From assembly GCA_030536995.1 (NCBI GenBank), contig JAUNOY010000002.1, forward strand, positions 124,001-188,000: a stretch of 64,000 nt of DNA, read 5' to 3'. The position numbers and the translations under genes are program-made. The notes under the pieces are model-generated. The model was given only the letters and a program-made list of their open reading frames with translations. It did not search any database and was not told where the DNA came from. This document shows, one piece after another, positions 1-64,000 of the stretch (its first letter is position 1; each line of letters opens with the position of its first letter). The stretch comes from Eubacteriales bacterium. Its GTDB lineage: Bacteria; Bacillota; Clostridia; Lachnospirales; Lachnospiraceae.

Positions 1-1
1 T

Positions 2-1687
2 GTGAAAGAGATTACCGTAAAAGTAAAGGATGAAAATGGACAGCCTGTAAGTGGTGCAAAGGTATCTTTTGAGGTGCTGAATTATTCTGAGTATGTAACA
101 GTGGCAGAGAAGACTACAGATGAAAATGGAGAGGCAGCGATTACAACTGGTCTCGGAACAATTCATGTATTTGCAGTTCTTGAAAAAGACGGACTTCTGA
201 AAGCCGAGATTCTCATGGATACAAGAAGTGAAGACTCTTGCGAGATAGTACTGAAAGCATTTGAGTCTGAGAGCGCATGGAAAGCAGTAGATATGATTGC
301 TCCACTTGATGCACCGGTAAATACCAATGCGCCTACACCGGAGCAGAAAGCAATCGGTGACAAACGTGTGGCAAAAGCAACTGCAATGAGAGAAGAAAAG
401 ACACGCGACTGGGTAAATCCTGAGTGTGATGCTTTCCTTCACAAAACAGTAACAGATATGGAGGATTCTCTGGGATTCCCATTCCGTGAGGAGATGCTCA
501 ATGTTCTTTCTGAGAAGGACAGAACAGACTGCTTAAGTGAAGTATTAGAGGAGCATCTGGACTATTCCATGCCATACTGGGATTCTGTAAGTAAGGAGAC
601 ATTTGTTTCTTATATCATGAACCCTCGTGTGGATTATGAAATCCTCAGACCATATCGAAAAGCCATTTTAGATAAGTTTTCCCCGGATGAGCAGGATGCT
701 ATGAGGAAAAATCCTGTAGAAATCTGGAATACTGTGGATAAGATGATTGTTTCCAGACCGGAGCGTGAGAGGGCAAGTGTTATCACAACACCTGCCGCAT
801 GCTTAAAAACAGGCATCGGAAGCTTCCTTTCCAAGAAAATCCTTTTTGTGGCGATTGCCAGAACCCTTGGAATTCCTGCAAGATTAAATCCGAATGACCG
901 CTCCATGGAATACATGAATACAGAGGATGAATTTGTTGCAGTTCTTGCAAAAACCGAGAAGAACAGCCGCCTTGTTCTGAAAGAGACAGATGGAACAGAG
1001 TGGAAATACTTCCTCAACTGGAGTATTGCAAGACTGGAAAACGGCAAATATACCTCCCTTCTTCTTGACGATGTAGTATTTGAAAACAGAGCGTTAGAGC
1101 TTAAAGTTGAATCCGGAAGTTATCGGATTATCACTTCAAACAGACTTCCAAACGGAAATATGTTTGCTAATATGTATGAGTTTGATATAGCTGCGGGAGA
1201 GACGAAGGAGGTTGAACTTATTCTTCGTCAGGCAAACCTCGATGATATGCTTGAGAATATTGCAATCAATGAGTTTACACTGAAAAAAGAAGATGGAACA
1301 GATGTCAAGGTTTCTGATCTTACCCGTGACGGCAAACATATTCTCGCATTCCTTGAAGAGGAAAAAGAGCCGACAGAGCATATTTTAAATGAAATGATGG
1401 AGCAGCAGGAGGCATTTAGGAAATATGCTTCCAGAATTATTTTTGTAGTGCGTTCCAAAGAGGCGCTTTCCACTCCGACGCTTTCCAAAGCTCTTGGAAT
1501 TTTGGGAGATGAAGTGCAGATTTATTATGATGATTTCTCAGAAATTATCAATACACTTGGAAGAAGAATGTATGTAGATCCTGAAAAACTTCCGCTTATT
1601 ATCGTGACAAACGGCGAGTTAAACGGAATTTATGCAACCAGCGGATACAATGTAGGTACCGGTGATATGCTTCTTCGTTTAATGTAA
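2..1687 (+). CDS. Transglutaminase-related multidomain protein, 3' part (5' end outside window)
   Basis: The reading frame is open at the window edge, and the GTG at position 2 is probably an internal codon. Residues 1-75 form a carboxypeptidase-regulatory/Big-like beta repeat (DENGQPVSGAKVSFEV, then TTDENGEA). Residues about 205-300 resemble a second transglutaminase-like fold (ARTLGIPARLNP), but the usual catalytic Cys position reads Phe (GSF) and no catalytic His follows, so this domain looks inactive. The last 140 residues resemble a thioredoxin-like fold without CxxC. In clostridial relatives as I know them, an active transglutaminase core precedes the Big-like repeat, so it would lie upstream of this window. 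The M28 peptidase follows after 14 bases, suggesting one operon. The substrate is unknown. Confidence 0.7.
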   Translation: MKEITVKVKDENGQPVSGAKVSFEVLNYSEYVTVAEKTTDENGEAAITTGLGTIHVFAVLEKDGLLKAEILMDTRSEDSCEIVLKAFESESAWKAVDMIAPLDAPVNTNAPTPEQKAIGDKRVAKATAMREEKTRDWVNPECDAFLHKTVTDMEDSLGFPFREEMLNVLSEKDRTDCLSEVLEEHLDYSMPYWDSVSKETFVSYIMNPRVDYEILRPYRKAILDKFSPDEQDAMRKNPVEIWNTVDKMIVSRPERERASVITTPAACLKTGIGSFLSKKILFVAIARTLGIPARLNPNDRSMEYMNTEDEFVAVLAKTEKNSRLVLKETDGTEWKYFLNWSIARLENGKYTSLLLDDVVFENRALELKVESGSYRIITSNRLPNGNMFANMYEFDIAAGETKEVELILRQANLDDMLENIAINEFTLKKEDGTDVKVSDLTRDGKHILAFLEEEKEPTEHILNEMMEQQEAFRKYASRIIFVVRSKEALSTPTLSKALGILGDEVQIYYDDFSEIINTLGRRMYVDPEKLPLIIVTNGELNGIYATSGYNVGTGDMLLRLM

Positions 1688-1701
1688 ACAGGAGGATAAG
1701 A

Positions 1702-2958
1702 TTGAAAATGAATATAAATGAAATCAGCGGACAGCGTCAGTTTGACTTTGTTTCCGGATTTAATTATATCAGAGAAGCAGGGACTCCTGCTGAGGAAATG
1801 GCAGCTCTTTCTATTCAGGAAGAGCTGGCAAAAATCGGTGTGGAAAGCAGGCTGGAGAAATTTGATTTTGAGACTTTTGAGATAAAAAATGCAAAGCTTT
1901 TCGTCACAGCGCCATATGAAAAAGAATACCGTGTAACCGGATACGGAAGATGTGGAAACACTCCGAAAGAGGGAGTGGAAGCTGAGTTTCTATATGTAGA
2001 AAACGGTGATGATATCAGTCTTTCTTATGCAAAAGACAAAATTGTAATGGTGAATAATCCTGTAAGAAAAGATATGTATCAAAAATTCATAAAGGCAGGT
2101 GCACTGGGCTTTGTCAGCATTACAGGAACTCCTGTCGATGAAGGAGAAGATCTGATTACAAGAACTTATGGACTTCCTGTAATGGATGAAACACCAGTTC
2201 AGGGAGTGAATATACACTATAAGGATGCAGTAGAGATGGTTTCCATGGGGGCTTCCAGAGTGAAGATTCTTGTGGAACAGGAAACTGTAACCCGTACCTC
2301 AGCTAATGTGGTTGCCCGTATTGAAGGTACAGAAAAAGCAGAGGAGATTCTTACCTTAACTGCTCATTATGATTCCGTACCGGAAGGTCCCGGAGCGTAT
2401 GATAATATGGCAGGCTGTGCGATCATTATGGAATTATGCCGTTATTTCAAAGAACATCCAGCGCACAGAACCATGGAATTTGTCTGGTTCGGAGCAGAAG
2501 AAAAAGGTCTCGTGGGAAGTAGAAATTATGTAAAAGCGCATGAAGATGAACTGAAAAAACATCTGTTTAACATGAATGTAGACCTTGCCGGGCAGCTTGT
2601 AGGGGGAACGGTAATTGGCGTAACAGGAGACGTTTCCATCTGCCATATGATTCAGTATCTGGCAAATGAAATCGGTCTTGGAATGGAAGTTCGTAATAGT
2701 ATCTGGGGAAGTGATTCCAATACTTTCGCATGGAAGGGGATACCAGCTATGACACTGAATCGTGACGGATTCGGAATGCATACCCGCCATGATGTGGTGG
2801 AATACCTTTCTCCGTGGTCACTGCAGAGAAGTGCTGCACTTTTGGGGCATATTGCTCAGAGTTTCGGAAATATTGCATCAATCCCGTTTACCGGAACGGT
2901 ACCGGAAAGCTTTATCAAAGAGTTAGACGATTACTTTCGTCCGTTTAGCGCAAAATAA
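1702..2958 (+). CDS. M28 family zinc aminopeptidase with PA-like insert
   Basis: Predicted metallo-aminopeptidase of 418 residues. The family ligands are visible in order: His222 and Asp224 (TAHYDS), Asp234 (AYDN), the Glu266-Glu267 pair (FGAEEKG), Asp294 (NVDLAG) and a late His363 (HTRHD). Together they give the co-catalytic two-zinc site of M28 peptidases. Residues about 60-190 would be the protease-associated insert that covers the active site. There is no signal peptide, so it is probably cytosolic and acts on imported peptides. The start is TTG at 1702 (GGAGGA at 1691); ATG at 1708 is equally possible. It sits between the transglutaminase-like gene and the broken epimerase, all on the same strand. 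Confidence 0.85.
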   Translation: MKMNINEISGQRQFDFVSGFNYIREAGTPAEEMAALSIQEELAKIGVESRLEKFDFETFEIKNAKLFVTAPYEKEYRVTGYGRCGNTPKEGVEAEFLYVENGDDISLSYAKDKIVMVNNPVRKDMYQKFIKAGALGFVSITGTPVDEGEDLITRTYGLPVMDETPVQGVNIHYKDAVEMVSMGASRVKILVEQETVTRTSANVVARIEGTEKAEEILTLTAHYDSVPEGPGAYDNMAGCAIIMELCRYFKEHPAHRTMEFVWFGAEEKGLVGSRNYVKAHEDELKKHLFNMNVDLAGQLVGGTVIGVTGDVSICHMIQYLANEIGLGMEVRNSIWGSDSNTFAWKGIPAMTLNRDGFGMHTRHDVVEYLSPWSLQRSAALLGHIAQSFGNIASIPFTGTVPESFIKELDDYFRPFSAK

Positions 2959-3003
2959 AACAGAGCGTTATATTTTTGGAAAAGGTGGAGAAAAATACGC
3001 AAA

Positions 3004-3885
3004 ATGGACAGGAAATATTTAATTGATACGGAAGAAAACAGAGAATTTTTAGCAGGGATTACAGAGAATCTTCTTGCTTTTGGACATAAGTTCCCTTCGC
3101 CGGGCGGAAGCTCTTACTATTTAGGAGATGATGGTACTCCCTGGACAGACAGAAATCGTGAAACCTGGATTACCTCCCGTATGACACATGTTTACAGCAT
3201 TGGATCTTTCCTTGGACATGAGGGAAGCAAAGATTTGGCAGCAGCAGGTCTTAAAGGCTTAAAGGGCGAGCTTCACGATACAGTAAACGGCGGATGGTAC
3301 GCTGGCCTTACTGCAGATAATGAGATTGTACCGAATAAGCAGTGCTATGCACATGCGTTTGTAATTCTTGCAGCATCTTCTGCAGTTCTTGCAGGTATAG
3401 AGGGAGCGAAAGAATTACTGGAGAATTCCGGAGCATTTTTCAAGCGACTGGGTTGCTGATTTGGACTGCAATAAGGAGCGTCCGGCAGACCAGTTCAAGC
3501 CATACGGCGCAACACCCGGGCATGGAATGCAGACGGAAATCCTGGAATCGCCTATACTACAGACTGGGAAGGTAAGCCGGTGGTACATGACAGAATGCAT
3601 TGGACTCTTGCAGAGGCAATCAACACTTCTTCCGTTCTTTACCATGTAACGAAGAAAGAGAAATATGCAGATGATTATGCAGATTTCATGGCATATCTGG
3701 ACGATAAGGTAATCGACCATGTAAATGGCTCCTGGTTCCACCAGTTAGACAAAAATAATCATGTAATCGGTACTGTATGGCCTGGAAAATCTGATATTTA
3801 TCATGCATTACAGGCAACCTTGATTCCATATTATACACCTGAGGTATCCATTGCTCTGGCAGTGAAAAATGGCCAGAAGATCTGA
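3004..3885 (+). pseudogene. AGE/YihS-family sugar epimerase, broken by two internal deletions
   Basis: N-acylglucosamine 2-epimerase superfamily relic. Frame 1 from ATG 3004 encodes a normal N-terminus and runs into a stop at 3459. The conserved block RPADQFKPYGATPGHG continues in frame 2 from about 3446 to 3526. Frame 1 then resumes at 3523 (TTDWEGKPVVHDRMHW) and runs to the stop at 3885. About 100 residues of the alpha/alpha barrel are missing near 3440-3450, and about 35 more near 3525, where the block should continue past GHG. The total is 882 bases against roughly 1200 for an intact family gene. The remaining segments are still well conserved, so decay looks recent. An intact version would isomerise a sugar such as N-acylglucosamine, mannose or sulfoquinovose. 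Confidence 0.85.
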
Positions 3886-3917
3886 GCAGATGAAAAAGAT
3901 ACCTGGAAAAAATCTAG

Positions 3918-3946
3918 TTGAATCAGGTGCTTTTCTGTGCTATAAT
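3918..3946 (+). promoter_or_regulatory. Promoter of FMN riboswitch / ribU
   Basis: TTGAAT at 3918-3923 and a perfect TATAAT at 3941-3946 are separated by 17 bases, about 20 bases before the riboswitch core. It lies just downstream of the broken epimerase gene. Confidence 0.7.
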
Positions 3947-3965
3947 CTTACATATAAAAAGAAAT

Positions 3966-4100
3966 TTCTTCGGGGTTGGGTGACCGGGGCTGAGTATCAG
4001 AATCGGAATTCCCTACCGGCGGTTACAGTCCGCGACCCGCTTCGGCGGTTGATCTGGTGAAATTCCGGAACCGACAGTAAAGTCTGGATGAGAGAAGAAC
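3966..4100 (+). ncRNA. FMN riboswitch (RFN element)
   Basis: Recognisable RFN conserved blocks occur in order: CTTCGGGGTTGGGTG, CCTACCGGCGGTTACAGTCC, GCGACCCGC, GATCTGGTGAAATTCCGG, ACCGACAGTAAAGTCTGGAT and AGAGAAG. It is followed by a terminator hairpin and the riboflavin transporter gene. FMN binding is expected to cause premature termination and so shut down riboflavin uptake. Confidence 0.96.
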
Positions 4101-4129
4101 ACGCAATAAGATTCATACGTGCTCAATGT

Positions 4130-4158
4130 CCCCGGAAGTATTTTCCGGGGATTTTTTT
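4130..4158 (+). terminator. Riboswitch expression-platform terminator
   Basis: CCCCGGAA and TTCCGGGG form an 8-bp stem around a 5-base loop, followed by a run of seven T. It lies between the FMN aptamer and the ribU start. Confidence 0.92.
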
Positions 4159-4208
4159 CGGGAAATTTCTTTTGCAGAGAATTTTTCTAAAAAAGGAGAG
4201 ACTAAAGT

Positions 4209-4844
4209 ATGAGTGAACAGGTATTGAGAAACGGGAATGTAATGGCAAGAAGCCGAACAAGAAGTCTGACACAGATTGCCATGCTCGGCGCAGTTGCCGG
4301 AGTTTTAATGAATCTGGAATTTCCCCTTCCATTTCTGGCGCCATCTTTCTATCAGCTTGATTTCTCTGAAATTCCGGTGCTTGTAGGTTCTTTTGCCATG
4401 GGACCGATTGCCGGAGTCCTTATTGAGCTGGTGAAGATTCTGGTACATCTGGTGACTAAGGGTACTATGACTGCAGGAGTGGGAGATATTGCAAACTTCC
4501 TTTTTGGCTGTGCGTTTGTGGTGCCAGCAGGTCTGATTTACAGGTTCCACGCAGTGAAAAGCCGGAGACATGCTGTAGTTGGTATGGCAGTGGGAACTGT
4601 AATTACCTCCATCCTTGCCTGCTTTATAAATGCATTCGTGCTTCTTCCGGCTTACGGAAAAGCTTTTGGAATGCCGATTGAAGCTTTTATTGAGATGGGA
4701 AGTGCAGTAAACAGTTCTGTAAACGGTCTGTTAAGTTTTGCAGCATTGATTATCATACCGTTTAATTTGTTTAAATACACGTTGACATCTTTGGCAGTAT
4801 TTTTTATTTATAAGAAAATACGCGTTATTTTAAAAGGTGACTGA
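4209..4844 (+). CDS. ribU: Riboflavin ECF transporter S component RibU
   Basis: Integral membrane substrate-binding (S) component of an energy-coupling-factor transporter for riboflavin, 211 residues. About six hydrophobic segments are visible. The family sequence FLAPSFYQLDFSEIPVLVGS is at about residues 42-61 and is followed by GPIAGV, both typical of RibU. The ECF module (two ATPases and the T protein) is not in this window and would be shared from elsewhere. The FMN riboswitch directly upstream supports riboflavin as substrate. AAAGGAGAG precedes the ATG. A terminator follows at once, so it is monocistronic. Confidence 0.94.
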   Translation: MSEQVLRNGNVMARSRTRSLTQIAMLGAVAGVLMNLEFPLPFLAPSFYQLDFSEIPVLVGSFAMGPIAGVLIELVKILVHLVTKGTMTAGVGDIANFLFGCAFVVPAGLIYRFHAVKSRRHAVVGMAVGTVITSILACFINAFVLLPAYGKAFGMPIEAFIEMGSAVNSSVNGLLSFAALIIIPFNLFKYTLTSLAVFFIYKKIRVILKGD

Positions 4845-4860
4845 TAGAAATCAGGATAAG

Positions 4861-4898
4861 AAGGAGCGCCGGTTTTGCGACTGAGCAGCTCCTTTTTT
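4861..4898 (+). terminator. Terminator after ribU
   Basis: AGGAGC at 4862-4867 pairs with GCTCCT at 4888-4893, followed by a T run. The loop is long but may contain a further small stem. Confidence 0.7.
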
Positions 4899-4971
4899 AA
4901 TGCATGGATGCTTTACAATAGTATTCCGATTTCTTATAATGACAATAAGAATATTTTCAGGGAGGTATCAT

Positions 4972-5583
4972 ATGGGACAGATACATAGTGCAGAGAAACT
5001 CACAGATAACAGGTTTGTAAATCTATATAATATTAAAGCGACCAGCGTACATAATACCCCGGTTTCCTACTTTGTGGCATCCAGAGCAAAAAGTGTGGAA
5101 TTTCTGAAACTGAATACCAGAAAGAATACGCCGGACGGTGTGATTATCTACAGTGTTTATGGGGAAAAGAAGGACAGAGTCGTCCTGATTCGTCAGTATC
5201 GTTATACAATCGGAGATTATATTTATGAATTTCCTGCCGGCCTTGTGGAACCGGGAGAAGATTTTCATGAAGGGGCAGTTCGTGAAATGTATGAGGAAAC
5301 AGGATTAAAGCTGGAGCCGTTGAAGGTGGAGGAAGCATTTGAAAAACCATATTTTACCACGGTGGGACTGACAGATGAATCCTGCGCAACGGTTTACGGC
5401 TATGCAAGCGGTGAAATCAGTAAGGATGCTCAGGAAGCAAGTGAAGAGATAGAGGTTGTCCTTGCTGATAAAGAAGAGGTAAAAAGAATCCTCAGAGAAG
5501 AAAAAGTGGCAATCATGTGCGCGTATATGCTGATGCATTTCGTAAAAGATGAAGAACCTTTTGAATTTCTGGAATTAAAATAA
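4972..5583 (+). CDS. Nudix hydrolase, ADP-ribose pyrophosphatase-like
   Basis: Predicted 203-residue hydrolase of nucleoside diphosphates linked to another moiety, most like ADP-ribose pyrophosphatases. The complete Nudix box is present: G, five residues, E, seven residues, then REMYEETGL. The start is ATG 4972, behind GGAGG at 4961. The frame is open further upstream, but the longer N-terminus has no ribosome site and is hydrophobic noise. It may be cotranscribed with the beta-lactamase-like gene 27 bases downstream. The exact substrate cannot be read from the sequence. Confidence 0.88.
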   Translation: MGQIHSAEKLTDNRFVNLYNIKATSVHNTPVSYFVASRAKSVEFLKLNTRKNTPDGVIIYSVYGEKKDRVVLIRQYRYTIGDYIYEFPAGLVEPGEDFHEGAVREMYEETGLKLEPLKVEEAFEKPYFTTVGLTDESCATVYGYASGEISKDAQEASEEIEVVLADKEEVKRILREEKVAIMCAYMLMHFVKDEEPFEFLELK

Positions 5584-5610
5584 TCTGCGCGGAAAGGAAG
5601 TACGACTACT

Positions 5611-6819
5611 ATGATGATCAGAAATAAGAAACTGGAGGAAAAGCTGCGTCAGATTATGGAGCAGGCGGTTGAGGAAAAACTTGTGGCAGGAGTAAACCTT
5701 CTTGTCTGGGAGGATGGAAGGGAGCTTGTATATTCTCAGGCAGGACTGGCAGACAGGGAAAATAATAAAAAAATAAACAGAAATACAATTTTCCGTCTGT
5801 ATTCTATGAGTAAACCGATCACAGCAGCGGCGGCTATGATTCTTATGGAAAGGGGATTACTGGATCTGTATGAGCCGGTTTCAAAATTTTTGCCGGAGTA
5901 TGCAGATGTGAAAGTAGCAGCAGAAAACGGTCTTGTTTCACCGCAGCGTGAGATGCTGGTAGGAGATTTACTGAGTATGACCTCAGGGCTTGTTTATCCG
6001 GATGAGGCAACTGTTTCCGGAAAGACGACAGATCTTGTATATCAGGAGCTTGACAGACGGCTTTACAGTGAAAATCCGATGACAACAAGAGAACTGGCAA
6101 AAAATCTGGCAAGCTGTCCTCTGGCATTTACCCCGGGAAGCTCCTGGCAGTATGGGACATCGGCAGACGTTCTTGCAGCAGTGATTGAGGTTATTTCTGA
6201 AAGAAAGTTTTCAGAATTTCTGGATGAGGAAATTTTTATGCCGCTGGAAATGCGTGATACCGGATTCTGGGTACCTGAAGAAAAACAGGAGCGTCTGGCA
6301 AAAGCCTATGAGACAGTAATGCTTCCAAATGGTAAGAACGACATGGTTCTTTATACCGGAAATCATCTCGGAGTCTGCAATGATATGACAAGCTCTCCGG
6401 CATATGAGGCTGGAGGAGCCGGGCTGGTGTCTACTCTTGACGATTACATGAAATTTGCAGGAATGCTTTTGGGAGAAGGATTTTTTGATGGAGTGAGAAT
6501 CCTGCAGCCGGAAACAGTGCGCTATATGTGCAGTCGTGAGCTGATGCCTGCCCAGCAGGCTGCAATGGATACCTGGATGGGGCTGGAGGGTCACAGTTAT
6601 GGCAACTTTATGCGTGTATGCAAAAATCCGTCAAAATCCCAAATGCTTGTCCGGGAAGGAGAATATGGCTGGGATGGCTGGCTTGGTATGTATTTTGCCA
6701 ATTTCCCCAATGAAAAAATGACAATGCTCATAGGAACACAGAAAAAAGACGGAGGAACTTTTTCTCTTACAAGAAAACTGCGAAATACGATCCTGAGTGC
6801 GATTGAGTATGCGAAATAA
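5611..6819 (+). CDS. Serine hydrolase, beta-lactamase / penicillin-binding family
   Basis: 402-residue protein of the class C beta-lactamase/esterase superfamily (COG1680). The nucleophile motif SxxK is Ser65-Met-Ser-Lys68 in YSMSKPI, and Tyr181 in WQYGTS fits the second catalytic motif (YxN/YxS). There is no signal peptide or membrane segment, so a cytosolic esterase or peptidase role is more likely than antibiotic resistance. The start is ATG 5611 or the following ATG, with AAAGGAAG upstream. A strong terminator follows the stop. Confidence 0.86.
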   Translation: MMIRNKKLEEKLRQIMEQAVEEKLVAGVNLLVWEDGRELVYSQAGLADRENNKKINRNTIFRLYSMSKPITAAAAMILMERGLLDLYEPVSKFLPEYADVKVAAENGLVSPQREMLVGDLLSMTSGLVYPDEATVSGKTTDLVYQELDRRLYSENPMTTRELAKNLASCPLAFTPGSSWQYGTSADVLAAVIEVISERKFSEFLDEEIFMPLEMRDTGFWVPEEKQERLAKAYETVMLPNGKNDMVLYTGNHLGVCNDMTSSPAYEAGGAGLVSTLDDYMKFAGMLLGEGFFDGVRILQPETVRYMCSRELMPAQQAAMDTWMGLEGHSYGNFMRVCKNPSKSQMLVREGEYGWDGWLGMYFANFPNEKMTMLIGTQKKDGGTFSLTRKLRNTILSAIEYAK

Positions 6820-6821
6820 AC

Positions 6822-6859
6822 ATACCGGCAGTCTTTGACAAGGCTGCCGGTATATTTTT
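6822..6859. terminator. Bidirectional terminator between convergent genes
   Basis: ATACCGGCAG and CTGCCGGTAT form a perfect 10-bp stem with a 12-base loop and a T-rich tail. It lies between the plus-strand hydrolase and the minus-strand oleate hydratase gene. Confidence 0.93.
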
Positions 6860-6886
6860 AGGAATCTTTATACAGTTTGAAAGAGA

Positions 6887-8839
6887 TTATAACATTCCGT
6901 CTTTGAGTACATTGTGGTCGCGGAGAACTTTTCCTATGACAGTTTTGTCCACTTTTTTGAGCAATGGTTTCAAAATGGCTGTTACAGGAGCTGGAAGATC
7001 CATTTCCAGTGGAGATTTGCCGTCCATCAGCTTTACAGAGCTGTCCAGAAGGTCACGAATATCATAAACACTTCCCCATACCTCAGGAACACCGCGGTCC
7101 ACTCCGAGAAGTCCATAAACTGCTTCCATTGCAGTACGGACAGAATATTCGGTTGTGAAAACAGTGTCTCTTGGAGTTTCGGTAAACTGACCAAGGAATG
7201 CGAAGTTTACGCATCCATCCGGAATTACATCCGGGCGGTCTCCTTTGGTACGTGGCATGAAGAAGGCGGTGATATAAGGCATCATAGTCGGAACACAGAC
7301 AGCGTGGTTGTTTGCCAGGTCGTCGATCTTGTCAACCGGAACACCCATGTGATACAGCCATTCAGCGGTAATTTCTGCTCCTGTACACTCCTTCATTGGT
7401 TTTTTCACATAATCGCCTTTATCATCGGTAAACAAACCGTAAATCCAGACGCAGATTTCTTCTTTTTTCTGGTCTTTAAACTGTCCCTGACGGTTGATTG
7501 TCCAGCTTAACAGCCAGGAGGAATCTTGACAGCTTACAATACCGCCGGTAACAACGCGCCCGCTTCTTGGGTCACGCTTACAGATACCCTCAATATAGGA
7601 AATGATAGTATCATCAGAAGTGGTGACAGTTGCAGATTCCCAGTTTGTTTTCTGAATGTTGCTGCAGAATTTCTCCGGATGACCGAAAGAAGAATCCTGT
7701 CTTGCAATGTTTTTCCAAAGCTCCCAGCAGCCGCTTGTGCGAACCTCCGCATCTCCGGACGGCGCATGGTTCTGGTCGCCGTAGATGGTTCCTTCTGTAC
7801 AGCTTCCGTTTGTGACAAATACAAGGTCATTTTCTGTTAAAGAAATTTCCTGTCTTTCGCCGTTTACAACGCAGTCAATAGAAGACGCTATTTTTTTATT
7901 TCCCTTAAATGTAAAAAGAACATTTGTAACCTGAGTATTAAACTGGAAGTGTACGCCTGCGTCTTCCAGATATTTCTTCATGGGAAGAATCAGTGAATCG
8001 TACTGGTTATACTTGGTAAATTTCAATGCTGAAAAATCAGGAAGTCCTCCGATATGATGAATGAAACGCTGGAAATAGAGTTTCATTTCCAGAGCGCTGT
8101 GCCAGTTTTCGAAGGCAAACATGGTTCTCCAGTACAGCCAGAAGGTAGAGTCAAAAACTTCTTCATCAAAGAAATCTTCGATGGTTTTGTCATATAAGTC
8201 TTCGTCTCTTGTAAGGAAGAGCTTCATAATTTCCATGCAGCCCTTCTGACTGAGATTGAATTTGCCGTCTGTATGAGCATCCTGTCCGCGGTTTCTGGTT
8301 GCACGGCATAAGGAATAGTTAGGGTCGTGTTTGTTCAGCCAGTAGTATTCGTCAAGAACGGATACGCCCGGAGTTTCCAGAGAAGGGATACTGCGGAAAA
8401 GATCCCAGAGACATTCGAAATGGTCTTCCATTTCACGGCCGCCTCTCATAACATAGCCTCTGGTGGAATCATAAATACCATCGCATGCACCTCCGGCGAT
8501 ATCCATAGCCTCAAGAATATGAATGTGATCGCCTTTCATCTGACCGTCACGTACAAGGAAACATGCGGCTGCTAAAGCTGCCAGACCGCTTCCTACGATA
8601 TAGGCGGATTTTTCGTCAACACCTGCCGGTTTTTCCGGATGAGCGAAAGCTTCGTAGTTTCCGTTACTGTAGTAAATTCCCTTGCTGTTTTTGGCATTTT
8701 TGCCGCGTTCTGTATTGCGGAAATGGTTGACCGGTTTCGGAGCTTCTGCTTTTTCTTCTTTTTTCATGCTGTTCAGCGCGTAGACTCCTGCGCCGAGAGC
8801 TGCGGCTGCAGCGCTGGCTTTTAAGAATTTCTTATTCAT
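6887..8839 (-). CDS. ohyA: Oleate hydratase (FAD-dependent) with N-terminal hydrophobic anchor
   Basis: 650-residue fatty acid hydratase of the myosin-cross-reactive antigen family. It adds water to cis-9 double bonds of unsaturated fatty acids, for example oleate to 10-hydroxystearate. The FAD Rossmann motif is GSGLAA at residues 83-88, and the family start YYSNGNYEAF occurs at about 56-65. Compared with typical members it carries about 55 extra N-terminal residues. These include a hydrophobic Ala/Gly stretch (8-22) and a charged linker, suggesting membrane association. The ATG at 8839 has AAGGTGG upstream and overlaps the end of the DUF308 gene by 8 bases, so the two are translationally coupled. 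Confidence 0.93.
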   Translation of the reverse strand: MNKKFLKASAAAAALGAGVYALNSMKKEEKAEAPKPVNHFRNTERGKNAKNSKGIYYSNGNYEAFAHPEKPAGVDEKSAYIVGSGLAALAAACFLVRDGQMKGDHIHILEAMDIAGGACDGIYDSTRGYVMRGGREMEDHFECLWDLFRSIPSLETPGVSVLDEYYWLNKHDPNYSLCRATRNRGQDAHTDGKFNLSQKGCMEIMKLFLTRDEDLYDKTIEDFFDEEVFDSTFWLYWRTMFAFENWHSALEMKLYFQRFIHHIGGLPDFSALKFTKYNQYDSLILPMKKYLEDAGVHFQFNTQVTNVLFTFKGNKKIASSIDCVVNGERQEISLTENDLVFVTNGSCTEGTIYGDQNHAPSGDAEVRTSGCWELWKNIARQDSSFGHPEKFCSNIQKTNWESATVTTSDDTIISYIEGICKRDPRSGRVVTGGIVSCQDSSWLLSWTINRQGQFKDQKKEEICVWIYGLFTDDKGDYVKKPMKECTGAEITAEWLYHMGVPVDKIDDLANNHAVCVPTMMPYITAFFMPRTKGDRPDVIPDGCVNFAFLGQFTETPRDTVFTTEYSVRTAMEAVYGLLGVDRGVPEVWGSVYDIRDLLDSSVKLMDGKSPLEMDLPAPVTAILKPLLKKVDKTVIGKVLRDHNVLKDGML

Positions 8840-9389
8840 AATAATCCACCTTTCTTATATTTTTAACTGTGCTTTGTACAACAATAAAGTTCATAATACT
8901 TTCCAAACATAAATTTACACCGATCAGGCGGACAAAAAATCCGGCTCCCTCCCATGGTCTGGCGAGCAAAAGTACGCCGACAATAGCTCCAACTAACGCT
9001 GTGAGCAAAATCAGCCACCAGATTTGGATACCGAATTTTTGGGCATCAAGGGCTGTCTGGATTTTTAAGGCTGATTCTACAAGGATGAATAATGCAGTAC
9101 AGTATGTGATAATTTCAGCCATATGCTTAGTTCGAAGCACAAGAATCAGCCCAATGATGCAGGAAGTGATGCCCATTGCAAGGTCAAATTGAAATGCAAG
9201 CTGAAACAGGTCTTTGGAAAAATATCCCATCAGCTTTACAATGCCATAGAGGATGAGCAGCACTCCGCACAGGACGCATAAGATGCAGAGCGCGGTCTGC
9301 GGTCTGAAAATGAGGAAAATTCCAAGACACAGCAGACATAAGGATAATATATTATAAGCAATTTTGATGTTTTTTATTGACTTCACCAA
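8832..9389 (-). CDS. DUF308 / HdeD-family membrane protein
   Basis: 185-residue membrane protein with six predicted hydrophobic segments arranged as repeated helix pairs, as in the HdeD/DUF308 family. Its biochemical role is unknown; E. coli HdeD is an acid-stress membrane protein. The start is TTG 9389 or GTG 9386, behind GGAAGGAAG. It is translationally coupled to oleate hydratase, so a role in membrane or fatty-acid stress is a reasonable inference from context only. Confidence 0.78.
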   Translation of the reverse strand: MVKSIKNIKIAYNILSLCLLCLGIFLIFRPQTALCILCVLCGVLLILYGIVKLMGYFSKDLFQLAFQFDLAMGITSCIIGLILVLRTKHMAEIITYCTALFILVESALKIQTALDAQKFGIQIWWLILLTALVGAIVGVLLLARPWEGAGFFVRLIGVNLCLESIMNFIVVQSTVKNIRKVDYYE

Positions 9390-9455
9390 TACATCACTTC
9401 CTTCCGTTTCCTGATAGCGTTATCCTAGCATGAAAAAAGTACATTTGGTATGGAC

Positions 9456-9490
9456 AAAAAAAGCGCAGTATCCGAAAATCAGACACTGCG
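9456..9490 (-). terminator. Terminator after the TetR-family gene
   Basis: Read on the minus strand, CGCAGTGTC and GATACTGCG form a stem (with one apposed mismatch pair) around a short loop, followed by CTTTTTTT. Confidence 0.85.
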
Positions 9491-9531
9491 GGATTTTTGT
9501 CTGTATGAAGTTGGGAGAAGAAAATCCTGAT

Positions 9532-10095
9532 TCAGACGTGACTACGTTCGCAATCAAGAATCATATCATTGATTGTTGCTTCAAAGGAATCGGATAATTT
9601 CTTCAGAAAATATTCTCTGTAAGGCGGCATCTTATCATGAATCCAGTTCATGGTAATACCAATAATGGCGTAACCATAAAAATGAGTGATATATTGGATA
9701 TCTTCTTCTGTAACAGAATGGCCTTCTGCGGCTTTTTGGACAAAACGGCTTACAAATGCAAAGGTGACCTCTTTTAAATATCGTTCCAGAAGCTCTTTCC
9801 TGCTGGAGTTATAGAGATGGATTACAGCCTGACGGTAGCCCAGCACAATGGAGGCTGTGCGCAGAAATTCTTCATAAAAGCCGGAGTTTTCACAACTGTC
9901 TGCAAGAACGCGTTCTGCTTCCTCTCTGAAAAGCTGTTCGAGAAGATCATAGATATCTGCGTAATAATAATAAAAAGTATTGCGGTTGATACCGCATGTT
10001 TCTACGATATCTTTTACGGTAATCTTATCCAGAGTCTTCTGATTCAGAAGTTCCAGAAAGGTTGATTTGATTGCTTTTTTTGTAAAAGCAGACAT
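9532..10095 (-). CDS. TetR-family transcriptional regulator
   Basis: 187-residue one-domain regulator. The N-terminal helix-turn-helix is about residues 5-50 (ITVKDIVETCGINRNTFYYY). The C-terminal ligand domain resembles the TetR_C_7/DhaS type (GITMNWIHDKMPPYREY). I chose the ATG at 10095 because AAGGAG sits 10 bases upstream. A longer frame starting at 10128 lacks a comparable site. It is transcribed ahead of the DUF308-oleate hydratase pair but separated from it by a terminator, so control of that pair by a fatty-acid-like ligand is plausible but unproven. Confidence 0.86.
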   Translation of the reverse strand: MSAFTKKAIKSTFLELLNQKTLDKITVKDIVETCGINRNTFYYYYADIYDLLEQLFREEAERVLADSCENSGFYEEFLRTASIVLGYRQAVIHLYNSSRKELLERYLKEVTFAFVSRFVQKAAEGHSVTEEDIQYITHFYGYAIIGITMNWIHDKMPPYREYFLKKLSDSFEATINDMILDCERSHV

Positions 10096-10259
10096 GGATG
10101 CGTCACTCCTTTCGACAAAATTTTGCATAGTATGAGAGTAGCAGAGACGAAAGGAAATGTCAAATAAGTTCCTGTAAATTTCGACCTGTTTTTTGAGGTA
10201 TCTAAGGTGTTGCAGGATAATATATTTTAGATGGAATATGTTGTAAAAGGCGGTGCATT

Positions 10260-11987
10260 ATGCCTGATCAGAAGCTTGATAACCTTTTAAATCTGGCAAT
10301 GGATTCCACAGAACGGGAGAGAGAAAAATCACTGAATCTCAATGTGGGATTTGATTCTGAGGAAAAATTGTGGGATGTAATCGTGAAATACAGCGGGAAT
10401 GCAGAAAGTTTAAGGGATGAAGGAATTACTGTGGTGGAGCTGTTGGGAGGATTTGCCATTGTTACGCTTCCCGAAAGCAGACTGGAGGAATTTTCCGGTA
10501 TGCCGCAGGTGGAATTTGTGGAAAAGCCAAAACGTATTTATTTTGAGGTTTTTGAGGCAAAGCAGGCTTCCTGCATCAGTTCTGTGCAGACAGAGGAAAA
10601 GGATCTGTCAGGAAAAGGTGTTCTTGTGGGAATTGTAGATTCAGGTATAGATTACCGTCATCCGGATTTTCGTAAGGAGGACGGGAGTACCCGGATTCTG
10701 AGAATCTGGGATCAGAGCGACAACAGCGGAAAACCTCCGGAAGGCTATGTAATGGGAACGGAATATTCGCAGGAGGAAATTAATAAAGCCCTGTCTCTTT
10801 CTGAGGAGGATGGCAGAAAAATTGTGCCTGAGAGGGATTTCAGTGGTCATGGAACAGCAGTACTTGGGATTACGGCGGGAAATGGAAGAGCGTCGGATGG
10901 CGTGAACAGGGGAGTAGCCTATGAAAGTGACCTTTTGGTTGTAAAGCTTGGGATACCCCGTGAGGATTCTTTTCCCAGAACTACAGAGCTGATGCAGGGA
11001 ATTGACTACCTGGTAAAGCAGTCTCTGGCTATGGGACAGCCGATGGCGCTGAACCTCAGTTTCGGAAATAATTACGGGAGTCATACAGGAGACAGTCTTC
11101 TGGAAACCTATATTGATAATGCGGCAGGAGTGGGCAGGATTTCTGTTTGCGCAGGTACAGGGAATAACGGAAATGATAATCTACATACAGGCGGAAGACT
11201 TGGAACAGAAGAGGTGCAGGAAATCGAATTTGGTGTCAGTCCCTATGAACCGGTTCTTAATATCCAGCTCTGGAAGTCCTATTCAGACGAGATGGAAATT
11301 TATGTCGAGAGTCCTTCCGGAGACAGAATCGGTCCTCTTTACGAGGATCTGGGAGCATGGCGTTATCGTTTAGAAAATACGGAGCTTTTGATTTATTACG
11401 GGAAACCGGGACCGTTTCAGATTACGCAGGAGATATACATAGACTTTATTCCTACAGGAAGCTACGTTGACAGCGGTGTATGGAAAATTGTTTTACGGGG
11501 AGTAAAAATTAAGGAAGGGGAATACCATCTCTGGCTTCCGGGAGGAAATGTTCTGAATCCGCAGACTGGATTTTTTCTGCCCCGGGCAGAGGGCACTTTG
11601 ACGATTCCGTCAACCTCTGCCAAAGTCATCACAGTAGGAGCTTATGATTCCAGACTGAATGCGTATGCTGATTTTTCAGGCAGAGGCAGCCGTTTCCTTC
11701 CTTTTCGGAAGCCCGATCTTGCAGCTCCGGGGGTAAACATTACAGCGCCCCGTGCAGGAGGGGGATATGCCGGATTTACGGGAACCTCATTTGCCGCGCC
11801 CTTTGTCACAGGAAGCGCAGCTCTTCTCATGGAATGGGGAATCACAGAGAAAAACGACCCCTATCTCTTTGGAGAAAAAATCAAAGCCTATCTCCGCCGC
11901 GGCGCCCGCCCCCTGCCCGGGTTTGAGGAATATCCCAATCCGGAGGTGGGATATGGGGCGCTGTGTGTGAAGGAAAGTCTCCCATAG
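10260..11987 (+). CDS. Csp-like subtilisin family (S8) serine protease
   Basis: 575-residue subtilase with a complete catalytic triad: Asp127 (GIVDSGID), His197 (SGHGTA) and Ser510 (GTSFAAP). The oxyanion Asn is in GTGNNG at about 300-304. A 120-residue insert (about 320-440) before the Ser segment matches the jelly-roll domain of clostridial Csp proteases, which activate the cortex lytic enzyme during spore germination. There is no signal peptide, as in Csp proteins. The N-terminal 100 residues resemble a propeptide. No sleC or other germination gene is nearby, so the germination role is by family only. The start is ATG 10260. Confidence 0.85.
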   Translation: MPDQKLDNLLNLAMDSTEREREKSLNLNVGFDSEEKLWDVIVKYSGNAESLRDEGITVVELLGGFAIVTLPESRLEEFSGMPQVEFVEKPKRIYFEVFEAKQASCISSVQTEEKDLSGKGVLVGIVDSGIDYRHPDFRKEDGSTRILRIWDQSDNSGKPPEGYVMGTEYSQEEINKALSLSEEDGRKIVPERDFSGHGTAVLGITAGNGRASDGVNRGVAYESDLLVVKLGIPREDSFPRTTELMQGIDYLVKQSLAMGQPMALNLSFGNNYGSHTGDSLLETYIDNAAGVGRISVCAGTGNNGNDNLHTGGRLGTEEVQEIEFGVSPYEPVLNIQLWKSYSDEMEIYVESPSGDRIGPLYEDLGAWRYRLENTELLIYYGKPGPFQITQEIYIDFIPTGSYVDSGVWKIVLRGVKIKEGEYHLWLPGGNVLNPQTGFFLPRAEGTLTIPSTSAKVITVGAYDSRLNAYADFSGRGSRFLPFRKPDLAAPGVNITAPRAGGGYAGFTGTSFAAPFVTGSAALLMEWGITEKNDPYLFGEKIKAYLRRGARPLPGFEEYPNPEVGYGALCVKESLP

Positions 11988-12070
11988 GTTCTCTTTCCGA
12001 TATATGGAGAAAATTTGTATACAATGTATAAGACAGTCTAAAAAAACACATTTAATCTGGAAAATATAGC

Positions 12071-12086
12071 TAGTATGTGTTATACT
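12071..12086 (+). promoter_or_regulatory. Extended -10 promoter ahead of the MetV-RnfC gene
   Basis: TGTTATACT (12078-12086) is an extended -10 element. No good -35 is visible. A small palindrome, GCAAAGCTTGC, follows at 12100. Confidence 0.45.
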
Positions 12087-12182
12087 AAATTGTACTAATG
12101 CAAAGCTTGCTTATTTGATTATTATTATTTTTTTCAGTGTGCAGAGGCGGAGGAAGTAATAACGACAAATGGCGGAGGATTT

Positions 12183-14177
12183 GTGTATCAAACTGATAAG
12201 GAAGGTGAGCAATTGGAAAACTACACCAAGTATAAGTTAAAAAGTAGCGATGAACTGGCAGCGTTATTAGCTGATAAAGACAATCTGTTCGTTGTTGCCT
12301 GCAACAAGTGCTTCAAAGAATTTGAAACTATTGACGAACCGGAATGTGGCGAATTTATTGAGTTTGCTGCAGCACAGGGCAAGACAGTTACAGGCAGCAT
12401 GAAGGTTGATTTCTTATGTAATAAGAGAGCAACAGAGAAGAAATTACAGGATGCGATTCCGGAAGGAACAGAACATGTTGTTGTAATTTCCTGTGGACTC
12501 GGAATTCAGACAGTTGCAGATCTGGCAGGCAAGCCAATCGTTGCAGCCAGTGATTCCCTGAATTATACAGGACATCACGGTATGGCTCTGACAAAGAAAA
12601 CATGTGATGCCTGCGCTCAGTGTTATCTGAATATCACTGGCGGTATCTGCCCGATCGTTGACTGTTCCAAGAGCCTTGTCAACGGACAGTGCGGCGGTGC
12701 AAAGAATGGTAAATGTGAAGTGGACGGAGAGAGGGACTGTGCATGGGAGAAAATTTACAGAAGACTTGAGAAACAGGGTCGTCTGGAAGAATTTTTAAAC
12801 CAGCCGGTACAGATGCGCGACTACTCCAAGACAAACTTCAAGGTGATCAATGACTATGTGAAAGCAATCCGTGAAGAGAGATTCGCAGGCTATGATGGAG
12901 GTGTTCATCCGTCAGAACGTAAGGAACTCAGCGAACATATCGCTCTTGAGAGATTCCCTGAGCCTAAGACAGTTGTTATTTCCATGTCACAGCACCTTGG
13001 CGCTCCAGCTCATCCAATCGTTGAGGTTGGAGATTATGTAAAAGTCGGACAGAAGGTTGGTGAAGCTTCCGCATTTATCAGCGCTCCTGTTCATTCAAGT
13101 GTCAGCGGAACTGTTGTTGCAGTAGAACCTCGTATGCATGCCACAAGAGGGGCAGAGGTTATGGCTGTAGTCATTGAATCCGATGGCAAAAATACTCTGC
13201 ATGAATCTGTAAAACCGAATAAAGATTATAAAGACCTTACACCGGATGAGATTATTGAAATCGTAAAAGAAGCCGGAATCGTAGGTATGGGCGGTGCCGG
13301 ATTCCCGACCTCTGTCAAGCTGAAACCAAACAAGCCAATCGATGCAGTTATCCTTAACGGATGTGAGTGTGAACCGCTTCTGACTGCTGACCACAGAGTG
13401 CTTCTTGAGTTTGCAGATGACATCATTTATGGTCTTCAGGCTATGCTTAAGACTGTTGATGCGGAAAAAGGTATCATTGTAATCGAAGATAATAAACCGG
13501 ATGCAATCGAGCTTATGAAAGCGAAAGTTGCAGATATTGAAAATATTGAAGTAGAAGTAGCAAGAACCAAATACCCGCAGGGCGCTGAAAAAACTCTTAT
13601 CAAACGCGTTACAGGCAAATCTGTACCACGTGGAGGACTGCCGGCAGATGTAGGTGTTGTTGTAAGTAATATCAGTACTGTTAAGGCTATTTCCGATGCA
13701 ATCCAGAAAGGTATGCCTCTGATTGAGCGTGTTGCAACTGTAACCGGTGAAAAGATTAAGAAACCGGGCAATTACATAGTAAAAATCGGTACGAATGTAC
13801 AGGAACTGATTGACTACTGCGGTGGTACCACAGATGACGACGTTCTCATTAAGATGGGCGGTCCTATGATGGGATTTGAACTGAAAGATCTGAACGTACC
13901 TATGATGAAAGGCTCCAACGGTATTATCGCCATTGATACAGACGAGACACAGCCTCTGGAATGTATCAAGTGCGGACGTTGTGTGGATGTCTGTCCAATG
14001 GAACTTTCACCGCTGTATTTTGCGAAGCTGGCTGATCAGGAAGACTGGCTGGGCATGAAAGACAGAAATGTTATGGACTGTGTAGAGTGCCGTTGCTGCG
14101 AATTCATCTGTTCATCCAAGATTCCGTTAGTAACTAAGATTAAAGCCGGTAAAAATGCGATAAGGGGGATGAAGTAA
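12183..14177 (+). CDS. MetV-RnfC fusion, methylene-THF reductase electron-transfer subunit (RnfC2 type)
   Basis: 664-residue fusion. Residues about 10-225 are a MetV-like domain with cysteine clusters (CDACAQC 141-147, then GGICP, and GQCGGAKNGKC). Residues about 240-664 are RnfC-like: an NADH/FMN-binding GMGGAGFPT at 368-376, then two [4Fe-4S] motifs at Cys594/597/600/604 and Cys633/636/639/643. In acetogens RnfC2 passes electrons from NADH to MetFV for reduction of methylene-THF to methyl-THF in the Wood-Ljungdahl pathway. Here the MetV-like part is duplicated, because a separate MetV gene follows one base after the stop. The start is GTG 12183 (GGCGGAGG); TTG 12213, behind AAGGTGAG, is equally likely. 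Cytosolic. Confidence 0.88.
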   Translation: MYQTDKEGEQLENYTKYKLKSSDELAALLADKDNLFVVACNKCFKEFETIDEPECGEFIEFAAAQGKTVTGSMKVDFLCNKRATEKKLQDAIPEGTEHVVVISCGLGIQTVADLAGKPIVAASDSLNYTGHHGMALTKKTCDACAQCYLNITGGICPIVDCSKSLVNGQCGGAKNGKCEVDGERDCAWEKIYRRLEKQGRLEEFLNQPVQMRDYSKTNFKVINDYVKAIREERFAGYDGGVHPSERKELSEHIALERFPEPKTVVISMSQHLGAPAHPIVEVGDYVKVGQKVGEASAFISAPVHSSVSGTVVAVEPRMHATRGAEVMAVVIESDGKNTLHESVKPNKDYKDLTPDEIIEIVKEAGIVGMGGAGFPTSVKLKPNKPIDAVILNGCECEPLLTADHRVLLEFADDIIYGLQAMLKTVDAEKGIIVIEDNKPDAIELMKAKVADIENIEVEVARTKYPQGAEKTLIKRVTGKSVPRGGLPADVGVVVSNISTVKAISDAIQKGMPLIERVATVTGEKIKKPGNYIVKIGTNVQELIDYCGGTTDDDVLIKMGGPMMGFELKDLNVPMMKGSNGIIAIDTDETQPLECIKCGRCVDVCPMELSPLYFAKLADQEDWLGMKDRNVMDCVECRCCEFICSSKIPLVTKIKAGKNAIRGMK

Positions 14178-14178
14178 G

Positions 14179-14802
14179 ATGTTAATTACCGAATTAAAAT
14201 CCAAAGAAACCATCGCATCACTGGTTAATGGAAAAAATGTTTTTATCATTAACTGCCAGGGATGTAAAGAAGTTCATTTCCCTGAAAAAGAATCCGTAAA
14301 TCTCCAGAGAGAGCTGGCTGCTGACGGAAGACTTACAGGTGTTATCACAACAGACTATATCTGTAATGTTGAGAATATGAAGCTTCGTCTCAAAAAACAC
14401 ATGGACGAGATTGAAGAAGCAGATGTTGTGCTTGTTCTTTCCTGCGGTGTTGGCGTACAGACAATTGCGGAATATCTTGAAAATAAAACTGTATATGCAG
14501 CCTGCGATACCATCCGCGTACCTGGTTTCCAGGGAGTGACTCCTCTGGAGTACAAATGTGACCAGTGCGGCGAATGTTATCTGAACTTAACCGGTGGCAT
14601 CTGCCCGATTACTGCCTGCTCCAAGAGTCTTGTCAACGGACAGTGCGGCGGTTCCAAGAACGGTAAATGTGAAGTGGACGGCGAAATGGAATGTGGATGG
14701 GAGCGCATCTACAGACGTCTCGAAGAAATCGGACGTCTGGATTTGGTGAAGTGCCCGACACAGATCCGTAACTACGCAACAGATGACGAAGTGTCCAAGT
14801 AA
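14179..14802 (+). CDS. metV: MetV, zinc-binding subunit of methylene-THF reductase
   Basis: 207-residue methylenetetrahydrofolate reductase C-terminal-type protein (MetV). Cysteine motifs CDQCGEC, GGICPITAC and GQCGGSKNGKC are nearly identical to those in the N-terminal domain of the preceding fusion, so the two arose by duplication. In characterised acetogens MetV is an obligate partner of MetF and links it to an electron-input subunit. It begins one base after the upstream stop and is followed 40 bases later by metF. ATG 14179 has GGGGGATGAAG upstream. Confidence 0.9.
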   Translation: MLITELKSKETIASLVNGKNVFIINCQGCKEVHFPEKESVNLQRELAADGRLTGVITTDYICNVENMKLRLKKHMDEIEEADVVLVLSCGVGVQTIAEYLENKTVYAACDTIRVPGFQGVTPLEYKCDQCGECYLNLTGGICPITACSKSLVNGQCGGSKNGKCEVDGEMECGWERIYRRLEEIGRLDLVKCPTQIRNYATDDEVSK

Positions 14803-14842
14803 AACAACGGTTAAAATTTATATAGAGTAGGAGCAAAATAGA

Positions 14843-15721
14843 ATGAAAATTACTGAATTATTTGAACGTGGTGAATTTGTAGTTTCTGCGGAAGTAGGAC
14901 CGCCGAAAGGAATTCATATTGAAGGTTTGCTTGAAGAAGCAAAGACATATTTAAGTGGTATCACGGCTGTGAACGTAACAGATAATCAGTCCTCCGTTAT
15001 GCGTCTGGGCTCTCTGGCAACATGTAAAGCTTTAAAAGATGAAGGTCTTACTCCAATCTTCCAGCTTACCTGCCGTGACAGAAACCGTATTGCTCTGCAG
15101 TCTGACCTTTTAAGCGCTGCTATGTTAGGAATTGAGAATCTTCTTCTCTTAACAGGCGACCATACAAAAATGGGTGATCACCCACAGGCGAAACCGGTAT
15201 TTGACCTTGATTCTGTTTCTCTGATTCACACAGTAAAACAGTTAGAATCAGGCTATGACCTGGGTGGAAACGAACTGGTTGGAGAACCGCCTAAATTTGC
15301 CAAAGGTGCAGTAGTATCTCCTTGCAGCGATTCTGTTGATGCACAGCTTGCCAAGATGGAACGTAAGGTTCGCGCTGGCGCTGACTACTTCCAGACACAG
15401 GCTGTTTATGAACCTGAGAAATTTATCAAATTTATGGAAAAAGCAAAACAGTTCGGTAAACCGGTACAGCTTGGTATCGTAATTCCGAAATCTGTTGGAA
15501 TGGCAAGATTCATGAATGCGAATGTAGCAGGTGTTCATGTTCCGGAAGAGATGATTGAAGAGCTGAAAGCAGATAAAGAAAAGACAAAAGCAGGAATCAC
15601 AGGTGTAGAGATTGCCGCACGTATCATTAGAGAGTGTAAGCCATACTGCCAGGGTGTACATATCATGGCTCTTGGTTGGGAATCTAAAGTGCCGGAAATC
15701 CTGAAACTTGCCGGAATCTGA
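14843..15721 (+). CDS. metF: 5,10-methylenetetrahydrofolate reductase MetF
   Basis: 292-residue FAD or FMN flavoprotein TIM barrel that reduces 5,10-methylene-THF to 5-methyl-THF. Family features include the N-terminal Glu in SAEVGPPKG, the block LLLLTGDHTKMGDHPQ, and DYFQTQAVYE. Together with MetV and the MetV-RnfC fusion it forms the final gene of a three-gene operon. The product supplies methyl groups to the Wood-Ljungdahl pathway and/or methionine synthesis. GTAGGAGC precedes ATG 14843. Confidence 0.95.
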   Translation: MKITELFERGEFVVSAEVGPPKGIHIEGLLEEAKTYLSGITAVNVTDNQSSVMRLGSLATCKALKDEGLTPIFQLTCRDRNRIALQSDLLSAAMLGIENLLLLTGDHTKMGDHPQAKPVFDLDSVSLIHTVKQLESGYDLGGNELVGEPPKFAKGAVVSPCSDSVDAQLAKMERKVRAGADYFQTQAVYEPEKFIKFMEKAKQFGKPVQLGIVIPKSVGMARFMNANVAGVHVPEEMIEELKADKEKTKAGITGVEIAARIIRECKPYCQGVHIMALGWESKVPEILKLAGI

Positions 15722-15750
15722 TAACTTCATAAAATAAGAGGCATAAAAAG

Positions 15751-15808
15751 AACTCCTTCTATGGGTAATGTGATAATATTCACGAAAGTCCATAGAGGGA
15801 GTTTTTTA
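15751..15808. terminator. Terminator between metF and the minus-strand flavoprotein
   Basis: AACTCCTTCTATGG pairs with CCATAGAGGGAGTT (one internal mismatch), followed by a T run. The hairpin can serve both convergent operons. Confidence 0.85.
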
Positions 15809-16735
15809 AATATTTTCCAAAATATAATCTGCAAGCTTTTCTGCCTGAAAGGATACTCCGTCCACAATCGGGTGGACGTGATGGCAGTTTCCGCAAAGAT
15901 GGAGCCATTCGGGCAGAGCATTTAAGTCAGGAGCAGTCTCCCACAGAGCCGGGAAGAAGTTCTGAATCAGGGTACGGTCCGGAATCAGCCCTGCGGCGAT
16001 AATCAGAAGAGAACACTCCACACGGCGAAGGGTATTGGTGGGGATATCCAAAAGGGTGACTGCTTCGATGTGTGGATAACCGTGAACTTCGATCAGTCTG
16101 GTACGGAGAAACAGGGGAATCTGAAAAGCTTCCAGACAGTTTATGCGGTTTCTTAAAAGAGCAGGACTTTTGTCTGCGATTTCTGTCATACAGATGACTT
16201 CTTTGCCGCATAAAGACAGGCGTCTGGCGAGAATCATTCCAATGTCACCGCTTCCGATGATAACGGCTTTGTCACCGATATCCTTATGGTGGATATTTAT
16301 GAGTTTCTGGGCTTCTCCGGCGGTAAAAATTCCGGCGGGTCTTGTGCCGCTGACACCCAGACTTCCAAGGGCTCGTTCCGTACAGCCGGAAGCAAGAATA
16401 AGGTGCAAAAAAGAACAGGTCCGGATACCTCCAGTATTTGAAAAGGTGATGGTCTTATCCGGAGACACCTCAAGAACCTCTGTACAGAGAAGGATTTGAA
16501 CAGAAGTTTTTTTTAGCTGCTGTTCCAGTTGTCGGGCGTATTCCGTACCGGTGAGGTCTTCACCGAAATAGGAAAGACCGAATCCGTGGTGAATGCACTG
16601 ACAGAGAACTCCGCCGAGAGTATCTCCACGGTCAATCAGGAGAATCCTTGATTGTGGACTGCATTTCCAGATACGACAGGCAGCAGTCATTCCGGCAGCG
16701 CCGCCGCCGATGATTACGAAATCAAACTGCGTCAT
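15806..16735 (-). CDS. FAD/NAD-linked oxidoreductase, GlpB-like partner of a GlpA-type dehydrogenase
   Basis: 309-residue pyridine nucleotide-disulfide type flavoprotein. It has an N-terminal FAD motif (IIGGGAAGM, residues 8-16), a second nucleotide motif (IIGSGDIGM, about 159-167) and the late FAD motif around CGNCHHVHPIVDG. Its start overlaps the end of the GlpA-like gene by 4 bases (ATGA), indicating a two-subunit enzyme. In clostridia such pairs are annotated as anaerobic glycerol-3-phosphate dehydrogenase or amine/opine oxidase subunits. A third, DUF1667 subunit, often present, is missing here. Confidence 0.82.
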   Translation of the reverse strand: MTQFDFVIIGGGAAGMTAACRIWKCSPQSRILLIDRGDTLGGVLCQCIHHGFGLSYFGEDLTGTEYARQLEQQLKKTSVQILLCTEVLEVSPDKTITFSNTGGIRTCSFLHLILASGCTERALGSLGVSGTRPAGIFTAGEAQKLINIHHKDIGDKAVIIGSGDIGMILARRLSLCGKEVICMTEIADKSPALLRNRINCLEAFQIPLFLRTRLIEVHGYPHIEAVTLLDIPTNTLRRVECSLLIIAAGLIPDRTLIQNFFPALWETAPDLNALPEWLHLCGNCHHVHPIVDGVSFQAEKLADYILENI

Positions 16736-18246
16736 GTCAAGTCTCCTTTGAGAAAGTAAGAATTACTGCTGTCTTTGCAGATTTCGGAAATCGGTTTCTC
16801 AAGTTTCCGGGCGAGCAGTCTGGTAATCTCATAAGAGCACCGACTTCCCTGACAGGCTCCCATTCCGCTTCCGCACCGACGTTTCACGCCATCGACTGTT
16901 TTGGCTCCGCGGGAAATAGCATCCCGAATCTCCCCTTTGGAAACCTGTTCACAGCGGCAAATAATTTTGCTGTAGGAAGGGTCTTTTTGAATGCATGAAG
17001 TCTTCTCTGAAAGAGAAAGACGACGCATACACACCGGACTTTTTCGTCTGGGGTGGAAGTTCGGGTTCAGAGGAGGATTTCCAAGAACCGGAAGAAGCTG
17101 CCTGACAATGTACTTTGCCAGCTCTTCACAACAGGTAAGCCCCGGCGTCTTAATTCCGATAAGGCTGATAAAAGCAGGGCAGTCTTTTGGCTGGTCTATC
17201 ACAAAGCTGTGAATACTTCTGGGACTTCGGATAATTTCCAGATTCTCCCCCTGAGAAACCTCGAAAGGATTGGGTCTTATGGAGGCGAAGTTTCTAATAA
17301 CTGAAGAAAGAGGAAGTTCAGGAAGAAGTTCTCCAAGACGTTTTTCCAGAAACGCAAGACCATCAGAAGAGGTTGAGAAGTCATCGCGCTCACAATCTCC
17401 CTGAGCGGAGGGCCCGGCGAGAAGATTTCCGCTCACAGTAGGAACAAGAGTGAGTCCCTTGCCCTTTTCTTCCGGTTCCTCAAAAATAATATGGGAGAGA
17501 AAACCCTTCACAGTTTTGTCGAAGATGAAATAATCGGCTTTTTCCGGATAAATCCGCACAGAGGGCGGGAGCAGCAGCTCACGGACTCTGTCTGCGTACA
17601 CCCCTGCACAGTTGAGGATTCCTCTGGCTGTTATGACTTCTGTTTTGGAAGATTTCGGGGCAGAGGTGTCAGAGACAGTGATACGAAAGCCTCCGTCCGT
17701 TTTTTCAATGTCTGTCACTTTTGAAGAAAGGCGGATTTCACAGCCGTTTTCCAAAGCGTTTTCAAAGGTTGCGATGCCGATTTCCCAAGGCTGAACAGTG
17801 GCGGTATTGGGGCTGTACAGTCCCATATAGATTTCTCCTGCAAGGTGTGGCTCCAGAGCGTGCGCTTCCTCACCGGAAATCAGTTCCAGTCCCGAAACAT
17901 GGTTTTGAAGTCCGTTTTCGTACTTCTTTTTCAGAACTTCAGCGCCTCTGGGGCCGTGGCAGAGCATCAGGGAACCGCATCGGGAAATGGGAACTCCCAG
18001 TTCCTCGCACAGAAAAGGAAAATTCATATTTCCTTTTACGCAGAGACTGCTTTTCAGCGTGTCGGGTTTATTGTCGTAGCCTGCATAAATAATGGCAGTA
18101 TTTGCTCTGGAAATCCCCATGCAGACGTCGTTTTCTTTCTCGATAAGCAGAACCTTAAGCTGGTACCGGGTGAGGGTTCGGGCTGCCATACAGCCCAGAA
18201 CACCGCCGCCGATGACACAGACATCTGCCTGAAACGTGCTACTCAT
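16732..18246 (-). CDS. GlpA-like FAD-dependent dehydrogenase with BFD [2Fe-2S] domain
   Basis: 504-residue protein. Residues 1-370 are a DAO-type FAD domain (N-terminal GGGVLGC motif), followed at about 425-480 by a bacterioferritin-associated-ferredoxin-like domain with CRCEQV and CGSGMGACQGSRC, four cysteines suited to a [2Fe-2S] cluster. The family includes anaerobic glycerol-3-phosphate dehydrogenase and L-2-hydroxyglutarate or sarcosine-type oxidases, so the substrate is uncertain. The start overlaps the stop of the moeA-PBP gene by 8 bases. The two flavoproteins therefore appear to be the last genes of the molybdopterin operon. Confidence 0.82.
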   Translation of the reverse strand: MSSTFQADVCVIGGGVLGCMAARTLTRYQLKVLLIEKENDVCMGISRANTAIIYAGYDNKPDTLKSSLCVKGNMNFPFLCEELGVPISRCGSLMLCHGPRGAEVLKKKYENGLQNHVSGLELISGEEAHALEPHLAGEIYMGLYSPNTATVQPWEIGIATFENALENGCEIRLSSKVTDIEKTDGGFRITVSDTSAPKSSKTEVITARGILNCAGVYADRVRELLLPPSVRIYPEKADYFIFDKTVKGFLSHIIFEEPEEKGKGLTLVPTVSGNLLAGPSAQGDCERDDFSTSSDGLAFLEKRLGELLPELPLSSVIRNFASIRPNPFEVSQGENLEIIRSPRSIHSFVIDQPKDCPAFISLIGIKTPGLTCCEELAKYIVRQLLPVLGNPPLNPNFHPRRKSPVCMRRLSLSEKTSCIQKDPSYSKIICRCEQVSKGEIRDAISRGAKTVDGVKRRCGSGMGACQGSRCSYEITRLLARKLEKPISEICKDSSNSYFLKGDLT

Positions 18247-20146
18247 ATCTTATGGTTCCCGGATGTTCCAGAGTGTATCCGCCAAGCTGTTCCAGACGTT
18301 CCCGGAAAGCGTCGCTTTTCAGGATAGAAAGCAGTTCCTGAACCATAGGGGTATCCCATGCATAATCCGGAATCAGAAGGTCATATTGCTCGGTACAGAT
18401 TGGCACGAAGTCCAAATCGTAAAGCATAGCGGCAGAGTAAATACCAAGACCTGCGTCCGCAGAGCCGGATGCAATCTGAGCGGCAACGGAGGTGTGTGTG
18501 AATTCCTCGCGTTCATATCCGTAAATGGAGGTTGTATCAAGGTTCTCTTTTTTGCAGAGATAATCCAGAAGAATTCTTGTTCCTGATCCTTTCTGACGGT
18601 TTACATAGCGAAGACCGGCTTTCTGAAGATCCTTCATGGAGGAAATGCCAAGAGGATTTCCTTTGGCAACCATGATTCCCTGAGTACGTCCGACACATTC
18701 CACCAGCTTTATCCCGCCCTGAGGAAAATATTTCTTAAGGAAGGAGATATTGTAGGTTCCGTCGGCTTCGTTGAGAAGATGAATACCGGCAATGTGGTTT
18801 TCCCTGCGGCGAACAGACATGATTCCGCCCATAGAGCCTACGTGAGAAGAGCTCATGTAGAGATTGCTGTTGGCTGTATGTATCATGTCGCGCAGCTCAT
18901 CGAGGAGCGGGTCGTGGCTTCCAATGGCAACAAGAGTGTGTTTCAGTTCAGTTTTGTTTCTGAGGAGTCTTACTTTGACAACTGCACCTGTTTCATAACC
19001 TTCTGTTCCCTGAGGAATTTCCAGCATACCGTCTGCTTTCATAAAAGAGCTGATCACACCGCTTCCGCGGCTCAGAGGAGAGGCAATTAGTTCTCCGTTT
19101 ACATAACCAAGGCGTACACGGACAAATTCCTTATATTTCAATCCTGAAATAACAGCTCTTGACAGCCGCGCCTCTTCATAAACAGGAGAGTCGGCAGCTG
19201 TGTGATTCCACTGCTCCAGCAATGGTTTTAGGATTTCTTCAATCACGATGATTCCGGAAACCGGATAGCCGGGAACGCCCAGAATCGGTTTTTTGCCCTG
19301 ATATCCCAAAATGGCGGGCTTGCCGGGTTTGGCTGCGATTCCGTGATAAAGGACAGTTCCCAGTTCTCCAATGACTTTGGAACTGAAATCCTCTCTGCCT
19401 GCGGAAGAACCCGCGTTCAGAAGCACGATGTCACACTGGGAAAGGGCTTTTTCTACCATTGCCTTAATATCGTTAAATTTATCTTTTACAATTGGGTACA
19501 GAACAGGAACAGCAGACCATTCTTTCAGCATGGCGGAAAAAATAGAGCCGTTAAATTCCAGAATGTCTCCGGGAGCAGGGTCTGTCACAGGGGAAACAAT
19601 TTCATCGCCTGTAGGAATGATTCCTACTACAGGCTGCGTGCAGACATCGACCTCCAGAACGCCGCCGGCAATCATGGCGCCGATAGCCGATGGAGTGATT
19701 TTCTGATAGGAGGCGAGAATCATTTCTCCTGCGCAGATATCTTCTCCTATCTGGCGGATATGCTGCCAGGGAGCGGCTGCGTCATACAGGCGAACAGAGC
19801 CGTCATCCTCCCATACCACATCCTCAATCATTACAACAGCGTCGCAGTCTTCCGGCATCAAATCTCCGGTGTCCACAACCACAAACTGCTCTTTCGTAAG
19901 GCGAACAGGGGTTGTCTCTGTAGCTCCGAAAGTATCTTTTGCGCGAAGGGCAATACCGTCCATTGCGCTTGCGTGATAATGAGGGGCACAGATGTGCGCG
20001 TAAACAGCATGGCTGGTAATACGGCCACAGCTTTCGGTTACAGGGATTTTTTCCTGCGCACAGCCGAAGCCGTTTTGAGAAAGCAGTTTTTTATATTCAT
20101 TAAGTGCCTGTTCCAGAGGCACATTTGTTAAAAATTCAAAAGCCAT
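18239..20146 (-). CDS. MoeA-type molybdopterin molybdotransferase fused to a substrate-binding-like domain
   Basis: About 635 residues. The N-terminal 410 residues are a MoeA homologue (IPTGDEIV, LNAGSSAGREDF), which inserts Mo or W into adenylated pterin. The C-terminal 215 residues are a type II periplasmic-binding-like domain without signal peptide (COG1910 type; RQKGSGTRILLDYL). The same domain is attached to a helix-turn-helix in the regulator two genes upstream. I take ATG 20146 as start because GGAGG lies just upstream. A longer frame from 20170 adds eight residues without a ribosome site. The fused domain probably senses molybdate, tungstate or the cofactor. Confidence 0.9.
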   Translation of the reverse strand: MAFEFLTNVPLEQALNEYKKLLSQNGFGCAQEKIPVTESCGRITSHAVYAHICAPHYHASAMDGIALRAKDTFGATETTPVRLTKEQFVVVDTGDLMPEDCDAVVMIEDVVWEDDGSVRLYDAAAPWQHIRQIGEDICAGEMILASYQKITPSAIGAMIAGGVLEVDVCTQPVVGIIPTGDEIVSPVTDPAPGDILEFNGSIFSAMLKEWSAVPVLYPIVKDKFNDIKAMVEKALSQCDIVLLNAGSSAGREDFSSKVIGELGTVLYHGIAAKPGKPAILGYQGKKPILGVPGYPVSGIIVIEEILKPLLEQWNHTAADSPVYEEARLSRAVISGLKYKEFVRVRLGYVNGELIASPLSRGSGVISSFMKADGMLEIPQGTEGYETGAVVKVRLLRNKTELKHTLVAIGSHDPLLDELRDMIHTANSNLYMSSSHVGSMGGIMSVRRRENHIAGIHLLNEADGTYNISFLKKYFPQGGIKLVECVGRTQGIMVAKGNPLGISSMKDLQKAGLRYVNRQKGSGTRILLDYLCKKENLDTTSIYGYEREEFTHTSVAAQIASGSADAGLGIYSAAMLYDLDFVPICTEQYDLLIPDYAWDTPMVQELLSILKSDAFRERLEQLGGYTLEHPGTIRYE

Positions 20147-20181
20147 ATAAATTTCCTCCGGTATTTCCATAAAACATGTAA

Positions 20182-21396
20182 TCAGTGGTACATATAAACT
20201 TGAATTTTTGCGCCTGCGCTGAGTCCTTCGCAGTCTCTGTCAATACCGAAATATCCGTCAGAGACGGACAGGGTAGAGATAAGTCCTGATTTACTGCGGA
20301 TAGGAGACGCATAAATCTGACCGTCTTTCCGGGTGAGATGTACGCCCATGTACTGTGCGCGTCCGTGGTTGGCGCTGACAGATTCGGTGAGGACTGCCTG
20401 CACAGGGAAAAAGGTCTTCTCAATGCCCATAAGCCGGTTCAGGGTATGGGTGACGAAAAGCTTTGTGACGAAAAAGGCTGCGGCAGGATGTCCGGGAAGA
20501 CCAAAAACAGGCTTGTTTCCTGTTTTTCCCAGAATAGTTGGTTTCCCCGGCTTCATGGCGATACCGTGAAACAGGATTTTTCCATATTTTTCGATGATAT
20601 CGCAGGTTACATCTTTTGCGCCTACAGAGCTTCCGCCTGAAATCAGTACGGCATCACACTGGGAAATAGCGCAGTTTACAGCTTCTGTCAAAAGAGCGGA
20701 ATCGTCCTTGACACGACCATAGCTGACTGGTTCTGCGCCGAGCTGCCGGATACAGGCTGCGAGAAGCGAGGTGTTGATATCACGGATCTGTCCCGGTTTG
20801 GGTGTTTCTGTAATGTCAATCAGTTCATCTCCGGTGGAAATAATTCCGACGCGAAGGGGAGCGCGTACTTTTACTTCACTGCGCCCCATTGCTGCCAGTG
20901 CGCCGATTGCCTGTGGCGTAAGAATCTGTCCGGCAGAAAGAACCTTTTTGCCCGGAAAAATATCATCTCCGCGGTAAATAAGATTCGTGCCCGGAGCAAC
21001 CGGCTTTAAAATTCCGATGGTTCCGTCTCCGTAATCTTCCGTGTATTCCACCATCACCATAGCGTCTGCGCCATCCGGAAGAGCGCCTCCTGTGGGAACT
21101 TCTGCACAGCAGTCATTCTCAAGGGTGAAATTTGCATTTTCGCCCATAAGTACCCTTCCGGACAAAGAAAGAAGGGCAGGGATGCTGTCTGAGCAGCCAA
21201 AGGTATCGGCAGCATGTACGGCATAGCCGTCTACAGTGGAGCGGTCAAAATCGGGAACATATTCCTCAGACAGAACGTCTTCTGCAAGAACACGGCCGAA
21301 AGCCCGGTCAAGGGGAAGAAGTTCTATTCTGTTTAGGACGGAAAATTCCTTGTCCACCAGCTCTATGACTTCATCAGGGGTTAATACTTTCAGCAT
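20182..21396 (-). CDS. moeA: Molybdopterin molybdotransferase MoeA
   Basis: 404 residues of standard MoeA length. Typical segments include DRSTVDGYAV, the TGDELI motif and ISGGSSVGAKD in the MPT-binding domain. It catalyses metal insertion from oxyanion into MPT-AMP. Its gene lies 2 bases after the HTH-PBP regulator and 35 bases before the moeA-PBP fusion, so two MoeA paralogues are encoded in one operon. Next to a tungsten-type oxidoreductase and tungstate transporter, one paralogue may be W-specific (inference). Confidence 0.94.
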   Translation of the reverse strand: MLKVLTPDEVIELVDKEFSVLNRIELLPLDRAFGRVLAEDVLSEEYVPDFDRSTVDGYAVHAADTFGCSDSIPALLSLSGRVLMGENANFTLENDCCAEVPTGGALPDGADAMVMVEYTEDYGDGTIGILKPVAPGTNLIYRGDDIFPGKKVLSAGQILTPQAIGALAAMGRSEVKVRAPLRVGIISTGDELIDITETPKPGQIRDINTSLLAACIRQLGAEPVSYGRVKDDSALLTEAVNCAISQCDAVLISGGSSVGAKDVTCDIIEKYGKILFHGIAMKPGKPTILGKTGNKPVFGLPGHPAAAFFVTKLFVTHTLNRLMGIEKTFFPVQAVLTESVSANHGRAQYMGVHLTRKDGQIYASPIRSKSGLISTLSVSDGYFGIDRDCEGLSAGAKIQVYMYH

Positions 21397-21398
21397 AA

Positions 21399-22340
21399 TT
21401 AAATTTCTCCTATAATTTGTCCAAGATTTCTATAATCATTTCCGGAGATTCCCGTAAGTTCGCAGAGGAATTCCGAAGAGTTTAAAATATTCATAATGCA
21501 CTGTACTTCTTTTGAATAGAATGCATCTTTTTTTATGATCATATCGTAACGCTCCTCCTGCAGAGGAATGAAATCGAGATTTTCAATCTGACGGGTTACC
21601 CGTCCTGTTCCCAGTCCCACATCTGCCTGTCCCTGAGAGATGGCGTTGGCAAGAGTGAGGTGAGAGCCGATTTCCGTCTGATATCCGTTAATTGCGGAAG
21701 AAGGAATTTTCAGCTTCATAAGCTTCTCATCCAGAAGAATACGGGAGCCGGAGCCTTTACGCCTGTTTAAAAAAGTGACGTCAGGTCTTATCAGGTCTGT
21801 CCAGTCGTGAAGCTGCTTCGGATTTCCTTTCTGCACATAAAAACCCTGCATACGGTAGCTGAGATTGACAAGTACAGCGTGGGTTCCGGGCATCAGACGA
21901 CGGACATAGGGGAGGTTATAATCTTCAGAATCACTGTCCCAGAGATGGGAGGTTGCCACCTGCACATTATCCTGATAGAGAGATAAAATACTCTCGAAGC
22001 TTCCCACATAAGCGCGGAGCGCACGGATACCGTACTGTCGTAAATAGTTGGAAAGAATATCAAGGATGACATCCTGACCGCTTAAAATAAATTCCGGCTC
22101 ATGTGAGACGGTCCCGTTTAAAAGACTGCTCTGGGCTGTGACGATTTTGGGCGGAGCAGTCTGTTTTTCGTGGCGGGAACGGGCGATGTAGCTGTTTATA
22201 TCTTCCTGGGTAAAACGTATTTTTCGTCCTACTTTGAAATGATTCAGCTCGCCGCGGCGTATCATTTCATAGACCGTATTTTTGCTTACATGAAGAAGTT
22301 TGGCTACTTCAACAGCAGATAAGGTGTTGGAAGTATCCAT
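21399..22340 (-). CDS. HTH regulator with COG1910 substrate-binding domain (W/Mo-responsive candidate)
   Basis: 313 residues. Residues 6-58 form an excisionase/MerR-like helix-turn-helix (SAVEVAKLLHVSKNTVYEMI, then VGRKIRF). Residues about 85-313 are a cytosolic substrate-binding-like domain (RRKGSGSRILLDEK) paralogous to the C-terminus of the MoeA fusion. I use ATG 22340, behind GGAGG; a longer frame starting at 22373 overlaps operator-like repeats. It heads the moeA operon and is divergent from the aldehyde oxidoreductase. TTTCGYACAA repeats in the shared region are likely binding sites. Ligand probably tungstate or molybdate, by context. Confidence 0.87.
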   Translation of the reverse strand: MDTSNTLSAVEVAKLLHVSKNTVYEMIRRGELNHFKVGRKIRFTQEDINSYIARSRHEKQTAPPKIVTAQSSLLNGTVSHEPEFILSGQDVILDILSNYLRQYGIRALRAYVGSFESILSLYQDNVQVATSHLWDSDSEDYNLPYVRRLMPGTHAVLVNLSYRMQGFYVQKGNPKQLHDWTDLIRPDVTFLNRRKGSGSRILLDEKLMKLKIPSSAINGYQTEIGSHLTLANAISQGQADVGLGTGRVTRQIENLDFIPLQEERYDMIIKKDAFYSKEVQCIMNILNSSEFLCELTGISGNDYRNLGQIIGEI

Positions 22341-22352
22341 GTGTTTTCCTCC

Positions 22353-22433
22353 TTTCGTACAAGTATAACTCATTATATACCATTTCGTACAATTGTGCTA
22401 TAAAAAAACGAATTTTGGTTGAGTTTCGCACAA
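22353..22433. promoter_or_regulatory. Three direct repeats TTTCGYACAA in divergent control region
   Basis: Identical 10-mers TTTCGTACAA at 22353-22362 and 22383-22392, and TTTCGCACAA at 22424-22433. Spacing is 30 and 41 bases, near three and four helical turns. A TATAAT for the minus-strand regulator operon lies between the first two (22377-22372), so occupancy would block that promoter. Proposed operator of the HTH-PBP regulator. Confidence 0.65.
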
Positions 22434-22568
22434 ATTCATACTAAAATAATGATAGAAATACAAATAAAATGTGATAAATATATAATGTTACAGAAATACT
22501 CCTGCATTATAATGTGCAATTTGTAAAAAGCAGGGGCATTTCTGAGCGGATTTCCGGGAGGGATGATT

Positions 22569-24389
22569 ATGGCAAACAGTTATTATGAGAAAATGGCGAG
22601 AATCAATCTTACAACAGGTGAGATTAAGGTTGAAAAACTGGACATGGAGCTTGCGAAGAAATTTATCGGAGGTCGTGGTCTGGGAACGAAGATGCTGTAC
22701 GATGAAGGTGTGGCAACGGTAGACCCGTTATCAGCAGACAATAAACTGATTTATATTACAGGACCGATGACAGGTACAACAAGTCCGTCCTCAGGACGTT
22801 ATATGGTTTGTACCAAGTCTCCTCTTACAGGTATGATTGCCTGCTCAAACTCTGGTGGTATCTGGGGTGCGAAGCTTAAATATGCAGGCTGGGATGCCCT
22901 CATCGTAGAAGGAGAAGCTCCTGAGTGGACTTACATTAATATCGAGGATGATAAGATTGAGCTTTTGAATGCAGAGCAGTACCTTGGCATGATGTCCGAG
23001 GCTCTTGATGAGGAACTGAAAAAAGTTCACGGAGATAAGGCTTCTGTATTAAGCATTGGTGTTGCAGGAGAGAAACAGGTTCTTCTTGCGGCGATTATGA
23101 ATGACAAGGACCGTGCAGCAGGACGAAGCGGCGTAGGCGCTGTCATGGGAAGCAAGAAGCTGAAAGCTATCGTTGTGAAACCGTCCAGAAGCAATCTGGA
23201 AGACATTATTTACGATATGGATGCTCTGAAAGCAGCGAATAAAGAATGCCTCTCAATCCTGAGAGCAAACGGCGTTACAGGAGAAGGTCTCCGTGCTTAC
23301 GGTACAGCTGTTCTTGTAAATATCATCAACAATACAGGCTCTTTCCCGACAAAGAACTGGCAGGAATCCTATTATGAAAAAGCAGACGATACCTCAGGCG
23401 AGACTCTTGCGGATACATATCTGGTAAAAGCAGGCGCATGTCACCGCTGTCCGATTGCCTGCGGACGTATCGTTAATGTAAACGGCAAGGTTGTGGGAGG
23501 ACCGGAGTATGAGCCACTGTGGGCATACGGCGGAAACTGTGACAATAACGACCTCAATGCTATTGACGAAGCGAATATGTGGTGTAATGAGTACGGTCTG
23601 GATGCGATTTCCACTCCATGTACCATTGCGGCAGCTATGGAATTATATGATAAAGGTTATATTAAAGAAGAAGAGTGTGATGGCGTTCCGCTGAAATGGG
23701 GTTCTACAGAAGCCATTGTTGAGTGGACGAAACGCATGGGTAATCCGGAATCTCCTCTTGCATGGCTGATGAGCTCCGGTTCTGCACGGCTCTGCGAGCA
23801 CTACGGACATCCGGAAATTTCCATGAGCGTAAAGAAACAGGAAATGCCGGCATACGATGCACGTGGTATTCAGGGTATCGGTATTACTTATGCAACTTCC
23901 AACCGCGGCGGCTGCCATGTTCGCGGATATATGATAAGCCCTGAGGTTCTTGGACTTCCGGAACAGCTTGACAGAACATCAATTGACGATAAGGCTACCT
24001 GGGCAAAAATTTTCCAGGATCTCACAGCAGTCATTGACTCTATGGGCAACTGTCTGTTTACTTCCTTTGCTCTTGGCGCACCGCAGTACGCAGCGCTTCT
24101 TAATGCGGCAACAGGTACAGAATACACACCGGAAGAGCTTCTTGTAGTCGGCGAGAGAATTTATAACATTGAGCGTATGTTTAATAAAGCTGCAGGAATG
24201 AAGCCTGAGGATGACAGACTTCCGAAACGTCTTACAGAAGAACCGATTGTAAACGGACCTTCCAAGGGACAGGTTTCCCAGATTAAGATTACGCTTCCGC
24301 AGTATTATGAAGCCCGCGGCTGGGTAGATGCTTTCCCGACAGATGAGACATTAAAGAGACTGGGACTTGACGAATGCGTTGGTAAATAA
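22569..24389 (+). CDS. aor: Aldehyde:ferredoxin oxidoreductase (tungsten-dependent family)
   Basis: 606-residue AOR-family enzyme binding a bis-pterin W (or Mo) cofactor and one [4Fe-4S] cluster. Cluster ligands are CHRCPIAC at about residues 297-304, plus a late Cys in DSMGNC. The N-terminal domain-1 sequence GGRGLGTKMLYDE is typical. The reaction is reversible oxidation of aldehydes to carboxylates with ferredoxin, and acetogens can use it to interconvert acids and aldehydes. ATG 22569 has GGGAGG at a good distance; ATG 22563 is too close to it. It is followed by moaD and a moeB-like gene. The region upstream carries TTTCGYACAA repeats. Confidence 0.95.
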   Translation: MANSYYEKMARINLTTGEIKVEKLDMELAKKFIGGRGLGTKMLYDEGVATVDPLSADNKLIYITGPMTGTTSPSSGRYMVCTKSPLTGMIACSNSGGIWGAKLKYAGWDALIVEGEAPEWTYINIEDDKIELLNAEQYLGMMSEALDEELKKVHGDKASVLSIGVAGEKQVLLAAIMNDKDRAAGRSGVGAVMGSKKLKAIVVKPSRSNLEDIIYDMDALKAANKECLSILRANGVTGEGLRAYGTAVLVNIINNTGSFPTKNWQESYYEKADDTSGETLADTYLVKAGACHRCPIACGRIVNVNGKVVGGPEYEPLWAYGGNCDNNDLNAIDEANMWCNEYGLDAISTPCTIAAAMELYDKGYIKEEECDGVPLKWGSTEAIVEWTKRMGNPESPLAWLMSSGSARLCEHYGHPEISMSVKKQEMPAYDARGIQGIGITYATSNRGGCHVRGYMISPEVLGLPEQLDRTSIDDKATWAKIFQDLTAVIDSMGNCLFTSFALGAPQYAALLNAATGTEYTPEELLVVGERIYNIERMFNKAAGMKPEDDRLPKRLTEEPIVNGPSKGQVSQIKITLPQYYEARGWVDAFPTDETLKRLGLDECVGK

Positions 24390-24401
24390 CAGGAGAAATA
24401 T

Positions 24402-24629
24402 ATGATTGAGGTACGTTTGTTTGCGACCTTGAGAAAAGACAGGGGAAAGATTTTATATCTTTCCTCTGCTGATTTTCATACAGGTTCAGAGATTCTGGCG
24501 CATCTTCGGATTTCGGAGGAGGATGTGGCGATTTTTCTTATTAACGGTTTCCATTCGAAACCTGATACAGAGGTGAAAGCAGGGGGATGTCCTTGCTGTT
24601 TTTCCTCCGGTGGGAGGCGGCTGATATGA
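24402..24629 (+). pseudogene. MoaD/ThiS-family sulfur carrier, frameshifted in a G run
   Basis: Ubiquitin-like small subunit of molybdopterin synthase. As sequenced, the frame ends CPCCFSSGGRRLI and lacks the obligatory C-terminal Gly-Gly. Removing one G from the five-G run at 24582-24586 gives AGDVLAVFPPVGGG and a stop at 24622-24624, the expected MoaD ending, one base before the next gene's ATG at 24626. The reading frame is therefore one base away from intact. Possibilities are a sequencing error, a true mutation, phase variation, or ribosomal slippage. The rest (EVRLFATLRKDRGK, FLINGFHS) is well conserved. Confidence 0.85.
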
Positions 24630-25297
24630 GATACAGCAGAAATATGGGAGCGATTACGCCAAAAGAGCAGGAGAGATTAAAGAACAGCCGTGTCCTAATT
24701 GTCGGCTGCGGCGGTCTTGGAGGGAATCTTGTAATGTATCTTGCGAGAATCGGCGTTGGCCATATCGCAGTTGCAGACCCGGATGTTTTTGAGGAATCGA
24801 ATCTAAACAGACAGATGTTTGCAACAGAACTGACTCTTGGGCAAAAGAAAGTCAGGGCAGCGGCAGAGGCTGTCAGAAGCATAAATCCGGAAGTGGAAAT
24901 TACCTGTTACGAAGAAGCTTTTACAGTGGAAAAGGGGCTGGAATGGGGAAAAAATCAGGATTTGCTCATTGACGCGGTGGATAACATAGCTGCGCGCAGA
25001 GATATGGCAAGAGTCTGCGAAGCCTTAAAAATTCCAATGATTTACGGCGCTGTCCGAGGCTGGAATTTGCAGGTCAGTGTCTTTTCTCCCCAAAAGGCTG
25101 TGCAGAAATTACAGCTTCTTTATCCGAAAGACACGCTCCCGGAAGATAAGGCAAGTCTGTCCTTTGTGGTGTCTGCCTGTGCCTCCATCCAGATCGCAGA
25201 AGCAGTAAAACACCTTCTGAATAAAGAAAGTGAGCTGAATGGTCAGCTCTTATTTGCGGATTTATTAAATGGGGAGTGGGAGACACTTCCGTTGTAA
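24626..25297 (+). CDS. MoeB/ThiF/HesA-family adenylyltransferase
   Basis: 223-residue E1-like enzyme expected to adenylate the C-terminal glycine of the adjacent MoaD protein before sulfur transfer. It has the ATP motif VGCGGLGGNL (about residues 26-35), the Arg in ESNLNRQMF and Asp in DAVDN. I do not see the paired CxxC zinc motifs of E. coli MoeB, and it is slightly short, as in HesA-like clostridial members. The ATG 24626 start touches the restored moaD stop, and the longer frame from 24587 is an overlap artefact. Confidence 0.88.
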   Translation: MRYSRNMGAITPKEQERLKNSRVLIVGCGGLGGNLVMYLARIGVGHIAVADPDVFEESNLNRQMFATELTLGQKKVRAAAEAVRSINPEVEITCYEEAFTVEKGLEWGKNQDLLIDAVDNIAARRDMARVCEALKIPMIYGAVRGWNLQVSVFSPQKAVQKLQLLYPKDTLPEDKASLSFVVSACASIQIAEAVKHLLNKESELNGQLLFADLLNGEWETLPL

Positions 25298-25298
25298 A

Positions 25299-25347
25299 GA
25301 AATCCCCCTGACCGACTGTTGATGAAGACGGACAGGGGGATTTTTTA
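25299..25347. terminator. Bidirectional terminator between moeB-like and tupC
   Basis: AAATCCCCCTG pairs with CAGGGGGATTT, with T-rich flanks on both strands, between convergent genes. Confidence 0.9.
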
Positions 25348-26022
25348 ATCAAGACTGTAAAAATCAAGGAACCTGCGAAGCTCCACAGTAGAAGGTTCAT
25401 TTAGGACTGAGGCTGTGCCGCCCTGCTCGATAAGATTTCCGTTTTCAAGATAGAGAACAGTATCGGAGAGGCGCAGCGCCTGTTTAAGACTGTGAGTGAT
25501 GAGCAGGACTGAGGCTTTCGTTCTGTGGGTATATTCACGAATGACCTGTTCTGCGCGCAGGGTATTATTCATATCTATGGCGGCTGTTGGCTCATCCAGA
25601 ATCAAAAGGGAATATTCTTTCATCATTAAGCGCGCCAGAGCCATTCGTGCAGTTTCTCCGCCTGACAGACTGGAGCCGTTTTTTTCTGCCAGAGCAGTCA
25701 GCTCGAAAGCGCGGATTAATTCTTCTGCTCTGGTTTCGTTGCCAGAGGAGTTTTTCTCTTTATTGAGAAGGATGTTTTTGCGCAGAGTCATGTGAAAGGC
25801 GTAGGGTTTCTGCGGAAGATAGCCGATATTTACGGAGGAAGACAAAGGTCTTGTGGCAGAATCCGCTTTTTCAATCCCTGCGAGTACCCTTGCAAAAGTG
25901 GATTTACCGGAACCATTGCTGCCTATGACTGCGTAAATGTGAGAAGGCTCAAAAGAGAACGCAGGAAAATTCAGTACAGTTCTTCCGTGATAGCTTTTTG
26001 TAAAAGGGGAAACGGTAATCAT
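25345..26022 (-). CDS. tupC: Tungstate-type ABC transporter ATPase TupC
   Basis: 225-residue ABC ATPase with Walker A GSNGSGKST (about residues 34-42), signature LSGGE (about 119) and Walker B LLILDEP. It energises the TupB permease, with whose gene it overlaps by 4 bases. Assignment to tungstate rather than molybdate rests on the TupA-like binding protein motifs and the neighbouring AOR and MoeA genes. Confidence 0.87.
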   Translation of the reverse strand: MITVSPFTKSYHGRTVLNFPAFSFEPSHIYAVIGSNGSGKSTFARVLAGIEKADSATRPLSSSVNIGYLPQKPYAFHMTLRKNILLNKEKNSSGNETRAEELIRAFELTALAEKNGSSLSGGETARMALARLMMKEYSLLILDEPTAAIDMNNTLRAEQVIREYTHRTKASVLLITHSLKQALRLSDTVLYLENGNLIEQGGTASVLNEPSTVELRRFLDFYSLD

Positions 26023-26702
26023 TTAAACCTCCTTTGCAGCAGGATTCCCAGAACATTGAGAATCAGGGAAATTCCAAGAAGAATATAACCCAGAGAGAGG
26101 GCAATAACGAAATTTCCCATATTTGTGTAATTCATAATCGCAGTTGTCATAACATTTGTTTTATATGCAATAGCGCCTCCTACCATGGAAATTGCGCCAA
26201 CCTCGGCGAAAGCCCGTCCAAGCCCGAAAAGATAAGTGGCAAGGAACTGATGGCGGCTTTCGTTGACGAGAAGGAAGAGGAGCTTCATTTTGCCAAGACG
26301 AAGTCCCTGGGTAGTTTCCCGTATACCCGGCGCTATGGTGGAAACATAGGTCTCCACATTTCCGATGATAAGTGGGGTAATGAGGATAATCTGGGCGATT
26401 ACCATACCCTGTACTGTATACAAAAGACGAAGATGCCGCAAAGGTCCGACTCCGCAGAATAGCAGATAGCAGATCAGACCGCAGACAACGGGCGGAAGGC
26501 TCATCATAGTACGGTTTATGGTAACAAGGATGTTTTTGCCCCGAAAAACACTGCTTCCCAGAAGTGTGCCCAAAGGAGCGCCCAGAAGCAGGGCAAAAAC
26601 GGAACTGGTAAGTCCCATTCGCAGAGTTACGGAGATAATATTCATCAATTCATCGTCTCCGGATAATAAAAGCTGTAAAGCCTGAATGAATGCAGTTTTC
26701 AT
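26019..26702 (-). CDS. tupB: Tungstate-type ABC transporter permease TupB
   Basis: 227-residue membrane permease with five to six hydrophobic helices and the cytoplasmic EAA-like loop (ETTQGLRLGKMKLLFLLVNE, about 129-148), which couples to the ATPase. The segment RAFAEVGAISMVGGAI is characteristic of TupB/ModB relatives. It lies between the permuted tupA gene and tupC. Confidence 0.88.
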   Translation of the reverse strand: MKTAFIQALQLLLSGDDELMNIISVTLRMGLTSSVFALLLGAPLGTLLGSSVFRGKNILVTINRTMMSLPPVVCGLICYLLFCGVGPLRHLRLLYTVQGMVIAQIILITPLIIGNVETYVSTIAPGIRETTQGLRLGKMKLLFLLVNESRHQFLATYLFGLGRAFAEVGAISMVGGAIAYKTNVMTTAIMNYTNMGNFVIALSLGYILLGISLILNVLGILLQRRFK

Positions 26703-26765
26703 AATTAAACCCGATTCCTGTGTCCGCAGTAATAACGCCGGAGCGTTTCCGGATTATTTCAACAA

Positions 26766-26788
26766 CAGCCAGACAAAATGTCTGGCTG
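26766..26788 (-). other. Intercistronic hairpin between tupA and tupB
   Basis: Perfect 10-bp inverted repeat CAGCCAGACA / TGTCTGGCTG with a 3-base loop. In the minus-strand transcript no T run follows, so it is more likely an mRNA-stabilising or processing element, allowing more binding protein than permease, than a full terminator. On the plus strand a T run follows and could stop antisense transcription. Confidence 0.6.
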
Positions 26789-26832
26789 CGTTTTTTCTTT
26801 AAATTATTTGTGAACAGTTACAGAAGAAAGTG

Positions 26833-27801
26833 TTATTCCATGACGCCGTTATTTGCCTGGAAGGTTAAGAAAGTAGCTTTGTCAGAAAGGATATAAGCTC
26901 CTGTTTCTTCCGCCATTGTAAGGCAAACGCCCATACCTGCGTTAGAGGAGGTATACCAGCTGTAATCCTTTACGCTTTCTGCTTCAGCAGTGATTCCCAG
27001 ATCTTCCGGCCACAGGGAAAGCTCTTTTGTATGAGTTCCGGAGTTGTCGCCGCGGGACACGAATGGGAATTCTCCTTCTGCGATAGCTGCGAAAGCATCT
27101 TTTACAGTAGCAGCATCTTTTGCTTTTGCAGGGTCAGCGGACGGTCCGCATAATACGAAGTAATTGTACATATAAGTGAGACGTTCAGTTTCCTGGCCGT
27201 CGAGAACACGGGCAAATCCTGCGTTTACGAATTCTTCCTCCTGAGATTTGGAGTGAACAAGAATCAGGTCTGCATTGCCGGACTGTGCGTTTGCAATGGC
27301 TTTACCGGTACCTGCGGAGAAAACTTCTACTTCGTAGCCGTATTTTTCTTCAAATTCAGGAAGAAGGTAGTTTAAAAGACCGGAATCGTTTACAGAGGTG
27401 GTAGTGGACATACGAATGGTTTTCGTCTCGTCTGTAGCTTCCGGAATTTCTGCTGTGGAAGAAGGACCGTCTTCTGTGAGATAGAAAAGATATTCACCGT
27501 AATCTTCGAAACCAAAGTTCTTGGTCAGTTCTTTTGCTTCGTCGCTGATCATCCAGTTAATAAGCGCGTCAGCGCCTGCCGTATTAAGTGCAACGTCTGT
27601 TACTTCTTTGCCGTCCGCATCAACGAAAGGTGCATCCGGGTTCACGGCAAGTAAGGAATAGTTATTGATCATGCTTTCATCTTCTTCATATAAGATGGTC
27701 AGATCTACACTCTTTGCCTCTTCCTCAGCGTATACAGGAAGCGCAGATGATGCCAGCATTGCGGCAGCCATGAATAAGCCAACTGTTTTGGGGTTTTTCA
27801 T
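26833..27801 (-). CDS. tupA: Tungstate-binding protein TupA, circularly permuted
   Basis: 322-residue secreted substrate-binding protein of the TupABC type. A Sec signal peptide (1-25, cleavage after VYA) has no lipobox Cys. Residues 32-108 (LTILYEEDE, YSLLAVNPDAP, ALINWMISDEAK) match what is normally the C-terminal end of TupA. A Ser/Thr/Glu/Pro linker (109-126) follows. Residues 127-320 (MSTTTSVNDSGLL, ADLILVHSK, SRGDNSGTHTKE, AYILSDKATFL) match the normal N-terminal two thirds. The protein ends NNGVME, just where LTILYEED would continue in the standard order. All oxyanion-binding motifs are retained, and tupB and tupC follow, so it is probably functional. Start ATG 27801, behind AAGGAGG. 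Confidence 0.88.
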   Translation of the reverse strand: MKNPKTVGLFMAAAMLASSALPVYAEEEAKSVDLTILYEEDESMINNYSLLAVNPDAPFVDADGKEVTDVALNTAGADALINWMISDEAKELTKNFGFEDYGEYLFYLTEDGPSSTAEIPEATDETKTIRMSTTTSVNDSGLLNYLLPEFEEKYGYEVEVFSAGTGKAIANAQSGNADLILVHSKSQEEEFVNAGFARVLDGQETERLTYMYNYFVLCGPSADPAKAKDAATVKDAFAAIAEGEFPFVSRGDNSGTHTKELSLWPEDLGITAEAESVKDYSWYTSSNAGMGVCLTMAEETGAYILSDKATFLTFQANNGVME

Positions 27802-27857
27802 TTCTTTTCCTCCTTAAAAATGTATAAATTTTCATTATCAAGTTATAAAGTATGAAT

Positions 27858-27886
27858 ATTATAGCATGAATTTGCAACTGTGACAA
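27858..27886 (-). promoter_or_regulatory. Promoter of tupABC
   Basis: On the minus strand, TTGTCA (27886-27881) and TATAAT (27863-27858) are separated by 17 bases, about 57 bases before the tupA start. Confidence 0.8.
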
Positions 27887-27970
27887 TAGAATTGCGTATA
27901 CAAAACATAAAATATATTCTGTTTTGAATATGCTTTTGCAGAGAGAACAGGATAAAAGTGAGCCATTCTA

Positions 27971-27999
27971 TTGACGGAGAAAAAACGAAATGATATAGT
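27971..27999 (+). promoter_or_regulatory. Promoter of moaE-like gene
   Basis: TTGACG (27971-27976) and TATAGT (27994-27999) with a 17-base spacer, divergent from the tupA promoter about 85 bases away. Confidence 0.78.
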
Positions 28000-28047
28000 G
28001 GAAAAAAGTTTTTTCGGAACTGTAAAAGTTGAGATGAGGAGAAGATT

Positions 28048-28452
28048 ATGACAGAAAAAAAGTGTGTCCCATCGATGGATGAATGGCTGAGAGAAGCAAA
28101 AAAAGATAAAGATTTTCAAGAATGCGGAATGTATCTTTTTCATAATGGTGTGGTTCGCGGTACTGCGAAAGCAAAAGTACGGATGGGAGAGGAAAATACG
28201 CAGCCTGTGACAGGGATGGACTTTGCTTATGACAGGGATAAGGTTGAAAAAGCAGTGGAGGAAGCGCGCAGCTTACCGGGAATCCATTATGTCCGCGCTT
28301 GGCTTAACGAAGGGCATCTGGAGGTAGGAGACGATATTATGTTGATACTTATCGGCGGAGATATACGTCCCAGAGTAATAGAAGCTTTACAGATTCTGGT
28401 TGGAAACATAAAGAATCACTGTGTGAGAGAAACAGAAATATATATAGAATGA
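28048..28452 (+). CDS. MoaE-like molybdopterin synthase catalytic subunit
   Basis: 134-residue protein of the MoaE family, the large subunit of molybdopterin synthase that converts precursor Z to molybdopterin using MoaD thiocarboxylate. Visible family segments are YLFHNGVVRGTAK, FAYDRDKVEKAV and VGDDIMLILIGGDIRP. It completes a pterin-dithiolene assembly set with the moaD/moeB pair and two MoeA genes, although moaA and moaC are not in this window. GAGGAG precedes ATG 28048. Confidence 0.88.
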   Translation: MTEKKCVPSMDEWLREAKKDKDFQECGMYLFHNGVVRGTAKAKVRMGEENTQPVTGMDFAYDRDKVEKAVEEARSLPGIHYVRAWLNEGHLEVGDDIMLILIGGDIRPRVIEALQILVGNIKNHCVRETEIYIE

Positions 28453-28705
28453 GTTTGGGAGAGATGGACTTCGGAGCAAAAACAGCATTGCCTTTAATTG
28501 GGAAATATGATAACCTCTTAGTCGTGCAGACGAACCGTACATCTATTCTTGCAGGAGTGGAGACTGTAAGAAATGAAACGTATTTCAGGGGAGAACACAT
28601 TTATGTGCGCTATTTTATAAAGAGCGTATTGACAACCATCTCAGAATTATCATCTGTACAGAAGCTGAGATGGAGAAACTAATTGAAGTTTTGAAAAATA
28701 TTTGA
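28449..28705 (+). pseudogene. Relic of histidinol-phosphate/aromatic aminotransferase (HisC type)
   Basis: Residual coding sequence of a class I/II aminotransferase. The frame from 28449 contains ALPLIGKYDNLLVVQT, the segment before the PLP lysine of HisC-type enzymes, but the SKSRSLAG lysine loop is lost. It then jumps to VETVRNETYF and IYVRYF. A one-base deletion near 28613-28620 (expected AATAAAGAGCGT) shifts the frame. The ending RIDNHLRIIICTEAEMEKLI to a TGA at 28703-28705 is the normal HisC C-terminus. Only about 85 of about 360 residues remain. It overlaps the moaE stop by 4 bases. Confidence 0.8.
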
Positions 28706-28719
28706 AATAAGGAGTAAAG

Positions 28720-29220
28720 ATGGAAGTATTAGTACAGTGGTTTACAGAAAACCTTTCACAGTTTATTTCACCGGAGGGAGCAGTCTTTCTCATTTCCATG
28801 ATTCCAATTCTGGAGCTGCGAGGAGGGCTTCTTGCGGCAAGTCTTCTGAAGATTCCGGCAGCAACAGCAATCCCTATATGTATTGTGGGAAATATTATTC
28901 CAATTCCATTTATTCTTCTGTTTATCCGGCAGATTTTTAAATGGTTGAAAAAGACACGTCTTTTCTGCGGACTGATCACGAAACTTGAGGATCGTGCGAT
29001 GGGAAAAAGCGACAAGATCAAACGCTATGAGTTCTGGGGACTTCTGCTTTTCGTGGGAATTCCGCTTCCGGGAACAGGGGCATGGACAGGTTCTCTGATT
29101 GCCTCACTTCTGGAAATTGATATTAAAAAATCTTCTGTTGCCATTCTGGGAGGAATCATAATGGCGACGGTTATCATGTATATTGTTTCTTATACATTTC
29201 TGGGAAATATCGTACATTAA
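28720..29220 (+). CDS. Small multidrug export family membrane protein (COG2426)
   Basis: 166-residue integral membrane protein with about four hydrophobic helices. The conserved segments IPILELRGG (about 27-35), GNIIPIPFIL and GIPLPGTGAWTG match the putative small multidrug export family PF06695. No transport substrate is established for the family. AAGGAG precedes ATG 28720, and a terminator follows. Confidence 0.85.
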   Translation: MEVLVQWFTENLSQFISPEGAVFLISMIPILELRGGLLAASLLKIPAATAIPICIVGNIIPIPFILLFIRQIFKWLKKTRLFCGLITKLEDRAMGKSDKIKRYEFWGLLLFVGIPLPGTGAWTGSLIASLLEIDIKKSSVAILGGIIMATVIMYIVSYTFLGNIVH

Positions 29221-29229
29221 AAGAGCTGG

Positions 29230-29261
29230 AAACCGGGACGTCGGAGGACGCCCCGGTTTTT
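29230..29261 (+). terminator. Terminator after the COG2426 gene
   Basis: AAACCGGGACGTC pairs with GACGCCCCGGTTT (one mismatch) and ends in a T run. Confidence 0.9.
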
Positions 29262-29309
29262 ACATTTTGGCAATGGGTAAGTGGTGAAAAAAATGTCGAT
29301 AAGAAATTC

Positions 29310-29339
29310 TTGCAAAAAAAATCTGCATCTGTGTATAAT
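29310..29339 (+). promoter_or_regulatory. Promoter of rho
   Basis: TTGCAA (29310-29315), 18-base spacer, TATAAT (29334-29339) preceded by TG. It leaves an untranslated leader of about 150 bases, consistent with autogenous attenuation known for rho genes. Confidence 0.78.
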
Positions 29340-29496
29340 AGAACGTGGACAGAACTGTAGGGATATGTTACTATAATAAAGACAAGTTTTCTTATATTCA
29401 TGTCGCTTCAGACGGTTTATCCCGATACACAAAATTTAAAGAAACCATAATTAAAAGAGAAATTATAAGTTTGATATAGAAGCAGAGGTTGATTAT

Positions 29497-31056
29497 ATGA
29501 TGAGAGAGAGATATGAATCATTATCGCTGGTCTCTTTAAAGGAACTGGCGAAGGCAAGAGGGTTAAAAGGAATCTCGACGCTGAGGAAACCGGCGCTTAT
29601 TGAGCGTATGCTGGAAGAAGATGCTCGGGAAGAACAGGAGAAAGTGGCTGAAGTACAGGAAGAAGTACAGAAATCGGAATTTTCAGCAGATGAGAAAGAT
29701 GAGGAGAAAGCTCCGAAGAGGATACATGAAACGAATCAGAGCAGACCGCCGATGCGTACATACAGCAGCTATAACCGCAGCTACAGTGGCAGTAACCGAA
29801 GCTACGGGAATAACGAGAGCCGTTCCTATGGCAGTGAAGTGAGAAATTATACCGGAGCTGAGACTCTGGTCTATGACGGCGAAGACAGAGTACAGGAGAA
29901 AAATCAGGCTGCAGAGATGGCGCAGCTTGACAGTGGAGAGAGGGCGAACGGAATTTTGGAAGTTCTGCCTGATGGATACGGTTTCATCCGCTGTGCAAAC
30001 TATATGCCGGGAGAGAATGATATTTATGTTTCTCCGTCCCAGATTCGCAGATTTAATTTAAAGACAGGAGATATCCTTCAGGGAAATATCAGGATTAAGA
30101 CGCAGGGGGAGAAATTCAGCGCGCTTTTATATGTAAGTTCTATCAATGGATTCCATCCCAGTGTGGGACAGAAGCGCTATAATTTCGAGGATATGACTCC
30201 GATCTTTCCAAATGAGAGACTGAAAATGGAACGTACAGGCGGAACAACCGCTATGAGAATTGTAGACCTCATCAGCCCTATTGGAAAGGGGCAGAGAGGA
30301 ATGATTGTTTCCCCGCCGAAGGCAGGTAAGACAACTCTTCTTAAGGATGTTGCGAAATCTATTCTGAAGAATAATTCAGACATGCATCTTATTATCCTTC
30401 TCATTGATGAGCGCCCGGAGGAGGTTACAGATATTAAAGAGGCGATCAGAGGAGAGAATGTGGAAGTTATTTATTCTACCTTTGATGAGACTCCGGAACA
30501 TCACAAGCGTGTTTCTGAGATGGTTATTGAACGCGCTCGCCGTCTTGTTGAGCATAAGAAGGATGTTGTTATTCTTCTGGACTCTATTACCAGACTTGCC
30601 CGCGCCTACAACCTGATTATTCCTCCAAGCGGAAGAACTCTTTCCGGAGGTCTTGATCCGGCTGCACTCCATTCACCGAAAAGATTTTTTGGCGCTGCCA
30701 GAAACATGAGGGAGGGCGGAAGCCTGACGATTCTTGCTACGGCGCTGGTTGATACGGGAAGTAAGATGGACGATGTTATCTATGAAGAGTTCAAGGGAAC
30801 AGGAAATATGGAGCTGGTTCTGGATCGTAAACTTCAGGAAAAACGAGTATTTCCTGCTATTGACATTCAGAAGTCAGGAACAAGGCGAGAGGATCTTCTT
30901 CTTTCTCAGGAAGAACAGGAAGCGGTTTATCTGATGCGTAAGGCATTGAATGGAATGAAATCAGAGGATGCAGTAGAACAGATTCTAAATATGTTTGCCC
31001 ACACAAAGGACAATGAAGAATTTGTGCAGACAGTGAAGAAACAAAAATGGTTTTGA
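29497..31056 (+). CDS. rho: Transcription termination factor Rho
   Basis: 519-residue hexameric RNA helicase. An N-terminal Rho_N helix bundle (about 8-42) is followed by a disordered insert (about 45-140) rich in Glu/Lys and then Ser, Tyr, Asn and Arg ([17 protein letters not shown]). The cold-shock-type RNA-binding domain is about 148-215, with GYGFIR. The RecA-type ATPase has Walker A PPKAGKTT (273-280) and Walker [11 protein letters not shown]. The insert makes it longer than E. coli Rho (419). It starts ATG 29497, behind AGAGGTTGA, after a long leader. Confidence 0.97.
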
Positions 31057-31101
31057 TTTTCCGTCAGGAGTTAATTTTATAGAAGAAAATCATAAAACAT
31101 C

Positions 31102-31130
31102 TTGCAATTATAAGAAGCCTATGTTATAAT
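31102..31130 (+). promoter_or_regulatory. Promoter of rpmE
   Basis: TTGCAA (31102-31107) and TATAAT (31125-31130) with a 17-base spacer, about 83 bases before the L31 start codon. Confidence 0.82.
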
Positions 31131-31212
31131 CAGAAAGCTGTTTAATAAAGATTCGTCAATAGAATACGAATAAAGAATAAAAAATAGAAATAACTATAGA
31201 GAGGTGAAAATC

Positions 31213-31416
31213 ATGAGAGAAGGAATCCATCCAAATTATTATCAGGCAACTGTAACCTGCAACTGCGGTAACACATTCGTAACAGGTTCTACTAAATCTG
31301 ACATTCACGTAGAAATCTGCTCCAAATGCCATCCGTTCTACACAGGACAGCAGAAAGCTGCTCAGGCTCGTGGACGTATCGATAAGTTCAACAAGAAATA
31401 CGGCCTGAACAAATAA
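31213..31416 (+). CDS. rpmE: Ribosomal protein bL31, zinc-binding form
   Basis: 67-residue large-subunit ribosomal protein. It has CNC near residue 16 and [10 protein letters not shown] near 37, the zinc-ribbon (C+) form rather than the zinc-free YtiA type. The ATG at 31213 is supported by GAGAGGTGA at the proper distance; the GTG nine bases upstream is within that ribosome site. A terminator follows. Confidence 0.97.
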
Positions 31417-31447
31417 TTTTATAACGAATATAGCAATGTATGAGAAC

Positions 31448-31478
31448 AGGTTGAGGTTGGGAAATCTCAACCTTTCTT
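31448..31478 (+). terminator. Terminator after rpmE
   Basis: AGGTTGAG / CTCAACCT stem with a 10-base loop and a T-rich tail. Confidence 0.85.
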
Positions 31479-31509
31479 GGTATAAGGGCGTGTTTTAGGA
31501 GAAAAAGAA

Positions 31510-32502
31510 ATGAAATCATCAAACATTGGCGGGCAGGCAGTTATGGAAGGCATTATGATGCGCCATAAAGATAAATATTCTATTGCTGTGCGCCGGCCGG
31601 ATAAAGAAATTGAATTAAAAGTAGAGGATTATAAATGTACTTTCGGGAAGTCTCCGTTTTGGAAGAAACCCCTTGTCCGCGGTGTTGCAAGCTTTGTGGA
31701 TTCACTGGTTGTGGGGACTAAATGCCTGATGTATTCTGCTGAAATTGCCGGAGAAGAAGAGGATGAGGAGGAAGCAGCGAAGAAAGCCGCTTTGACAGAG
31801 GAGGAACGAACTGCACAGAAGGCAAAAGAGGACAGGCAGTTTAAATGGCTGCTCTATGTGACAGTAGCGTTTTCCATTATCATCTCCGTGGCAGCATTTA
31901 TGCTCCTTCCTTATGCACTTGCAAGTCTCTGCAAAAAAGCCGGTGCATCTGAAATTGTGATTACGATTGTGGAGGCTTTTGTGAAACTGGCTCTTTTCAT
32001 GGGGTATATGCTTGCTATCTCCAGAATGAAGGACATTCAGAGAACGTTTATGTATCACGGAGCAGAGCATAAATGTATCAATTGTGTGGAGCATGGTCTG
32101 CCGCTCACAGTGGAGAATGTTATGGCAAGTTCACGACAGCATAAGAGATGCGGAACAAGCTTTCTGTTTCTGGTAATGCTTGTGAGTATTTTCCTTCATT
32201 TTATTTTTGTTCTGGTACCTTTTTATTGGGTACGCTTATTTGGAAGACTTCTTATGGTACCGGTAGTTGCTGGCATTTCTTTCGAATTAATTCAGTGGGC
32301 TGGAAGAACAGACAGTAAGATTGCGGATATTTTAAGTAAACCTGGTCTTGCCATGCAGAAACTGACAACAATCGAACCGACTCCTGACATGGTGGAGGTT
32401 GCGATTAAGGCGATTGAAGCAGTTTTTGACTGGAGAGCTTATTTGAAAGAGGAATTCGGGAAAGACATTCCGGCAGAAAGCGAAGAGGAGAGTCAGGAAT
32501 GA
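31510..32502 (+). CDS. DUF1385 membrane protein (YqhQ-like)
   Basis: 330-residue protein of the DUF1385 family, with the diagnostic N-terminus NIGGQAVMEGIMMR and several hydrophobic helices (about 115-145, 155-175, 215-265). MYHGAEHKCINC is another conserved family segment. Function is not established. It overlaps prmC by 4 bases, and the order DUF1385-prmC-prfA is common in clostridia. Confidence 0.92.
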   Translation: MKSSNIGGQAVMEGIMMRHKDKYSIAVRRPDKEIELKVEDYKCTFGKSPFWKKPLVRGVASFVDSLVVGTKCLMYSAEIAGEEEDEEEAAKKAALTEEERTAQKAKEDRQFKWLLYVTVAFSIIISVAAFMLLPYALASLCKKAGASEIVITIVEAFVKLALFMGYMLAISRMKDIQRTFMYHGAEHKCINCVEHGLPLTVENVMASSRQHKRCGTSFLFLVMLVSIFLHFIFVLVPFYWVRLFGRLLMVPVVAGISFELIQWAGRTDSKIADILSKPGLAMQKLTTIEPTPDMVEVAIKAIEAVFDWRAYLKEEFGKDIPAESEEESQE

Positions 32503-33377
32503 TGGATAGCCTGCAGATATTGCTGGAAGAGGGAAAAGAATTTCTGGAAAAAGCAGGAATAGAGGAAGCTGGGCTTGATGCCTGGCTCCTCTTGGAATAT
32601 ACAACAGGAAGAAGCCGTGCGTATTATTTTGCCCACAGGGAAGAAACTGTAAAAAAAGAAGTGGCAGAAACCTATCGGAAGCTGGTGAGGGAAAGAGCAT
32701 TACATATTCCTCTGCAGCATCTGACGCATCAGGCTTTTTTTATGGGATATGAATTTTACGTAAATGAGCATGTACTCATTCCGAGACAAGATACGGAAAC
32801 TCTTGTGGAGTCAGCGCTAAACGTCTTAAAAAACAGGGAACATCCGAAAATCCTTGATATGTGTACGGGAAGCGGCTGTATTCTTTTGAGCCTTCTTATG
32901 GAAAAGAAAGACGGAACAGGAGCAGGGGCAGATCTTTCTGAGGAAGCGCTTAAAGTGGCAAAGAGAAATGCACGCAGTCTTGGAGTGGAAGACAGAACCG
33001 TTTTTTTGAAAAGCAATCTGTTTTCTAACGAATATTTTAGCAAAAAAGATGGAAAAAGCTCAGGGGAATATGATATTCTTATTTCAAACCCACCGTATAT
33101 CAGGACTGCCGATATTGAGGATTTGATGGAGGAAGTAAAATTTCACGATCCTCGCATGGCCCTGGACGGTTTCGAGGACGGACTTTATTTTTATCGGGAA
33201 ATTACCGCTCGTGCGGGGGAATTCCTGAAGTCCGGAGGATGGCTGATGTATGAGATCGGTTTTGATCAGGGGAAAGTGGTTCAGGAGCTTTTGCACAAAG
33301 CAGGATTTATTAATACGGGAATCGTACAGGACCTGTGCGGGCTTGACCGTGTGGTTCTGGGACAGAAAGTAGGATAA
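32499..33377 (+). CDS. prmC: Release factor glutamine methyltransferase PrmC
   Basis: 292-residue SAM-dependent enzyme that N5-methylates the Gln of the GGQ motif in release factors. The SAM motif is DMCTGSGCI (about 119-127), and the catalytic signature NPPYI is at about 198-202. It lies directly before prfA, its substrate's gene, 13 bases apart. Starts at ATG 32499, overlapping DUF1385, or ATG 32502. Confidence 0.96.
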
Positions 33378-33390
33378 CAGGAGGAAATGC

Positions 33391-34467
33391 ATGTTTGACA
33401 AATTAGATGATTTGCTCATTCGATTTGAGGAAGTCCTGAATGAACTCGGAGAACCGGGTGTCACAGATAATCAGGTGCGCTTCCAGAAACTTATGAAAGA
33501 ACAGAGTGATCTGCAGCCAATCGTAGATGCTTATCGTGAATATAAAAAAAATAAAGAGACAATTCAGGACAGTCTTTCCATGCTGGAGGATGAGAAAGAT
33601 GAGGATATGAGAGAAATGCTCAAGGAAGAGCTTTCCGATGCAAAGAAGCGAGTGGAAGAGCTGGAGCATGAACTCAAAATCCTTCTTCTTCCGAAAGATC
33701 CCAATGACAGCAAAAATGTTATTGTGGAAATCCGTGGCGGTGCAGGCGGTGATGAGGCTGCTCTTTTTGCAGCAGAGATTTACCGTATGTATGTGAAATA
33801 TGCAGAATCCCGCCGTTGGAAGACTGAGATGATGAGTTTAAATGAGAATGGAATCGGCGGTTTTAAGGAAGTAACTTTTATGATCAACGGAGCAGGAGCC
33901 TATTCCCGTCTGAAATACGAGAGCGGAGTACACCGCGTACAGCGTGTTCCGGAAACAGAATCCGGCGGAAGAATCCATACCTCTACCTGTACAGTTGCTA
34001 TTATGCCGGAGGCAGAGGAAATTGATTTCCATCTCGACATGAATGATTGTAAATTCGATGTATTCCGTGCATCCGGAAACGGAGGGCAGTGCGTTAATAC
34101 AACAGACTCTGCAGTTAGACTGACTCATATTCCGACAGGAATCGTTATTTCCTGCCAGGATGAAAAATCTCAGCTGAAAAATAAAGACAAGGCATTAAAG
34201 GTTCTTCGTTCCCGTCTCTATGAAATGGAACTGGCGAAACAGCATGATGCGGAAGCAGAGGCGAGACGAAGCCAGATTGGAACAGGAGACCGTTCCGAAA
34301 AAATCAGAACCTACAATTTCCCTCAGGGACGCGTCACAGACCACCGTATTAAGCTGACGATTCACAGACTGGAAAATATTTTAAACGGTGATCTGGATGA
34401 AATCATAGACAGTCTGATTGCGGCAGATCAGGCTGCAAAATTAAGTAACTTACAGGACGAAGAATAA
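33391..34467 (+). CDS. prfA: Peptide chain release factor 1
   Basis: 358 residues, normal RF1 length, reading UAA and UAG stops. The stop-recognition tripeptide is PET (187-189, a PxT motif) and the catalytic GGQ is at 231-233. The surrounding sequence reads [16 protein letters not shown] rather than the common GAGGQHVNKTESAVR, a local variant that I believe occurs in related Lachnospiraceae. CAGGAGGAAA precedes ATG 33391. Confidence 0.97.
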
Positions 34468-34498
34468 GGCGTACACGTGTGACCAGGGAGGAGACGTT

Positions 34499-35416
34499 AT
34501 GCAGAAAACAGCACTTGTGATCATGGCGGCAGGAATCGGAAGCCGTTTTGGGAAAGGAATTAAACAGCTTGCACCGGTAGGACCTAACGGTGAGGTGATC
34601 ATGGAGTATTCCATCCATGACGCGTTGGAGGCCGGATTTAATAAAGTGGTTTTTATTATCCGTAAGGATCTGGAAAAGGAATTCCGTCATGTCATTGGAG
34701 AAAGAATCGAAAAAATTACAGAAGTAGAATATGTATTCCAGGAGTTGGAGGATCTTCCGGACGGCTTCGAAAAGCCGGAAGACCGTACCAAGCCGTGGGG
34801 AACAGGTCAGGCAGTTCTTGCAGCAAAAAAAGTTCTGAATGAGCCGTTTATCGTTATCAATGCAGATGATTATTACGGAAAAGAAGCGTACAGAAAGGTT
34901 CATGAGTATCTTGTAAGTGAGCAGCCTGACGATGGAAAGCTTCATATTTGTATGGCTGGCTTCCGTCTGAAAAATACTTTAAGTGATAATGGAAGCGTTA
35001 CGAGAGGAATTTGTCATATTGAGAATGGGGCGCTTACAGGTGTAACAGAGACACATGATATTATCAAGACAGAAACCGGCGCCGGCGTGAAAAATGCGGA
35101 CGGTACAATAGATGAGCTTGATGTAAAGAGCCTTGTATCCATGAATATGTGGGGGCTGACGCCTGTATTTATGGAAGCACTGGAGAAAGGGTTTGTTGAA
35201 TTCCTTGAAGGGCTGGAACCTCAGGATATCAAGAAAGAATATCTTCTTCCGGAACTGATTGACCGTCTCATCAGATCAGGCAGCGCGCAGGTGGATGTAC
35301 TGGATACGAAAGATACCTGGTTCGGAGTGACTTATCAGGAGGATAAGGCAGTGGTCATAGAAGCTTTTAAGAATCTAATGCTCCACGGTATGTATCCGGT
35401 AAATCTTTATAAATGA
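34499..35416 (+). CDS. Sugar-phosphate nucleotidyltransferase-like protein
   Basis: 305 residues. An N-terminal NTP-transferase motif (MAAGIGSRFGKGIKQLAPVG) and the metal-binding region INADDYYGKEAY indicate a nucleotidyltransferase fold. The NTP and sugar cannot be read from the sequence. Its position just before glmM suggests amino-sugar or cell-wall precursor metabolism, but that is context only. GGGAGGAG precedes the ATG. Confidence 0.82.
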   Translation: MQKTALVIMAAGIGSRFGKGIKQLAPVGPNGEVIMEYSIHDALEAGFNKVVFIIRKDLEKEFRHVIGERIEKITEVEYVFQELEDLPDGFEKPEDRTKPWGTGQAVLAAKKVLNEPFIVINADDYYGKEAYRKVHEYLVSEQPDDGKLHICMAGFRLKNTLSDNGSVTRGICHIENGALTGVTETHDIIKTETGAGVKNADGTIDELDVKSLVSMNMWGLTPVFMEALEKGFVEFLEGLEPQDIKKEYLLPELIDRLIRSGSAQVDVLDTKDTWFGVTYQEDKAVVIEAFKNLMLHGMYPVNLYK

Positions 35417-35457
35417 TTCGAAAGGATTGAAATCCATAATTCAGGAGGAGAATTATT

Positions 35458-36804
35458 ATGGGAAAATATTTTGGAACTGACGGTTTTCGAGGAGAAGCAA
35501 ATGTGAAACTTACAGTTGACCATGCATTCAAGGTGGGACGCTATGTAGGGTGGTACTACGGACGTGACCATAAGGCAAAGATTGTAATCGGAAAGGATAC
35601 GCGAAGAAGCAGTTACATGTTCGAATATGCCCTTGTTGCCGGTTTGACAGCTTCAGGAGCGGATGCATATCTTCTTCATGTGACAACAACGCCAAGTGTA
35701 TCCTTTGCAGTTCGTACAGAGGACTTTGACTGCGGTATTATGATTTCTGCAAGCCATAATCCGTTCCATGATAACGGAATCAAGCTCCTTAACGGAAATG
35801 GTCAGAAGATTGAAGCTGAGATTGAAGCAAGGATTGAAGCATATCTGGATGGAGAAATCGAAGAACTTCCTCTTGCGACAATGGAGGATATCGGACGGAC
35901 TATTGATTTTGCGTCAGGACGTAACCGTTATATCGGCTATCTTATTTCAATTCCATCCCGTGATTTCAAGAATATCAAGGTTGGACTGGATTGTGCTAAC
36001 GGAAGTTCGTCTGCCATTGCAAAGAGTGTTTTTGAAGCTCTTCGTGCCAAAACATATGTGATTAACAATGAGCCGGACGGCACAAACATCAATACCGGTT
36101 GCGGTTCAACTCATATTGAGGTTTTACAGAGATATGTGGTAGAAAACGGTCTGGATATCGGTTTTGCCTTTGACGGCGATGCAGACCGCTGTATTGCAGT
36201 AGACCACAGGGGAAATGTCATTGACGGTGACAAGATTATGTATGTCTGTGGAAAATACCTGAAAGAACAGGGGAAATTGAACAAAAATACAGTTGTAACA
36301 ACAATTATGTCTAATCTTGGGCTTTATAAATCTCTGGAAAGAGAAGGAATCGACTATGAGCAGACACTTGTAGGAGATAAATATGTGGCAGAGAATATGA
36401 TGGAAAATAATTACAGTATCGGAGGAGAACAGTCCGGACATATTATTTTCAGCAGGTATTCGGCAACAGGAGACGGTATTCTTACTGCACTTATGCTTAT
36501 GGAAGCATGTGTGGAAAAGAAAGCGACTCTTTGTGATCTTGCAAAAGAAATGGTTGTCTATCCGCAGCTTCTGCGAAATGTCAGAGTAGAGGATAAGATT
36601 GCTGCACGTGAAAATCCTCAGGTGCAGAAAGTAGTGCAGGAGGTTTCCGATGAGCTGGGAGGCGACGGCCGTATCCTCGTCCGAGAGAGCGGTACCGAAC
36701 CGCTGATTCGTGTGATGGTAGAAGCCGGAACAGATGAAATCTGCCATGAAAAGGTAGCAAAAGTAGTGAAAGTAATGGAAGCAGAAGGTCTGATCGTCGG
36801 ATAG
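35458..36804 (+). CDS. glmM: Phosphoglucosamine mutase GlmM
   Basis: 448-residue alpha-D-phosphohexomutase converting glucosamine-6-phosphate to glucosamine-1-phosphate for UDP-GlcNAc synthesis. The GTDGFRGEAN start, the phosphoserine loop ISASHNPF (Ser near residue 100), the metal loop FDGDADRC and the late RESGTEPLIRVM are all present. The 448-residue length and GTDGFRG start favour GlmM over phosphomannomutase. AGGAGGAG precedes ATG 35458. Confidence 0.93.
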   Translation: MGKYFGTDGFRGEANVKLTVDHAFKVGRYVGWYYGRDHKAKIVIGKDTRRSSYMFEYALVAGLTASGADAYLLHVTTTPSVSFAVRTEDFDCGIMISASHNPFHDNGIKLLNGNGQKIEAEIEARIEAYLDGEIEELPLATMEDIGRTIDFASGRNRYIGYLISIPSRDFKNIKVGLDCANGSSSAIAKSVFEALRAKTYVINNEPDGTNINTGCGSTHIEVLQRYVVENGLDIGFAFDGDADRCIAVDHRGNVIDGDKIMYVCGKYLKEQGKLNKNTVVTTIMSNLGLYKSLEREGIDYEQTLVGDKYVAENMMENNYSIGGEQSGHIIFSRYSATGDGILTALMLMEACVEKKATLCDLAKEMVVYPQLLRNVRVEDKIAARENPQVQKVVQEVSDELGGDGRILVRESGTEPLIRVMVEAGTDEICHEKVAKVVKVMEAEGLIVG

Positions 36805-36835
36805 GCGCTGATTTTTTGCAATATAAAGGAAGTAC

Positions 36836-37885
36836 ATGAAAAATAGAAAAACTGCAGTTCTCCTCGCAGTCTGCCTGACAGCTTCTGTTCTTGCGGGCTG
36901 CGGAGGGGAAGCACAGAAAATTTATGAACAGGCAGGAAAAGACCTGACACAGGGAAGCTATGAGTATGCTCTGCAGGGATATCAGGCTTCGATTGAAAAC
37001 GGAGTAAAGCTTCCGCATTCTTACAGAGGAGCAGGAATCGCCAATCTCCGCATGGGAAATTACGAGGCGGCAGTGGAGGATTTTACCAGTGCGCTGAATT
37101 GTGAAAAGCTGGGTAAATCATTAAAGAAAGACCTGCTGTCTTACAGGGCTACTGCTTACATGAAAATGGAAGATTACGGAAATGCCATGGCAGATTGCCA
37201 GACGCTTTCTCAGGAGCATTCTATGGATGCAGACCTTTATTTCCTCACCGGAAAAGCGGCTCTTTCTCTGGATTCCTATGACGAAGCCTCCTCAAACTTT
37301 AAGTCTGCCTATGAAGAAAATCCGTCTTATGATATGGCAATCCGCATTTACGAGGTATATCTGGAACGGGATATGGAAGCGGACGGAACAGGATATCTGG
37401 AAGCTGCTCTGGAATCAGAACCGAAGGATGCGCAGGATTACTGTGACAGGGGCAGAGTTTATTATTATATGAATGATTATGACAATGCCAGAGAAGCTCT
37501 GATTCAGGCATCCAATGAAGGGAATACGGAAGCGCTTCTTCTTCTGGGAATGGTATATATGGCGCAGAAGGATATTTCCAATGCAAGAAGCATGTATCAG
37601 GAATTTGTTTCCAAAGAGCCTAAAGCAGCCAGAGGCTATAATGGGCTTGCTCTTTGTGATATTTCGGAAGGGGACTACGACAGCGCCCTTGCCAACATTG
37701 CGAGCGGAATTTCTGTAGCTGAGACAGAAGAGATGCAGAGCCTTCTTTTCAATGAAATCGTTGTCTATGAAAAGAAGCTGGATTTCACCACTGCCATGCA
37801 GAAAGTAAAGGATTATCTTTCCACATATCCGGAGGATAAGGCGGCAGCTAAGGAAAAGGCATTTTTAGAAACCCGTATAGGATAG
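36836..37885 (+). CDS. TPR-repeat lipoprotein
   Basis: 349 residues. A lipoprotein signal peptide with lipobox LAGC (Cys at residue 21) is followed by several tetratricopeptide-like repeats (for example NLRMGNYEAAVEDFTSAL, YYMNDYDNAREALIQA). It is likely membrane-anchored on the outer face and mediates protein interactions. The partner is unknown. It is 16 bases upstream of hflX, and both may continue the glmM transcript. Confidence 0.87.
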   Translation: MKNRKTAVLLAVCLTASVLAGCGGEAQKIYEQAGKDLTQGSYEYALQGYQASIENGVKLPHSYRGAGIANLRMGNYEAAVEDFTSALNCEKLGKSLKKDLLSYRATAYMKMEDYGNAMADCQTLSQEHSMDADLYFLTGKAALSLDSYDEASSNFKSAYEENPSYDMAIRIYEVYLERDMEADGTGYLEAALESEPKDAQDYCDRGRVYYYMNDYDNAREALIQASNEGNTEALLLLGMVYMAQKDISNARSMYQEFVSKEPKAARGYNGLALCDISEGDYDSALANIASGISVAETEEMQSLLFNEIVVYEKKLDFTTAMQKVKDYLSTYPEDKAAAKEKAFLETRIG

Positions 37886-37901
37886 GCAATAAGGAGTTTT
37901 C

Positions 37902-39137
37902 ATGGAATATTTCAATGAACTGGAAGAACGTGTAATCCTGGTGGGAGTCCAGGTGAACGACAATGAAGATACAAAGGAATCTCTGGATGAACTGGAGGAG
38001 CTGGCGCAGACTGCAGGCGCAGTGACTGTGGGGAAGGTAATCCAGAACAGAGAGGCGATACACCCGGGAACTTATATCGGAAAAGGTAAAATCGAGGAGG
38101 TTCGCGCTCTTGTGCTGGCGCTTGACGCTACCGGAATTATCTGTGACGACGAGCTTTCTCCTGCGCAGCTTAACAATCTTGAAAGGGAGCTGGACTGTAA
38201 GGTTATGGACAGAACCCTTCTGATTCTTGATATTTTCGCGGCAAGGGCAGTGACAAGTGAAGGAAAGATTCAGGTAGAGCTGGCGCAGCTTCGCTATCGT
38301 TCTGCCCGTCTGGTAGGACTTCGGGAATCTCTTTCCCGTCTTGGAGGAGGAATTGGAACCAGAGGTCCGGGAGAAAAAAAGCTGGAATCCGACAGACGTC
38401 TTATCCGTACAAGAATCTCTGCGCTGAAAGAAGAACTTTCTCATGTGGAGAAACATAGAGAACTTATTCGCGCCAGACGTGACAGAGGAACCATGAAGAC
38501 TGCGGCGATTGTAGGTTATACGAACGCAGGGAAATCTACGCTGTTAAATAAACTGACAGGGTCTGAGGTTTTATCTGAGAATAAACTCTTTGCAACCCTT
38601 GACCCGACGACCAGAACTTTGAATCTGGATGACGGGCAGCAGATTCTCCTGACGGATACAGTCGGTTTTATCCGCAAGCTTCCTCATCATCTGGTAGAGG
38701 CTTTTAAGAGTACGCTGGAAGAAGCGAAATATGCGGATTATATCATACATGTGGTGGATGCTGCCAATCCTCAGGTGGAAACGCAGATGCATATTGTGTA
38801 TGAGACTCTCCGCGAGCTTGGTGTTTTGGGAAAAAAGACCATCACACTTTTTAATAAACAGGATCTTGAAGGGGCGAGTCAGCTTCGCGATTTTAAAGCG
38901 GACTATACGCTGAAGATTTCTGCAAAAACAGGTGAGGGACTTGACAGTCTGAAAGCTCTTCTTGAGAAGCTGCTGAGTGAAGAACAAATTTATATTGAGA
39001 GACTTTTCCCCTACAGCGAAGCAGGTAAAATCCAGTTGATCCGTGAGTTCGGACAGCTTTTGTCTGAAGAGTATACAGACACCGGAATTGCTGTAAAAGC
39101 AAGGGTTCCGAAGGAAATCTACGGAAAAGTCAATTGA
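37902..39137 (+). CDS. hflX: GTPase HflX
   Basis: 411-residue ribosome-associated GTPase that rescues or splits stalled 70S ribosomes. An N-terminal HflX domain includes HPGTYIGKGK (about 51-60) and GIGTRGPGEKK (about 150). The G domain has G1 GYTNAGKST (about 206-214), G3 DTVGF and G4 NKQD. Start ATG 37902, behind AAGGAG. Confidence 0.96.
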   Translation: MEYFNELEERVILVGVQVNDNEDTKESLDELEELAQTAGAVTVGKVIQNREAIHPGTYIGKGKIEEVRALVLALDATGIICDDELSPAQLNNLERELDCKVMDRTLLILDIFAARAVTSEGKIQVELAQLRYRSARLVGLRESLSRLGGGIGTRGPGEKKLESDRRLIRTRISALKEELSHVEKHRELIRARRDRGTMKTAAIVGYTNAGKSTLLNKLTGSEVLSENKLFATLDPTTRTLNLDDGQQILLTDTVGFIRKLPHHLVEAFKSTLEEAKYADYIIHVVDAANPQVETQMHIVYETLRELGVLGKKTITLFNKQDLEGASQLRDFKADYTLKISAKTGEGLDSLKALLEKLLSEEQIYIERLFPYSEAGKIQLIREFGQLLSEEYTDTGIAVKARVPKEIYGKVN

Positions 39138-39177
39138 AAATAAAATAAGATTGTAAACCGAATAAAAGAAATGGTAA

Positions 39178-39222
39178 ACACCATATAGTGTGCTTGATAT
39201 AAAAAAACACAATATATGGTGT
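39178..39222 (+). promoter_or_regulatory. Two NrdR-like boxes upstream of nrdD
   Basis: ACACCATATAGTGT (39178-39191) and ACACAATATATGGTGT (39207-39222) are inverted repeats like the NrdR consensus, with centres 30 bases apart (about three turns). The second matches the 16-bp form closely; the first is two bases shorter in the centre. They lie directly before the -35, as expected for dNTP-dependent repression of ribonucleotide reductase. Confidence 0.78.
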
Positions 39223-39228
39223 TTTGTG

Positions 39229-39257
39229 TTGACGGAAGAAAGGCAGTCTGCTACAAT
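39229..39257 (+). promoter_or_regulatory. Promoter of nrdD
   Basis: TTGACG (39229-39234), 17-base spacer, TACAAT (39252-39257). The 5' leader of about 100 bases contains two small hairpins (CCGG...CCGG and ATCACAG...CTGTGAT). Confidence 0.83.
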
Positions 39258-39365
39258 AAACGTACAGCGCCTGACCGGAGAGATGAACCGGCAGGGCAAA
39301 AAAGGGTGACTGATCACAGTCTCAGAGCATCAGAGGCTGTGATAACAGTATGAGGAGGCAGAAAG

Positions 39366-41735
39366 ATGTTTCAGGTAGTAAAACGTGACGGAGAGATTGC
39401 TGATTTTAAAATGGAGAAGATTACGTCTGCCATTAATAAGGCGTTTCAGGCGAAGGATAAAAATTATAACCAGGATATGATCGACCTTCTGGGGCTTCGT
39501 GTAACTGCCGATTTCCAGAATAAGATTAAAGACGGACAGGTAACAGTAGAGGATATTCAGGACAGTGTAGAGAACGTACTCATTCAGGCCGGATATGCAG
39601 ATGTGGCCAAGGCATACATCCTCTACCGCAAACAGAGAGAAAAAGTCCGCAATATGAAATCTACAATCCTTGATTATAAAGAAATCGTGAACAGCTATGT
39701 GAAGGTGGAAGACTGGCGTGTGAAGGAGAATTCCACAGTAACGTATTCCGTAGGAGGACTGATTCTCAGCAATTCAGGTGCAGTGACAGCGAATTACTGG
39801 CTGTCTGAGATTTATGACAATGAGATTGCAGAAGCGCACAGAAATGCAGACATCCATATCCATGACCTTTCCATGCTGACAGGATATTGTGCGGGATGGT
39901 CCTTAAAGCAGTTGATTCAGGAAGGGCTTGGAGGTATTCCTGGCAAGATTACCTCATCGCCTGCCAGACATTTGAGCGTACTTTGCAACCAGATGGTAAA
40001 TTTCCTTGGAATTATGCAGAACGAGTGGGCGGGAGCGCAGGCTTTTTCTTCCTTTGACACCTATCTGGCACCTTTTGTCAAAGCAGACGGCCTTACTTAC
40101 CCTGAGGTTAAAAAATGCATTGAATCCTTTATTTACGGTGTAAATACACCGAGCCGCTGGGGAACGCAGGCTCCGTTTTCCAATATCACTCTGGACTGGA
40201 CAGTTCCGGACGATCTTGCAGAGCTTCCAGCAATCGTAGGCGGCAAAAATATGGATTTCAAATATAAAGACTGTAAAAAAGAGATGGATATGATCAACAA
40301 GGCGTTCATTGAGACTATGATCGAAGGCGACGCCAATGGACGCGGTTTCCAGTATCCGATTCCTACCTACTCCATCACAAAAGAATTTGACTGGTCTGAT
40401 ACGGAGAATAATCGTCTGTTATTTGAGATGACAGCGAAATACGGCACTCCGTACTTCTCCAACTATATCAACAGCGATATGAAGCCGAGTGACATTCGCA
40501 GTATGTGCTGCCGTCTTCGTCTTGATCTTCGCGAGCTGCGCAAGAAGAGCGGAGGTTTCTTCGGTTCCGGAGAGAGTACAGGCTCTGTTGGTGTTGTCAC
40601 CATCAATATGCCGAGAATTGCTTACCTTTCCAGAACACCGGAGGAGTTTTACAGACGTCTGGATCATATGATGGATGTTGCAGCCCGCTCTCTTCATATC
40701 AAGAGAGAGGTTATCGGCAAGCTTCTTGAAGAGGGACTGTATCCATATACAAAGAGATATCTGGGAAGCTTCAACAATCATTTCTCCACCATCGGTCTGA
40801 TTGGAATGAACGAGGTGGGATTAAACGCCTGCTGGCTTGGAAGGGATATGTCTGACGAGGCTACACAGAAGTTCAGCAAAGAGGTTCTGGAACATATGCG
40901 CGAGCGCCTTGCAGATTATCAGGAAGAGTATGAGGGAGAGCTTTTCAATCTTGAGGCTACTCCTGCGGAATCTACCACCTACAGGCTTGCCAAACATGAC
41001 AGGAAGCGCTGGCCGGACATCCGTACAGCAGGAAGTAAGGGAGATACGCCATATTATACAAACAGCTCTCATCTTCCGGTGGAATATACGGCAGATATTT
41101 TTGATGCTCTGGATATTCAGGATGAGCTTCAGACCCTTTATACCTCAGGTACGGTATTCCATGCCTTTATTGGCGAGAAACTTCCTGACTGGAAGGCTGC
41201 CGCGTCTCTTGTACGCAAAATTGCAGAAAATTACAGACTTCCGTATTACACTATTTCTCCTACTTATTCTGTATGTCAGGAGCATGGATATATTACAGGA
41301 GAATATTTCACTTGTCCGAAATGCGGAAAGAAAGCGGAGGTTTACAGCCGTATCACAGGCTATTACAGACCTGTACAGAACTGGAACGACGGAAAGACGC
41401 AGGAATATAAGAACCGTACGCTTTATGATATTGCTCATTCCCAGCTTAAGAAGGTTCATACAACGATGGTAACCATGACTGACGATGATGTAAAAGTTGA
41501 ACCTGTAGAATCACATAAATATCTTTTTACAACCAGTACCTGCCCGAACTGTAAGATGGCAAAGAAGATGCTGGAAGGGGAAGAACTGGAAATCATTGAT
41601 GCGGAGAAAAATCCGGAGCTGGCAAAGAAATTTGGCATTATGCAGGCGCCGACCCTTGTAATTATGGACGGCGGTAAGATGAAAAAATATGTAAACGCAT
41701 CCAATATTCAGAAATATGTGGATGAGGAAGAATAA
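39366..41735 (+). CDS. nrdD: Anaerobic (class III) ribonucleoside-triphosphate reductase with C-terminal redoxin domain
   Basis: 789-residue glycyl-radical enzyme making dNTPs without oxygen. An N-terminal ATP cone (about 1-95) is followed by the catalytic barrel, a zinc-site region (CQEHGY, then CPKCGKK, about 637-660) and the glycyl-radical loop SRITGYYRP. Residues about 717-789 form a fused glutaredoxin/NrdH-like domain with CPNC and a cis-Pro AP. This suggests a reductant-linked NrdD subclass using a thiol donor rather than formate. No nrdG activase gene is adjacent; it must lie elsewhere. Start ATG 39366, behind GAGGAGG. Confidence 0.95.
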   Translation: MFQVVKRDGEIADFKMEKITSAINKAFQAKDKNYNQDMIDLLGLRVTADFQNKIKDGQVTVEDIQDSVENVLIQAGYADVAKAYILYRKQREKVRNMKSTILDYKEIVNSYVKVEDWRVKENSTVTYSVGGLILSNSGAVTANYWLSEIYDNEIAEAHRNADIHIHDLSMLTGYCAGWSLKQLIQEGLGGIPGKITSSPARHLSVLCNQMVNFLGIMQNEWAGAQAFSSFDTYLAPFVKADGLTYPEVKKCIESFIYGVNTPSRWGTQAPFSNITLDWTVPDDLAELPAIVGGKNMDFKYKDCKKEMDMINKAFIETMIEGDANGRGFQYPIPTYSITKEFDWSDTENNRLLFEMTAKYGTPYFSNYINSDMKPSDIRSMCCRLRLDLRELRKKSGGFFGSGESTGSVGVVTINMPRIAYLSRTPEEFYRRLDHMMDVAARSLHIKREVIGKLLEEGLYPYTKRYLGSFNNHFSTIGLIGMNEVGLNACWLGRDMSDEATQKFSKEVLEHMRERLADYQEEYEGELFNLEATPAESTTYRLAKHDRKRWPDIRTAGSKGDTPYYTNSSHLPVEYTADIFDALDIQDELQTLYTSGTVFHAFIGEKLPDWKAAASLVRKIAENYRLPYYTISPTYSVCQEHGYITGEYFTCPKCGKKAEVYSRITGYYRPVQNWNDGKTQEYKNRTLYDIAHSQLKKVHTTMVTMTDDDVKVEPVESHKYLFTTSTCPNCKMAKKMLEGEELEIIDAEKNPELAKKFGIMQAPTLVIMDGGKMKKYVNASNIQKYVDEEE

Positions 41736-41753
41736 AAGATTCCGATAAAAGCT

Positions 41754-41788
41754 CAGGCTGCTGTAGAAGTACAGCAGTCTGTTTTTTC
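41754..41788 (+). terminator. Terminator after nrdD
   Basis: CAGGCTGCTGT pairs with ACAGCAGTCTG (one G-T/mismatch position) around a short loop, followed by six T. Confidence 0.88.
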
Positions 41789-41854
41789 GTAATCTAAAAG
41801 AAATCCCTTAAATTGTACGATGTAAAAATAATATTCTGAATTTAATATATAATA

Positions 41855-41884
41855 TTGACAAGTGCTCATATAATATGCTATAAC
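41855..41884 (+). promoter_or_regulatory. Promoter of the T-box / trpB transcript
   Basis: Perfect TTGACA (41855-41860) with TATAAC (41879-41884) after 18 bases. Confidence 0.72.
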
Positions 41885-41900
41885 TAACTAAATCATTAAA

Positions 41901-42181
41901 CCGTTGAAGAAGAGTGAGTACCCTTTGGAGCGCTGAGTCCAGAGAACTGCGGATGGTGGGAACGCAGTGTCAGAGACATAGGGGAATGGGCTTCTGAGGG
42001 CGAGCAGAAGTATCTTTTTTGAGAGAACAGTATGCAAGCCGGAGTGCAGACTCCGTTATCAAATCGGGCATATGGAAGTATGCGATGAGTGGGTATCAGA
42101 TACCAAGCCGGGTGGCACCGCAGGAGTTTTACTCTTGTCCCTGCAAGTAATCGTTGATTGTGGGAGACAGGGGTATTTTTT
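41901..42181 (+). ncRNA. T-box leader, tryptophan specificity
   Basis: Typical T-box elements: AGAGTGAGTACCC start of stem I, AGAGAACTGCGG, then the candidate specifier codon TGG at 41987-41989 in GGGAATGGGC, followed by a stem II hairpin. The T-box sequence is GGTGGCACCGCAG at 42111-42123. Its UGGC pairs with a tRNA ending GCCA, which fits tRNA-Trp with discriminator G. A terminator (ACTCTTGTC / GACAGGGGT, then seven T) ends the leader. Uncharged tRNA-Trp should permit transcription of the downstream trpB. Confidence 0.93.
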
Positions 42182-42228
42182 TATACCCTGATATGTTTTC
42201 CACAGCGAAAGTCAGAGAGGAGAAAATT

Positions 42229-43605
42229 ATGAGTGAGACAACAAAAATCCCTTACAAAATTTATCTGGAAGAAAGTGAGATGCCGAAGGAATGGTATAAT
42301 GTCCGCGCAGATATGAAAAACAAACCGGCACCTCTTTTGAATCCACAGACTCTGAAGCCAATGACAGCAGAGGAACTTGGAGTTGTGTTCTGTGACGAGC
42401 TGGTGCAGCAGGAACTGGATGACACTAATCCATATATAGAAATTCCGCAGGAAATCCGTGATTTTTATAAGATGTACCGTCCGTCTCCGCTGGTTCGCGC
42501 TTACTGTCTGGAAAAGAAAATGGACACTCCGGCTAAAATTTATTATAAATTTGAAGGAAATAATACAAGCGGCAGTCATAAGCTTAATTCTGCCATTGCT
42601 CAGGCATATTATGCAAAGAAACAGGGACTGAAAGGTGTAACGACAGAAACAGGAGCCGGTCAGTGGGGAACTGCTCTTTCCATGGCGTGCGCATATCTTG
42701 ATATGGATTGTCACGTATATATGGTGAAATGCTCTTATGAGCAGAAACCTTTCCGCCGTGAGGTGATGAGAACCTATGGCGCAGAAGTGACTCCTTCACC
42801 GTCTGAGACTACAGAAGTGGGAAGAAAGATTCTGGAAGCTCATCCGGGAACAAGCGGAAGTCTTGGCTGCGCGATTTCTGAGGCTGTAGAGGCAGCTACG
42901 AGCCATGAAGGATACAGATATGTGCTGGGAAGTGTTTTGAATCAGGTTATGCTTCACCAGTCTGTAATTGGTCTGGAAACAAAGGCTGCTCTTGATAAAT
43001 ACGGTGTAGTGCCGGATATGATTATCGGCTGTGCAGGCGGCGGCTCCAACCTTGGCGGTCTTATTGCTCCTTTCATGGGTGAAAAGCTCCGTGGGGAAAG
43101 AGATTATCAGTTTATTGCAGTAGAACCGGCGTCCTGTCCAAGTCTGACAAGAGGAAAATTTGCATATGATTACTGTGATACCGGAATGGTGACACCTCTG
43201 GCGAAAATGTATACTCTGGGCAGCGGTTTCATTCCATCGGCAAGTCATGCAGGCGGACTTCGCTATCATGGTATGAGCCCTGTCGTTTCCCAACTCTATG
43301 CAGACGGTCTCATGGAAGCCCGTTCAGTAGAACAGACCTCTGTTTTTGAGGCAGCACAGATGTTTGCGAAGGTGGAAGGAATTCTTCCGGCTCCGGAAAG
43401 CTCTCATGCAATCCGTGTAGCAATCGATGAAGCGATGAAATGTAAGGAAACGGGCGAAGAAAAGACGATTGTATTCGGTCTTACAGGAACGGGATATTTC
43501 GATATGTTTGCCTATGCAAGATACAATGACGGAGAAATGAAGGATTATATTCCTACAGATGAAGAGCTTAAGGCAGGGCTTAAAGGACTGCCTGATGTCT
43601 TATGA
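42229..43605 (+). CDS. trpB: Tryptophan synthase beta subunit, TrpB2 type
   Basis: 458-residue PLP enzyme of the TrpB2-like group that condenses indole with serine to tryptophan, often without a TrpA partner. The PLP lysine is in SGSHKLNSA, and the phosphate-binding loop is GCAGGGSNLGG. Length and N-terminal extension (YLEESEMPKEWYN) distinguish TrpB2 from TrpB1. It stands alone, with no trpA nearby, under a Trp T-box. I use ATG 42229 (GAGAGGAGAA upstream); an open frame reaches back to 42154 inside the terminator region. Confidence 0.93.
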   Translation: MSETTKIPYKIYLEESEMPKEWYNVRADMKNKPAPLLNPQTLKPMTAEELGVVFCDELVQQELDDTNPYIEIPQEIRDFYKMYRPSPLVRAYCLEKKMDTPAKIYYKFEGNNTSGSHKLNSAIAQAYYAKKQGLKGVTTETGAGQWGTALSMACAYLDMDCHVYMVKCSYEQKPFRREVMRTYGAEVTPSPSETTEVGRKILEAHPGTSGSLGCAISEAVEAATSHEGYRYVLGSVLNQVMLHQSVIGLETKAALDKYGVVPDMIIGCAGGGSNLGGLIAPFMGEKLRGERDYQFIAVEPASCPSLTRGKFAYDYCDTGMVTPLAKMYTLGSGFIPSASHAGGLRYHGMSPVVSQLYADGLMEARSVEQTSVFEAAQMFAKVEGILPAPESSHAIRVAIDEAMKCKETGEEKTIVFGLTGTGYFDMFAYARYNDGEMKDYIPTDEELKAGLKGLPDVL

Positions 43606-44369
43606 TGGAGTGGATTTTGACAATTATCTGCGCTGTAATGTCTGTGGTGCTTTTATCCGGCCATGGGGCGTTTCTGATTGCCGGCTATAATACCTCAAGC
43701 AAGGCGGATAAGGCAAAATATGATGAAAAAAAGCTCTGTCGTGTTATGGGCGCCGGATTCTTTGTAATCACCGTTCTTCTGACTGCGCTTTCCATACTTG
43801 GGGAAAATGCGCCCTCTTGGTTCGGTAAATTTTTTGGCGCTGCGGTTCTTTTGGATGTAATTGTACTTCTTTATGTGTCAAATACGAAATGTTATGCGAA
43901 AGATGCTCCGAAAGCAGCAGAGGGAGATTCTGAAGCTGCAGCATCCAGAGAGGCGGGAAACCGAAAAGTAATGATCGGAAGTATGATTTTTACAGGAATT
44001 GTATTTGTTTTTGTAGGAATTATACTGTTTACCGGAAATATTCATATAAAGTATGGAGAGAATGAGTTCACAGTGGAGGCTTCTTACTGGCCGGACAGGA
44101 CGATTCCTTATGAAGAAATCGAAAAGCTGGAGATTGTCAGAGGTGTAAAAGCAGGAAGCAGAACCAATGGTTTCGGAAGTTTCAGACTTTCCATGGGGCA
44201 CTTTAAAAATGAAGAATACGGAAGCTATATCCGCTATACCTATGCCGACTGTGAGGAAACGGTCGTTATGGATGTAAAGGGAACTACCGTAGTTCTTGCA
44301 GGAAAGGATTTGGAGAGTACAGAAGAAATCTACAGGATTTTAAAAGAAAAAACGCTGGCACAATCTTGA
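43602..44369 (+). CDS. DUF3784 membrane protein with PH-like domain
   Basis: 255 residues. The N-terminal 100 residues contain three hydrophobic segments and the DUF3784 signature LIAGYNTSSKADKAKYDEKK. A further membrane helix (about 125-145) is followed by a bacterial PH-like beta domain (about 150-250). Function unknown. The ATG at 43602 overlaps the trpB stop (ATGA), so it is translated with trpB. Why a membrane protein is coupled to tryptophan synthase is not clear. Confidence 0.78.
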   Translation: MMEWILTIICAVMSVVLLSGHGAFLIAGYNTSSKADKAKYDEKKLCRVMGAGFFVITVLLTALSILGENAPSWFGKFFGAAVLLDVIVLLYVSNTKCYAKDAPKAAEGDSEAAASREAGNRKVMIGSMIFTGIVFVFVGIILFTGNIHIKYGENEFTVEASYWPDRTIPYEEIEKLEIVRGVKAGSRTNGFGSFRLSMGHFKNEEYGSYIRYTYADCEETVVMDVKGTTVVLAGKDLESTEEIYRILKEKTLAQS

Positions 44370-44392
44370 AAAGGCACCGAAGCACAGATTAT

Positions 44393-44444
44393 AAAAAAAG
44401 AGTACCGGATTTTTCCATGTAAAAGGAAAACGGTACTCTTTTGG
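44393..44444. terminator. Bidirectional terminator
   Basis: AAAAGAGTACCG and CGGTACTCTTTT form a perfect 12-bp stem with U tracts on both strands, between convergent genes. Confidence 0.94.
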
Positions 44445-44467
44445 TTTCTGAAAATGCTGTTTTCGTA

Positions 44468-46102
44468 TTATGACTGGTTCTGCTCTGCAACCAGATGAGA
44501 AGCACCGTACATTTCACGAAGTTTTGGCTTCTCGATTTTTCCCGTAGGATTGCGGGGAACGTCTGCGAAGAAAATCTTGCGCGGGCGTTTGTAGCGGGGC
44601 AGTTTTTTGCAGAAAAGATTGATATCCTCTTCTGTGCAGCTGCATCCCGGTTTCAGAGAGATAATAGCTGCGGAGATTTCACCCAGACGTCTGTCCGGAA
44701 GTCCGATGACAGCTACATCCAGAATATTGTCGTTGGTGCGGAGAAAATCTTCAATCTGTACAGGATAGATATTCTCGCCTCCGCTGATGATAACGTCTTT
44801 TTTACGGTCAACAAGGAAGATAAATCCGTCTTCATCCTCCATTGCCATATCTCCTGTATAGAGCCAGCCGTCGTGTAGAACTTCAGAGGTTGCCTTCGGA
44901 TCTTTATAATAGCAGACCATGACGCCGGGGCCTTTCACAGCCAGTTCTCCGGTTTCTCCCTGTTTGACAGGATTGCCCTGAGGGTCGATGATTTTTGTTT
45001 CCCAACCGTAACCGGCTTTTCCGATAGCGCCTACCTTATGGATGTTTTCTACGCCCAGATGGACGCATCCCGGACCTATGGATTCGCTTAAACCGTAATT
45101 GGTATCGTACTGGTGATGAGGGAAGTATTCCTTCCAGTGTTTGATGAGGCTCTGAGGAACAGGTTGAGCACCAATATGCATAAGTCTCCACTGGTCAAGC
45201 TGATACATATCAAGTTTAATGTCGCCTCTGTCAAGAGCCAGAAGAAGATCCTGAGCCCAGGGGACAAGCAGCCATACAATGGTACACTTTTCTTCAGATA
45301 CAGCGCGGAGAATAAATTCCGGATTTGTACCTTTCAGAAGAACTGCCTTACCTCCTGTGAGAAGACTTCCGAACCAGTGCATCTTGGCACCTGTATGGTA
45401 AAGAGGCGGGATGCAGAGAAAAACATCGTTCTTTGTCTGGTGATGATGGTGCTGTTCTGCTTTGGCAGAATGCAGCAGCGCCTGATGGGTATGCAGGATT
45501 GCCTTCGGGAAACCGGTAGTTCCGGAAGAAAAGTAAATCGCCGCATAATCCTCGTCATTGATATCAATTTTTGGTGACTGGCTGGAACAGTTAGCTGTAT
45601 GCATGGTGTAATCTTCTGCAAAACCGGGACAGTTTTCGCCTACATAGTAAAGTAGACGGTGCTTGCCGATTTCATCTGCAACCTCTTCCACACGGCCGAT
45701 AAATTCCGGACCGAATACCAGAATATCAACATCAGCCAGGTCAAGACAGTATTGGATTTCTTCAGCAGAATAACGGAAGTTCAGGGGAACGGCAAGAGCT
45801 CCTGTCTTCAAAATACCGAAATATATGGGAAGCCATTCCAGACCGTTCATCAGAAGAATAGCAACCTTATCACCTTTCTTAACTCCACGCTCCAGAAGGA
45901 GATTGGCGAAGCGATTAGCTTTTTCATTAAAAACATTCCATGTGATTTCCCGTCTGTAATAAGAAGCGCGTACAGGCTCAATCAGCTCATATTCTCTCCA
46001 GGTTACACGTCTTGTCTCAGGCATTTCCGGATTAATCTCCACAAGACAGACATCATCGCCGTACAAGCGGCAGTTTTTTTCCAAAATATCAGTAAGTGGC
46101 AT
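44468..46102 (-). CDS. Acyl-CoA synthetase (AMP-forming)
   Basis: 544-residue ANL-superfamily ligase activating a carboxylic acid with ATP and CoA. Motifs in order: FSSGTTGFPKA (P-loop), YGLSES, YTGD, DRKKDVIISGGENIYP (hinge) and NPTGKIEK with the adenylation lysine. The acid substrate (medium/long-chain fatty, aromatic or bile acid) cannot be told. I place the start at ATG 46102, eight bases after AAAGG, rather than GTG 46111. The neighbouring minus-strand amidohydrolase has its own transcript direction and is not overlapping. Confidence 0.9.
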   Translation of the reverse strand: MPLTDILEKNCRLYGDDVCLVEINPEMPETRRVTWREYELIEPVRASYYRREITWNVFNEKANRFANLLLERGVKKGDKVAILLMNGLEWLPIYFGILKTGALAVPLNFRYSAEEIQYCLDLADVDILVFGPEFIGRVEEVADEIGKHRLLYYVGENCPGFAEDYTMHTANCSSQSPKIDINDEDYAAIYFSSGTTGFPKAILHTHQALLHSAKAEQHHHHQTKNDVFLCIPPLYHTGAKMHWFGSLLTGGKAVLLKGTNPEFILRAVSEEKCTIVWLLVPWAQDLLLALDRGDIKLDMYQLDQWRLMHIGAQPVPQSLIKHWKEYFPHHQYDTNYGLSESIGPGCVHLGVENIHKVGAIGKAGYGWETKIIDPQGNPVKQGETGELAVKGPGVMVCYYKDPKATSEVLHDGWLYTGDMAMEDEDGFIFLVDRKKDVIISGGENIYPVQIEDFLRTNDNILDVAVIGLPDRRLGEISAAIISLKPGCSCTEEDINLFCKKLPRYKRPRKIFFADVPRNPTGKIEKPKLREMYGASHLVAEQNQS

Positions 46103-46183
46103 AAATATCACCTTTCTTTGGGACGTTTTGCTGTGTCCCGCTCCTTCGAATTCACACTTTAAAGCGTCGGCTTAATAAAGTAT

Positions 46184-46212
46184 ATGATAACCAATTAACG
46201 CGTTGATGTCAA
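46184..46212 (-). promoter_or_regulatory. Promoter of the acyl-CoA synthetase
   Basis: On the minus strand, TTGACA (46212-46207), 17-base spacer, TATCAT (46189-46184). It overlaps the region just after the amidohydrolase stop. Confidence 0.78.
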
Positions 46213-46244
46213 CCGATTTTTGCTGTATTTTGAATCGAAGGTTA

Positions 46245-47057
46245 TCAGATGCCCAGAAGATATTGTGCGTTACCGGACAGGATTTGTTTTTTCTCCTCCA
46301 CGGACAGACCTGGGAGAGTTTGGATTTTTTCTACGCAGGCTTTCTGGTCTGCCCAGGGAGTATCTGTAGCAAAGAGAACTTTATCAGCTCCATGACTGTG
46401 TATCATCCGGGTAAGAAGTTCTTCTTCCATATGAAGAATGGAATATGCAGTGTCAAGATAGACATTCTGACCACAGAGTTTCTTCAGAGATTCCTCATAA
46501 TTGGTGTTGCTTCCCATATGGGCAAGTATAAGACGTGGAGGAGCGGTTTCCTGCACTACGTCCAGAATCATATCAGGAGAACAGAAATCCTCATCTGGTG
46601 TCACGGGATCAAAGCCGGCATGGGTAAGGACGGCAAGTCCAAGTTCTGAGGCTGTGTAGACAAGTCTTTTATATTGGATATCGTTAAAGTGCATTCCCTG
46701 ATAATTGGGATGTATTTTTATTCCTTTGAAGCCTTCGGAAGCGATAAGTCTTAACTGACCTTTATAATCGGGATGAGCCGGATGGATGCCGGCAAAGGAA
46801 ATGATTCTCGTGTCAGGATTTTCTGCCCATTTTTCATTTACTGCAGAGGCAAAACGGAGAATGGAATCGAACTGATGGGGAGCAGTGACAACAGGAAGGA
46901 CAACGCTGACGTCAACACCGCTTTGTTCCATAGAAGCGCGAAGCCCGTCCAGTGTTCCGTCCATGCTGGGAATCTGTTTTATGATAGAAGCCAGATGAGG
47001 AATAGCTTTGGCTGCGACCTTATCCGGAAAAATATGTGTATGAAAATCAATAACCAT
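46245..47057 (-). CDS. Amidohydrolase family protein (PF04909 type)
   Basis: 270-residue TIM-barrel metal-dependent hydrolase/decarboxylase. Metal ligands: HxH in DFHTHIFP at residues 5-7, His in THAGFD, His in AHMGSN, Asp in FATDTPW. The lysine in IKIHPNYQG is also conserved. Substrate unknown. I start at ATG 47057 because AGGAGG lies eight bases upstream; an open frame extends to 47114 without a ribosome site. Confidence 0.87.
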   Translation of the reverse strand: MVIDFHTHIFPDKVAAKAIPHLASIIKQIPSMDGTLDGLRASMEQSGVDVSVVLPVVTAPHQFDSILRFASAVNEKWAENPDTRIISFAGIHPAHPDYKGQLRLIASEGFKGIKIHPNYQGMHFNDIQYKRLVYTASELGLAVLTHAGFDPVTPDEDFCSPDMILDVVQETAPPRLILAHMGSNTNYEESLKKLCGQNVYLDTAYSILHMEEELLTRMIHSHGADKVLFATDTPWADQKACVEKIQTLPGLSVEEKKQILSGNAQYLLGI

Positions 47058-47155
47058 GAGAAAAACCTCCTGAAAAAATAGTTTAAGTGGTTCTATTATA
47101 AAATGTAAGTTCAATGATGTAAAGCGATAAAACGCTTTTCCTAAGTATTAGATGG

Positions 47156-47164
47156 TGTTATAAT
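47156..47164 (+). promoter_or_regulatory. Extended -10 promoter of the two-component system
   Basis: TGTTATAAT (47156-47164) is a consensus extended -10; the -35 region is poor. It leaves a leader of about 130 bases. That leader has an open frame without an obvious start and nothing else I recognise. Confidence 0.6.
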
Positions 47165-47301
47165 AGGAAAGAAAATGAAAAATACAGATTGCTGGGAATA
47201 GCGACGAACATACAAAAGGAGACAGAAAGTATTTTGAAAAATAATGGTTTTACTGTATTTGACAAAGTGGATGAATTGGAGAGCTAAACCGGAGGGATTT
47301 T

Positions 47302-47970
47302 ATGTATAGGATTTATCTTGTAGAAGATGATGAAGTGATAGCAGGACTTATGAAGAAGCATCTGGAATCTTGGGGGTATCAGGTAGAGGTAGTGAAAGAT
47401 TTTACCAATGTGTTGGGAGAATTTGCAAAAATTGATCCACAGCTTGTGCTTCTTGACCTGAAGCTTCCATTTTTTAATGGTTTTCACTGGTGCGAAGAAA
47501 TCAGAAAAATTTCTCAGGTTCCTGTGATTTTTGTTTCTTCGGCAGCAGACAATATGAATATGGTTATGGCGATGGCGAGAGGCGCAGATGATTTCATAGC
47601 CAAGCCTTTTGATCTGGAAGTACTGGTGGCTAAAGTTCAGGCAATTCTCAGGAGAACTTATTCCTTTGGCAAGGCGTCCAATATACTGGAACATAAGGGG
47701 GCGGTTCTTAATCTGGGAAGCGGAAACCTGACAGTGGGAGATGAGAGCCTGGAGCTGACAAGAAATGAACTGAAAATTCTTCAGATTCTTTTTGAGCATA
47801 ACGGAAAAGCTGTGTCCAGAGATGCTATTATGACGAAGCTCTGGGAAAATGACAGTTTTGTGGATGACAATACTCTCACAGTAAATATGACGAGACTTCG
47901 CAAAAAACTTGAGGGAATCGGACTGAAAAATTTCATTGTCACAAAGAAAGGCATGGGGTATATGGTTTGA
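47302..47970 (+). CDS. OmpR-family response regulator (BceR-like)
   Basis: 222 residues. The receiver domain (1-120) has the acidic pair in VEDDE, phospho-Asp in LLDLKLP (about residue 51) and the KPF lysine. The winged-helix DNA-binding domain is about 130-222 (LTRNELKILQILFEH). It overlaps the kinase gene by 4 bases. The kinase type suggests a peptide-antibiotic sensing system that would control a BceAB transporter, possibly the one at 57-59.8 kb. GGAGGG precedes ATG 47302. Confidence 0.93.
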   Translation: MYRIYLVEDDEVIAGLMKKHLESWGYQVEVVKDFTNVLGEFAKIDPQLVLLDLKLPFFNGFHWCEEIRKISQVPVIFVSSAADNMNMVMAMARGADDFIAKPFDLEVLVAKVQAILRRTYSFGKASNILEHKGAVLNLGSGNLTVGDESLELTRNELKILQILFEHNGKAVSRDAIMTKLWENDSFVDDNTLTVNMTRLRKKLEGIGLKNFIVTKKGMGYMV

Positions 47971-48962
47971 AAAAAACATGGGTGGAATATCTTCAGAAGA
48001 TATGGAAGTTTCTTGCTGCAGGGGGGATTTGTGCAGTCATTTTGCTGATGATTTGTTTTCTTTACGATCTTTCACTGGAGCCGCTTCTTTATGGGGCGAT
48101 ACTCTGCACAATTGTAATCGCTTTGTTTCTTTTTTATGGATATTATCAATACAGAAACAAAAAGAGACGACTGGTGCAGCTTCGGGCAATTTTACCTGTG
48201 GATCTGGAAGAGATGCCGGAGCCGGAGGATGGAAATGAAGAAATATATCAGAATATGCTTCTTGAACTGAACAGAAAGAGAATGAGCGCAGAGGCGGGAA
48301 AACTTAAAATGTATGAGGAAGTCACAGACTACTATACCATGTGGGCGCATCAGATTAAAACGCCCATTGCCGCAATGCGCCTTCTGCTGCAGGAAGAACC
48401 GGAGGAAAACCGCGATGAACTGGGAGAACTTTTTAAGATTGAACAGTATGTGGAAATGGTTCTTGGATATTTAAGGGCAGAAGATATGTCCGCAGATATG
48501 AAATTTGAGCGTATAGAGCTTGACACAGTTGTGAGAGAGCAGGTTCGCAAGTATGCCCGCATTTTTATAGGAAAAAAAATCAGCCTTGATTTTTCAGAAA
48601 CAAGGGAAGAGGTGCTTACGGACAGCAAATGGCTTGGATTTGTAATTGGGCAGCTTTTGTCAAATGCATTAAAGTACACGAAAAAAGGAAAAATTTCTAT
48701 TTATATGGACAAATCACAGGAAAAGACCCTTGTCGTAGAAGATACGGGAATCGGAATTCAGTCATCTGACCTTCCGAGAGTATTTGAAAAAGGGTTTACC
48801 GGATATAATGGCAGGGGAGAGGGAAAATCCACAGGAATCGGTCTTTACCTCTGCGCCAAAATTATGAAACGTCTGGGTAATGAGATTTCCATAGAATCTG
48901 AACCCGGAAAAGGAACTAAGGTTTTTCTTGGTTTAAAACGCGAGGAATTGGAACTGATGTAA
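47967..48962 (+). CDS. Intramembrane-sensing histidine kinase (BceS-like)
   Basis: 331 residues with two close transmembrane helices (about 12-32 and 36-56) and almost no external loop, as in BceS kinases that sense through a partner transporter. The phospho-His is in MWAHQIKTPIAAM, the N box is QLLSNALKYT, and the G boxes are VEDTGIGI and STGIGLYL. TTG start at 47967 overlaps the regulator stop. cysK follows 13 bases later on the same strand. Confidence 0.92.
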   Translation: MKKTWVEYLQKIWKFLAAGGICAVILLMICFLYDLSLEPLLYGAILCTIVIALFLFYGYYQYRNKKRRLVQLRAILPVDLEEMPEPEDGNEEIYQNMLLELNRKRMSAEAGKLKMYEEVTDYYTMWAHQIKTPIAAMRLLLQEEPEENRDELGELFKIEQYVEMVLGYLRAEDMSADMKFERIELDTVVREQVRKYARIFIGKKISLDFSETREEVLTDSKWLGFVIGQLLSNALKYTKKGKISIYMDKSQEKTLVVEDTGIGIQSSDLPRVFEKGFTGYNGRGEGKSTGIGLYLCAKIMKRLGNEISIESEPGKGTKVFLGLKREELELM

Positions 48963-48975
48963 AAGGAGGCAGTAT

Positions 48976-49905
48976 ATGATTTATAAAAATGCGATGGAAC
49001 TTATCGGAAAAACACCTCTCATGGAGGCTGGAAATCTGGAAAAAAAGCTTGGGCTTCAGGCAAAGCTGCTGGTGAAACTTGAATATCTGAATCCTGCAGG
49101 AAGCACAAAGGACCGCGCTGCAAAGAGTATGATTGAAGACGCGGAAGAAAAGGGGATTCTGAAAGAGGGGGCTGTAATTATTGAGCCGACTTCAGGAAAC
49201 ACGGGAATTGGCCTTGCTTCCATTGCGGCAGTAAAAGGATACAGGGCAATTTTCGTTATGCCGGAAACGATGAGTGTGGAAAGGCAGAATATCCTGAAAG
49301 CCTACGGAGCAGAGATTGTGCTCACAGAAGGGGCGAAGGGAATGAGCGGTGCAATTGAAAAGGCGGAGGAGCTTCACAGGGAAATTCCGGGCAGTTTTAT
49401 TCCCGGGCAATTTGAAAATCCTGCAAATGCTCTGGCGCACCAAAAGAGTACCGGACCGGAAATCTGGGAGGACACAAATGGTCAGGTGGATTTCTTTGTC
49501 GCCTGTGTCGGAACAGGTGGAACGATTACCGGAACCGGAGAATATCTCAAAGAAAAGAATCCGCAGATAAAGGTTGCTGCAGTGGAACCGGCTTCGTCAC
49601 CTCTCCTGTCAGGAGGAGCAGCAGCGCCTCATAAGATACAGGGAATCGGGGCGAATTTCATTCCGGAGCTTCTGAACAGAGAGATTTACGATGAGGTACT
49701 TACCGTTACGGATGAGAATGCGTTTGAGGGAGCAAGACTTCTGGCAAAAACAGAGGGGATCCTTGTCGGTATTTCCTCCGGCGCAGCATTATGGGCAGCA
49801 ATCGAGGTTGCGCGTCGTCCGGAACAAAAGGGGAAAACAATTGTAGTTCTTCTGCCGGATTCGGGAGACAGATATTATTCCACTCCTTTGTTTGAGTTTT
49901 CTTAA
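48976..49905 (+). CDS. cysK: Cysteine synthase A (O-acetylserine sulfhydrylase)
   Basis: 309-residue PLP enzyme making cysteine from O-acetylserine and sulfide. The PLP lysine is in NPAGSTKDRAA, the substrate loop is EPTSGNTGIGLA and the phosphate-binding loop is GTGGTITGTG. Length and motifs match CysK rather than cystathionine beta-synthase. AAGGAGG precedes ATG 48976. It may be read through from the upstream two-component system, an unusual pairing. Confidence 0.95.
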   Translation: MIYKNAMELIGKTPLMEAGNLEKKLGLQAKLLVKLEYLNPAGSTKDRAAKSMIEDAEEKGILKEGAVIIEPTSGNTGIGLASIAAVKGYRAIFVMPETMSVERQNILKAYGAEIVLTEGAKGMSGAIEKAEELHREIPGSFIPGQFENPANALAHQKSTGPEIWEDTNGQVDFFVACVGTGGTITGTGEYLKEKNPQIKVAAVEPASSPLLSGGAAAPHKIQGIGANFIPELLNREIYDEVLTVTDENAFEGARLLAKTEGILVGISSGAALWAAIEVARRPEQKGKTIVVLLPDSGDRYYSTPLFEFS

Positions 49906-49933
49906 AAAATGCTTTTTCTCACTAAAGTTTTGC

Positions 49934-49968
49934 TTGACAAAAACTGTATAATTGTATACAATCATACA
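49934..49968 (+). promoter_or_regulatory. Promoter and GntR operator of gntR-icd-citrate synthase
   Basis: TTGACA (49934-49939), 17-base spacer, TACAAT (49957-49962). A 24-base inverted repeat (49945-49968) with the perfect core ATTGTATACAAT covers the -10. Eleven of twelve arms pair. The adjacent FadR-type GntR protein probably binds it and represses its own operon. Confidence 0.8.
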
Positions 49969-50013
49969 AAAATACAAGAGTACAAAATATAAAGATAAAG
50001 AGCGGAGGAACTT

Positions 50014-50685
50014 ATGGAATATCAGGAGCAGTCTCTGGGGAGTCAGATATTTTCCAGAATCAGGGAAGATATCCTGACCGGAGTCTATGAGCAGGGAGCA
50101 GAATTAAAGGAAGCGACCCTGGGAGCGAAGCTGGGAGTGAGCAGAACTCCGGTTCGTGAGGCGCTGCGTCAGCTTGAACTGGAGGGGCTGGTAGAAATTA
50201 TTCCCAACCGCGGAGCCAGAGTTACCGGGATTTCAGAAAAAGATATCGGGGATATTTATCTGATGCGTTCTAAGCTGGAGGGACTGGCAGCGCGTCTGGC
50301 AGCAGAGAATATAAAGGATGAGGATTTGGCAGAAATGGAAGAAGTACAGCTTTTGTCAGAGTTTCATCTGGAACATTCCAAGGAAGAACAAATGGTAAAT
50401 ATGGACGGACGCTTCCATGAACTTATGTATCATGCGTCCGGAAGCAGAATGCTGGAACATATGCTTACTTCTTTTCATCATTATGTAAAAATGGCGAGAA
50501 TCACTTCCATGAAGGCAAAAAATCGTGCAGAAGAATCTGTGCGGGAACATAAGGCAATTTTGGAGGCAATCCGAAACAGAGATGCAGATCAGGCAGAAAA
50601 GCTGGCAGACGAGCATATCAGACATGTGATTGCAAATCTTGAACACAGACCGGGCAGAACCCCTAAGGAGGAAGAAAATGAGTAA
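50014..50685 (+). CDS. GntR/FadR-family (FCD) transcriptional regulator
   Basis: 223 residues: an N-terminal winged helix (about 8-72, [20 protein letters not shown]) and an all-helical FCD ligand domain (about 80-210) with the metal/acid-binding Asp and His residues ([16 protein letters not shown]). First gene of an operon with isocitrate dehydrogenase and citrate synthase, so its effector could be citrate or another di/tricarboxylate (inference). GCGGAGG precedes ATG 50014. Confidence 0.9.
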
Positions 50686-51877
50686 AATTCAGATGACGAC
50701 ACCCCTTGTAGAGATGGATGGAGATGAGATGACCAGAATTCTCTGGAAAATGATTAAGGATGAATTGTTACTTCCTTATATAGATTTAAAGACAGAATAT
50801 TATGATCTCGGTCTGGAACACAGAAATGAAACAGATGATCAGGTAACGATAGACTCTGCGCTTGCTACAAAAAAATACGGCGTTGCTGTAAAGTGTGCAA
50901 CAATCACACCGAATGCAGCCCGTATGGAGGAATATGACCTGAAGGAAATGTGGAAAAGCCCAAACGGAACAATTCGTGCAATCCTTGACGGAACAGTATT
51001 CCGTACACCGATTGTTGTAAAAGGAATTGAGCCTTGTGTGAGGAACTGGAAAAAACCGATCACGATTGCAAGACACGCTTATGGCGATGTGTACAAAAAT
51101 ACAGAAATGAAGATTCCGGGAGCAGGGAAGGTAGAGCTTGTCTATACGGCAGAAGACGGGACTGAGACAAGAAATCTGGTCTTTGATTTCAAGGGTCCGG
51201 GAGTTGCACAGGGAATGCATAATATTGATGATTCCATCGAGAGTTTTGCAAGAAGCTGCTTCAGTTATGCACTTGATACAAAGCAGGATTTATGGTTTGC
51301 AACAAAAGATACGATCTCTAAAAAATATGACCATACCTTTAAAGATATTTTTCAGGAAATTTTTGAGGCAGAATATAAAGAAAAATTTGAAGAGGCAGGA
51401 ATTACGTATTTCTACACACTGATTGATGATGCAGTTGCCCGTGTTATGAAGTCTGAGGGCGGTTATATCTGGGCATGTAAGAACTATGACGGAGATGTAA
51501 TGAGCGATATGATTTCTTCCGCATTTGGCTCACTTGCTATGATGACGTCTGTTCTTGTATCTCCGGAAGGATATTATGAATATGAAGCGGCTCACGGAAC
51601 TGTCCAGCGCCACTATTACAAGTATCTGAAAGGGGAAGAAACTTCCACAAACTCTGTAGCTACGATTTTCGCATGGAGCGGCGCACTTCGCAAACGGGGA
51701 GAGCTTGATGGAAACAAGGAGCTGATGGAGTTTGCTGATAAGCTGGAAAGAGCGACCATTCAGACAATTGAGGATGGCAAAATGACAAAAGACCTTGCGC
51801 TGATCACTACACTGGAAAATCCGGTTGTTTTAAACAGTGAGGGATTTATTAAAGCAATCAGAGAAAAACTGGATTAA
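50678..51877 (+). CDS. icd: NADP-dependent isocitrate dehydrogenase
   Basis: About 399 residues, of the dimeric eukaryote-like NADP-IDH subfamily (start [40 protein letters not shown]). It oxidatively decarboxylates isocitrate to 2-oxoglutarate for glutamate synthesis. I use ATG 50678, preceded by AAGGAGG and overlapping the regulator stop by 8 bases; a longer frame from 50630 lies wholly inside gntR. Citrate synthase follows after 14 bases; aconitase is not in this window. Confidence 0.94.
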
Positions 51878-51891
51878 GAGAGGAGAAACCT

Positions 51892-53334
51892 ATGGCTAGA
51901 GATGAGATACTGAAAATTGGAGAGCAGTTTAATAATGATTTCCAGGAATTGATCCAGTACTGTCTGGCGTCCGGACGTATTGATCAGAACCTGTACCAGG
52001 AATATGATGTAAAACGCGGACTTCGTGATTCCAATGGTAAAGGTGTTTTGACAGGTCTCACGGAGATCTCAGATGTTGTGGGTTATACCTATGAGCACGG
52101 ACGTAAAATTCCGGCGGACGGTGAACTTTATTATCAGGGATACAATATTGCAGACATGATTGACAGCTTTGAAAACCGTAAGGAATGCTTTGAAGAGACC
52201 ATTTATACACTGTTGTTCGGACGTGTTCCAAATGAACGCCAGTTTACTATGTTTAAGGGAATCCTTACGGAGATGATGACGCTTAATAACCGTTTTATTC
52301 GTGACGTTGTTATGAAAGCATCCAATGAGAATCTCATGAATGCCATGCAAAGGTGTGTGCTGACTTTATATACATACGATGATAATCCGGATGGAACCGG
52401 TGTGGAGAATGCATTACGTCAGTCTTTGCAGTTGATTGCAAAGCTGCCGTTGATCGCAGTCTATTCTTATCATTCCTATCGCCATTTCAGACACGATGAA
52501 AATCTTCTGATTAAGAATCCGAAGCCGGAATTTACTTTTTCCGAAAATATTCTGTATATGCTTCGCGAGGACGGACAGTTTACAGATCTGGAAGCTAAGG
52601 TGCTTGATATTGCCCTTGTTCTTCACGCAGAGCACGGCGGCGGTAATAACTCTACGTTTACGAATCATGTAGTTACCTCTTCCGGTACAGATACATATTC
52701 TGCAGTGGCAGCATCTATCGGTTCCCTGAAAGGACCGAAGCACGGTGGCGCGAACCTAAAGGTTCAGGATATGTTTGAAGATATTATGGCAAACTGTGAG
52801 AACTGGGAGGACGAAGACGCTCTGAAAGATTATCTGAATGCCATTCTGGATAAAAAAGTCTTTGATCATGCAGGGCTGATTTATGGAATGGGACATGCAG
52901 TATATACGCTGAGTGATCCTCGTGAGGTTATTTTGAAGAAATATGCGAGACACCTGGCAGAAGAGAAAGGAAAAGAAAGAGAATTCGCTCTTTATGAGAT
53001 GGTGGAGAGAATTGCAGGTGAACTGATTATGCACAAACGTAAGCTGTTTAAACCAGTTTGTGCCAATGTGGACTTTTACAGTGGATTTGTTTATAATATG
53101 CTGGGAATTCCGAGAGAGCTTTTTACGCCAATATTTGCTATTTCCCGTATTGCAGGATGGTCTGCTCATCGTCTGGAAGAGTTGGTTAATGCTGGAAAAA
53201 TTATTCGTCCTGCCTATCGTTATGTAGGTCATCACAGATCATATCCGGAGATGAAAAACAGAGAAGAACAGGATCCGTTCAGCGAAGAATATCGTAAGTT
53301 CTATAAGCTGGACACAGTGGAGGATGCGTTGTAA
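51892..53334 (+). CDS. Citrate synthase
   Basis: 480-residue citrate synthase, longer than the roughly 370-430-residue common forms, with an N-terminal extension of about 60 residues. Catalytic histidines are in HAEHGGG (about residue 244) and GMGHAVY, and the Asp is in NVDFYSG. It condenses oxaloacetate and acetyl-CoA. With isocitrate dehydrogenase it forms the oxidative branch toward 2-oxoglutarate. GAGAGGAG precedes ATG 51892; a terminator follows. Confidence 0.94.
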   Translation: MARDEILKIGEQFNNDFQELIQYCLASGRIDQNLYQEYDVKRGLRDSNGKGVLTGLTEISDVVGYTYEHGRKIPADGELYYQGYNIADMIDSFENRKECFEETIYTLLFGRVPNERQFTMFKGILTEMMTLNNRFIRDVVMKASNENLMNAMQRCVLTLYTYDDNPDGTGVENALRQSLQLIAKLPLIAVYSYHSYRHFRHDENLLIKNPKPEFTFSENILYMLREDGQFTDLEAKVLDIALVLHAEHGGGNNSTFTNHVVTSSGTDTYSAVAASIGSLKGPKHGGANLKVQDMFEDIMANCENWEDEDALKDYLNAILDKKVFDHAGLIYGMGHAVYTLSDPREVILKKYARHLAEEKGKEREFALYEMVERIAGELIMHKRKLFKPVCANVDFYSGFVYNMLGIPRELFTPIFAISRIAGWSAHRLEELVNAGKIIRPAYRYVGHHRSYPEMKNREEQDPFSEEYRKFYKLDTVEDAL

Positions 53335-53413
53335 TATAAGCGCAGAGAATCATTTGTGTTCTACAGTAAGCTTTCTGTAATAAATGAAAAACATGAAATA
53401 CATGAAATACGAG

Positions 53414-53456
53414 GAATGCCTCAAACTGTCATAACAGGCGGTTTGGGGCATTTTTA
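53414..53456 (+). terminator. Terminator after citrate synthase
   Basis: AATGCCTCAAAC pairs with GTTTGGGGCATT (one G-T pair), loop about 14 bases, followed by five T. Confidence 0.88.
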
Positions 53457-53479
53457 CATAGAAAGCGACAAAGAAAGAG

Positions 53480-53599
53480 TGTGGTTTTGTGTAGAATTTT
53501 TTTGAAAAAGACTTTACAAACCACATAAAACCATATATAATACAATTATAAACAACAAGAAACCACAATGATTTGACGAGAAATACACATCAAACCACA
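53480..53599. promoter_or_regulatory. Promoter of rhaD with four AAACCACA elements
   Basis: TTTACA (53513-53518) and TATAAT (53536-53541) are separated by 17 bases. AAACCACA occurs at 53518-53525, inside the promoter spacer, and at 53560-53567 and 53592-53599; its complement TGTGGTTT is at 53480-53487. These are likely operator half-sites for a sugar-responsive regulator encoded elsewhere. The rest of the 336-base intergenic region shows no gene. Confidence 0.72.
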
Positions 53600-53670
53600 A
53601 GAGAGTGGATGAAGCTGTTTTTGATACTGCTATATATACTGTGATGCTTACGATATGGAGGATGTTGGAA

Positions 53671-54498
53671 ATGAAAATTTTGGAATCAAAATTTGTACAG
53701 GGATTTATTAAAATGGCAAACGATGGATATCAACAGGGATGGCATGAAAGAAATGGAGGAAATTTAAGCTACCGACTGAAACCGGAAGAAGTTGAGATGA
53801 TTAAACCACGTCTCAATGCACCGGGAGAGTGGGAGCCGATTGGAACAGAGGTTCCGGGACTTGCAGGAGAATTTTTCCTGGTTACGGGAAGCGGTAAATA
53901 TTTCCGAAATATTATTGTGGATCCTGAGGTCTGTCTGGCTATTATTGAACTGGATGATGCCGGAGTAAATTACCGGATTCGCTGGGGGCTTGTGGAAGGT
54001 GGAAGACCGACAAGCGAACTGCCTACACATCTTATGAACCATGAGGTGAAGAAGAAACGAACCAATGGAAGACATCGTGTGATTTACCATGCTCACACAA
54101 CCAATATTATTGCATTATCTTTTGTTCTTCCCTTGGATGATAAAGTTTTCACGAGAGAACTATGGGAATCGGCAACAGAATGTCCGGTCGTATTTCCAGA
54201 TGGCGTAGGCGTGATTGGCTGGATGGTTCCGGGAGGAAGAGCGATTGCAGAGAAGACTGCAGAATTGATGAAAAAGTATGATGTTGTGATATGGGCACAT
54301 CATGGAATGTTCTGTTCTGGTGAAGATTTTGATCTGACCTTCGGGCTTCTTCATACAGTAGAGAAATCAGCGGAAATTCTTGTGAAAATCCTGTCTATGG
54401 CTCCACGTAAACTTCAGACCATCAGTCCGGACAATTTCCGGGATTTGGCAAAAGATTTTCATGTAACCCTTCCGGAAGAATTCTTATACGAAAAATAA
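53671..54498 (+). CDS. rhaD: Rhamnulose-1-phosphate aldolase
   Basis: 275-residue class II zinc aldolase cleaving L-rhamnulose-1-phosphate to DHAP and L-lactaldehyde; E. coli RhaD has 274. Zinc ligands: the pair in YHAHTTN (about residues 139-141) and a late HHG in WAHHGMF. The catalytic Glu lies in the SELPTHL region. ATG 53671 has TGGAGGA eight bases upstream; a frame from 53605 has no such site. No rhaA or rhaB is adjacent. Confidence 0.93.
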   Translation: MKILESKFVQGFIKMANDGYQQGWHERNGGNLSYRLKPEEVEMIKPRLNAPGEWEPIGTEVPGLAGEFFLVTGSGKYFRNIIVDPEVCLAIIELDDAGVNYRIRWGLVEGGRPTSELPTHLMNHEVKKKRTNGRHRVIYHAHTTNIIALSFVLPLDDKVFTRELWESATECPVVFPDGVGVIGWMVPGGRAIAEKTAELMKKYDVVIWAHHGMFCSGEDFDLTFGLLHTVEKSAEILVKILSMAPRKLQTISPDNFRDLAKDFHVTLPEEFLYEK

Positions 54499-54510
54499 AA
54501 AGAGATACAT

Positions 54511-54550
54511 AAAATCACCGGCGGAAAGTAAGCTTTCCGCCGGTGATTTT
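54511..54550. terminator. Strong bidirectional terminator after rhaD
   Basis: Perfect 18-bp inverted repeat with arms 54511-54528 and 54533-54550, from AAAATCACC to GGTGATTTT, with a 4-base loop. Confidence 0.94.
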
Positions 54551-54553
54551 GTG

Positions 54554-54800
54554 TAATGATTACTCAGGTCAATATTTTGCTATTAGATTATATGTGTCCT
54601 GAGAAATTTCTTTTTTCAGAGCTGAGTTCCTGATTCCATTACACCTCGTTGCTTTTTTTATGATTTTTTGGATAGATATTTCTGGAGTATACGCAAAGAG
54701 TGATTATGGGATGCAGGTGGGATTCTAGAAAAATTTTTCTGCCTTTTTGTCTGCCTATTTTTCTTTACAAGTCACACATCTGGTTTGATGTAATCCTGTT
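54554..54800. other. Intergenic stretch with nothing recognised
   Basis: AT-rich, no open frame with ribosome site on either strand, no hairpin of note. It is followed by the promoter of the DUF2899 gene. Confidence 0.5.
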
Positions 54801-54805
54801 TTGCC

Positions 54806-54858
54806 TTGACTTTTGTATCAAATGGTTTATAATACAAAAATGCAAATAAGTTGCAAAT
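54806..54858 (+). promoter_or_regulatory. Promoter and Fur-type 7-1-7 box of the DUF2899-fur operon
   Basis: TTGACT (54806-54811), 16-base spacer, TATAAT (54828-54833). Just downstream, TGCAAATAAGTTGCA (54841-54855) is a 7-1-7 inverted repeat with six of seven arm pairs, and TGCAAAT repeats again at 54852-54858. The arrangement suits a Fur-family repressor, and one is encoded two genes down. Confidence 0.65.
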
Positions 54859-54898
54859 TATACTAGAAAGAATAAAAGACAAAATCTATGGAGGAGTT

Positions 54899-55753
54899 AT
54901 GACGGAATATTTATTAGATTCTCTGAAGGACAGTGTGAGGCTGCTTCCTTTTCTTTTTCTGACATATTTATTGATGGAAACATTGGAGCATAAAGCGGGC
55001 AGTGTAGCGAGAAAAAGGATACAGACTGCCGGAAAGTTTGGGCCTTTGTGGGGAGGAATACTTGGAGTAGTTCCGCAGTGCGGATTCTCTGCTGCGGCAT
55101 CCAGCCTGTTTGCAGGAAGAGTAATCACAGTAGGAACGCTTCTGGCAATCTATTTATCCACATCAGATGAGATGCTTCCGATTATGATATCCAATGCAGT
55201 TCCTGCTGTAACCATTGCCGGAATATTAGCTACGAAAGTATGTATTGCTGTAATTTCCGGATTTTTTGTGGAATTTGTTTTTCGGTATATAATGAAACGG
55301 CAGGAGGGGAAAATAAACATACATGCAATCTGTGAAGAAGAGCGTTGCGATTGTCAGCATGGAATTGTACGTTCTGCCTTGATACACACAGGAAAGATTT
55401 TTCTGTATATCCTGTTGATTTCTCTGATATTAAATATTATTATTGGAGTAATAGGAAGAGACACACTTGCAGGACTCTTTTCCGGTTTTCCGGTAATTGG
55501 AGAAATGGCTGCCGCTTTGGTGGGGCTGATTCCCAACTGTGCATCCTCCGTTGTGATCACACAGCTTTATCTGGATGAGATTATCGGAGCAGGAGCCATG
55601 ATGTCGGGCCTTCTGGTCAATGCAGGAATCGGACTTCTTGTTCTGTTTCGATTAAATCGTGACAGGAAGCAGAACCTTTCCATCATTGCGGCTCTCTACG
55701 GGCTTGGAGTTTTCTGGGGTGTTGTCATAGAATTACTTGGAATTGTTTTTTAG
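54899..55753 (+). CDS. DUF2899/ArsP-like permease (putative manganese or metal transporter)
   Basis: 284-residue membrane protein with about eight helices and an internal two-fold repeat, marked by VPQCGFSAAASS (about 60-71) and IPNCASSVVITQ (about 218-229). A cytosolic central loop contains a metal-binding-like cluster, CEEERCDCQH. It belongs to the family annotated as putative manganese transporter or arsenic efflux permease; the true substrate is unknown. Start ATG 54899, behind GGAGGAG. The Fur-family regulator follows by 9 bases. Confidence 0.8.
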   Translation: MTEYLLDSLKDSVRLLPFLFLTYLLMETLEHKAGSVARKRIQTAGKFGPLWGGILGVVPQCGFSAAASSLFAGRVITVGTLLAIYLSTSDEMLPIMISNAVPAVTIAGILATKVCIAVISGFFVEFVFRYIMKRQEGKINIHAICEEERCDCQHGIVRSALIHTGKIFLYILLISLILNIIIGVIGRDTLAGLFSGFPVIGEMAAALVGLIPNCASSVVITQLYLDEIIGAGAMMSGLLVNAGIGLLVLFRLNRDRKQNLSIIAALYGLGVFWGVVIELLGIVF

Positions 55754-55762
55754 GAGATAGAT

Positions 55763-56170
55763 ATGGGGTATGCAACAACAAACCGAAAAAAGATAATGGA
55801 TTTTCTGAAAGCCAGCAGCGACCGGACTGTCACTGCAGCAGATGTGGATCATTATTTAAAAGAACAGGAAAGTGAAGTAAATATTACGACGATTTACCGC
55901 TATCTTGATAAGCTTGCCAAGGACGGCACAGTCATAAAATATGCGGCGGAAAAAGGATGCTGTGCGTCATATCAGTATGCGGAGCCGGGGAGAAACTGTG
56001 ATGGGCATCTTCATATGAAATGTGTAAAATGTGGTAAGATTATTCATCTGGAATGTCATTTCATGGATGAGATTTCACATCACATTGAGAAGGGGCACGG
56101 GTTTACTCTGCAGTGTAAAAATTCCATTTTATATGGTGTGTGTAAGGAATGTAAGAAAAGAGGAGAATGA
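55763..56170 (+). CDS. Fur-family metalloregulator
   Basis: 135 residues: winged helix (about 10-80, NITTIYRYLDKLAKDG), then a dimerisation domain with structural zinc pairs CVKC (about 92-95) and CKEC (about 130-133) and the regulatory His-rich segments GHLHMK and HLECH. Subtype (Zur, Fur, PerR) cannot be fixed from sequence. It is cotranscribed with the permease and overlaps the DUF3786 gene by 4 bases, so it likely controls this operon. Confidence 0.9.
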   Translation: MGYATTNRKKIMDFLKASSDRTVTAADVDHYLKEQESEVNITTIYRYLDKLAKDGTVIKYAAEKGCCASYQYAEPGRNCDGHLHMKCVKCGKIIHLECHFMDEISHHIEKGHGFTLQCKNSILYGVCKECKKRGE

Positions 56171-56841
56171 AAATGGAAATAAGCAAGCCTCAGAATCAGT
56201 CAAATTACGACAAAGTCATTGAAGAGTGGAGACTTCGTTTTCTGAAGATGGATCAGGAAGCGTTGATTGAGAAATTTCAATTGGAATCAGATGAAATGGC
56301 TGTCTATCTTACATACTTTAACTATAAAATGCGCATCGACCGATTCACAGGTGTTATCACCTATGTAGAAGAACCACAGAAAATTGCAGGTTTTAATACC
56401 TGTATGGATATCTACAACCTGTTTCATTATTCCATCGATATTCCGGTGGCATCGGGCATTCTGGTTCCCTTTCGCCAGGTAAAAAGGGTATATCCCTTTG
56501 AGGCGGCGTATAAGCGAACGGTTTTGAAAACCTTACAGGAAACTTTTTCCGGTCATGTAGAGGAGTTGAAGAATGCCTGTGAAAAGCTTGGGGGAAAGCC
56601 CCTGCCTCAGGGAGATGTGGGGTATCAGCTTTCAGTATATCCGTTTTTAGACATAGCAGTTTATTTCTGGGATGCAGACGATGAATTTGAAGCGCAGGCA
56701 AACATGCTCTTTGATTCCAATATCACTGATTTTCTCCATGAAGAAAATGTAGTCTGTGTTGCCGCAGATGCAGTATATTACCTGACAGAGGCAGCAGGGC
56801 TCGATGCAAAAGAAATTTATGCGAGCAGTGATAAGCGATAA
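56167..56841 (+). CDS. DUF3786 family protein
   Basis: 224-residue soluble protein matching the DUF3786 type (NYDKVIEEWRLRFLKMD near the N-terminus; VGYQLSVYPFLDIAVYFWDADDEF near the middle). Family function is unknown; relatives in anaerobes are sometimes annotated as corrinoid-related. The ATG at 56167 overlaps the fur stop by 4 bases; an inner ATG at 56173 is also possible. Confidence 0.78.
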   Translation: MKMEISKPQNQSNYDKVIEEWRLRFLKMDQEALIEKFQLESDEMAVYLTYFNYKMRIDRFTGVITYVEEPQKIAGFNTCMDIYNLFHYSIDIPVASGILVPFRQVKRVYPFEAAYKRTVLKTLQETFSGHVEELKNACEKLGGKPLPQGDVGYQLSVYPFLDIAVYFWDADDEFEAQANMLFDSNITDFLHEENVVCVAADAVYYLTEAAGLDAKEIYASSDKR

Positions 56842-56855
56842 AAATAACATGCAAC

Positions 56856-56929
56856 CTTACAAAAATGTAAGCTTTCACCACGATTTGTAACCCAGGTCGA
56901 TGGATGAAGGCTTTTTCTTTTGGTATAGT
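56856..56929 (+). promoter_or_regulatory. Inverted repeat and promoter of the BceAB-like transporter
   Basis: CTTACAAAAATGTAAG (56856-56871) is a perfect inverted repeat, and TATAGT (56924-56929) is a likely -10 without a good -35. This arrangement is typical of an activator-dependent promoter. The Bce-type regulator at 47.3 kb is a candidate activator. Confidence 0.55.
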
Positions 56930-56967
56930 AATGACAGAAACAAAGAACAGGTAAAGGAGAAAAAATT

Positions 56968-57735
56968 ATGTCATTACTGGAAGTAAGCAATGTAAAGAAA
57001 ATATACAGTACCCGCTTCGGCGGAAATAAAGTGCAGGCGTTGTCAAATGTTACCTTTTCCGTGGAAAAGGGAGAATTTGTTGCGATTATGGGTGAGTCTG
57101 GAAGCGGCAAAACAACGCTTTTGAATATTCTGGCGTCTCTTGACCGTCCTACAGAGGGGGAAGTCCTTCTTGAGGGAAAAAGCATCGTGAATCTTTCCGA
57201 AAAAGAAATCTCCGCATTTCGCCGGAAAAATTTAGGTTTCGTATTTCAGGACTTTAATCTTCTTGATACCTTAAGCCTTCGGGATAATATTTATCTTCCT
57301 CTTGTACTGGCTGGAGAAGACTATCGCGAGATGGCGCAGAAAATCCGCCCCATTGCCCAGGCGCTTCGGATTACAGAGCTTCTGGAAAAATATCCCTATG
57401 AGGTATCCGGAGGTCAGAAACAAAGAGTAGCAGTTGCCAGAGCACTGATTACACAGCCCCGTCTTGTGCTTGCAGACGAGCCGACAGGAGCGTTGGACTC
57501 CAAGGCAGCCGCAGCTCTTTTGTCCATGTTTGAGGAAATTAATGAGGCGGGACAGACCATTCTTATGGTAACGCACAGTGCCCAGGCGGCAAGCCATGCT
57601 TCACGGGTACTTTTTATTAAGGATGGCGAGGTGTTCCATCAGATTTACAGAGGAAATAAAACAAGACAGGAAATGTATCATATGATTTCAGATACGCTGA
57701 CGATTCTTATGACAGGTGGTGAGACAAATGCGTAA
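56968..57735 (+). CDS. BceA-like ABC transporter ATPase
   Basis: 255-residue MacB/BceA-type ATPase: Walker A GESGSGKTT (about 38-46), Q loop FQDFNLLD, signature VSGGQKQR, Walker B LVLADEPTGALD. It partners the FtsX-like permease whose start overlaps its stop by 8 bases. Such pairs remove or sense cell-wall-active peptides. AAAGGAG precedes ATG 56968. Confidence 0.92.
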   Translation: MSLLEVSNVKKIYSTRFGGNKVQALSNVTFSVEKGEFVAIMGESGSGKTTLLNILASLDRPTEGEVLLEGKSIVNLSEKEISAFRRKNLGFVFQDFNLLDTLSLRDNIYLPLVLAGEDYREMAQKIRPIAQALRITELLEKYPYEVSGGQKQRVAVARALITQPRLVLADEPTGALDSKAAAALLSMFEEINEAGQTILMVTHSAQAASHASRVLFIKDGEVFHQIYRGNKTRQEMYHMISDTLTILMTGGETNA

Positions 57736-59764
57736 AGGAATGTTTGGAAAGCTGGCTCTTGACAACATCAAACGAAACAGAAGAACCTACATTCCCTATA
57801 TGATTACCTGTATCTTCTGTATCGCCATGACCTATATGATGTTTTTTATCAATCAGAGTCCGGATTTGAGGGATAAGGTTACAGGCGGTCCCTATATTCA
57901 GAGTATCATGCTTATGGGAATTTTTGTTGTCAGCATTTTTTCCGTGATTTTTCTGTTGTACAGCAATGGATTTCTTATGAAGCAGAGACAAAAGGAAATC
58001 GGTCTGTATAATATTCTGGGTATGGAAAAGACTCATATCGGTAAGATGCTCTGCGTGGAAATGGTGATTACTTTTGGCGTGAGCTTTCTTTTGGGAATCG
58101 GATTCGGAATTTTGGGAAGTAAACTGGCGCTGCTGTTTTTGTTTAAGCTGATTCATGTTCCGGCACAGCTTGGCTTCAACATCGCATATGGGGGAATCGG
58201 CGCCTGCGCCATGATTTACGGCTCTGTCTTTATCCTGACTCTATTTAAAAATATGAGAAAAATCCATCTGAATCAGCCGGCGGAGCTCCTTCGCGGAAGC
58301 AAAAGCGGAGAGCGGGAGCCGAAAGCAAAGTGGATAATGGCGATAATAGGATTTGTATGCATCGGAGTGGGATATTATATAGCAATAACCACAGAATCGC
58401 CGCTGCAGGCAATTACCTTATTTTTTGTGGCAGTACTTCTGGTAATGGTCGGTACATATCTGGTATTTACTTCAGGAAGTATAGCCGTGCTGAAAATCAT
58501 GCGCTGGAAAAAAAGCTTCTATTATAAGACAAAAAACTTTACTGCAATTTCCGGCATGCTTTATCGAATGAGGCAGAATGCAGTTGGTCTTGCAAGTATC
58601 TGTATTTTAAGCACAGGAGTGCTTCTCATGCTTTCGGCTACCACCTGTCTGGATTTCGGTATTGAGGATATTATAGAATATCGTTATCCTTATGAAGCCG
58701 AATACAGCGTCAGATGGATAGACAGGGAACAGGAAGAAGGGTTCAGAAAGACCTTTGAAGAGTCTCTGGAGAAGAATCAGGTTCCGGCAGAGGATGTCTT
58801 TACGCAGGAATATATGGCAGTCACTTGTTTGTATAATCCGGGGGAAATTTTGATTGCAGAGCCTTCAGACTTTTCGACGCCCTCATCCATTGAATATATG
58901 GGGGAAATCGGATATCTTAATCTGGTTACAAAGGAAGAATATGAAAAAATTCAGGGAGTGGATACCGGTCTTCAGGACGGGGAGGTTCTGGTATACAGAA
59001 GCGGAGAATCGCCAGTGGAAACTATGACAGTGAATGGTGAGTCGTTCCGGGTAAATGGATGGCTGAAAGAATGGCCTCTTTATACAAAAGAAGATAAGAT
59101 TGCAAAGAATATGCTTATGGTTGTAACGGAAAATGATTTCCGAAAAATTGATGCTATCCAGCGTGAGGCGTATAAATTCCCAAGTTCTGTTCAATTGGAA
59201 ATGGGTATGAATATTGACGGAACAGAAGCGGATGAAATCCATTATGGAAAGATTGTAAGTGAGGAACTGAAGGCATATCTGGGAACATTGAGAGAGAAAG
59301 GCGATGTTTCTCAGGATGCCTATATCATGCCGAGTATCCAGCAGGAGGAATACTGGACCTTTTATACAAACAATGGCGGACTTTTATTTATCGGTATCTT
59401 CCTTGGACTTGTCTTCCTTCTGGGAACTGCAATGATTATCTATTACAAGCAGATTTCTGAGGGTTACGAGGATAAAGAACGATTTGAAATCATGCAGAAG
59501 GTAGGAATGAGCAGGAAAGAAGTGAAATCCTCCATCCGCAGACAGATTCTTATGGTATTTTTCCTTCCGCTGATTACTGCAATGATTCATATCTGCGCAG
59601 CATTTCCGTTAATCCGCAGACTGCTGATGCTCTTTGGCATGACAAATACCTCTCTGTTTATGGTGTGTACAGCAGTGACAGCGCTTGTGTTCGCCGTAAT
59701 CTATGGAATCATCTATACGATGACTGCAAAAGTATATTATAAAATTGTGGAGCGAAAAGCATAA
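57728..59764 (+). CDS. BceB-like FtsX-family permease
   Basis: 678 residues, about ten transmembrane helices. One is near the N-terminus, several at about 45-300, and three are C-terminal (about 555-670), with a large extracellular domain (about 310-540) before the last three, the typical BceB layout. With its ATPase it probably forms an antimicrobial-peptide resistance/flux-sensing module. No two-component genes are adjacent; a matching pair lies 8 kb upstream. I use ATG 57728 inside the bceA end rather than the GTG at 57716. Confidence 0.9.
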   Translation: MRKGMFGKLALDNIKRNRRTYIPYMITCIFCIAMTYMMFFINQSPDLRDKVTGGPYIQSIMLMGIFVVSIFSVIFLLYSNGFLMKQRQKEIGLYNILGMEKTHIGKMLCVEMVITFGVSFLLGIGFGILGSKLALLFLFKLIHVPAQLGFNIAYGGIGACAMIYGSVFILTLFKNMRKIHLNQPAELLRGSKSGEREPKAKWIMAIIGFVCIGVGYYIAITTESPLQAITLFFVAVLLVMVGTYLVFTSGSIAVLKIMRWKKSFYYKTKNFTAISGMLYRMRQNAVGLASICILSTGVLLMLSATTCLDFGIEDIIEYRYPYEAEYSVRWIDREQEEGFRKTFEESLEKNQVPAEDVFTQEYMAVTCLYNPGEILIAEPSDFSTPSSIEYMGEIGYLNLVTKEEYEKIQGVDTGLQDGEVLVYRSGESPVETMTVNGESFRVNGWLKEWPLYTKEDKIAKNMLMVVTENDFRKIDAIQREAYKFPSSVQLEMGMNIDGTEADEIHYGKIVSEELKAYLGTLREKGDVSQDAYIMPSIQQEEYWTFYTNNGGLLFIGIFLGLVFLLGTAMIIYYKQISEGYEDKERFEIMQKVGMSRKEVKSSIRRQILMVFFLPLITAMIHICAAFPLIRRLLMLFGMTNTSLFMVCTAVTALVFAVIYGIIYTMTAKVYYKIVERKA

Positions 59765-59777
59765 GGAATACACGAAG

Positions 59778-59804
59778 AACACAGCCGGAAAGGCTGTGTT
59801 TTTT
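59778..59804 (+). terminator. Terminator after bceB-like gene
   Basis: AACACAGCC / GGCTGTGTT stem with a short loop, followed by six T. Confidence 0.92.
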
Positions 59805-59910
59805 GTGTGGAAGAGATGGTTGAATTTCTTTCTTTAAAGTGCTAATATAATATAACTTGAGTATTTTCTGTGATGTGTTCAGTACATATAGAGAAAGAGG
59901 GGGATTTACT

Positions 59911-60645
59911 GTGAAAAGCGAAAGCTTCAAAAGAGGTTTAAAGGATGGAGTACCAATTGGACTGGGATATTTTGCTGTGTCTTTTACTTTCGGAATGATG
60001 GCGGTTTCAGGGGGGCTGAGTATCTGGCAGGCGGTTTTGATTTCTCTGACAAATCTTACGTCTGCGGGACAGTTTGCCGGACTTGAGATTATCCTTATGC
60101 AGGGTTCATACTGGGAGATGGCATTGACTCAGCTGATTATCAATCTCAGGTATTGTCTGATGTCCTTTTCTCTTGCGCAGAAGCTGTGCAGAGATGAAGC
60201 GCGGATTCACCGCTACGGTGTTGCTTTCGGAGTGACGGACGAGATTTTCGGAATCAGTGTCAGCAGACCGGGAGCGGTCAGCGCTTTTTATAATTACGGG
60301 GCAATGTGTGTGGCGATTCCCGGATGGACACTTGGAACTCTTGCAGGGGCAATTTCCGGAAATCTGCTTCCGGATTTTATGATCAGCGCATTGAGTGTGG
60401 CGATTTATGGAATGTTTCTTGCAATAATCATTCCACCTGTAAAGAAAAACAAAGCGATTCTGGGAGTTGTGGCAGTTTCTATGGCAGTGAGCAGTCTGTT
60501 TGCCGTAGTTCCTGCACTGAAAAAAGTATCTTCCGGTTTTGTGATCATCATTACAACCATTCTTGTTGCAGGGGGAGCTGCATATTTCTGTCCGATTCAG
60601 GAGGATGCGACTACGATAGAAAAGAACACAGAGGAGGAAGCTTAA
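59911..60645 (+). CDS. azlC: AzlC-family branched-chain amino acid exporter subunit
   Basis: 244-residue membrane protein of the AzlC family (GLKDGVPIGLGYFAVSFTFG at residues 8-27; LTSAGQFAG; GVTDEIFG). With AzlD it forms an amino-acid export permease for branched-chain amino acids or analogues. GTG 59911, behind GAGGGGGA, is chosen; the frame open from 59857 has no ribosome site. azlD begins immediately at the stop. Confidence 0.92.
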   Translation: MKSESFKRGLKDGVPIGLGYFAVSFTFGMMAVSGGLSIWQAVLISLTNLTSAGQFAGLEIILMQGSYWEMALTQLIINLRYCLMSFSLAQKLCRDEARIHRYGVAFGVTDEIFGISVSRPGAVSAFYNYGAMCVAIPGWTLGTLAGAISGNLLPDFMISALSVAIYGMFLAIIIPPVKKNKAILGVVAVSMAVSSLFAVVPALKKVSSGFVIIITTILVAGGAAYFCPIQEDATTIEKNTEEEA

Positions 60646-60969
60646 ATGAATCATAATGTTTATTTATATATTCTTGTAATGGCAGGAGTGACCTATCTTA
60701 TCCGTATGCTTCCTCTGGCGCTGTCAAAAAAAGAAATTACAAGCCCGTTTCTGAAATCTTTTCTCTTTTATGTGCCTTATGCATGTCTGGCTGCTATGAC
60801 CTTTCCTGCAATTCTGTTTTCTACAGCCAGTGTGATTTCGGCAGCAGTGGGATTTGCAGTTGCGCTTTTGGCGGCTTATAAAGAAAAAAGTCTGCTCACG
60901 GTAGCGTTGTTGGCATGTGCGGCGGTATTTATCACAGAAAGGATTTTGGAATTTGCAAATATGCTCTGA
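60646..60969 (+). CDS. azlD: AzlD-family branched-chain amino acid exporter subunit
   Basis: 107-residue membrane protein with four hydrophobic helices (TYLIRMLPLAL near the N-terminus, VPYACLAAMTFPAIL in the middle), matching AzlD. ATG follows the azlC stop with no gap; GAGGAGG lies within the end of azlC. Confidence 0.92.
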   Translation: MNHNVYLYILVMAGVTYLIRMLPLALSKKEITSPFLKSFLFYVPYACLAAMTFPAILFSTASVISAAVGFAVALLAAYKEKSLLTVALLACAAVFITERILEFANML

Positions 60970-60987
60970 AAAATCTGCCGGTTCAGG

Positions 60988-61046
60988 AAAAGCCCCCGTC
61001 GGAAGAGTCTGTATCGTAAAAGAACTCTGCCGCGGAGGCTTTTTTG
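60988..61046. terminator. Terminator between azlD and dapF
   Basis: AAAAGCCCCCG and CGGAGGCTTTTTT pair with one mismatch around a longer loop that contains a further partial stem. T tracts occur on both strands. Confidence 0.78.
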
Positions 61047-61048
61047 TT

Positions 61049-61900
61049 TTATCTTATAAAAGAAAGGTCGATTTCGCCGTCGAACACCGTTGTTGCCGGA
61101 CCGGTCATATAAACCAGATTTTCCTGCCGGTTCCAGAAGATTTCAAGGTTGCCGCCCAGAAGACGAACTGTTACAGGGGAATCGCCGTCTACATGCCCGT
61201 TCAGGATGGAAGCTACGGCAACTGCGCAGGCTCCTGTACCGCAGGCAAGTGTTTCTCCTGAACCGCGCTCCCATACGCGCATCTGTACAGTATGACGGTC
61301 CAGAACTTTGACAAATTCTGTATTTACACGATCCGGGAAAGCGATGTGGTTTTCAAATTTGGGACCGATTTTTTCGATTTCCAGATTGTCGATGTCGTCC
61401 ATGAATACAATTCCGTGAGGATTTCCCATGGAAATTGCTGTAATATGGAAGATTTCGCCGTCGATTTCCAAAGGCTCATTGATAACCTGTTCCTTTTCTG
61501 AGACGAAAGGAATTTCTTTCGGACTGAGAATCGGAGAGCCCATATTGACTTTTACTGTAGAGACTTTACCGTTTCTTACGGAAAGGTCAAGATATTTGAT
61601 GCCGCTTCTTGTAGCGACGCTGATGCTGGTTTTGTTTACAATACCATAGTCATAGGCGTATTTGGCAACACAGCGGATGCCGTTTCCGCACATAGCACCC
61701 TGAGAGCCATCCAGGTTATACATATCCATCTCGCAGTCTGCGATATCAGACGGCTTGATAAGAATCAGACCGTCTGATCCGATGCCGTAATGGCGGTCAC
61801 TGACGAATCTTGCCACTTCCGCCGGATTATCTACCGTTTCTTCAAAACAGTTTACATATACATAATCGTTGCCGATGCCGTGCATTTTTGTGAATTTCAT
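61049..61900 (-). CDS. dapF: Diaminopimelate epimerase
   Basis: 283-residue PLP-independent racemase converting LL- to meso-diaminopimelate for lysine and peptidoglycan. Both catalytic cysteines are present, in MCGNGIRC (about residue 70) and ACGTGAC (about residue 220). The substrate residue Asn in GIGNDYVY is also conserved. AAGGAGGA precedes the ATG at 61900. An extended -10 (TGGTATGAT) lies about 50 bases upstream. Confidence 0.96.
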   Translation of the reverse strand: MKFTKMHGIGNDYVYVNCFEETVDNPAEVARFVSDRHYGIGSDGLILIKPSDIADCEMDMYNLDGSQGAMCGNGIRCVAKYAYDYGIVNKTSISVATRSGIKYLDLSVRNGKVSTVKVNMGSPILSPKEIPFVSEKEQVINEPLEIDGEIFHITAISMGNPHGIVFMDDIDNLEIEKIGPKFENHIAFPDRVNTEFVKVLDRHTVQMRVWERGSGETLACGTGACAVAVASILNGHVDGDSPVTVRLLGGNLEIFWNRQENLVYMTGPATTVFDGEIDLSFIR

Positions 61901-62087
61901 ATGATGTCCTCCTTATATACTTCCCTCTTTTACACAATGCTTATTTTATATCATACCATACAGGATAAATGTTATGAAAGCGTGAATTTGAAAAAAATTA
62001 GTTATATTTTATATTTGATTTTGTATTATACATCTCAAAAAGCAGTATCTGTTATTTCGATTTTACCTTTGGTACAGAGAAAAATGA

Positions 62088-62116
62088 TTGTTGTTGCAGG
62101 AAAACCATGATACACT
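62088..62116 (+). promoter_or_regulatory. Promoter of PTS IIC gene
   Basis: TTGTTG (62088-62093), 17-base spacer, TACACT (62111-62116), close to the start codon. Confidence 0.5.
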
Positions 62117-62150
62117 AAAAAAAATATCCTAAATTTTTACAGGAGGAGAA

Positions 62151-63221
62151 ATGAAAAGTTTAAAGAAGTTTTTATCACACATTTTTATTGACGGTTTAAG
62201 CGGCATGGCGCTTGGGCTTTTTTCCACCCTTATTATCGGAACGATTCTCAAGCAGATCGGCGACCTGATGGGAGGACAGCTTGGCAGCTATCTGAGCGCT
62301 TTTGCAGTAGTAGCTCAGAGACTTACCGGAGCCGGAATCGGTATTGGAGTGGCTTACAAGTTTAAGGAATCCACCTATGTCCTTCTCTCGGCAGGCGCAG
62401 TGGGAATGATTGGCGCTTATGCGTCAAATATTCTTGGCGGAACCTTCTTTTCTGAGAGCGGCGCAGTGATGCTGGCAGGACCGGGAGAACCGCTCGGCGC
62501 TTTTATTGCCGCTTATGTAGGAATTACAGTGGGACGTCTCGTTGCCGGAAAAACAAAGCTTGACCTTCTGATCACTCCGGCTGTTACCATTATCAGCGGC
62601 GGAGCAGTAGGAATGCTGATAGGACCGGGAATTTCCAGATTTATGAACTGGATCGGAGAACTGATTAACTGGGGAACTGTACAGCAGCCAATCCTTATGG
62701 GAATTGTTGTATCCGTGCTTATGGGTATGGCGCTGACTCTTCCTATCAGTTCGGCTGCGCTGGCGATTATTCTTGGATTAGACGGGATAGCGGCAGGGGC
62801 GGCAACTATTGGATGCTGCTGCCAGATGGTAGGATTTGCAGTGACAAGCTTTCAGGATAATGGTCTTGGAGGATTTTTTGCCCAGGGAGTGGGGACCTCC
62901 ATGCTTCAGATTCCGAATATCGTACGGAAACCTCAAATCTGGATTCCGCCTACCCTTGCATCTGCCATTCTTGGACCGATTGCCATTATAGGACCATTCC
63001 ATATGACAAACAATCCTACAGGAGCAGGAATGGGTACATCAGGACTGGTAGGCCCGATTATGACGTATCAGACTATGGCTGCAGGGGAAGAGCCGATGCT
63101 GGTGCTGATGAAGATTCTGGTCTTTCAGGTACTCCTTCCGGCAGTGATTTCCTATATTATCTATGCAGCGATGAAAAAGAAAGGCTTTATACGAAAAGGC
63201 GATATGAAACTTGACGTATAG
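62151..63221 (+). CDS. PTS EIIC-like membrane protein (PF13303, PfoR-like)
   Basis: 356-residue integral membrane protein with eight to ten helices, of the EIIC_2 family that includes PfoR-like proteins (FIDGLSGMALGLFSTLIIGT near the N-terminus; NNPTGAGMGTSGLVGP near the end). It has no EIIA or EIIB domain and no partner in the window. The transported compound is unknown, and some family members are linked to regulation rather than sugar import. CAGGAGGAG precedes ATG 62151. Confidence 0.85.
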   Translation: MKSLKKFLSHIFIDGLSGMALGLFSTLIIGTILKQIGDLMGGQLGSYLSAFAVVAQRLTGAGIGIGVAYKFKESTYVLLSAGAVGMIGAYASNILGGTFFSESGAVMLAGPGEPLGAFIAAYVGITVGRLVAGKTKLDLLITPAVTIISGGAVGMLIGPGISRFMNWIGELINWGTVQQPILMGIVVSVLMGMALTLPISSAALAIILGLDGIAAGAATIGCCCQMVGFAVTSFQDNGLGGFFAQGVGTSMLQIPNIVRKPQIWIPPTLASAILGPIAIIGPFHMTNNPTGAGMGTSGLVGPIMTYQTMAAGEEPMLVLMKILVFQVLLPAVISYIIYAAMKKKGFIRKGDMKLDV

Positions 63222-63236
63222 GAGTTGTAACGGAGA

Positions 63237-63345
63237 ATGCATTTATGCATGAAATACATGCATGAATGTATAAAAAACAGGGGAAATATGCATGATTGGT
63301 GAATATGTGCATGTAAAAACAAGAAAAAAGTAAATAATTATGCAT
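63237..63345. promoter_or_regulatory. Cluster of ATGCAT motifs upstream of amino-acid binding protein
   Basis: ATGCAT occurs at 63237, 63245, 63258, 63288 and 63340, with GTGCAT at 63307, all within 109 bases and before the promoter. Some sites sit in AT-rich palindromes such as ATTATGCATAA, reminiscent of ArgR boxes. Probable multi-site operator for an amino-acid-responsive regulator. Confidence 0.6.
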
Positions 63346-63353
63346 AAATACTC

Positions 63354-63381
63354 TTGCAAATAAAAAAAAATGTGGTAGAAT
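63354..63381 (+). promoter_or_regulatory. Promoter of amino-acid binding protein gene
   Basis: TTGCAA (63354-63359), 16-base spacer, TAGAAT (63376-63381). Confidence 0.65.
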
Positions 63382-63448
63382 AAACACATCATCAAAAAAC
63401 GTAATGAGCAAGGGAGATAAGCCCTGATATATAAGGAGGAAAAAGAAT

Positions 63449-64000
63449 ATGAAGAAATTAGCAGCACTTGCGCTTTGCGCAGCCATGACAGTATCTATGA
63501 CAAATACTGTTTTTGCACAAAAGGAAGTAAAATCCATCGCTGACCTGGAAGGCGCAAAAATCGGTGTACAGCTTGGAACTACAGGTGATATCTATGCGAG
63601 TGATTATGAAGGCGATAAAGCCGGTACAGAAGTTGTTCGTTACAATAAAGCAAATGAAACAGTTATGGCTCTGAAACAGGGTAAGATTGACTGTGTTATC
63701 ATCGACAGTCTTCCGGCAGAGAAATTTATCGAAGGAAACGATGATCTTAAGATCCTCGATGAGGAGTTTGCTGTTGAGGAATATGCAATTGCAGTTAAAA
63801 AAGGCAACACAGAGCTGGTAGAAGAGATTAACAAAGCTCTGAAAGAACTGAAAGAAGACGGTACTCTTGAGCAGATTACAAACAACTTTATCGGCGATGA
63901 TGATGTAAAAGGAACCTGTCCATATGAGTCTCCGGAAGACGCAGATCATTCTAAAGGCAAACTGATTATGGCAACAAATGCAACTTTCCCTCCATATGAG
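63449..64000 (+). CDS. Amino-acid ABC transporter binding protein, permuted order (3' end outside window)
   Basis: The first 184 residues of an SBP_bac_3-type protein. A Sec signal peptide (1-23, VFA cleavage) has no lipobox. Residues 27-149 (IADLEGAKIGVQLGTTGD, VMALKQGKIDCVIID, EEYAIAVKKGN, ALKELKEDGTL) are what is normally the second lobe and C-terminal helix. A polar linker (150-170) follows, and then KLIMATNATFPPYE, the normal N-terminus of a mature binding protein, begins just before the window ends. The gene is therefore circularly permuted, or a half domain fused to a full one. AAGGAGGA precedes ATG 63449. Confidence 0.87.
   Translation, partial: MKKLAALALCAAMTVSMTNTVFAQKEVKSIADLEGAKIGVQLGTTGDIYASDYEGDKAGTEVVRYNKANETVMALKQGKIDCVIIDSLPAEKFIEGNDDLKILDEEFAVEEYAIAVKKGNTELVEEINKALKELKEDGTLEQITNNFIGDDDVKGTCPYESPEDADHSKGKLIMATNATFPPYE

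Follow-up and report, generated by a model that had tools for sequence, protein, structure and literature searches.

Sequence comparison supports a natural circular permutation of the tungstate-binding protein TupA

The gene at positions 26833..27801 (minus strand) of the window, by which we mean the whole 64,000-nucleotide stretch of DNA analysed here, probably encodes the extracellular binding protein of a TupABC tungstate importer. A single circular permutation of an ordinary TupA would have given rise to this protein. We give this reading a probability of about 0.9. That the protein is a circularly permuted TupA is supported by swapped matches to a profile of canonical TupA, by homologues with the same order, by the pocket residues and by the adjacency of tupB and tupC. 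The canonical segment order of TupA is not what we find: homology is present, but the segments are swapped.

Results

The gene and its surroundings

The open reading frame begins with ATG and translates into 322 amino acids; its assignment to tupA follows from Pfam and NCBIfam matches. Directly upstream of the ATG, the coding strand reads ttaaggaggaaaag. Residues 1-32 (27706..27801, minus strand) are a signal peptide and a short spacer, in which neither the translation nor a lipobox pattern scan reveals a lipobox cysteine. Alignments and profile matches identify residues 33-108 (27478..27705, minus) as the segment that is C-terminal in canonical TupA and N-terminal here. Residues 109-126 (27424..27477, minus) fall outside both profile matches and, in the alignment, link the old C-terminus to the old N-terminus. 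The remaining residues, 127-322 (26836..27423, minus), are the canonical N-terminal part with the pocket residues, again by alignments and profile. Mapped by alignment, they contain the rest of lobe A, the central strand and most of lobe B.

Database models see mainly this last part. Pfam PBP_like_2 (1.5e-31) covers residues 127-315 of 322. The NCBIfam TupA model (NF041772, equivalog cut-off 400 bits) gives 148 bits, and the best of its two stretches spans residues 126-318 and profile positions 14-193 of 266. Two other permuted proteins also stay below the cut-off (130.2 and 156.6 bits), as do four canonical TupA relatives (193.9-242.7 bits).

A tupB-like permease gene (26019..26702, minus; NCBIfam ABC_perm1, 170 bits, cut-off 100) and a gene for a tupC-like ATPase of 225 aa (25345..26022, minus; Pfam ABC_tran, 1.8e-22) follow tupA. 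Their scores against the dedicated NCBIfam models are 131.5 bits for TupB (below the cut-off of 320) and 86.4 bits for TupC (below the cut-off of 400, with another model matching best). The ATPase has no TOBE family among its Pfam matches and is shorter than the 319-position NCBIfam TupC model.

Genes related to tungsten and its cofactor lie on both sides. On the plus strand we find a member of the aldehyde ferredoxin oxidoreductase family, likely a tungsten enzyme (22563..24389; Pfam AFOR_C 2.1e-139, AFOR_N 3.4e-75), and a MoeB/ThiF-family adenylyltransferase (24587..25297; Pfam ThiF 1.1e-57). Divergent from tupA is a MoaE-like protein (28048..28452, plus; Pfam MoaE 7.2e-08, 33 bits, cut-off 23.4), which has no NCBIfam match. 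Scanning the whole window at the Rfam gathering threshold yields no molybdenum/tungsten cofactor riboswitch upstream of tupA. The sole match at this threshold is an FMN riboswitch at 3962-4103 (plus strand, 97.1 bits).

Two segments of TupA in swapped order

Canonical TupA of known structure (D. alaskensis 5my5, G. sulfurreducens 3lr1 and V. parahaemolyticus 3muq) is homologous to the window protein over both segments and shares its pocket residues. In phmmer comparisons, residues 127-315 of window TupA align with residues 5-179 of 3muq, and residues 31-81 align with residues 181-232, which come directly after 5-179 in the crystal chain. The order is swapped in the same way for 3lr1 and 5my5. 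The second pieces are individually weak, with independent E-values of 0.21, 8.7 and 100 among these three structures, and for 3kn3 a single stretch is listed. For this reason we built a profile of canonical TupA from 88 canonical rows.

Against this profile, residues 29-108 match columns 172-240 (44.5 bits) and residues 131-317 match columns 2-174 (219.4 bits), with an overlap of 3 columns. The segments occupy different columns, and hence the protein is a permutation; a repeat is ruled out. The original prediction had placed the C-terminal segment of TupA ahead of the rest and behind the signal peptide, just as the profile does. Its boundaries (32-108, linker 109-126, 127-320) are correct to within a few residues. 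It had also conceded that two segments aligning to one and the same region would overturn it, and the separate alignments to distinct regions exclude this.

The match of the shorter segment exceeds what its composition would give. Alone, residues 31-126 score 46.2 bits, and the best of 2000 shuffles reaches 7.3 bits (1503 of them gave a reported match). When the window segments are rearranged into canonical order, they produce one continuous match over columns 2-240 with 272.5 bits. The canonical protein of locus L013, held out of the profile, also matches in one piece (313 bits). Swapped matches occur in all 12 permuted loci scanned, one of which, L005, is incomplete; in locus L009 the first stretch begins at column 159. 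Besides the swapped segments, the permuted protein differs from canonical TupA in having ends that map to lobe B, an added linker and three short extra stretches. These stretches, at about residues 57-64, 198-204 and 275-281 of window TupA, are missing in four aligned canonical rows.

Pocket residues, selection and function

The pocket of D. alaskensis TupA consists of Thr9-11, Ser12, His59, Arg118, Thr124 and Asp170, and Arg118 was tested by mutation, as described in PMC5517513. The phmmer alignment to the solved structures gives T133-T135, S136, H183, R250, T256 and D307 as the window equivalents. All eight are identical in the 16 full-length, uninterrupted permuted copies (16/16, with the copies L005 and L131 left out), in line with the original prediction that the anion-binding motifs are kept. 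Canonical rows retain the same positions at rates from 94/105 (T133) up to 105/105 (H183, R250 and D307).

The adjacency of tupB and tupC, predicted for the window, extends to 16 of the 18 permuted copies overall. One exception is cut by a contig end. The other is an orphan second copy in genome G546 (locus L106), where tupBC are absent within its 12.5 kb. Canonical relatives (L006-L008 and L114-L116) likewise carry tupB and tupC beside tupA.

Selection appears to preserve the gene. In three pairs among the loci L010-L012, dN/dS is about 0.04-0.05 and dN is well below dS in both segments, which shows that the permuted form is being maintained in these loci. For the window gene compared with that of L009, dN is 0.125 and dS is 2.1, a value at which synonymous change is saturated. 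The low dN/dS among close relatives agrees with the earlier expectation of a probably working protein.

The permuted TupABC system would bind and transport tungstate. Permuted TupA would close on tungstate between its lobes and dock on a pair of TupB permeases. Tungsten from the importer may then reach enzymes, among them the aldehyde ferredoxin oxidoreductase encoded nearby.

Alternatively, the permuted protein may bind another oxyanion, for example molybdate, or it may be a sensor instead of a part of a tungstate importer. The scores below the equivalog cut-offs for TupA, TupB and TupC and the orphan copy in G546 point this way. However, the named TupA pocket residues are kept and tupBC adjoin nearly every copy. 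Furthermore, several permuted loci have tungsten-enzyme or cofactor genes nearby: aldehyde ferredoxin oxidoreductase (window, L009 and L110), MoeB (window, L009, L110 and L111), MoaE (window, L109 and L111) and MoeA (L105, L107, L108 and L110). We therefore consider another ligand or a sensor role improbable, although it is the strongest competitor of the importer reading.

A MoeA-like protein with a C-terminal PBP_like domain is encoded beside the permuted tup genes in three loci (L105, 9191-11122; L107, 8309-10231; L108, 1458-3377).

Lobe order and the position of the tether

In D. alaskensis TupA, lobe A comprises residues 2-76 and 201-251, the central strand 77-89 and lobe B 91-200 (PMC5517513). 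When mapped by hand from the phmmer alignment, the cut falls between D. alaskensis residues ~180 and ~186, inside lobe B. Window Tyr48 corresponds to Tyr201, where the chain enters lobe A, about 15 residues after the cut. The same hand mapping gives the window protein the order lobe B (33-47), lobe A (48 to ~207, linker included), central strand and lobe B (~222-322). Hence the order is B-A-B in place of A-B-A; lobe A is continuous and lobe B is split. The protein would retain the usual two-lobed fold in this altered order. The original prediction had set the cut near a hinge crossing, which is approximately right, but by alignment mapping the new ends lie some 15 residues earlier, within lobe B.

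The moved segment might complete the lobes of a partner molecule instead of its own chain, forming a domain-swapped dimer. The sequence is compatible with such an arrangement. Against it, the 18-residue linker should suffice to close the ring, and D. alaskensis TupA is described as monomeric (PMC5517513). We regard the dimer as quite unlikely.

In a canonical lipoprotein, the tether would lead into lobe A a few residues ahead of TTTS, a motif located within about ten residues of where the fold begins. By our mapping, the tether of the permuted protein instead joins lobe B, and about 100 residues separate it from this motif. The permutation would thereby increase the distance between the N-terminal tether and the pocket motif TTTS. 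For TpMglB-2, a permuted sugar-binding protein, the authors propose that a tether close to the pocket causes strain, which the permutation may relieve (PMC4990184). As a hypothesis, relief of tether strain would fit permuted TupA as well.

Lipoboxes were counted with a rough pattern made for this analysis. It matches 13/18 permuted and 64/105 canonical proteins, and inspection by eye adds three permuted proteins (L003, L004 and L106) with a cysteine at about the expected position. No lipobox cysteine is present in the window protein, and its same-genus relative L009 has a cysteine in a setting outside the pattern, whereas 13 of the 16 other permuted copies match. Since the genus of the window lacks a recognisable lipobox, tether relief is not the whole reason for the permutation there. 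The new C-terminus, which is 15 residues past pocket residue D307, also counts against the tether idea.

Relationships of the permuted form

Permuted proteins group together in every tree. A TupA tree of 12 permuted and 89 canonical proteins separates the permuted forms from the others by a branch with support 100, and so does a larger tree of 16 permuted and 45 of 104 canonical proteins (100/100). In trees for each part (16 and 103 rows), the permuted forms group with support 99 for the moved segment alone, which provides 72 columns only, and 100 for the rest alone. Several independent origins are unsupported. The TupA trees have no outgroup, and we take the canonical order as probably ancestral since it is the more widely spread of the two.

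The eight canonical rows nearest to the moved segment are also the eight nearest to the rest (L050, L051, L052, L054, L061, L076, L077 and L134); this grouping has support 91 in the tree of the moved segment and 99 in that of the rest. The closest of all, L076 and L077, belong to a different class within the phylum (97/92 in the larger tree). Among the nearest sets of the smaller tree, only the one with seven canonical rows is well supported.

These results bear on the idea that the N-terminal segment stems from a non-TupA gene and merely resembles the C-terminus of TupA, as proposed for part of TpMglB-2. It is indeed the less conserved part, and its tree is short. The nearest canonical rows by plain identity also differ in part (L077, L125 and L079 for the moved segment; L076, L050 and L077 for the rest). 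Yet the shared nearest rows in both trees speak against a foreign donor, and the score of the segment against the TupA profile is far above the shuffle maximum. Non-TupA relatives were sought in Pfam, NCBIfam and PDB sequences with the whole protein as query. A foreign origin is very unlikely, and we retain an origin of both segments from TupA.

The permease follows the same pattern. In a tree of 11 TupB proteins from permuted loci and 73 from canonical loci, the TupB proteins of permuted loci stand together with support 100. Hence the binding protein and the permease appear to have travelled together.

Distribution of the permuted order

With duplicates removed, the permuted order is present in 18 gene copies from 17 genomes. 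A copy was scored as permuted when the moved segment precedes the rest, and the 18 include the copy cut by a contig end (L005) and a copy with one in-frame stop (L131). The carriers are 14 genomes of four families (f1, f17, f26 and f99) in the class of the window and three named Oscillospiraceae contigs (L010-L012). Genome G546 has two copies. L009 is a fourth named contig with a permuted gene, but its protein is identical to that of G575 and was counted once.

Permuted copies are scattered among canonical ones in samples that overlap one another. In the family of the window, 7 of 200 genomes have a match, 4 permuted and 3 canonical. The nearest-relative sample (61 genomes) has 6 with a match and 2 permuted. 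In the order (392 genomes, 33 with a match) and in the class (391 genomes, 47 with a match), usually with five candidates per genome scored, 4 are permuted each time. Three further families were sampled. In that of G621, 26 of 148 genomes have a match and 4 are permuted; in that of G477, 2 of 58 have a match and 1 is permuted; in that of G932, 5 of 13 have a match and 3 are permuted. Of these last three, G1481 carries a canonical copy as well. Among named contigs, the scan gives 5 loci, 4 permuted and 1 canonical.

Beyond the class we find no permuted copy among the matches listed for the phylum sample (398 genomes, 187 with a match, usually five candidates per genome), where only the genome of the window has a match that reaches into the moved segment. 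Every full-length permuted match seen is stronger than the matches outside that list, which have E > 4e-42; among these, a permuted gene truncated at the end of its contig could go unnoticed.

One might suspect a chimera of the assembly or a single broken gene, given a draft genome of 40 contigs and named carriers that are metagenome-assembled. This is contradicted by an order common to 17 genomes, by the colinearity of the first seven homologues found with window TupA (65-76% identity) and by purifying selection among L010-L012.

Permuted carriers are scattered over several families that also contain canonical ones, a pattern suggestive of transfer or of many losses. A fuller scenario is that one permutation founded a co-adapted importer lineage, consisting of permuted TupA and its own clade of TupB, which spread between families and in which the tether moved off the TTTS lobe and freed the pocket. 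We offer it tentatively, at a little short of even odds.

Two of the copies are unusual in themselves. The second permuted tupA of G546 (L106, 5496-6533, minus strand) is more diverged, with 60% identity to the window protein. In genome G1483, the in-frame stop of the permuted copy (L131, 488-1624) reflects either a sequencing error or decay.

Discussion

The nearest known parallel is TpMglB-2 (Tp0684) of Treponema pallidum, a "Type Ic" protein described as a natural circular permutant of a sugar-binding protein for ABC import that still binds its ligand (PMC4990184). According to the same source, Type Ic proteins belong mostly to treponemes and Gram-positive bacteria. TpMglB-2 and permuted TupA have in common that a binding protein of ABC import is naturally permuted. 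Otherwise they differ: TpMglB-2 has the Type I/cluster B sugar-binding fold with a fourth hinge crossing, and its cut site is another one, with strands of its N-lobe moved to the C-terminus (PMC4990184). Its permuted part is poorly conserved in sequence and may stem from another gene (PMC4990184), whereas that of TupA is recognisably TupA. Window TupA shows no match to a sugar-binding family (its families are PBP_like_2 and SBP_bac_11 in Pfam and TupA in NCBIfam) and is thus not a Type Ic protein.

In the open-access (PMC) literature, no permuted TupA appears among the matches listed, and TpMglB-2 is the one natural circular permutant among transport binding proteins that we found. Measured against that literature, permuted TupA would be the second. 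If the scenario of a co-adapted importer lineage is true, no oxyanion-binding protein of the superfamily would have been known as a natural circular permutant before it. That the general fold can tolerate moved ends is known from engineered circularly permuted periplasmic binding proteins. In contrast to these laboratory-made proteins, permuted TupA is natural and conserved.

The permutation has a practical side. Because the Pfam match is limited to residues 127-315 of 322 and the NCBIfam score is far under its cut-off, permuted proteins can look truncated or odd. In surveys of tungsten use, permuted TupA can pass for a truncated or odd TupA, which is a gap in annotation. Solved structures, a simple binding assay and close canonical relatives make it testable why the permutation persists, be it through tether position, permease docking or folding.

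Circular permutations are usually explained by tandem duplication. For TupA the simplest route would be a tandem duplication, a fusion and then the loss of both outer ends. This would place the old C-terminal segment after the signal peptide, join the old ends by the linker of ~18 residues and leave the new ends in a loop of lobe B. A fused double-TupA intermediate was not seen in the second set of loci, where a single B match is listed per row. Adjacent pairs of tupA-like genes are present in canonical relatives (L053, L086, L104 and L123), and such pairs are possible raw material for a permutation.
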